DNA from: an uncultured Methanomassiliicoccales archaeon
GTDB taxonomy: Archaea > Thermoplasmatota > Thermoplasmata > Methanomassiliicoccales > Methanomethylophilaceae
Length of the DNA: 19,826 nucleotides
NCBI GenBank assembly: GCA_934234005.1
Contig: CAKQHC010000017.1
Location: forward strand, 1 to 19,826
Reading direction: 5' to 3'
Each line of letters opens with the position of its first letter. Positions within the stretch are counted from its first letter, which is position 1. The translations under genes and the position numbers were made by a program. The notes beneath the pieces were generated by a model that was not told the origin of the DNA, did not search any database, and saw nothing but the letters and a program-made list of their open reading frames with translations. Positions 1 to 19,826 of the stretch are shown in pieces.

Positions 1-107
1 CATCTAATACTCTTACTGTATTGTTTGTGTCTCTGCTAATCTATACGCTCGCTTTGATTTTCCGTTACGGTCAATATCTCCAGAAGGAATCCGACGAAAC
101 TTTGTAA
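1..107 (+). CDS. C-terminal end of a DUF2975-like membrane protein (partial)
   Basis: The window opens inside a reading frame whose codons start at base 3 and which ends in TAA at 105-107. The 34 visible residues contain a hydrophobic segment (TVLFVSLLIYTLALIF) followed by a charged tail, RYGQYLQKESDETL. A last membrane helix, then Arg-x-Gly-x-x-Leu-Gln and an acidic end, is typical of DUF2975 small membrane proteins, which are usually encoded directly before a YozG-like XRE regulator. That is exactly what follows, 9 nt downstream. Everything upstream lies outside the window, so length and start cannot be judged. The family call rests on the short tail and the neighbour, so it is moderate. 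Confidence 0.6.
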   Translation, partial: SNTLTVLFVSLLIYTLALIFRYGQYLQKESDETL

Positions 108-116
108 GGTGATTTG

Positions 117-335
117 ATGGCGATAATTCTTAGACTGAACAGAGTAATGGCCGACAGGGGGATATCGTTAAACGAATTAGCTGAGAAAGTAGGTATTTCC
201 AACGTCAATTTATCAAACATTAAAACCGGAAAAATATCTGCCATAAGATTTTCCACGTTAAACGGGATATGCAAGGCATTGAACTGTCAACCGGGGGATA
301 TACTGGAATTCACCCCGGATGACGAAGAATCATAA
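117..335 (+). CDS. XRE/Cro-type helix-turn-helix regulator (YozG-like)
   Basis: A 72-residue, single-domain DNA-binding protein. Residues 3-62 form a Cro/C1-type HTH: the recognition region reads SLNELAEKVGISNVNLSNIK, followed by 'KISAIRFSTLNGICKALNCQPGDIL', the classic end of the small YozG/XRE family. The tail is acidic (DDEES). ATG at 117 is preferred over the TTG at 114 because GGTGA at 108-112 lies 4 nt before it. The gene follows the DUF2975-like gene by 9 nt, so the two probably share a transcript. Such pairs are common in Firmicutes, where the small regulator is thought to control its membrane partner. Its target here is unknown. The downstream TBP gene converges on it. Confidence 0.88.
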   Translation: MAIILRLNRVMADRGISLNELAEKVGISNVNLSNIKTGKISAIRFSTLNGICKALNCQPGDILEFTPDDEES

Positions 336-358
336 AATGTTTGGTTGTATCGGGGTAA

Positions 359-907
359 TCAAACCATCAGGCTTGCCGATCTGAGTTCCGCTGCAATCTT
401 GTCGACTGCACGGGTAACGTCTTCGGGTACTTTTGCTCCGGTGCAGACCATTTTTCCGGATCCGAAGAGAAGGACTACCACTTTGGGCTCGTCCAGTCTG
501 TAAACGAGACCGGGGAACTGTTCGGGTTCGTACTCAACCTTTTCGAGACCGAGCGTAATTGCGACAGTGTTGAGATTAATCTCCTGTTCGAGGTCAGAGG
601 ATGCAACAATGTTCTGAACTTCGATTTTAGGCTCGATAGTGATGTGGATGTCGGCTTTCTCGAGATCTTTGGAGACTTTGCTGATGGCTACCTGTACCTG
701 ATCGCGACATTTGGCTCCCGTGCAGACAACCTTTCCGCTTCTGAAAATGAGTGTAGCGGTTTTGGGGTCTTTCAGCCTGTAAACGAGACCGGGGAACTGC
801 GAGGGGTTGTATTCAGCTCCGTCAAGAGCTTCTTTGATCTTGTTGAGATCGAGTTCCTGCCCCAGGTATGTCGATGCTACGACATTTTCGATATTCATAT
901 TTGCCAT
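359..907 (-). CDS. tbp: TATA-box-binding protein (archaeal TBP)
   Basis: A 182-residue general transcription factor that recognises the TATA box and recruits TFB and RNA polymerase. The protein is almost entirely the two imperfect direct repeats of the TBP saddle. Repeat 1 (about residues 5-90) and repeat 2 (about 95-180) each contain 'QFPGLVYRL', a beta-strand ending in F-x-SGK, and 'VCTGAK'. Length matches archaeal TBPs. The ATG at 907 is chosen; a second ATG at 898 is possible. A TATA-like element at 931-940 places the transcript start close to the ATG, so the mRNA may be nearly leaderless. TBP could in principle act on its own promoter, but nothing in the sequence proves that. Confidence 0.97.
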   Translation of the reverse strand: MANMNIENVVASTYLGQELDLNKIKEALDGAEYNPSQFPGLVYRLKDPKTATLIFRSGKVVCTGAKCRDQVQVAISKVSKDLEKADIHITIEPKIEVQNIVASSDLEQEINLNTVAITLGLEKVEYEPEQFPGLVYRLDEPKVVVLLFGSGKMVCTGAKVPEDVTRAVDKIAAELRSASLMV

Positions 908-930
908 CTTTTAAACACCAAAGAGGGCTA

Positions 931-950
931 TTTATATAGTATTTATAAAA
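931..950 (-). promoter_or_regulatory. TATA boxes of the TBP gene
   Basis: Read on the minus strand, this stretch holds two overlapping AT-rich boxes, TTTTATAAAT (941-950) and ACTATATAAA (931-940). The second is about 25-28 nt upstream of the ATG at 907, the spacing expected for a leaderless or very short-leader archaeal transcript. Confidence 0.6.
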
Positions 951-1037
951 GTTTCCAATATAGCGACGTTTGTGTACGCGTTTTTGTCAATAACAGACCG
1001 TAAAACACAAGTGATACAAGAACGGCAGAATTATGGA

Positions 1038-1107
1038 GTCGGGGGAGGGAATCGAACCCCCATATGCGGATCTGCAGTCCGCCACATAGCCACTGTGTTA
1101 CCCCGAC
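1038..1107 (-). tRNA. tRNA-Cys (anticodon GCA)
   Basis: On the minus strand a 70-nt cloverleaf can be folded. The acceptor stem GTCGGGG/CCCCGAC pairs at all seven positions. The D arm has a short 3-bp stem (ACA/TGT) and a GTGGC-containing loop. The anticodon stem GCGGA/TCCGC encloses loop CTGCAGA with anticodon GCA (Cys). The T arm is GGGGG/CCCTC around TTCGATT, with one G-U pair. No 3' CCA is encoded and there is no intron. The gene stands alone, with its own promoter just upstream. Confidence 0.96.
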
Positions 1108-1130
1108 TTCAGGATGCTGATTGTACAATC

Positions 1131-1140
1131 CTATATAAAA
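1131..1140 (-). promoter_or_regulatory. TATA box of tRNA-Cys
   Basis: Minus-strand TTTTATATAG lies about 25 nt upstream of the 5' end of the tRNA (1107), consistent with transcription starting a few bases before the mature tRNA. Confidence 0.7.
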
Positions 1141-1255
1141 TAATTTTTGTCGGTTTGAATATACGGCATTTTGTCCGTCACATGTGCGGGAAGGTCGTAA
1201 TAGAATTTTTCTATCAATTTTCATTCGGGAATATATGCACTGCAAGGATGTGTCT

Positions 1256-2071
1256 ATGAAAGAGGTGGATTTTCCCATAACCGCCGAATCGATAGCTAAG
1301 ATGATGGACGGGTGGGTAGCATACGTCCGCACGGAATTCCTTGTTTTGAAGCACGGTTCCGAATATGCCGTCGTAGAACTGCATAAGGAATCGGGAACCG
1401 ATTTGTTCAGAAAGTTAAAAGGATACGATATTGTATCTTTGCCGGACGACACGGTGTTTTATGAAGACTCTTTGTTGGACGTGTTAAACACTCCTGCTCT
1501 GGCAGAACTTCAGTCCAAATTTCCAGGTAAGACTGTTGTTATGAGAGGTATGTTTTCGCACATTAATTTTGTCAAGGATCTGATACCTGAGAAACTGATG
1601 ATAGTAGACAATGTTCCTCCGTATCCGTCTAAGTTGGGAGTACTTGTCCGCCGTGCTTTGGAATCAGGTTTCATAGACTATCCGATTGTATGCGAAGACA
1701 GAATCATAGATATGGCAGACAAAGTTCCCGAAGTCAAAACGGAGGCGGTAATGTTTCCGTGCAGAGTTTCGCATCTGTCTTCGGACAAGCCGTTCTATTT
1801 CCTCGACGATGCACCGGAATTAAAACACAAAGTGACACTTATCGGATGTCATTTGTCTAAAAGAATCTACACATCTCTTTACGGCGGGGATGTACCGTTT
1901 ATCAACGTCTGTCCTGCAGATTATACTGATTCTAATGTGAAAACGATAGTAAAATGCTGTAAAATTAAGAACGGGCATCAGATTGACGGTAATGTAGCAC
2001 GTGTACCGTGGGGAGCAACCGTTCCGGAAGTAGTGGATGCAATCAACGATCTGTTCTCGCAGGGAAAGTGA
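1256..2071 (+). CDS. Conserved archaeal protein of unknown function with C-terminal cysteine cluster
   Basis: A 271-residue soluble protein with no signal peptide or membrane segment. I recognise the pattern as an uncharacterised archaeal family, which I believe is the one catalogued as DUF7714 (unverified recollection). Family-like landmarks are 'HINFVKDLIPEKLMIVDNVPPYPSKL', with its His and double Pro; 'FPCRVSH'; 'YFLDDAPE'; 'VTLIGCHLSKRI'; 'NVCPADY'; 'IVKCCKIKNGH'; and 'VPWGATVPEVVDAI'. The five C-terminal-half Cys (FPC, IGC, VCP, KCC) could hold a metal or a cluster, but that is inference. ATG 1256 is chosen because AAGGA at 1244-1248 lies 7 nt upstream; the frame is open further back to 1184, without a good start. 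A terminator hairpin begins at the stop codon. Confidence 0.85.
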   Translation: MKEVDFPITAESIAKMMDGWVAYVRTEFLVLKHGSEYAVVELHKESGTDLFRKLKGYDIVSLPDDTVFYEDSLLDVLNTPALAELQSKFPGKTVVMRGMFSHINFVKDLIPEKLMIVDNVPPYPSKLGVLVRRALESGFIDYPIVCEDRIIDMADKVPEVKTEAVMFPCRVSHLSSDKPFYFLDDAPELKHKVTLIGCHLSKRIYTSLYGGDVPFINVCPADYTDSNVKTIVKCCKIKNGHQIDGNVARVPWGATVPEVVDAINDLFSQGK

Positions 2072-2101
2072 GGGGCTGATGCCCCTTAGGCTCATTTTTT
2101 T
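2071..2101 (+). terminator. Intrinsic terminator between convergent genes
   Basis: AGGGGC-TGAT-GCCCCT (2071-2086) is a perfect 6-bp stem with a 4-nt loop starting on the last base of the stop codon. Seven T follow at 2095-2101. It can serve the 1256-2071 gene, and the stem could also end pyrK transcripts arriving from the other side. Confidence 0.75.
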
Positions 2102-2862
2102 CCAAAGACGACCGTGCGTCCGCACGGATCTCTTTTGGATTTTCCGAATTCGGACAAAAGTGCGATTTGTTCATTGTTGAATACGGGACCGTCGCGGCAT
2201 ATTCTCATGTCGTCCATTGCACAGCACCCGCAAACGCCTGCGCCGCATTTCATATATCTTTCCAGGGACAATTGGCATTTTACACCGAGTTCTTCGCATG
2301 CTTTGTATGTGAAGTAAAGCATGATTTCCGGTCCGCATGCTATAACGCAGTCGTATTTTTTCAAGGCCAGTTTCTCGCGCATGAGCTGTACGGCGTTGCC
2401 GTGGAATCCGACACTGCCGTCATCCGTGGCAATCCATACGTTTTCGGATGCGTTTTCGGCGCGTTCCGTCAGGATAACATCTCTTTCCGAACGGGCGGCA
2501 ATTATGACATCGGCGCCGGTTTGAACGACTGCGGGCATTACGGCAGCCGTACCTACGCCTCCGCCTATGATGAGAATGTTTTCGGACGACAGATCAAATC
2601 CGTTGCCGTAAGGTCCTCTGAGCCCCATTCTGTCGCCGGGCACGAGTTTGTGTACGGCATCGGTTGCCGGACCGATGTTTTTCACTGTCACGCTTTTCTT
2701 TTTTCCGTCTATTCCGGAAACGGACATGGGAATTTCGTCTATTCCCGGAATCCACAGCATAACGAACTGTCCTGGTTTTACATCGGCATCCCACTCGAAG
2801 ACGAAGGTTTTGGTATCGTATGCCTCTTCTATGACCTGTTCTATTCTTACGGTTTCACTCAT
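2092..2862 (-). CDS. pyrK: Dihydroorotate dehydrogenase electron-transfer subunit PyrK
   Basis: A 256-residue iron-sulfur flavoprotein of the ferredoxin-reductase superfamily. It passes electrons from the PyrD FMN to NAD+ in de novo pyrimidine synthesis. Residues 1-95 form the FAD-binding barrel (PGQFVMLWIPG, IPMSVSG, GPYGNGF). Residues 96-200 form the NAD-binding domain (ILIIGGGVGTAA, CVIACGPEIML). The C-terminus carries the [2Fe-2S] cysteines 206, 211, 214 and 222. The Arg usual in the R-P-x-S FAD motif is Ile here. ATG 2862 is chosen because the preceding GGTGGGTG can act as ribosome-binding site and because it overlaps the pyrD stop (2855-2857) by 8 nt, indicating translational coupling. 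An upstream in-frame start at 2895 would lie deep inside pyrD. Confidence 0.93.
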   Translation of the reverse strand: MSETVRIEQVIEEAYDTKTFVFEWDADVKPGQFVMLWIPGIDEIPMSVSGIDGKKKSVTVKNIGPATDAVHKLVPGDRMGLRGPYGNGFDLSSENILIIGGGVGTAAVMPAVVQTGADVIIAARSERDVILTERAENASENVWIATDDGSVGFHGNAVQLMREKLALKKYDCVIACGPEIMLYFTYKACEELGVKCQLSLERYMKCGAGVCGCCAMDDMRICRDGPVFNNEQIALLSEFGKSKRDPCGRTVVFGKK

Positions 2863-3760
2863 TGGCAACACCCACCATCGATGAAACGGAATCATATCCG
2901 TATTCGTCCATGAACGAAGACAATCCGCTGTTTATTTTTTCGAACACATCGATTCCGATGCTGCCTATGGCACTTCCCACCTGGAATGCGGATGCGCCGG
3001 CCATTATGTATTCTGCCGCATCCCTCCATGAGGAGATACCGCCCACACCGACAATCGGAATGTCCAAAACTTTGTACAGGTCGTACACGGCTCTTACGCC
3101 TACGGGTTTGATTCCGGATCCGGACAATCCGCAGAATTTGTTGCTCAATATCGGTTTTGCAAATTCGGGAGAAATAACCATGGCTTTCAGCGTGTTTATA
3201 GCAACCACGGCATCGCCTCCTGCGTCCTGAACGGCTCTTCCGATGTCGGGGAGAATGTGTGTGTTGGGAGTCAGTTTGGCCCATACCGGGATGTTTACGG
3301 CGGATTTCACCGCGGAAACTATTTTCCCGACCATTGCGGGGTCCGTTCCCACTTCCATTCCGTATCCTTTGGCATGCGGGCACGAGAGGTTCAGTTCCAC
3401 CGCGCATGCACCGTAGTCTTCCATCCTGCCTGCAAGATGTGAGAAATCGTCCGGATTTGCTCCGTATATCGATCCGATTATGGGGCCTTGGGGGACTGCC
3501 GTCTTCATCTCTTCTTCAAACTGTTCGATACCGGGGTTGGGAAGGCCCATGGCATTGACATAGCCTCCGCAAACTTCCATGAAGCATGGGTTATCATGTC
3601 CCGCATTTGGTTGGAGCCCAACAGATTTACTTACCACGGCTCCGGCTCCGAGTTTTAACATGCGGACCATAGTAGGTCCGGTCTCATCCATGATTCCGGA
3701 TGCTACCATACCGGGATTTTTCAGTTTAACACTGCCTACCTCCGTACTGAGGATTGCCAT
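2855..3760 (-). CDS. pyrD: Dihydroorotate dehydrogenase, catalytic subunit PyrD (class 1B)
   Basis: A 301-residue FMN enzyme converting dihydroorotate to orotate in the cytosol. Seen in the sequence: the N-terminal 'LKNPGMVASG', the substrate loop 'NAMGLPNPGI' (about residues 69-78), the catalytic motif NLSCPH with Cys127 as the class 1 base, and the FMN-phosphate region 'IVGVGGISSW' and 'GASAFQVGSAI'. Length is normal. The partner pyrK follows directly with an 8-nt overlap, which supports class 1B (NAD-linked, heterotetramer) rather than fumarate-linked 1A. The gene is divergent from the cysteine desulfurase across about 140 nt. An AT-rich box near 3785-3796 sits at the right distance for a very short leader. 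Confidence 0.96.
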   Translation of the reverse strand: MAILSTEVGSVKLKNPGMVASGIMDETGPTMVRMLKLGAGAVVSKSVGLQPNAGHDNPCFMEVCGGYVNAMGLPNPGIEQFEEEMKTAVPQGPIIGSIYGANPDDFSHLAGRMEDYGACAVELNLSCPHAKGYGMEVGTDPAMVGKIVSAVKSAVNIPVWAKLTPNTHILPDIGRAVQDAGGDAVVAINTLKAMVISPEFAKPILSNKFCGLSGSGIKPVGVRAVYDLYKVLDIPIVGVGGISSWRDAAEYIMAGASAFQVGSAIGSIGIDVFEKINSGLSSFMDEYGYDSVSSMVGVANE

Positions 3761-3782
3761 GATGGGGTCGATGGGTTGCCTG

Positions 3783-3796
3783 ATAATAATATATTC
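3783..3796 (-). promoter_or_regulatory. Likely TATA region of pyrDK
   Basis: Minus-strand GAATATATTATTAT is centred about 29 nt upstream of the pyrD ATG (3760), predicting a leader of only a few bases. Confidence 0.45.
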
Positions 3797-3874
3797 TGTT
3801 ATGTGTCAAAAATCCTATTCGGCAGATTAGGACGAAGTTTCGCCGGGCGTTCCTCTGAATATTCAATCATAGGG

Positions 3875-3884
3875 ATATTAATAT
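3875..3884 (+). promoter_or_regulatory. Likely TATA box of the cysteine desulfurase gene
   Basis: ATATTAATAT is centred about 25 nt upstream of ATG 3905, and no Shine-Dalgarno sequence precedes that ATG. The gene is therefore probably read from a leaderless mRNA, and the box position supports the 3905 start. Confidence 0.5.
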
Positions 3885-3904
3885 GGCGTAGTTTTCGTAT
3901 GGTT

Positions 3905-5110
3905 ATGGATACGGAATCCGTACGCAATGATTTTCCCACTGTACGCAAAGGGATGGGCATCTATATGGACAGCGCATGCCAGTCTCTGAGGCCGGACAGC
4001 GTCATATCCTCTATGAACGACTATTATGAAAATTATCCAGCGTGCGGAGGACGCAGCGTTCATTCGATGGCAACCAAAGTGTCTCTTGCGATGGATTCTA
4101 CCAGAGAAAAACTTGCGGATTTTTTCGGAACCGACGATCCGGACTGTTACGTATTTACCAAGAACTGTACCGAAGGCCTCAACACGGCGGCATTCGGACT
4201 GGGTTTGGGCAGGGGAGACGCTGTCGTTACAACCGATACGGAACACAATTCGAATCATGTTCCCTGGCTTTATCTAAGAGATAATGTGGGTATAGAGAGG
4301 CGTATGTCGCGTTCCAATCCCGACGGTACATTCGATATCGAATCATTCAAATCGTGTATGGATAAAAAAGTAAAAGTGGTTTCCGTACAGCATGCCAACA
4401 ATGTTACCGGGTGTACGGTTCCCGTGAAGGAAGTTGCCGAGATTGCCCACGATTACGGAGCAACGGTCATAGTAGACGGTGCACAGGCAGCACCTCACAT
4501 GCCGGTGAATTTAAAAAACATTGATGCGGACATTTACTGTATGTCAATCCACAAGATGTTGGGCCCCACAGGCATGGGATGCATGTACGGTAAAAGAGAG
4601 GTCCTCGAATCTCTTAAACCGCTGATGGTCGGCGGAGGTACAGTAGGATTGGCAACTTACGATTCTGTCAATTTGGCTCCGATCCCGGATAAGTTTGAGG
4701 CCGGACTTCATAATTATGCGGGGATAGTTGGGACGGGGGCTGCCATAGATTATCTGAACAAGATCGGTATGGACGAAATTGCCAAATGGGATTCCGTACT
4801 GATGAACCGCCTTATGTCCGGATTGGAAGATGTAAAAAATGTTCATCCCGTAGGTCCGGAAGACCCCAATCTCCGCGGCGGCGTATTCTCGTTCAACATC
4901 GACGGTCTCGGTCCGCATGATGTGGCCATGATGTTGGACAACATGGCAAATATAATGATACGTTCCGGTATGCACTGTACGCATCCGTATTATGTATCAA
5001 AAGGAATCGAAGGAAGTGCCAGAGCTTCCGTATACTTATATAATAATCTGGAAGAGATGGATAAATTCGTCGATACCGTACGCAAGATTGCGGAAACGTT
5101 CGGCGACTGA
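3905..5110 (+). CDS. sufS: Cysteine desulfurase, SufS-like (class V aminotransferase fold)
   Basis: A 401-residue PLP enzyme that takes sulfur from cysteine as a persulfide for Fe-S cluster or other sulfur-transfer pathways. Visible motifs, numbered from ATG 3905: 'YMDSACQSLRP' near the N-terminus, 'EHNSNHVPW' (His pairing with PLP), 'VDGAQAAPH' with Asp191, 'SIHKMLGPTGMG' with the PLP lysine at 217, and 'RSGMHCTHPY' with the persulfide Cys at 358, in the position and short-loop context of group II (SufS/CsdA) enzymes. An ATG two codons earlier (3899) is equally open. No SufBC or scaffold gene is adjacent in the window. The 3' end is overlapped on the other strand by the reading frame of the secreted protein ending at 4893. 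Confidence 0.9.
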   Translation: MDTESVRNDFPTVRKGMGIYMDSACQSLRPDSVISSMNDYYENYPACGGRSVHSMATKVSLAMDSTREKLADFFGTDDPDCYVFTKNCTEGLNTAAFGLGLGRGDAVVTTDTEHNSNHVPWLYLRDNVGIERRMSRSNPDGTFDIESFKSCMDKKVKVVSVQHANNVTGCTVPVKEVAEIAHDYGATVIVDGAQAAPHMPVNLKNIDADIYCMSIHKMLGPTGMGCMYGKREVLESLKPLMVGGGTVGLATYDSVNLAPIPDKFEAGLHNYAGIVGTGAAIDYLNKIGMDEIAKWDSVLMNRLMSGLEDVKNVHPVGPEDPNLRGGVFSFNIDGLGPHDVAMMLDNMANIMIRSGMHCTHPYYVSKGIEGSARASVYLYNNLEEMDKFVDTVRKIAETFGD

Positions 5111-5438
5111 TTACAACGCTCTCTCCGTAACATAACGTCAGCGTTCCCGGATACGACGTAACAGTATCGTATTTCAGATCTCCTCTGGTTACAGTAACGG
5201 TTCCGTGTGAAACCGATACTGTACAGTCCGGCAGAGGAATCACACCGTCCGCAACGGTTATCGATTCCAGGTCGGAATACCAGAAATCATCCAGAATACG
5301 GGCAACGCCGTTTCCTACAGATTCCAAATCGGTTATTTCTCTTTGGTCACAGCCGGCATCAGCTATTGAAATACCGGCAGAGAGCAATATCACCCCGCAT
5401 ATGCAGAGGACTGTTCTGGAAACGGTGAATTCCATCAT
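4893..5438 (-). CDS. Small secreted protein related to its upstream neighbour, with an antisense C-terminal tail
   Basis: The frame gives 181 residues. Residues 1-28 are a typical signal peptide or anchor (MMEFTVSRTVLCICGVILLSAGISIADAG, written here in outline only: Arg8, then a hydrophobic core). Residues 30-110 match the neighbour at 5435-5824 in layout: 'ILDDFWYSDLESITV' against 'TIDRLWNSDAGDKLTV', then 'PDCTVSV' against 'SGCTLLI', then 'LCYGESVVISRRTF' against 'LNDGDRLVLERTSL'. The neighbour stops 5 residues later; this frame instead continues about 70 residues antisense to the desulfurase gene, with a low-quality tail (CCPTSWPHH). The start overlaps the upstream stop in ATGA, so translation is coupled. 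The first ~110 codons look real. The tail may reflect a lost stop or a frameshift. Confidence 0.6.
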   Translation of the reverse strand: MMEFTVSRTVLCICGVILLSAGISIADAGCDQREITDLESVGNGVARILDDFWYSDLESITVADGVIPLPDCTVSVSHGTVTVTRGDLKYDTVTSYPGTLTLCYGESVVISRRTFPQSCVRYRRIYPSLPDYYISIRKLWHFLRFLLIHNTDAYSAYRNVSLYLPCCPTSWPHHADRDRRC

Positions 5439-5824
5439 AATGTCACCGCAATCCCCAAAGAAGTCCTTTCAAGAACAAGTCTGTCTCCGTCATTCAGATA
5501 TACGCGTTCCGCAGGATTAATCAGATTATGGCTGAGGTACAGCTTGTTCATACATATCCCGTCCGTCAAAACCTCTATGACGGGGATCGGAGCGGTATGT
5601 ATGAGCAGAGTACATCCGGAAGGAAGAGAGATATTTACCGTCAGTTTGTCTCCCGCATCCGAATTCCACAGTCTGTCTATGGTTTCGTTTATTTTTTCTG
5701 CCGTACATGTTGCTTCCGTTTCTGCCATTTTGTCCTGTGCATAAGGAACCATGCCGGAAACGGCCGACACGCAAAGAGCTATCAATAGGAACGAAACCGT
5801 TAGTTTAACAGGCATAGACAACAT
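5435..5824 (-). CDS. Small secreted or membrane-anchored protein of unknown function
   Basis: A 129-residue protein with an N-terminal signal or anchor: 'MPVKLTVSFLLIALCVSAVSGM' from residue 4 on. It is followed by an extracytoplasmic domain predicted to be mostly beta: 'TVNISLPSGCTLLIHTAPIPV', 'LYLSHNLINPAERVYLNDGDRLVLERTS'. ATG 5824 is taken; ATG 5815 (residue 4) would place the positive charge nearer the start and is a fair alternative. The protein resembles the product of the next gene in residue pattern, so the two look like an ancient duplication. It is 24 nt downstream of the pilin-like gene and overlaps the following gene by 4 nt (ATGA), so the three probably form an operon. I do not recognise a named family. 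Confidence 0.72.
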   Translation of the reverse strand: MLSMPVKLTVSFLLIALCVSAVSGMVPYAQDKMAETEATCTAEKINETIDRLWNSDAGDKLTVNISLPSGCTLLIHTAPIPVIEVLTDGICMNKLYLSHNLINPAERVYLNDGDRLVLERTSLGIAVTL

Positions 5825-5848
5825 TCCGCAACGATCCCCTTAATGTTT

Positions 5849-6301
5849 TTACGATACGACTACGATTCTTGTGCTGGAATCCTCGCCGTATCCTGTTTTG
5901 GATACATTTACCTTCAGATATCCGTACGAACCGCTCATAGGCGTTATTGTCAAATCGCTGAATGTTACGGTTCCGTCTTCGCCTGTGGTGCCGTAAACAG
6001 TAGTATTATGCGAGTTCTTTACTCCCATTCCTGTCAGGATTACTGTTGCGCCTTCCAGAGGGTTTCCTTCCTGATCTTTCACAAGGATTTCTATGTCTCC
6101 CGAAATATTGCCAAGTTTGTCGCATGTTACTGTATCGGACAGTACGTCTACGTCTCCGATTGATTTCGGGGTTTCGATCGAACCCATCCAGTTCAGAATA
6201 ATTCCGGTACCTATCGTGGCGACCAGGATGATTATCATGAGCTGAAGAGGCAATCCCTCGATACCTCCGCGTCTGTCATGTTTTAGATTTTTATCGATCA
6301 T
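5849..6301 (-). CDS. Archaeal pilin-like secreted protein with Ig-like domain
   Basis: A 150-residue protein with a class III (prepilin-type) N-terminus: charged lead 'MIDKNLKHDRRGG', then 'IEGLPLQLMIIILVATIGTGIILNWM', a hydrophobic stretch as in archaeal type IV pilin-like proteins. The double Arg-Gly is the likely site for a prepilin peptidase. Residues 62-150 resemble a carboxypeptidase-regulatory or Ig-like beta domain: 'ISGDIEILVKDQEGNPLEGATVILTG', 'TGEDGTVTFSDLTI', ending in 'STRIVVVS'. It is the first gene of a three-gene set, with a TATA box at 6331-6340. No pilus ATPase or platform gene lies in the window, so it would depend on an assembly system elsewhere, or be a simple anchored surface protein. 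Confidence 0.75.
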   Translation of the reverse strand: MIDKNLKHDRRGGIEGLPLQLMIIILVATIGTGIILNWMGSIETPKSIGDVDVLSDTVTCDKLGNISGDIEILVKDQEGNPLEGATVILTGMGVKNSHNTTVYGTTGEDGTVTFSDLTITPMSGSYGYLKVNVSKTGYGEDSSTRIVVVS

Positions 6302-6330
6302 TGGATCGAACGTATCAATAGCAGTTGTGA

Positions 6331-6340
6331 ATATAAAGAA
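6331..6340 (-). promoter_or_regulatory. TATA box of the pilin-like operon
   Basis: Minus-strand TTCTTTATAT is 30-39 nt upstream of the ATG at 6301, predicting a leader of about 5-10 nt. It lies in the 54-nt gap after the ThpR gene, so this operon probably has its own promoter. Confidence 0.5.
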
Positions 6341-6355
6341 AACTAGTGGATGCAG

Positions 6356-6889
6356 TCATTGAAAAACTGCATCGGACAGCGCGACATGTTTTACGCCGTT
6401 TTTATCGAATTCACTGGACATAATGAGTACGCGGTCGCAGTGTATTTTTGTGACTTTGTCAAAAGACGAGAGAATGTCATTGCCGGGGATTGTTCCGTTT
6501 TTGGACCTGCCCACGGTTATATGGGCTTTGAACGGTTTTCTGTCATATTCGAATCCGTTTTCGTCAAGACCTGCGCGTATGCGTTTCGCCAGTTCCGACA
6601 GCGTGCCGGACGGTTTTGCACCTATCCATATTATACTGGGCCTTCCGTTTCCGCCGAAATAACCTATCTTGCCGATTTCTATATCAAAAGGGGTAAAGCC
6701 TTCAACCGATTTTTTAACGGATTTTATCACGGAAGCTGCTTTGTTGCAGTCGGTTTCGCCCAGAAATGCCATGGTGATATGAATCTGCGAAATATCAGAG
6801 GTTCTGATCCCGGGGATTGTTTCCAGTTTTTCCAACACGGGATACAAAGATTTCCGATCCGAAACAGGAATTTCAACAAACAGCCTCAT
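6356..6889 (-). CDS. thpR: RNA 2',3'-cyclic phosphodiesterase (ThpR / 2'-5' RNA ligase family)
   Basis: A 177-residue 2H phosphoesterase. The family opens 2',3'-cyclic phosphates on RNA ends and is often named 2'-5' RNA ligase after its reverse activity. Both catalytic H-x-T motifs are present: HITM with His37/Thr39, in 'IHITMAFLGE', and HITV with His123/Thr125, in 'KAHITVGRSK'. The N-terminal 'MRLFVEIPV' and 'IWIGAKPSG' are also typical, and the length is standard. The start overlaps the end of the phosphatase gene by 17 nt, so the two are co-translated. The substrate in the cell is unknown for archaeal members. Confidence 0.94.
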   Translation of the reverse strand: MRLFVEIPVSDRKSLYPVLEKLETIPGIRTSDISQIHITMAFLGETDCNKAASVIKSVKKSVEGFTPFDIEIGKIGYFGGNGRPSIIWIGAKPSGTLSELAKRIRAGLDENGFEYDRKPFKAHITVGRSKNGTIPGNDILSSFDKVTKIHCDRVLIMSSEFDKNGVKHVALSDAVFQ

Positions 6890-7358
6890 CGTACCAACCG
6901 TATTTTTTGCGTATCGACGCCAGCAGTCCGCGGCATCCCTTTTCTATGTCGGAATACGTCTTGTCGAAGTTGCCGGTGTACCATGGATCGGAGACGTCCC
7001 CTCCTCCCGCATAGTCCATTATCTTTCCCGTAACGCAGCATCCGTCCAACGGTTGAAGCGTGCGTATATATCTTAGGTTATTGGAATCCATTCCGATGAT
7101 ATAGTCATAATCACTGAAGTCATGCGTATTGAGGCGGCGCGCGGTTTTTCCCTCACACGAGATGCCGTGTTCCGACAGAACTTTTGCCGAACGGAAGTCT
7201 ACGGAATCTCCGATGTGCTCCGCACTGGTTGCACAGGAAGCGGTTTTGATGCGATCTTCCAGTCCACACTCTGATACCATGCGACGGAATACGAATTCCG
7301 CTATAGGGCTACGGCAGATGTTTCCGTAGCATACGAACAAAACCTTTACGACTCTCAT
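6873..7358 (-). CDS. Low-molecular-weight protein tyrosine phosphatase family protein
   Basis: A 161-residue cytosolic phosphatase of the LMW-PTP/arsenate reductase fold. The P-loop 'FVCYGNICRSP' (C-x5-R-S, nucleophile Cys10) is at the N-terminus. The general-acid loop 'VSDPWYTGNFDKTY' is near residue 130. Central family motifs such as 'HDFSDYDYIIGMDSNNL' are present. The DPW-Y-x-G loop favours a true tyrosine phosphatase over ArsC. ATG 7358 is chosen; a GTG 18 nt upstream (7376) would add six residues with no support from the family. The stop overlaps thpR by 17 nt. A TATA-like TTTTATGC near 7395-7402 would serve the pair. The target protein is unknown. Confidence 0.92.
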   Translation of the reverse strand: MRVVKVLFVCYGNICRSPIAEFVFRRMVSECGLEDRIKTASCATSAEHIGDSVDFRSAKVLSEHGISCEGKTARRLNTHDFSDYDYIIGMDSNNLRYIRTLQPLDGCCVTGKIMDYAGGGDVSDPWYTGNFDKTYSDIEKGCRGLLASIRKKYGWYDEAVC

Positions 7359-7417
7359 CGGATATCGTTTGCACACCGATGTTCATTATGGTTTGCATAA
7401 AATCTTCGGTGTTGTCG

Positions 7418-7426
7418 TTTTTATAT
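7418..7426 (+). promoter_or_regulatory. TATA box in front of the 33-codon ORF
   Basis: TTTTTATAT is centred about 26 nt before ATG 7448, the classic distance for a leaderless archaeal transcript. No Shine-Dalgarno sequence precedes the ATG. Confidence 0.5.
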
Positions 7427-7447
7427 CCGTGTTGTAATCCCTGTTGC

Positions 7448-7549
7448 ATGGATCAGAAAATTTCCACACAGGATAAACTCGTTAACATGATGCCTCTGCT
7501 CGGACTCGCGGTTCTTGTTATCTGCGGCATCTGCATCAACTTCATGTGA
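7448..7549 (+). CDS. Micro-ORF encoding a 33-residue single-pass membrane peptide
   Basis: ATG 7448 to TGA 7547-7549 encodes 33 residues. A short polar, charged start (MDQKISTQDKLVN) is followed by one hydrophobic helix (MMPLLGLAVLVICGICINFM) with two cysteines and no charge. Three independent signals support it: a TATA box 26 nt upstream, predicting a leaderless mRNA; a codon-perfect frame ending just before a GC-rich hairpin at 7560-7574; and the lack of any other use for this 200-nt gap between divergent and convergent neighbours. The likely topology is N-terminus in the cytoplasm. No family is recognised. Chance occurrence of so short a frame cannot be excluded. Confidence 0.5.
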   Translation: MDQKISTQDKLVNMMPLLGLAVLVICGICINFM

Positions 7550-7559
7550 AGTTGTAAAA

Positions 7560-7574
7560 GGGGGATAATCCCCC
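7560..7574. terminator. Hairpin terminator between convergent genes
   Basis: GGGGGATAATCCCCC is a perfect dyad (7-bp arms, 1-nt centre) 10 nt after the micro-ORF stop and 6 nt after the Sel1 gene's end. A T-poor GTTTAA follows on the plus strand and CTTTTAC on the minus strand. It fits a bidirectional transcript end. Confidence 0.55.
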
Positions 7575-7580
7575 GTTTAA

Positions 7581-9383
7581 TCAATCCATGTGGGCACGCA
7601 TCTGGTTGAGTGCCCTTCTGCATTGGTCGTTTCCGGCGATGGCACCTTTGTTGAACCATCTCCTGGCTTCTTCAGCGTTCTTTTCGGTACCGACACCGTC
7701 TTTGTAACATCTGCCTACGATGAACATGGCTGAAGCATCTCCGCGGTTGGCGGAGTTCAGGTATCCTTCAAACGGTGTGACGGATTCTTTGACAACAATC
7801 TTCTCGCCGGTGGCGTTTTCAACAATCTGCTTCGAAAGAGTGTGTCCGTTCTCTGCGGCTTTGGTAAACCACCTGAGGGCTTCGGACTCGTTCTGTTTTA
7901 CGCCTTCGCCGTTTTTAAGGCACCATCCGGCGTAATACTGACAGAGTACATTGTTGTTTTCTGCACCTTTGAGGAACCACTGGAATGCGGATTTAACATC
8001 CTTTTCGACTCCGGATCCTTCGAGATATGCATATCCGACATGGTATTGCGATTTGTTGAATCCCTTTTCGGCAAGCTCCTTATGAATGTTGAAAGCGGCT
8101 CTGGTATCTCTCTTGACGCCTTTGCCTCTCTGATAGGCTTCCGCAACCGAATATTTTGCTTTCATGAATCCGTCATCGGCGGCGCGCATAAACCATCCGA
8201 ATGCAACCGTATCGTCTTTTCTGCATCCGGCACCGGTAGCGTATGCCACGCCTACTTCATAGCATGATTCGGAATCGCCGTTGTTGGCCGCGAGAGTGCG
8301 GTAGTATTTTGCCATCTTGGGTATTCTGTGTGTTCCGAAACCTTTCTCATAGTTTTCGGCGGTGATAACCTGGGCCTGAACATCTCCGAGATCGGCGGCG
8401 GTGCGGAACTCCGTGAACGATCTGACGGAGTCCTTCTTAACGGCTTTTCCCCTTCCGTATTTGTATCCGAGTGCCACCAATGCTTCGGCGGAGCACATTT
8501 CAGCAGCGCGTTGCAGGTATTCTTCCGATTTTCTGGCGTTTTTATCTTCGCCCAATCCGCCCATAAGGCATCTGGACATACCTACCAAACCTTCGCGGCA
8601 CCCTGCCGCAATGGCGACCGTAAACGAACTGCTGGCTTTTTCCGGATCGAAATCAGAATCAATCCTGTCGAGACAGCATCTTCCTGTTTCATAAAGTCCG
8701 ACCGGCGATTTGCAATCGATCATTCTGTCATAATATGCGTATGCTTTTTTGTGGTCAGCTTTTACGTAAATTCCTTTCTCGTAAATGTGACCGAGTTTAT
8801 GACATGCCTCGGCACATCCGGAATCGGCTGATTCAATCAGTTTGGTCAGACCCGCTTCGCGGTTTCTTTCTACTCCGCATCCGTTGAACAGACACAGTCC
8901 GACGGCATACGATGCCATTCCGCTGCCCATTTCGGCGGCTCTGAGGAATGCTTCGTATGCTTTTTCGGGTTCGTATCTGTCTCCGACGGCAAGTTCGTAG
9001 AGGCGTCCCAAAGTATAGGCGGCATCTGCGTCTCCGTCGTCTGCCGCCTTGGTGAAGTAATCCAAGAGGAAGGCATCGTCGGGTGACTCGTGCGTGGCTA
9101 AGTATATGGACAATGCATCGGCCGCGTCTCCGTTTCCTTTGAGTAACGAACGCAGGTACCACACGGCAGGGTTTTCTTCTCCGCCGTATCCGGCAGAAAT
9201 CAAAACTCCGGCCATAAATGCCCCTTGAGAACTACCGCCGACGGCGGCACGTTTGTACCAGGTCAGCGCAGAGTTCATGTCGACATCGGTATCTTTGCCG
9301 AGCGCGTATTTTTGTCCAAGCTCGAAGCAGGAGCGCACGTCGCCCGCTTCGGCGTTGGAAATCAACTGCTCTAAAGTTTCCAT
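7581..9383 (-). CDS. Sel1-like tetratricopeptide-repeat protein
   Basis: A 600-residue protein made almost wholly of Sel1-like repeats, alpha-helical pairs of about 36 residues that bind other proteins. The repeat signature A-x-x-x-L-G-x-x-Y-x-x-G-x-G-V-x-x-D-x-x-x-A-x-x-W-F-x-K-A-A is clearest in the second half: 'YAYLEGSGVEKDVKSAFQWF', 'WCLKNGEGVKQNESEALRWF', 'GRCYKDGVGTEKNAEEARRW'. I estimate about 14 repeats from residue 15 to 590, with a break around 520-550. There is no signal peptide or membrane helix, so it should be cytoplasmic. It stands alone, so nothing in context gives a partner. Such repeats are common in host-associated microbes, but no role can be read from sequence. Confidence 0.92.
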   Translation of the reverse strand: METLEQLISNAEAGDVRSCFELGQKYALGKDTDVDMNSALTWYKRAAVGGSSQGAFMAGVLISAGYGGEENPAVWYLRSLLKGNGDAADALSIYLATHESPDDAFLLDYFTKAADDGDADAAYTLGRLYELAVGDRYEPEKAYEAFLRAAEMGSGMASYAVGLCLFNGCGVERNREAGLTKLIESADSGCAEACHKLGHIYEKGIYVKADHKKAYAYYDRMIDCKSPVGLYETGRCCLDRIDSDFDPEKASSSFTVAIAAGCREGLVGMSRCLMGGLGEDKNARKSEEYLQRAAEMCSAEALVALGYKYGRGKAVKKDSVRSFTEFRTAADLGDVQAQVITAENYEKGFGTHRIPKMAKYYRTLAANNGDSESCYEVGVAYATGAGCRKDDTVAFGWFMRAADDGFMKAKYSVAEAYQRGKGVKRDTRAAFNIHKELAEKGFNKSQYHVGYAYLEGSGVEKDVKSAFQWFLKGAENNNVLCQYYAGWCLKNGEGVKQNESEALRWFTKAAENGHTLSKQIVENATGEKIVVKESVTPFEGYLNSANRGDASAMFIVGRCYKDGVGTEKNAEEARRWFNKGAIAGNDQCRRALNQMRAHMD

Positions 9384-9470
9384 CGTGCCTTACAGTCACT
9401 TTCTTAATCTTAAACCTAGTGTATCATACAGTGCGGCATATCGCTGTTACGAGGTGTGTAATCGGTGCCA

Positions 9471-10811
9471 TCATAGGTTTTTGCCGTTTTCCGTTTCGGA
9501 TAAAAGTTTCGATCCAAGTAATTCGTCTTCGGGTTTCTTTTCTTTGGACAGATACATGAGGACAGTGGCGGTTGCCGCGAATGCCAGCATCAGTCCCCAC
9601 ATCGCGGAGAACGAATTCTGCGACGATATGTCTATGACGGCGCTTGATATAGTAGTACATACGCTCGCCCCCAGGAAGAGGAAAATGTTCATGCCGGATA
9701 CTGCCGTTCCCGATATGGCAATGGGATACCATTCTTTTACCTGTGTGAACGAAAGCGACATGAATCCGCCGAAGAGTCCGAACATCGTGCTTATGAGCAT
9801 CCAGAACCAATAGCTGTCTATTTTGCCGACAAACAGGAATATGACCGCCCATATCAGCGTGTAACACAGACATCCGAATATCATAATCCTGCGTTTTGAA
9901 TGTATTATGCCGCGGGATGTGAGTATGCCGATGAAAACCGTGGATACTATTTTGCCCAATCCCATAACTGTTACCATCCACGATGCGCTTATGGCGAACG
10001 CATAGACGCTGTCGAAATAACGGACGGCCCATGTGCCTTGGAATGTCATGATTGACCCGTATACGAGGAAATACGCTATTGCGCAGGTCCAGAATGCTCT
10101 TCCTCCGGAGAATACTATGCGAAGGCCCTTCAGAGTAGGTATTTTGGCATCGGATCTTTCGACTATGTGTTCTCCGTGGATGTCGCGCCCTATTTCTTCG
10201 ACGGACGGGAGGTTTTTATCATGCGGATGGTCGCGGACCACAAGCAGACACAGAGCCGCCAGACACATTGTTATGATGCCCAATACGAGGAATACGTCGC
10301 GCCATCCTATGGCATCGGCAAGCATCCTCAGCGGTCCGCCGGCAACAATTGCCCCGAAGTTTCCCACGGCTATCGTTATTCCGTTAAGAACGGCAAAATC
10401 GGTTTTTTTGAACCATACCGATACCAGTTTCATCAAAGGTATGTAGATAATTGCCATTCCTGCGGCAATCATAATTTTTCCTGCAACCATGAGGCCGAAT
10501 GAATTGCCGAATGATGTGACAAACGAACCTACGGAAGCCAACATCAGGAACACAAAACCAGATTTACGCGGACCGAAACGGTCGGCCAACAATCCGCTCG
10601 GTATTTGCATTGCAGTGTATGTCCAATAATATACCGCAGACAGAATCGCAGCGGAACCGCCTACGCTGGCTTCGATATCCAATCCGACTACGCTGATGGA
10701 AATTCTCTGAAAATAAACAAAGAAATATGCTATGACGAAGATGGAAAATATAAGAAGCCCGTAGTTTCTGACTTTCCGTTCGGATTCTTTGGCGGCGGTT
10801 ATCGTGTTCAC
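9471..10811 (-). CDS. Major facilitator superfamily transporter
   Basis: A 446-residue integral membrane protein with about twelve hydrophobic helices, six before and six after a cytoplasmic loop (about residues 195-235, HPHDKNLPSVEEIGRD). Motif A between helices 2 and 3 reads 'GLLADRFGPRKSG'. The N-terminal 'YFFVYFQRISISVV' resembles the anion-cation symporter and NarK/OPA branches. The start is GTG 10811: the frame is closed by a stop a few codons upstream and no ATG is available before helix 2. No Shine-Dalgarno sequence is seen; a TATA-like TTTAATTATA at 10851-10860 predicts a leader near 20 nt. Two genes on the same strand (DUF362 and SemiSWEET-like) lie just upstream. The substrate cannot be assigned. 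Confidence 0.9.
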   Translation of the reverse strand: MNTITAAKESERKVRNYGLLIFSIFVIAYFFVYFQRISISVVGLDIEASVGGSAAILSAVYYWTYTAMQIPSGLLADRFGPRKSGFVFLMLASVGSFVTSFGNSFGLMVAGKIMIAAGMAIIYIPLMKLVSVWFKKTDFAVLNGITIAVGNFGAIVAGGPLRMLADAIGWRDVFLVLGIITMCLAALCLLVVRDHPHDKNLPSVEEIGRDIHGEHIVERSDAKIPTLKGLRIVFSGGRAFWTCAIAYFLVYGSIMTFQGTWAVRYFDSVYAFAISASWMVTVMGLGKIVSTVFIGILTSRGIIHSKRRIMIFGCLCYTLIWAVIFLFVGKIDSYWFWMLISTMFGLFGGFMSLSFTQVKEWYPIAISGTAVSGMNIFLFLGASVCTTISSAVIDISSQNSFSAMWGLMLAFAATATVLMYLSKEKKPEDELLGSKLLSETENGKNL

Positions 10812-10850
10812 GGACGCGGAGTTTATGCAGATGCATATTTAAGATAAGTG

Positions 10851-10860
10851 TATAATTAAA
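10851..10860 (-). promoter_or_regulatory. Possible TATA box of the MFS gene
   Basis: Minus-strand TTTAATTATA in the 73-nt gap after the SemiSWEET-like gene, 40-49 nt before the GTG start. It suggests the transporter has at least some independent transcription. Confidence 0.4.
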
Positions 10861-10884
10861 GGGTTTGTTATTCTTTTACGAATA

Positions 10885-11169
10885 TCAGTTATTCTTTTCT
10901 GCCAGAAAATCAAGGCGTCTGTTGCGGAAGTATATGAATATCTGAATCATCACCAGTGTAAAATCCAGCACATAGAATGCGAATACATGGTTTACTTCCC
11001 CTATGACAATCTTGTTAATCATGCCGAGCAGATATGCCAGTTCTATTATGAGCAGAAATGGCAGACTCATTCCTTTGGTTGTACGGGCTTTGTACCCTCT
11101 GACGATGTTAAACGGCCAGGCGGATGCAAAGCAGAGAAGCATTCCGATTTCAAATATACCCTCTATCAT
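10885..11169 (-). CDS. SemiSWEET/PQ-loop-like small membrane protein
   Basis: A 94-residue protein with three membrane helices (about residues 5-22, 34-57 and 60-82). The first helix ends 'ASAWPFNIVRGYKARTTKGMSLPFLL', which fits the PQ-loop/SemiSWEET signature: a Pro-containing motif, a basic loop with T-K-G-x-S, then the second helix. Bacterial SemiSWEETs of this size dimerise to carry sugars, so a transporter half-unit is likely, although the substrate is unknown. The start is 4 nt after the DUF362 stop, so it is in the same operon. The short basic tail (FRNRRLDFLAEK) is cytoplasmic. The family call is good but not certain, since three-helix proteins diverge quickly. Confidence 0.7.
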   Translation of the reverse strand: MIEGIFEIGMLLCFASAWPFNIVRGYKARTTKGMSLPFLLIIELAYLLGMINKIVIGEVNHVFAFYVLDFTLVMIQIFIYFRNRRLDFLAEKNN

Positions 11170-11173
11170 TTTC

Positions 11174-12283
11174 TCATCTTACATTAATCAGTTCATATTC
11201 GGTGCTGCCGAATCCTATTTTTTCCGCGTGTTCGAATGTACTCTTCCAGTTTGTGATGGGTTGGTTTCTTTTCAGCAGATCTCCTTCCAGATTTCTTAAA
11301 TCTCTGTCAAACAGTCTGCTTCCCGGCATAGGGGTTTGTTTGAGGACCAAATCCACGCATGCTTTGTCCAGCGCCACGGGATCTGCGGATGCCAGTATGC
11401 CGACATTCGGTACAATGGGAACGTCGTTCTCGGCGTGGCAGTCGCAGAACGGAGATACGTCGGAAATAACGCATATATGCATCGACGGTTTGTCTTTGAC
11501 GGCAGCCATTGCATATTCCACGATTTTGGCGTTGACAATGTCGCCTTCTTCGTCGTACTGTGCACAAATGGCATCAAACGTACACACTCCGATACATCTT
11601 CCGCAACCTACGCAGCTGTCGGAAATCGATGCTTTCTTTCCGGTGAATACAATTGCATTCTGCGCACATACTTTGGCGCACGCTTTGCATCCTCTGCATA
11701 CATCCTGATCGACGGAAGGTTTTCCGGCCGAGTGCATTTCCATTTTTCCGCGTCTGGAGGCACATCCCATGGCTAGGTTTTTCAGCGCACCTCCGAACCC
11801 GGTTATTTCGTGTGCTTTGAAGTGGCTGAGAGATACGATAACATCGGAATCATAAATTCCGCGTGCGATTTTCGCTTCTTTGACATACTGTCCGTTAATC
11901 GGCACTTCCACGTCGTCGGTTCCTTTCAGTCCGTCTGCGATTATAACCTGACATCCGGTGGTTTGGGGCGTGAATCCGTTAAGGGCGGCATTTTCCAAAT
12001 GCTCCACGGCATGTTTTCTCATTCCGACGTACAATGTATTGGTGTCTGTCAGGAATGGATATCCTCCTGCGGATTTTACCAGATCCCCCAGGACTTTGCA
12101 GTAGTTCGGTCTGAGGTATGACAGATTTCCGTACTCGCCGAAGTGCGTTTTGATGGCAACGAATTTGTGTTCCATATCGATTTCGCACATTCCGGCTGCT
12201 TTGACAAGGCGTTCGGTCTTCAGCAGAAGATTATCGTTGATTCCGCAGCGCATATCAGTGAAGAAGACTTTTTGGCGATCCAT
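11174..12283 (-). CDS. DUF362 domain protein with two [4Fe-4S] ferredoxin motifs
   Basis: A 369-residue iron-sulfur protein. The DUF362 domain is split around a ferredoxin insert: an N-terminal part (residues 1-190: 'VAIKTHFGEYGNLSYLRPN', 'LTDTNTLYVGMRKHA', 'IVSLSHFKAHEITGFGGALKN', 'MGCASRRGK'), two Cys clusters (196, 199, 202, 206 and 224, 227, 230, 234), and a C-terminal part ('ISDVSPFCDCHAENDVPIVPNVGILASADPVALDKACVDLV'). The two clusters make it a likely electron carrier or redox enzyme, but no member of the family with this layout has a settled reaction known to me. A TATA box 25 nt upstream of the ATG predicts a leaderless mRNA. The SemiSWEET-like gene follows after 4 nt. Confidence 0.92.
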   Translation of the reverse strand: MDRQKVFFTDMRCGINDNLLLKTERLVKAAGMCEIDMEHKFVAIKTHFGEYGNLSYLRPNYCKVLGDLVKSAGGYPFLTDTNTLYVGMRKHAVEHLENAALNGFTPQTTGCQVIIADGLKGTDDVEVPINGQYVKEAKIARGIYDSDVIVSLSHFKAHEITGFGGALKNLAMGCASRRGKMEMHSAGKPSVDQDVCRGCKACAKVCAQNAIVFTGKKASISDSCVGCGRCIGVCTFDAICAQYDEEGDIVNAKIVEYAMAAVKDKPSMHICVISDVSPFCDCHAENDVPIVPNVGILASADPVALDKACVDLVLKQTPMPGSRLFDRDLRNLEGDLLKRNQPITNWKSTFEHAEKIGFGSTEYELINVR

Positions 12284-12301
12284 AAGACTGCGAATTTTCT
12301 A

Positions 12302-12314
12302 CATTAATATACAT
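12302..12314 (-). promoter_or_regulatory. TATA box of the DUF362 operon
   Basis: Minus-strand AATGTATATTAAT is centred 25 nt upstream of ATG 12283, with no Shine-Dalgarno sequence. The transcript start would coincide with the start codon. Confidence 0.55.
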
Positions 12315-12361
12315 TTTATCGTAATACAATCAGCTGCCCGGATGTTTTTGATTCCACAGAG

Positions 12362-12380
12362 ATATATGCGGCGCATATAT
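12362..12380. promoter_or_regulatory. 19-bp perfect dyad between divergent promoters
   Basis: ATATATGCG-G-CGCATATAT is a perfect inverted repeat with 9-bp arms and a single central base. It lies between the DUF362 TATA box (12302-12314) and the decarboxylase-like gene's TATA box (12409-12416). Its position and symmetry suit an operator bound by a homodimer that could control either or both genes. Confidence 0.5.
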
Positions 12381-12408
12381 GTCTGATTTAAGACACGCGA
12401 AGGGATTG

Positions 12409-12416
12409 TTTTAAAT
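12409..12416 (+). promoter_or_regulatory. TATA box of the decarboxylase-like gene
   Basis: TTTTAAAT here predicts a transcript start near 12437, leaving a leader of about 33 nt that contains the hairpin at 12442-12457 and the ribosome-binding site GGTGA (12460-12464). Confidence 0.5.
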
Positions 12417-12441
12417 GCAGAAAGGAACGAATACCCTCCTA

Positions 12442-12457
12442 CGGTTTTAGAAAACCG
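12442..12457 (+). other. Leader hairpin before the decarboxylase-like gene
   Basis: CGGTTTT-AG-AAAACCG has 7-bp perfect arms with a 2-nt centre (effectively 6 bp with a 4-nt loop), ending 2 nt before the ribosome-binding site. It would form at the very 5' end of the mRNA and could influence initiation or stability. Confidence 0.5.
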
Positions 12458-12469
12458 CAGGTGATTACG

Positions 12470-12895
12470 ATGTACAGCATGAGCCCTTTTGCAGGCCCTC
12501 TCCTCTCGGACGAGGATTCGATTAAGAAGTACAACGATGAGAATCAGTGGGGACTCCACATCGCCATCGACCTTGGAGAATGCGATCACGAAAAGATTTG
12601 CGACGGAGAGACAATCAAACAGTTCGCCATTGATCTGGCTAACTACATTGACATGAAAAGATACGGCGAACCGATTGCGGTGCGTTTCGGTGCCGATCCC
12701 AAGGTTCAGGGCTATTCGCTCATTCAATTAATCGAGACTTCGTGTATAGCGGGACATTTCGCGGAAGACACCGACAGAGCATTCATCGACGTATTCTCGT
12801 GCAAGCAGTTCCCTCCGGAGAAAACGGCCGAATACTGCAAAGAATACTTCGGCGCAAAGAAGATGCAATACGCAACTCTTTTCAGAAATATTTGA
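12470..12895 (+). CDS. S-adenosylmethionine decarboxylase-like protein (archaeal branch)
   Basis: A 141-residue protein of the AdoMet decarboxylase fold, in the methanogen branch usually annotated only as 'decarboxylase-related'. Landmarks are 'DENQWGLHIAIDLGECD', 'MKRYGEPIAVRFG', 'VQGYSLIQLIETSCIAGHFAE' and 'AFIDVFSCKQF'. Aligned to the small class 1B enzyme of Thermotoga (Ser55, pyruvoyl Ser63, His68, Cys83), this protein has Ser83, Ser91, His96 and Cys111 at identical spacings, so the catalytic set appears complete. The residue before the pyruvoyl Ser is Thr instead of Glu. Decarboxylated AdoMet would feed polyamine synthesis, but no polyamine gene is nearby. ATG 12470 is preferred over GTG 12461 because GGTGA lies 5 nt upstream of it. 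An intrinsic terminator follows. Confidence 0.82.
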   Translation: MYSMSPFAGPLLSDEDSIKKYNDENQWGLHIAIDLGECDHEKICDGETIKQFAIDLANYIDMKRYGEPIAVRFGADPKVQGYSLIQLIETSCIAGHFAEDTDRAFIDVFSCKQFPPEKTAEYCKEYFGAKKMQYATLFRNI

Positions 12896-12901
12896 TTAAA
12901 A

Positions 12902-12920
12902 CAGGGTCTTCGGACCCTTT
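12902..12920 (+). terminator. Intrinsic terminator with UUCG tetraloop
   Basis: AGGGTC-TTCG-GACCCT is followed by TTTT, 6 nt after the stop of the decarboxylase-like gene. The stem is 6 bp and perfect, and the loop is the very stable C(UUCG)G type. Confidence 0.8.
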
Positions 12921-13080
12921 TGATTATATAAAGATAATTATATTTCTAAAATCACTAAACATTCTGTCCATTATCAGACAATTCTGATTTAACAGATTTG
13001 TACTGAAATATGTATGGTTTGACGATTACGGTTATTTTCAATATTTATTGTCCTTTTTGTAGAATGTTTATCGAATAAGG

Positions 13081-13089
13081 TTATATAAG
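13081..13089 (+). promoter_or_regulatory. TATA box of the ABC importer operon
   Basis: TTATATAAG predicts a transcript start near 13110, about 10 nt before the ATG at 13120. The ribosome-binding sequence AGGTGA (13110-13115) lies inside that short leader. Confidence 0.65.
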
Positions 13090-13119
13090 ATTCAATTGTT
13101 GAAACAGGCAGGTGAATCA

Positions 13120-14343
13120 ATGAACACTAAAATCATTGCAATCGCCGTCGTAGCAGTCATAGCCGTTGCGGCTGTGGGCGCTTATGTCGTTCTTTCAAAC
13201 AACGACAGCGATGCCGATATGAACATCATCGGTAGGGTAAATACCGATGGATCGGCTATTCTTCTCAAAAACGGGGAGAATTCTGCCGATTATGTTACAA
13301 TTGTAGAAGGAGAGGAACCCAGTGAACCCCACTTGGGCGGAAACAGTAAATGGGTCGTTTTCAACAAAGACAACTGGGGCGGAAAGATATTCACTGATCC
13401 CGGAGCAAGCACCATTCAGCACGTTCAGTTGAATGATATTGCAGATGCCATGGACCTTAAATTTGTTCAGTATTCTACAGGCATTACTGTGTCTAAAGAC
13501 ACTTTGTACTTTATACCCGGTGTTCCCACATATGAAAAGTTTAAGTCTGAGCTTAACAACAATTCCGACATTGTAGGCGGAATTTTCTGGGAGCCTCAGA
13601 CCTCTGTTGCCACACTTTCTGGTGACAAAGATAAATGTAGCATGATGGTTACAACGAACGATTTGTTCCCCGGACACACCTGCTGTACTATTGCCGCACA
13701 GCATTCATACATCTCTTCCCACAAAGATGAGACTGTACGTTTCCTTGCAGCATATGTTGAATCTGTAAAGAAAATGACTGCGGCAATCAGTGAAAAATCC
13801 GGAGATAACTACGATAAAGTTATCGAAGTTGCTATGGATAAAGTATCAATGGGAGACGTTAAAGATGACCAGAAGAAAGCAGCGATTGAAAATGCATTCA
13901 AGTATGTCGTATACACGTATGCAGACAATTCTGCCGGTTCTCTTGACAACCTCGAGAAAGACATAGCTTCCATGGCAGAGAAATTCGCCAACAGCAAAAC
14001 CGCAAAGAATGATGCAGCCGCTCTCGGATTTGATTCATACGATGCTTTGGCCGATAAATTCGTTGACGGTTCGTACATGGAAGATGCAGTAAAATACAAA
14101 CTGCCCGAAAATGTCAGCACCGCAAACATTACAGTAGCTGTAATCGGAGGAGACATTCACCAGCTGGCTATCCATTACGGAATGGCAATGGGTATTTTCG
14201 ATGAATACGGCATCAAGATAAAACTGAGCACTCAGAACAACGGTCCTGCAGTATACACTGCAATGAAGAACAATGATGCCCAGTTTGGATTCATCGGTGC
14301 TCCTCCTATGACCATCAACTCTATGAACGATAAGACCATCTGA
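13120..14343 (+). CDS. ABC importer substrate-binding protein (SsuA/TauA/NMT1-like), apparently circularly permuted
   Basis: 407 residues. Residues 4-26 are a hydrophobic signal or anchor (IIAIAVVAVIAVAAVGAYVV) with no lipobox Cys, so it is probably tethered outside the membrane by that helix. Residues 35-250 carry motifs normally found in the middle and end of SsuA-type proteins: 'GRVNTDGSAILLKNG', 'FTDPGASTIQHVQLNDIA', 'GGIFWEPQTSVA', 'FPGHTCCTIAAQHSYI'. After a helical region (250-330), residues 337-407 carry what is normally the start of the mature protein: 'ITVAVIGGDIHQLAIHYGMAMGIFDEYGI', 'NGPAVYTAMKNNDAQFGFIGAPPMTI'. The order is therefore reversed end for end. ATG 13120 has AGGTGA 4 nt before it. 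Permease and ATPase genes follow at 17 nt and by overlap. Confidence 0.85.
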   Translation: MNTKIIAIAVVAVIAVAAVGAYVVLSNNDSDADMNIIGRVNTDGSAILLKNGENSADYVTIVEGEEPSEPHLGGNSKWVVFNKDNWGGKIFTDPGASTIQHVQLNDIADAMDLKFVQYSTGITVSKDTLYFIPGVPTYEKFKSELNNNSDIVGGIFWEPQTSVATLSGDKDKCSMMVTTNDLFPGHTCCTIAAQHSYISSHKDETVRFLAAYVESVKKMTAAISEKSGDNYDKVIEVAMDKVSMGDVKDDQKKAAIENAFKYVVYTYADNSAGSLDNLEKDIASMAEKFANSKTAKNDAAALGFDSYDALADKFVDGSYMEDAVKYKLPENVSTANITVAVIGGDIHQLAIHYGMAMGIFDEYGIKIKLSTQNNGPAVYTAMKNNDAQFGFIGAPPMTINSMNDKTI

Positions 14344-14360
14344 TTCAAAGAGGAATAAAC

Positions 14361-15182
14361 ATGGTTACCGTTCTCGGATTCAAATACGATCAATATAACA
14401 AATATCACAGGTGGGCAAGATCCGCAGTGATAACGGTCGTATCGCTCCTGATGTTTGTAGCGGTTTGGTGGGTTGTAGCAAAAATACAGTTGTTTGAGAC
14501 AATCCCTACACCACAGGATACGTTTGCGGCATTGGGGGATTTAATCCAGAACGGTGACCCCATTTCCAAACTTTCGTTGGGAACTCTGGTTTCCTCAAGT
14601 TTGAAAACATTCTTCAAAGGTACCGTAATCGCATTGGTGGTTGCGATACCTTTGGGACTGCTTCTTGGATTTGTCAAACCTCTCAGAGAGCTTGCAACGC
14701 CTATTATAGAGGTTCTCAGACCCATAGCACCTATCGCATGGGCACCCATATTCATTGCCACAAGAGCATTGGGATTCGAGTGGGGTCCCGCACTTGTTGT
14801 TTTCATGGGTATGCTTTTCCCGATTCTTACCAGCACAATGTTTGGTGTTCAGAGAATCGATTCGAATTGGATTGATGCATCCAAAACAATGGGAGCTTCC
14901 AACGAGCAGATTTTTGTTAAAGTTATTCTGCCCGCTTCGGTACCGTATATCCTTAACGGATTGAAGACAGCTCTCGGAATCGGATGGATGTGTATCGTTG
15001 CTGCTGAAATATTCGCAACATCTCTAGGAGGAATCGGATACTTCGTATACGAACAAGCTATGAATTTCAACTGGGATTATGCATTCTCGGGCATCATAGT
15101 GATTGCGGTTCTCGGTCTTCTCACAACCGGTGTTGCGGAACAGGTTTCTAAATTTGTCTCGAGAAGGATGGGATTGGAATGA
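14361..15182 (+). CDS. ABC transporter permease (SsuC/TauC-like)
   Basis: A 273-residue inner-membrane subunit with about six helices. The coupling 'EAA' loop reads 'IDASKTMGASNEQIFVKVILPASVPYILNGLKTALGIGW' (residues about 170-208), with the conserved Gly, and contacts the ATPase. Other family marks are 'IPTPQDTFAALGDLI' near the N-terminus and 'LRPIAPIAWAPIFIATRALGF' before the loop. AGAGGAAT lies about 6 nt upstream of the ATG. It follows the binding protein by 17 nt and overlaps the ATPase start by 4 nt (ATGA), so all three subunits are made together. The family imports sulfonates, taurine, nitrate or related anions; the substrate here is not readable from the permease. Confidence 0.95.
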   Translation: MVTVLGFKYDQYNKYHRWARSAVITVVSLLMFVAVWWVVAKIQLFETIPTPQDTFAALGDLIQNGDPISKLSLGTLVSSSLKTFFKGTVIALVVAIPLGLLLGFVKPLRELATPIIEVLRPIAPIAWAPIFIATRALGFEWGPALVVFMGMLFPILTSTMFGVQRIDSNWIDASKTMGASNEQIFVKVILPASVPYILNGLKTALGIGWMCIVAAEIFATSLGGIGYFVYEQAMNFNWDYAFSGIIVIAVLGLLTTGVAEQVSKFVSRRMGLE

Positions 15183-16012
15183 GCGAAAATATTACACACA
15201 TGCCAGAAACGGTTGTTTCTGAATCGTCCGAAGAATGGTCTTCCGATTCTGCGGATACTCTGATTTCCATCCGTAATCTTAGAAAGGTGTACAGGACGGA
15301 CGAGAGCGAAACAGTGGCAATCGATGATTTCAGTCTCAATATAAAAAAGGGCGAACTAATATCAATTGTCGGTCCTTCAGGATGCGGCAAGACTACTTTG
15401 CTGCGTATGATTGCAGGTCTTTTGGAATCCACATCAGGCAGTATTACCATAGACGGCAGGGAATGTAAAGCTCCCGGCCCTGATCGCGGTATGGTTTTCC
15501 AGGACTATGCTCTGTTTCCATGGAGATCCGTACGTAAGAACGTGGAATTCGGTCTTGAAATCGCAGGTGTTCCCAAAGAGGAACGTAAGGCAAAAGTCGA
15601 TGCAATGCTTGACATGGTCGGTCTCGAGAAATTCGCAGATGCCAGAATTCATGAATTGTCCGGAGGTATGAAACAGCGCGTTGCCATTGCAAGATCTTTG
15701 GTATCGGAACCCGATGTTATACTGATGGACGAGCCGTTCGGAGCTTTGGATGCACAGACAAGGAATCTGATGCAGGAGAGTCTTATCAAGATTCTTCAGC
15801 AGACAGATCAGACAGTCATTTTCATCACACATTCCGTAGATGAAGCCATTTATCTTTCAGACAGGGTTGTGGTTCTTACAAAGAGGCCCGCCAAGATAAA
15901 GACTGTATTCGACATTCCGTGGGCACGTCCCAGAGACCGTGCGTCACCCGAATTTACATCGCTGAGAAAAGAAATCCTTGAAGAGCTTCGCAGCGAGAAC
16001 GTTATGGATTGA
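15179..16012 (+). CDS. ABC transporter ATP-binding protein (SsuB/TauB-like)
   Basis: A 277-residue ATPase that powers the importer. Walker A 'GPSGCGKTT' is at 65-73, the Q-loop 'VFQDYALFPW' has Gln108, the signature 'LSGGMKQR' is at 160-167, Walker B 'VILMDEPFGALD' is near 180-191, and the H-loop is 'ITHSVDEA'. The phrase 'PWRSVRKNVEFGL' is characteristic of the nitrate/sulfonate/taurine subfamily. An acidic, Ser-rich extension of about 27 residues precedes the domain ('SESSEEWSSDSAD'), longer than usual. The start overlaps the permease stop in ATGA, and a ribosome-binding GGATGGGA lies in the permease's last codons. A strong hairpin terminator follows. Confidence 0.96.
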   Translation: MSENITHMPETVVSESSEEWSSDSADTLISIRNLRKVYRTDESETVAIDDFSLNIKKGELISIVGPSGCGKTTLLRMIAGLLESTSGSITIDGRECKAPGPDRGMVFQDYALFPWRSVRKNVEFGLEIAGVPKEERKAKVDAMLDMVGLEKFADARIHELSGGMKQRVAIARSLVSEPDVILMDEPFGALDAQTRNLMQESLIKILQQTDQTVIFITHSVDEAIYLSDRVVVLTKRPAKIKTVFDIPWARPRDRASPEFTSLRKEILEELRSENVMD

Positions 16013-16028
16013 TTTTCATAGTAACATC

Positions 16029-16080
16029 ACTCTCTTCGATATGATACATACGTACCGTATCGGAGAGAGTTTGTATTTTG
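16029..16080 (+). terminator. Terminator of the ABC importer operon
   Basis: ACTCTCTTCGATA (16029-16041) pairs with TATCGGAGAGAGT (16058-16070) over 13 bp, with one U-G pair and a 16-nt loop. The T-rich TTTGTATTTTG follows. It sits 16 nt after the ATPase stop. Confidence 0.75.
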
Positions 16081-16110
16081 TAAAACGGCTTAGTTTTAAT
16101 CCTGTATGAG

Positions 16111-16153
16111 AATTAACGGTTGATTTAAAGTTGGGGCCGAAGCCCCGTTAATT
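16111..16153 (-). terminator. Nested hairpin at the 3' end of the ramA operon
   Basis: On the minus strand an inner stem GGGGC-TTCG-GCCCC (16133-16146) is a UUCG tetraloop hairpin followed by AACTTTAAATC. A second pair of arms, AATTAACGG (16111-16119) and CCGTTAATT (16145-16153), is a perfect 9-bp inverted repeat that shares bases with the inner stem, so two mutually exclusive folds are possible. It begins at the last base of the ramA stop region and very likely ends that transcript. Confidence 0.65.
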
Positions 16154-17769
16154 CAGAATGCAAGTTTCAGGTTGTTGTACTTGTATACTTTGGTGGGACA
16201 TACGAACTGACATCTGTAGCATGCGGTTCCCAGGCAGTTTTTGGTCTTTACTATGATTTCTTTATCATCGGTAAGGGTCAATGCATGCTCGGGACATTCC
16301 TTTTCGCATTTTCCGCATCCGGTACATCCTTCCATTTTTCCGCGAAGTTCTGTTCCGATATCATGGAGGATGGTCATTCCCTTTTCTCCGAGATCGGGGA
16401 TATCACGTTTTACGACACGTATGACTTCGGGATGTCCTTTTGCTTTGGGAAGGGGTTGGATTCCGACGGCAGCGTTGTTTTCGTTGTACATCTCCATCGT
16501 CATGCCTTCGTCGCATACGGACAGTTCCTGCATGTAAATCTGTTCGAATATGGAATCTCCTGCGAACATGATGTGGTTTGCCCTGATTCCGTTGGCTATA
16601 TCCTGAAGTTTGTCCAAGAGTTCGGGATCTTTCAGAATGTCTGTGGCCATTGCAAGGGACGTGTTACCGTACTGGTAGATCTTCTTACATGACGGAGGTA
16701 CCAATCCGATGGATCTGGCTTTTTCCGCATCGACATATGTTCCGGATGCTCCGGCCATGTACATTATTCTCATGTCTTCGAATTTTATGCCGGCGTGTTC
16801 GAGAAGGGTGAAGTGTCCTGCTCTGATGGCGCCTATTGCTTTCAGCGCTTCCTGAACATCTTTGGAATCGATGTATACTCCGTCCTGCATGTGCAGTTTT
16901 CCGTCAGATGTACCTATCTTTCCTTTCTTCCACAGATGGTCGTCCATGGCGGCAGAAACTGCTGCAACAACGCCGGTTCCGGTAATACCTTTGGCTTTTC
17001 CGGACATAGGTCCGTAATCTTCGATTCTCTCAAGATTGAAGTCGACTTTGGCTCCGTCTTCGGGAATGATTTCGTCATTCAGAACTTTACAGATCCATTG
17101 ACAATCATATTCGAGATCGGAGATTGCACCGGGTCCCGCAAGCATACCGTATTTGATGGACTGTCCTTCCATGGCAGGTCCGGCGGCTGCGGAACCGGTG
17201 TAGATTTCATCACCGACTTTAAGGGCCATTTCCGCATTAGTACCGTAGTCGGTAACCATGCAGTTTTCTTTTTCCTCAAGGAATCCGCTCTTGTACATCA
17301 TGGCAAGGGCATCGGCACCGATTTCGTGTCTGATTGCCGGAGGAACGAGCAGTTCGCATCCGTCTTTGACATTGAGGCCGACATCCACGGCGGAGAATAC
17401 ACCCGCATCCCTTTTCTGTTCCTTGATGTTTCTTGCTTTGTGGGCATTTTCTCCGGCAAAGGCCAGATCGTCCACGGGTATTCCCTGGAACAGAGACAGT
17501 TGAATGGGGTTGCCGCATATGCTGACTCTCTCTACCTGGTTAAGGTCGATGCCCATTTTGGCAATGACCTTGTTTACAGTGTCGATGAGAATTTTGTGTG
17601 CGACATCTGTTCCTGCATTGATGCAGAATGTCAGATGATCCATGATGTTTGCACCGGGAAGCGGGTGACATTCGGTCACAACAGTGGATATTATCTTTCC
17701 GTTGGAAAGGTCCACGGCGTGACCTCTTGTTCCGCTTGTTCCGATATCGAGCGAGATTCCATAAGCCAT
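16153..17769 (-). CDS. ramA: Corrinoid-protein reductive activase RamA
   Basis: A 538-residue iron-sulfur protein that uses ATP to reduce inactive Co(II) corrinoid proteins to the Co(I) state needed in methylotrophic methanogenesis. Residues 1-470 form the ASKHA-like activase body: 'GISLDIGTSGTRGHAVDL', 'SICGNPIQLSLFQG', 'VTDYGTNAEMALK', 'MYMAGASGTYVD'. The C-terminus has two [4Fe-4S] motifs: Cys 482, 485, 488, 492 and Cys 512, 517, 520, 524. Size and layout match Methanosarcina RamA, which acts on methylamine corrinoid proteins. Here the nearest corrinoid gene is mtaC, so it may serve methanol as well. AGGAGGAAG lies 8 nt before ATG 17769, inside the His-rich gene's last codons; the previous stop directly abuts the ATG. 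Confidence 0.96.
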   Translation of the reverse strand: MAYGISLDIGTSGTRGHAVDLSNGKIISTVVTECHPLPGANIMDHLTFCINAGTDVAHKILIDTVNKVIAKMGIDLNQVERVSICGNPIQLSLFQGIPVDDLAFAGENAHKARNIKEQKRDAGVFSAVDVGLNVKDGCELLVPPAIRHEIGADALAMMYKSGFLEEKENCMVTDYGTNAEMALKVGDEIYTGSAAAGPAMEGQSIKYGMLAGPGAISDLEYDCQWICKVLNDEIIPEDGAKVDFNLERIEDYGPMSGKAKGITGTGVVAAVSAAMDDHLWKKGKIGTSDGKLHMQDGVYIDSKDVQEALKAIGAIRAGHFTLLEHAGIKFEDMRIMYMAGASGTYVDAEKARSIGLVPPSCKKIYQYGNTSLAMATDILKDPELLDKLQDIANGIRANHIMFAGDSIFEQIYMQELSVCDEGMTMEMYNENNAAVGIQPLPKAKGHPEVIRVVKRDIPDLGEKGMTILHDIGTELRGKMEGCTGCGKCEKECPEHALTLTDDKEIIVKTKNCLGTACYRCQFVCPTKVYKYNNLKLAF

Positions 17770-18378
17770 TTAGTTCTTCCTCCTGAACCTGTCTAAAAAT
17801 GATTTCTTCTTGGGTTCTTCGGTTTTCACCTCTGAATCCTCATGTTTGTGATCGTGACAATGACACTCCTCTCCGTCATGGTGGTGGTGATGTTCGTGCT
17901 CATGATCGTGGTCATGGTGGTGATCGTGTCCGCAGTGGCATTCCACATGTTCGTCCAGTTCGTAGTCGAGGCCGGAATCATCGACTGCGTGGAACATTCT
18001 GTGTCTTAGTTCGTGTTCGTCAACGTCAAGGACAGCGCACATAAATGTGAATTTTACCTTCTCCTGAGGTTCCAACGTTCCGTGGTGTTCCACACCGTTC
18101 TCCATGTTGGTAAGATTCAGGGTAAGTCCTGTTCCGTCTTCCAACGTAACGGCTGCTTTGATGTGTCCGAGCATCATTCCTGATTCGTCTTCCACCCATT
18201 TTCCGATGGTCAGAAGCGCTTTGGCGAATCTAGCTTCGGCGTCCGCATTCCAGCAGTTTATTGTTCCCGTCAGACCAACGGCGCATCCTCCGGCCTGTTC
18301 GATGGAGGTCTGCTCGTGGTGGTGATCGTGATCATGGCAGTGGCATTCTTCCCCGTCGTGGTGGTGTTCTTCGCTCAT
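17770..18378 (-). CDS. Histidine-rich metal-binding protein of the ramA operon
   Basis: A 202-residue cytosolic protein with His/Cys/Asp-rich ends around an ordered middle. The N-terminus has 'HHHDGEECHCHDHDHHH' and the C-terminal third has a long His/Asp/Glu stretch containing the same unit 'HHDGEECHCHDH', so the two ends share a repeated metal-binding unit. Residues about 28-140 look like a compact domain ('GGCAVGLTGTINCWNADAEARFAKALLTIGKWV', 'HGTLEPQEKVKFTFMCAVLDVDEHEL') that I do not recognise. The tail is strongly basic (EPKKKSFLDRFRRKN). The gene overlaps the COG0523 GTPase by 4 nt (ATGA) and abuts ramA. Storage or delivery of Ni, Co, Zn or Fe to the corrinoid system is the natural inference; the metal cannot be told from sequence. 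Confidence 0.85.
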   Translation of the reverse strand: MSEEHHHDGEECHCHDHDHHHEQTSIEQAGGCAVGLTGTINCWNADAEARFAKALLTIGKWVEDESGMMLGHIKAAVTLEDGTGLTLNLTNMENGVEHHGTLEPQEKVKFTFMCAVLDVDEHELRHRMFHAVDDSGLDYELDEHVECHCGHDHHHDHDHEHEHHHHHDGEECHCHDHKHEDSEVKTEEPKKKSFLDRFRRKN

Positions 18379-18962
18379 TGCATCATCTCATATACTTTAT
18401 CCATGTTCTCTCCGGTCTTGGCGGATATAGGCATAACTTTCTTGCCGGGGAATTCCTTGGCGAACCATGCTTCGATTTCCTCAACCTGTCCCGGTTTTGC
18501 AAGATCGCATTTGTTAATTAGAACGAAATCTGCATTGGACATCTGCATTTTGAAGAACTGTGCTTTCTTTTCGAGAAGCATCGAGAACCTCTGTACGTCG
18601 GTGACTCCGACGATGTAACACTCTTCTTCATCAATCATAGATACGCGTACAAGCTCTTTCACTTTGTGGGGAAGTGCGAGACCGGTCGGTTCGATAATGA
18701 TAATGTCGGGATCAATGTCGTTCTTAATGTTCTTAAGTGCAGCCTGCAGGGTTCCGGAAAGGGAGCAACAGATACAACCGTCGGGAAGTTCGATGGAATC
18801 ATATCCTTCGGCTTTCAGGGTAGCCCCATCGACACCGATTTCTCCCGATTCGTTAACAAGGAGCGCAGTTTTTAAACCGCGTTTGGTGTACATTGAAGCG
18901 AACTTCATCAGAAGGGTGGTTTTCCCGCTTCCGAGGAAGCCTCCCATAATATATACATACAT
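18375..18962 (-). CDS. COG0523-family GTPase (CobW/HypB-like metallochaperone), short form
   Basis: A 195-residue G3E-type P-loop GTPase. Walker A 'GGFLGSGKTT' is at residues 7-16, the metal-binding CxCC motif 'GCICCSLSG' has Cys 63, 65 and 66, Walker B lies in 'IIIIEPTG', and the guanine motif 'NKCD' is at 150-153. These proteins hand metals to target proteins. This one lacks the C-terminal CobW_C domain of full-length members, and its partner His-rich protein may replace the usual His stretch. ATG 18962 is chosen because a TATA box centred at 18987 places the transcript start on it; ATG 18974 is an alternative, and the frame stays open to 19070. Next gene: ATGA overlap. Confidence 0.92.
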   Translation of the reverse strand: MYVYIMGGFLGSGKTTLLMKFASMYTKRGLKTALLVNESGEIGVDGATLKAEGYDSIELPDGCICCSLSGTLQAALKNIKNDIDPDIIIIEPTGLALPHKVKELVRVSMIDEEECYIVGVTDVQRFSMLLEKKAQFFKMQMSNADFVLINKCDLAKPGQVEEIEAWFAKEFPGKKVMPISAKTGENMDKVYEMMQ

Positions 18963-18980
18963 GAACAAACCCATTTCATT

Positions 18981-18992
18981 TCTAGTATAAAC
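18981..18992 (-). promoter_or_regulatory. TATA box of the GTPase-His-rich-ramA operon
   Basis: Minus-strand GTTTATACTAGA is centred 25 nt upstream of ATG 18962 with no Shine-Dalgarno sequence between, predicting a leaderless transcript. Confidence 0.5.
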
Positions 18993-19266
18993 GGTTCTTC
19001 TTCGAACGCGCGGTTTTGTAATTTTTCGGAGTTGTCCAAGAACATAGCGATCTGTTGTAAACCCATTCATCCATCATTTTTCGGGGTATATTCGGTATAA
19101 GCGGAAAATATGCAGTAAATATTATATATGATGTATGTGCGCGCGGGCATTTTTATCCATCAAATTTTATTTTTCGTATTGCATGATGGATGGCCATTCA
19201 TCCAACAAAACATAAAATTTAAATAATAGTGGTTTAAACAATTCAGTTGGATATTTATGTCCGATT
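18993..19266. promoter_or_regulatory. Divergent control region with repeated ATCCA motifs
   Basis: This gene-free stretch separates the ramA operon from mtaC. It holds an 11-base direct repeat CCATTCATCCA at 19063-19073 and 19194-19204. ATCCATCA occurs at 19069-19076 and 19155-19162. An inverted pair TGGATG-GCCATT-CATCCA lies at 19187-19204, and another TTGGAT at 19247-19252. It is also very AT-rich, with extra TATA-like tracts (for example near 19210-19225). The arrangement looks like several binding sites for one regulator, perhaps controlling both directions. No ORF of convincing quality is present. Confidence 0.5.
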
Positions 19267-19279
19267 TTATTTATAAATT
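19267..19279 (+). promoter_or_regulatory. TATA box of mtaC
   Basis: TATTTATAAATTA-type tract, the strongest TATA candidate upstream of mtaC. A start about 25 nt downstream (near 19298) gives a leader of about 90 nt. A further TGGAT...ATCCA inverted pair lies around that start, at 19296-19313. Confidence 0.55.
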
Positions 19280-19352
19280 AAATCAGTTAAATGTATGGAT
19301 TAATCAATCATCCACAAAATCAATCAAATACTACAATTCGATTGCAGTGTTA

Positions 19353-19373
19353 GCATAGGTTGAAAAGCCTAGC
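19353..19373 (+). other. Leader hairpin before mtaC with GAAA tetraloop
   Basis: TAGGTT (19356-19361) pairs with AGCCTA (19366-19371) around the GNRA loop GAAA, with one U-G pair. GC pairs at 19353-19354 and 19372-19373 extend it past a bulged A. It ends 2-3 nt before the ribosome-binding sequence GAGGAG (19376-19381). Confidence 0.5.
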
Positions 19374-19387
19374 TAGAGGAGATAGAA

Positions 19388-19826
19388 ATGCTAGACGCAA
19401 AAGGTGCGGATTTCAGCAAAGTTCTGACCCGCTACGATATTAAACTCGAGGTTACAGATTCCCCCGAGGAACTCGCAAAGAAAATGCTTCCTACCGATGA
19501 AGTTTTCCACAAGGTAGCAGAAGAAGTTATGTTCAAGAGATTCAAGACCGTCGGACCCGTCGTTATGGAGGCCCTCAAATCCAGGAACCCCCTCGACGTC
19601 ATCAACAACGGACTTGTCGCAGGAATGGAGATCGTTGCAAAACTGTACGCAGACCATGTCTACTACCTGCCCGACATCATGATGGCCGCTAAGACCATGG
19701 AAATCGGAATCGCTCTCGCAGAGAAACAGGTCCCCGGAGGAAGAGAGTCCAAAGGAACCGTTATCATGCACGCAGCCGAGGGAGACCCCCACGACATCGG
19801 AAAGAACATCGCAGCCGTTATGATGA
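19388..19826 (+). CDS. mtaC: Methanol-specific corrinoid protein MtaC (partial, 5' part)
   Basis: 146 residues are visible; the gene runs off the window. The protein carries the corrinoid that accepts the methyl group of methanol from MtaB and passes it to MtaA for coenzyme M methylation. Residues 1-115 match the helical cap of MtaC, especially the N-terminal 'SKVLTRYDIKLE' and 'SPEELAKKMLPTDE', which favour methanol over methylamine corrinoid proteins. Residues 123-146 enter the B12-binding domain with 'EGDPHDIGKNI', where His135 is the expected lower cobalt ligand. GAGGAGAT lies 5 nt before ATG 19388. Codon choice (GTC, CTC, ATC, CCC, GGA) is strikingly uniform compared with the rest of the window, as expected of a highly expressed gene. 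mtaB is expected next, beyond the window. Confidence 0.92.
   Translation, partial: MLDAKGADFSKVLTRYDIKLEVTDSPEELAKKMLPTDEVFHKVAEEVMFKRFKTVGPVVMEALKSRNPLDVINNGLVAGMEIVAKLYADHVYYLPDIMMAAKTMEIGIALAEKQVPGGRESKGTVIMHAAEGDPHDIGKNIAAVMM

Follow-up and report, generated by a model that had tools for sequence, protein, structure and literature searches.

The gene at positions 13120–14343 (+) of the window, by which the whole stretch of 19,826 nucleotides is meant, encodes a circularly permuted binding protein of the SsuA/TauA/NrtA type. In the canonical order of SsuA and TauA the chain runs A-B-C, where A is the b1-a1-b2-a2-b3-a3 unit, B the middle and C the last part; in the window protein it runs B-C-A. 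Seen together with its relatives, this is very probably the binding protein of an ABC importer, predicted to be membrane-anchored, that has undergone repeated in-place permutation through tandem duplication followed by trimming. Natural circular permutation usually goes back to one ancient event that sets remote relatives apart. In the present family, a single orthologous gene, at a fixed chromosomal site within one archaeal order, occurs in all three rotations, along with doubles, a triple and an apparent nested return to the canonical order.

The window protein and its rotated blocks

The open reading frame is intact from the ATG at 13120 to the stop codon at 14341–14343 (407 aa). A Shine-Dalgarno-like AGGTGA closely precedes this ATG, and an in-frame TTG at 13096 is a possible alternative start. 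Residues 1-26 (13120–13197, +) form a predicted membrane anchor with a hydrophobic helix over residues 3-26 (low pLDDT), followed by a domain that opens with NIIGRVNTDGS and closes with GAPPMTINSMNDKTI. Block B, the canonical middle, comes first (residues 34-147; 13219–13560, +), placed by canonical HMM positions 72-89 and from 99 (E34 to H138-147). Block C with a helical tail (residues 148-327; 13561–14100, +) corresponds to the canonical last part by HMM positions up to 266 and by conservation, and carries the motif H186-x-C188-C189. Block A, the canonical N-terminal b1-a1-b2-a2-b3-a3 unit, is here C-terminal (residues 335-407; 14122–14340, +), placed by HMM matches and predicted secondary structure, and carries D345 and H347. 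Residues conserved across all orders include G44, S45, P94, I99, Q100, H186, C188, C189, D345, H347, G375, G393 and P396.

The canonical-order HMM, built from 13 proteins (10 from Methanobrevibacter and 3 from further archaeal loci, all outside the close clade), finds the window protein in its native form as three segments whose order is rotated: 72-89 at residues 35-52, a piece scoring just 1.4 bits, 99-266 at residues 87-268, and 2-68 at residues 337-405. The earlier note had taken residues 337-407 for the canonical start, and this is where the profile places it, with the rest at residues 34-327. When the chain is turned at residue 331 the outer pieces fuse into one continuous match over 2-89 and the full score rises from 104.7 to 124.4 bits. 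A second HMM, built from six close A-B-C proteins, matches the native protein in two pieces (85-360, then 2-71) and the turned chain in a single match of 240.7 bits over 2-360, its full-sequence score being barely higher after turning (236.8 to 241.5). A rotation scan with the canonical HMM, when read by best single-domain score, hardly separated the native window protein (66.9) from its best rotation (67.2) and showed no gain for the relative P0016 either. HMMER there splits the A-B0 part and the remainder into two domains; the full-sequence score together with domain order is the better reading. When 27 hand-picked proteins were each aligned with the window domain, once as a single copy and once doubled, the ratio of the two scores was 1.00-1.01 in all five B-C-A proteins and 1.23-1.58 in all 22 proteins of other orders.

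Among Pfam models, PF13379 matches the window protein with 29 bits, above its gathering cut-off of 24.7, and its profile positions 25-67 fall at residues 355-398. Against residues 1-330 alone, profile positions 194-238 align at residues 175-219, below cut-off. As the profile start sits at the C-terminus, the blocks are not collinear with the usual architecture (which lies outside the Pfam definition), and the protein is best described as a permuted variant of PF13379 proteins. Automatic annotation can overlook such a rotation, Pfam marking residues 355-398 only. The separate profile searches suggested for the two parts found the family in both, with weak NCBIfam and Pfam matches for each part alone; in the SaoX model NF040735 (cut-off 300 bits), residues 331-407 alone scored 13.2 bits, the whole window protein was not among the listed matches, and the best canonical relative tested reached 101.7. 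A sequence search of the PDB with the window protein returned chance matches only (best E 0.15).

The AlphaFold model (mean pLDDT 92.8, pTM 0.88) predicts a two-lobe binding-protein fold in which residues 335-403 form b-a-b-a-b-a. In chain-order structural alignment, residues 29-328 of the model align with solved SsuA, TauA, CmpA and NrtA starting about 45-85 residues into these chains, and the stretch skipped is the one that the C-terminal block A supplies. The anticipated superposition on an SsuA-like fold is thus supported in part, by a confident model and by a chain-order alignment that covers all but the block A stretch. CmpA, NrtA, TauA and SsuA head the fold list, and Foldseek, queried with the full-length window model, found a single structure at E <= 0.001, 3un6. 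The new C-terminus had been expected to lie mid-domain; it does, but in a loop between secondary-structure elements and not within one. Compared with SsuA, TauA, NrtA and CmpA (PF13379, PF09084), the window protein shares the predicted fold, homologous blocks and an adjacent permease and ATPase of that class, but differs in its B-C-A order, its predicted anchor helix, its conserved D-x-H and H-x-C-C, and a sequence too distant for the SsuA and TauA models.

Block orders among relatives and at one chromosomal site

Homologues in related archaea, Methanomassiliicoccales-type by their titles, share the B-C-A order. In the first homologue set (the best 120 of 125) there were 110 B-C-A, 6 C-A-B and 4 partial proteins. 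With the best 120 of 184 added from a second search started from locus L051, the 237 distinct proteins among the matches listed comprise 185 B-C-A, 41 C-A-B, 8 A-B-C (including the fragments P0123 and P0196, the end of the latter resembling a C-A-B protein) and 3 partial. At the nucleotide level, 246 loci yielded 173 distinct ORFs, labelled like the proteins from their HMM block order: 90 B-C-A, 48 C-A-B, 25 A-B-C (20 of them from Methanobrevibacter, the outgroup), 4 double B-C-A, 1 double C-A-B, 3 partial ORFs and 2 that are fragments of one gene containing unread bases. A match was found in 136 of the 147 genomes of the order, and the matches retrieved allowed 132 genomes to be sorted by block order: 76 with B-C-A only, 42 with C-A-B only, 4 with A-B-C only, 3 with a double B-C-A, 2 with B-C-A and C-A-B, 1 with B-C-A and a double, 1 with a double C-A-B and 3 partial or broken.

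Doubles among the relatives make it conceivable that the window protein is a truncated two-domain protein, residues 335-407 being the start of a second full domain lost by a frameshift. The probability of this is negligible: the first domain would be left without a block A, residues 335-403 are confidently predicted within the fold, and the permease gene begins 17 bases past the stop codon. No domain flanked by a block A on either side was seen among the block orders of the 173 ORFs and 237 proteins. Since 185 of the 237 homologues among the matches listed share B-C-A, a frameshift or assembly error, the alternative that the earlier note itself had raised, does not explain the order.

Between the same flanking genes, one locus may hold B-C-A and another C-A-B or A-B-C. 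Three C-A-B loci (L045, L046, L048) keep the gene order of the window on both flanks with small gaps: SufS, ThpR, LMWP, Sel1, DUF362, AdoMet decarboxylase, the binding protein, permease, ATPase, RACo, His-rich protein and CobW, where the names SufS, ThpR and LMWP are presumed from the sequences. They differ from the window in that MFS or SWEET is absent, and L045 and L048 have a second DUF362 match. The A-B-C locus L051, on a 7 kb contig, reads Sel1, DUF362, AdoMet decarboxylase, binding protein, permease and ATPase. The S-adenosylmethionine decarboxylase gene directly upstream (12461–12895, +; PF02675, E 1.5e-22) marks the conserved site in the window and in all four of these loci. After rotation, the proteins of L048 and L051 are 68% identical, and the closest pairs of different order reach 69% (A-B-C and C-A-B), 64% (B-C-A and C-A-B) and 55% (A-B-C and B-C-A). 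Different orders at the same site imply that the change took place within the gene itself, downstream of the anchor and ahead of the stop codon.

Most loci are, by title, metagenome-assembled genomes, which could suggest that false orders arose in assembly or annotation from collapsed tandem repeats. This is very improbable, as the orders recur across independent genomes and samples and in some cases stand far inside large contigs or on contigs of great length (a double B-C-A at 1.58 Mb in G083, C-A-B on a contig of more than 850 kb in G041, A-B-C at 1.19 Mb in G138), as every order has an open frame and an adjoining permease in the loci inspected, and as an anchor joined to block C cannot come from a collapsed B-C-A tandem.

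Some loci depart from the common pattern. Two contigs labelled Rhodocyclaceae (L027, L030) carry this archaeal gene with its permease, and the label is likely due to binning contamination. Two C-A-B proteins of 800-817 aa (L141 and L142, in G130 and G129) have lost the CC motif and bear a long C-terminal extension, fibronectin-III-like by eye; they have likely turned into surface proteins. Two B-C-A proteins (L175, P0259) are extended at the C-terminus by about 80 residues, with a precomputed Pfam domain PF13620 in P0259.

Tandem copies, cut loops and the probable route of permutation

Tandem intermediates stand in the family as doubles of B-C-A and of C-A-B and as one triple, which supports the tandem-duplication route that had been suggested for the window protein. 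A search with a double as query returned, among 22 previously unseen proteins, 11 doubles (744-770 aa) and the triple P0239 (1122 aa), a tandem of three B-C-A domains. Among the doubles, P0240-P0244 share about 98-99% identity with one another and P0238 is 98% identical to the query double. All standing tandems are in the B-C-A or the distant C-A-B register, and no direct tandem parent of the close C-A-B or A-B-C clades was found among them. In L121 (G145) two C-A-B domains stand in tandem, the first without the CC, H-Q and GxPP motifs, as if decaying. When redundant, half-trimmed single proteins were sought, 14 of 413 proteins (those above 650 aa excluded) had an alignment span of more than 1.05 domains, several of them extending into the anchor. 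Four of the 14 were inspected, and the sole candidate for a trimmed double was P0250, with B-C-A and a seemingly decayed second B; it is possibly the relic of one.

In the proposed mechanism, a tandem copy behind the anchor would offer every rotation of the domain. A deletion from the anchor into the first copy, together with an end within the second, would then give a single domain in a new register, and such trimming would leave the anchor and the downstream genes intact. The N-terminal helix probably tethers the protein to the membrane via a leash of about 7-11 residues, the linker from anchor to first strand being 7 residues in the window model and 11 in P0127, and the two lobes would clamp around a ligand and engage the permease in the manner of other importers of this kind.

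The same end products could be reached by fission and fusion, one of two main models (PMC3320104), in which the A and B-C pieces became separated and were afterwards fused again in new orders, bypassing any tandem stage. This route is improbable here. No clear split pair occurs among the 173 distinct ORFs, where three B-C-only ORFs were presumed to be partial genes and the sole A/C split (L130) contains unread bases; doubles and a triple exist; and the several cut loops would have needed several separate splits.

Across the orders, five loops serve as chain ends (in window numbering). The seam of the canonical C- and N-terminus, at residues 327-335 (14098–14124, +), is the cut loop of the A-B-C relatives, as seen in doubled-domain alignments of P0121, P0130, P0132, P0136 and P0148, and the B-C-A chain ends lie at residues 407/34. 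The C-A-B proteins are cut in three places: at residues 118-127 (13471–13500, +) in the distant type i (e.g. L054 and L224, whose termini were placed partly by eye), a label given to all distant C-A-B rows collectively although L063 seems nearer type ii; at about 146-152 (13555–13575, +) in type ii (P0068-P0073); and at 168-172 (13621–13635, +) in type iii (L041, L045, L046, L048, L049), where the same loop is cut in two tree clades. All five loops directly precede a strand of the AlphaFold model, and four of the five follow a helix, a pattern noticed post hoc.

The history of the rotations was read from trees of rotated sequences. The first rotated set left out 5 ORFs and kept 116 of 182 rows; the second left out 11 partial proteins and kept 92 of 399, of which 20 were removed and 5 added to give the 77 rows of the careful tree. 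Canonical Methanobrevibacter proteins served as outgroup, and the solved relatives are canonical as well. In the careful tree, close A-B-C and C-A-B rows are nested in a B-C-A clade (100/99 and further starred nodes); by parsimony, the close A-B-C rows regained the canonical order from a permuted ancestor. In AU tests, the 12 A-B-C rows are rejected as a single clade (p 2.5e-7), as are the B-C-A rows together with the B-C-A doubles (p 1e-68) and 13 C-A-B type iii rows (p 3e-30), and 11 type iii rows as one clade gave p 0.019. Not rejected were one clade of L041, L118 and type ii (p 0.64, with a likelihood above that of the free tree), one clade of the six type iii rows that fall within the L051 clade (p 0.17), and one clade of the six close A-B-C rows (p 0.28), a set that, like others among the tested subsets, was picked after the first tree had been seen. 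As the latter is not rejected, one return to the canonical order suffices. Parsimony gave 8, 11 and 10 order changes on three samplings, and starred branches force at least 4 label changes each for B-C-A, type iii and A-B-C; the number of rotation events is a soft figure, and resolution is poor deep in the tree, around the first divergence of A-B-C, C-A-B type i and B-C-A.

Perhaps the gene is best pictured as a ring, a tentative view that we rate slightly short of an even chance. Unequal exchange would build tandem arrays behind a fixed anchor and trimming would set a new register, a cycle that continues and may even lead back to canonical. Fold and ligand site would stay constant, and what evolves would be the point at which the membrane leash enters the domain, at five cut sites that probably face away from the cleft, since all five directly precede a beta-strand.

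DNA methyltransferases occur in several block orders. Together with saposin and swaposin they are textbook cases of permutation by duplication through tandem intermediates (PMC3320104); the present case differs from these in that the rotations are found in positional orthologues within one operon, in a two-lobe binding protein and with a canonical return. One natural permuted binding protein has already been published: TpMglB-2 (Tp0684), for which a 'Type Ic / Cluster Bc' was proposed, a membrane-tethered ABC binding protein (PMC4990184). Natural permutation and a membrane tether are common to both, the tether being predicted in the window protein, but TpMglB-2 binds glucose and has E. coli MglB (Type I/Cluster B) as a relative, and the portion of its report consulted (PMC4990184) describes one permuted order, no tandems and no canonical return. 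It was not among the Foldseek and VIA matches listed for the window protein, an absence that does not amount to exclusion. In open-licence papers, no repeatedly permuted binding-protein family was found, none that runs through all rotations and back, and no report of permuted binding proteins in this archaeal order. The family makes the route of permutation testable stepwise, by order and by intermediate. It also allows a question first posed for Tp0684 to be addressed directly, namely whether the position of the chain ends in binding proteins is dictated by tethering.

Neighbouring genes and the candidate ligand

The gene shares its operon with an ABC permease (14361–15182, +), whose best NCBIfam matches are SaoP, TauC and NtrB, all sub-cut-off, and an ABC ATPase (15179–16012, +), with best matches SaoA and NtrCD, also sub-cut-off. 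Among the 67 loci L001-L067, a permease match is present in 66, immediately after the binding-protein gene in the loci listed, and an ATPase match in 61. On the opposite strand follow a RACo-like reductive activator of corrinoid proteins (16153–17769, −; PF14574, E 1.6e-64), a His-rich protein recognised from its sequence, with no Pfam match at E 1e-5 (17770–18378, −), and a CobW-type G3E GTPase (18375–19070, −; PF02492, E 2.5e-38). His-rich genes occur in 29 and RACo-like genes in 22 of the same 67 loci. Among the matches listed, CobW lies within 10 kb of the binding-protein gene in 51 of the 99 genomes that have both, far above the chance expectation from a few copies per 1.5 Mb, and no genome with the distant C-A-B type i is among these 51.

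These neighbours, together with the conserved His, Cys and Asp residues, point weakly to a metal ion, a metal complex or a corrinoid as ligand. A sulfonate, taurine or a coenzyme M-like compound, as for relatives such as SsuA and TauA, is a fairly unlikely alternative. The nearest solved relatives are indeed SsuA/TauA/NrtA-type proteins, but the scores lie far under the curated SsuA and TauA cut-offs (24.7 bits in the SsuA model TIGR01728, against 163.5), and the conserved H-x-C-C is missing from the aligned TauA and SsuA, the CC being present in 3un6. In addition, a study of three genomes of the order infers coenzyme M synthesis (PMC4153887), which speaks against uptake of such a compound. 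Uptake of sulfonates or coenzyme M is ranked below that of a metal or corrinoid. The Sec-assisted organometallic transport system SAO, with SaoX, SaoP and SaoA among its components (PMC13188914), provides the best NCBIfam names for permease and ATPase, and canonical relatives of the binding protein match SaoX, but every match lies under its curated cut-off.

When RNA families were sought in the window and in five loci, nothing but a tRNA turned up; its gene, at 1037-1107 on the minus strand of the window, overlaps several of the listed ORFs, which are doubtful for this reason.
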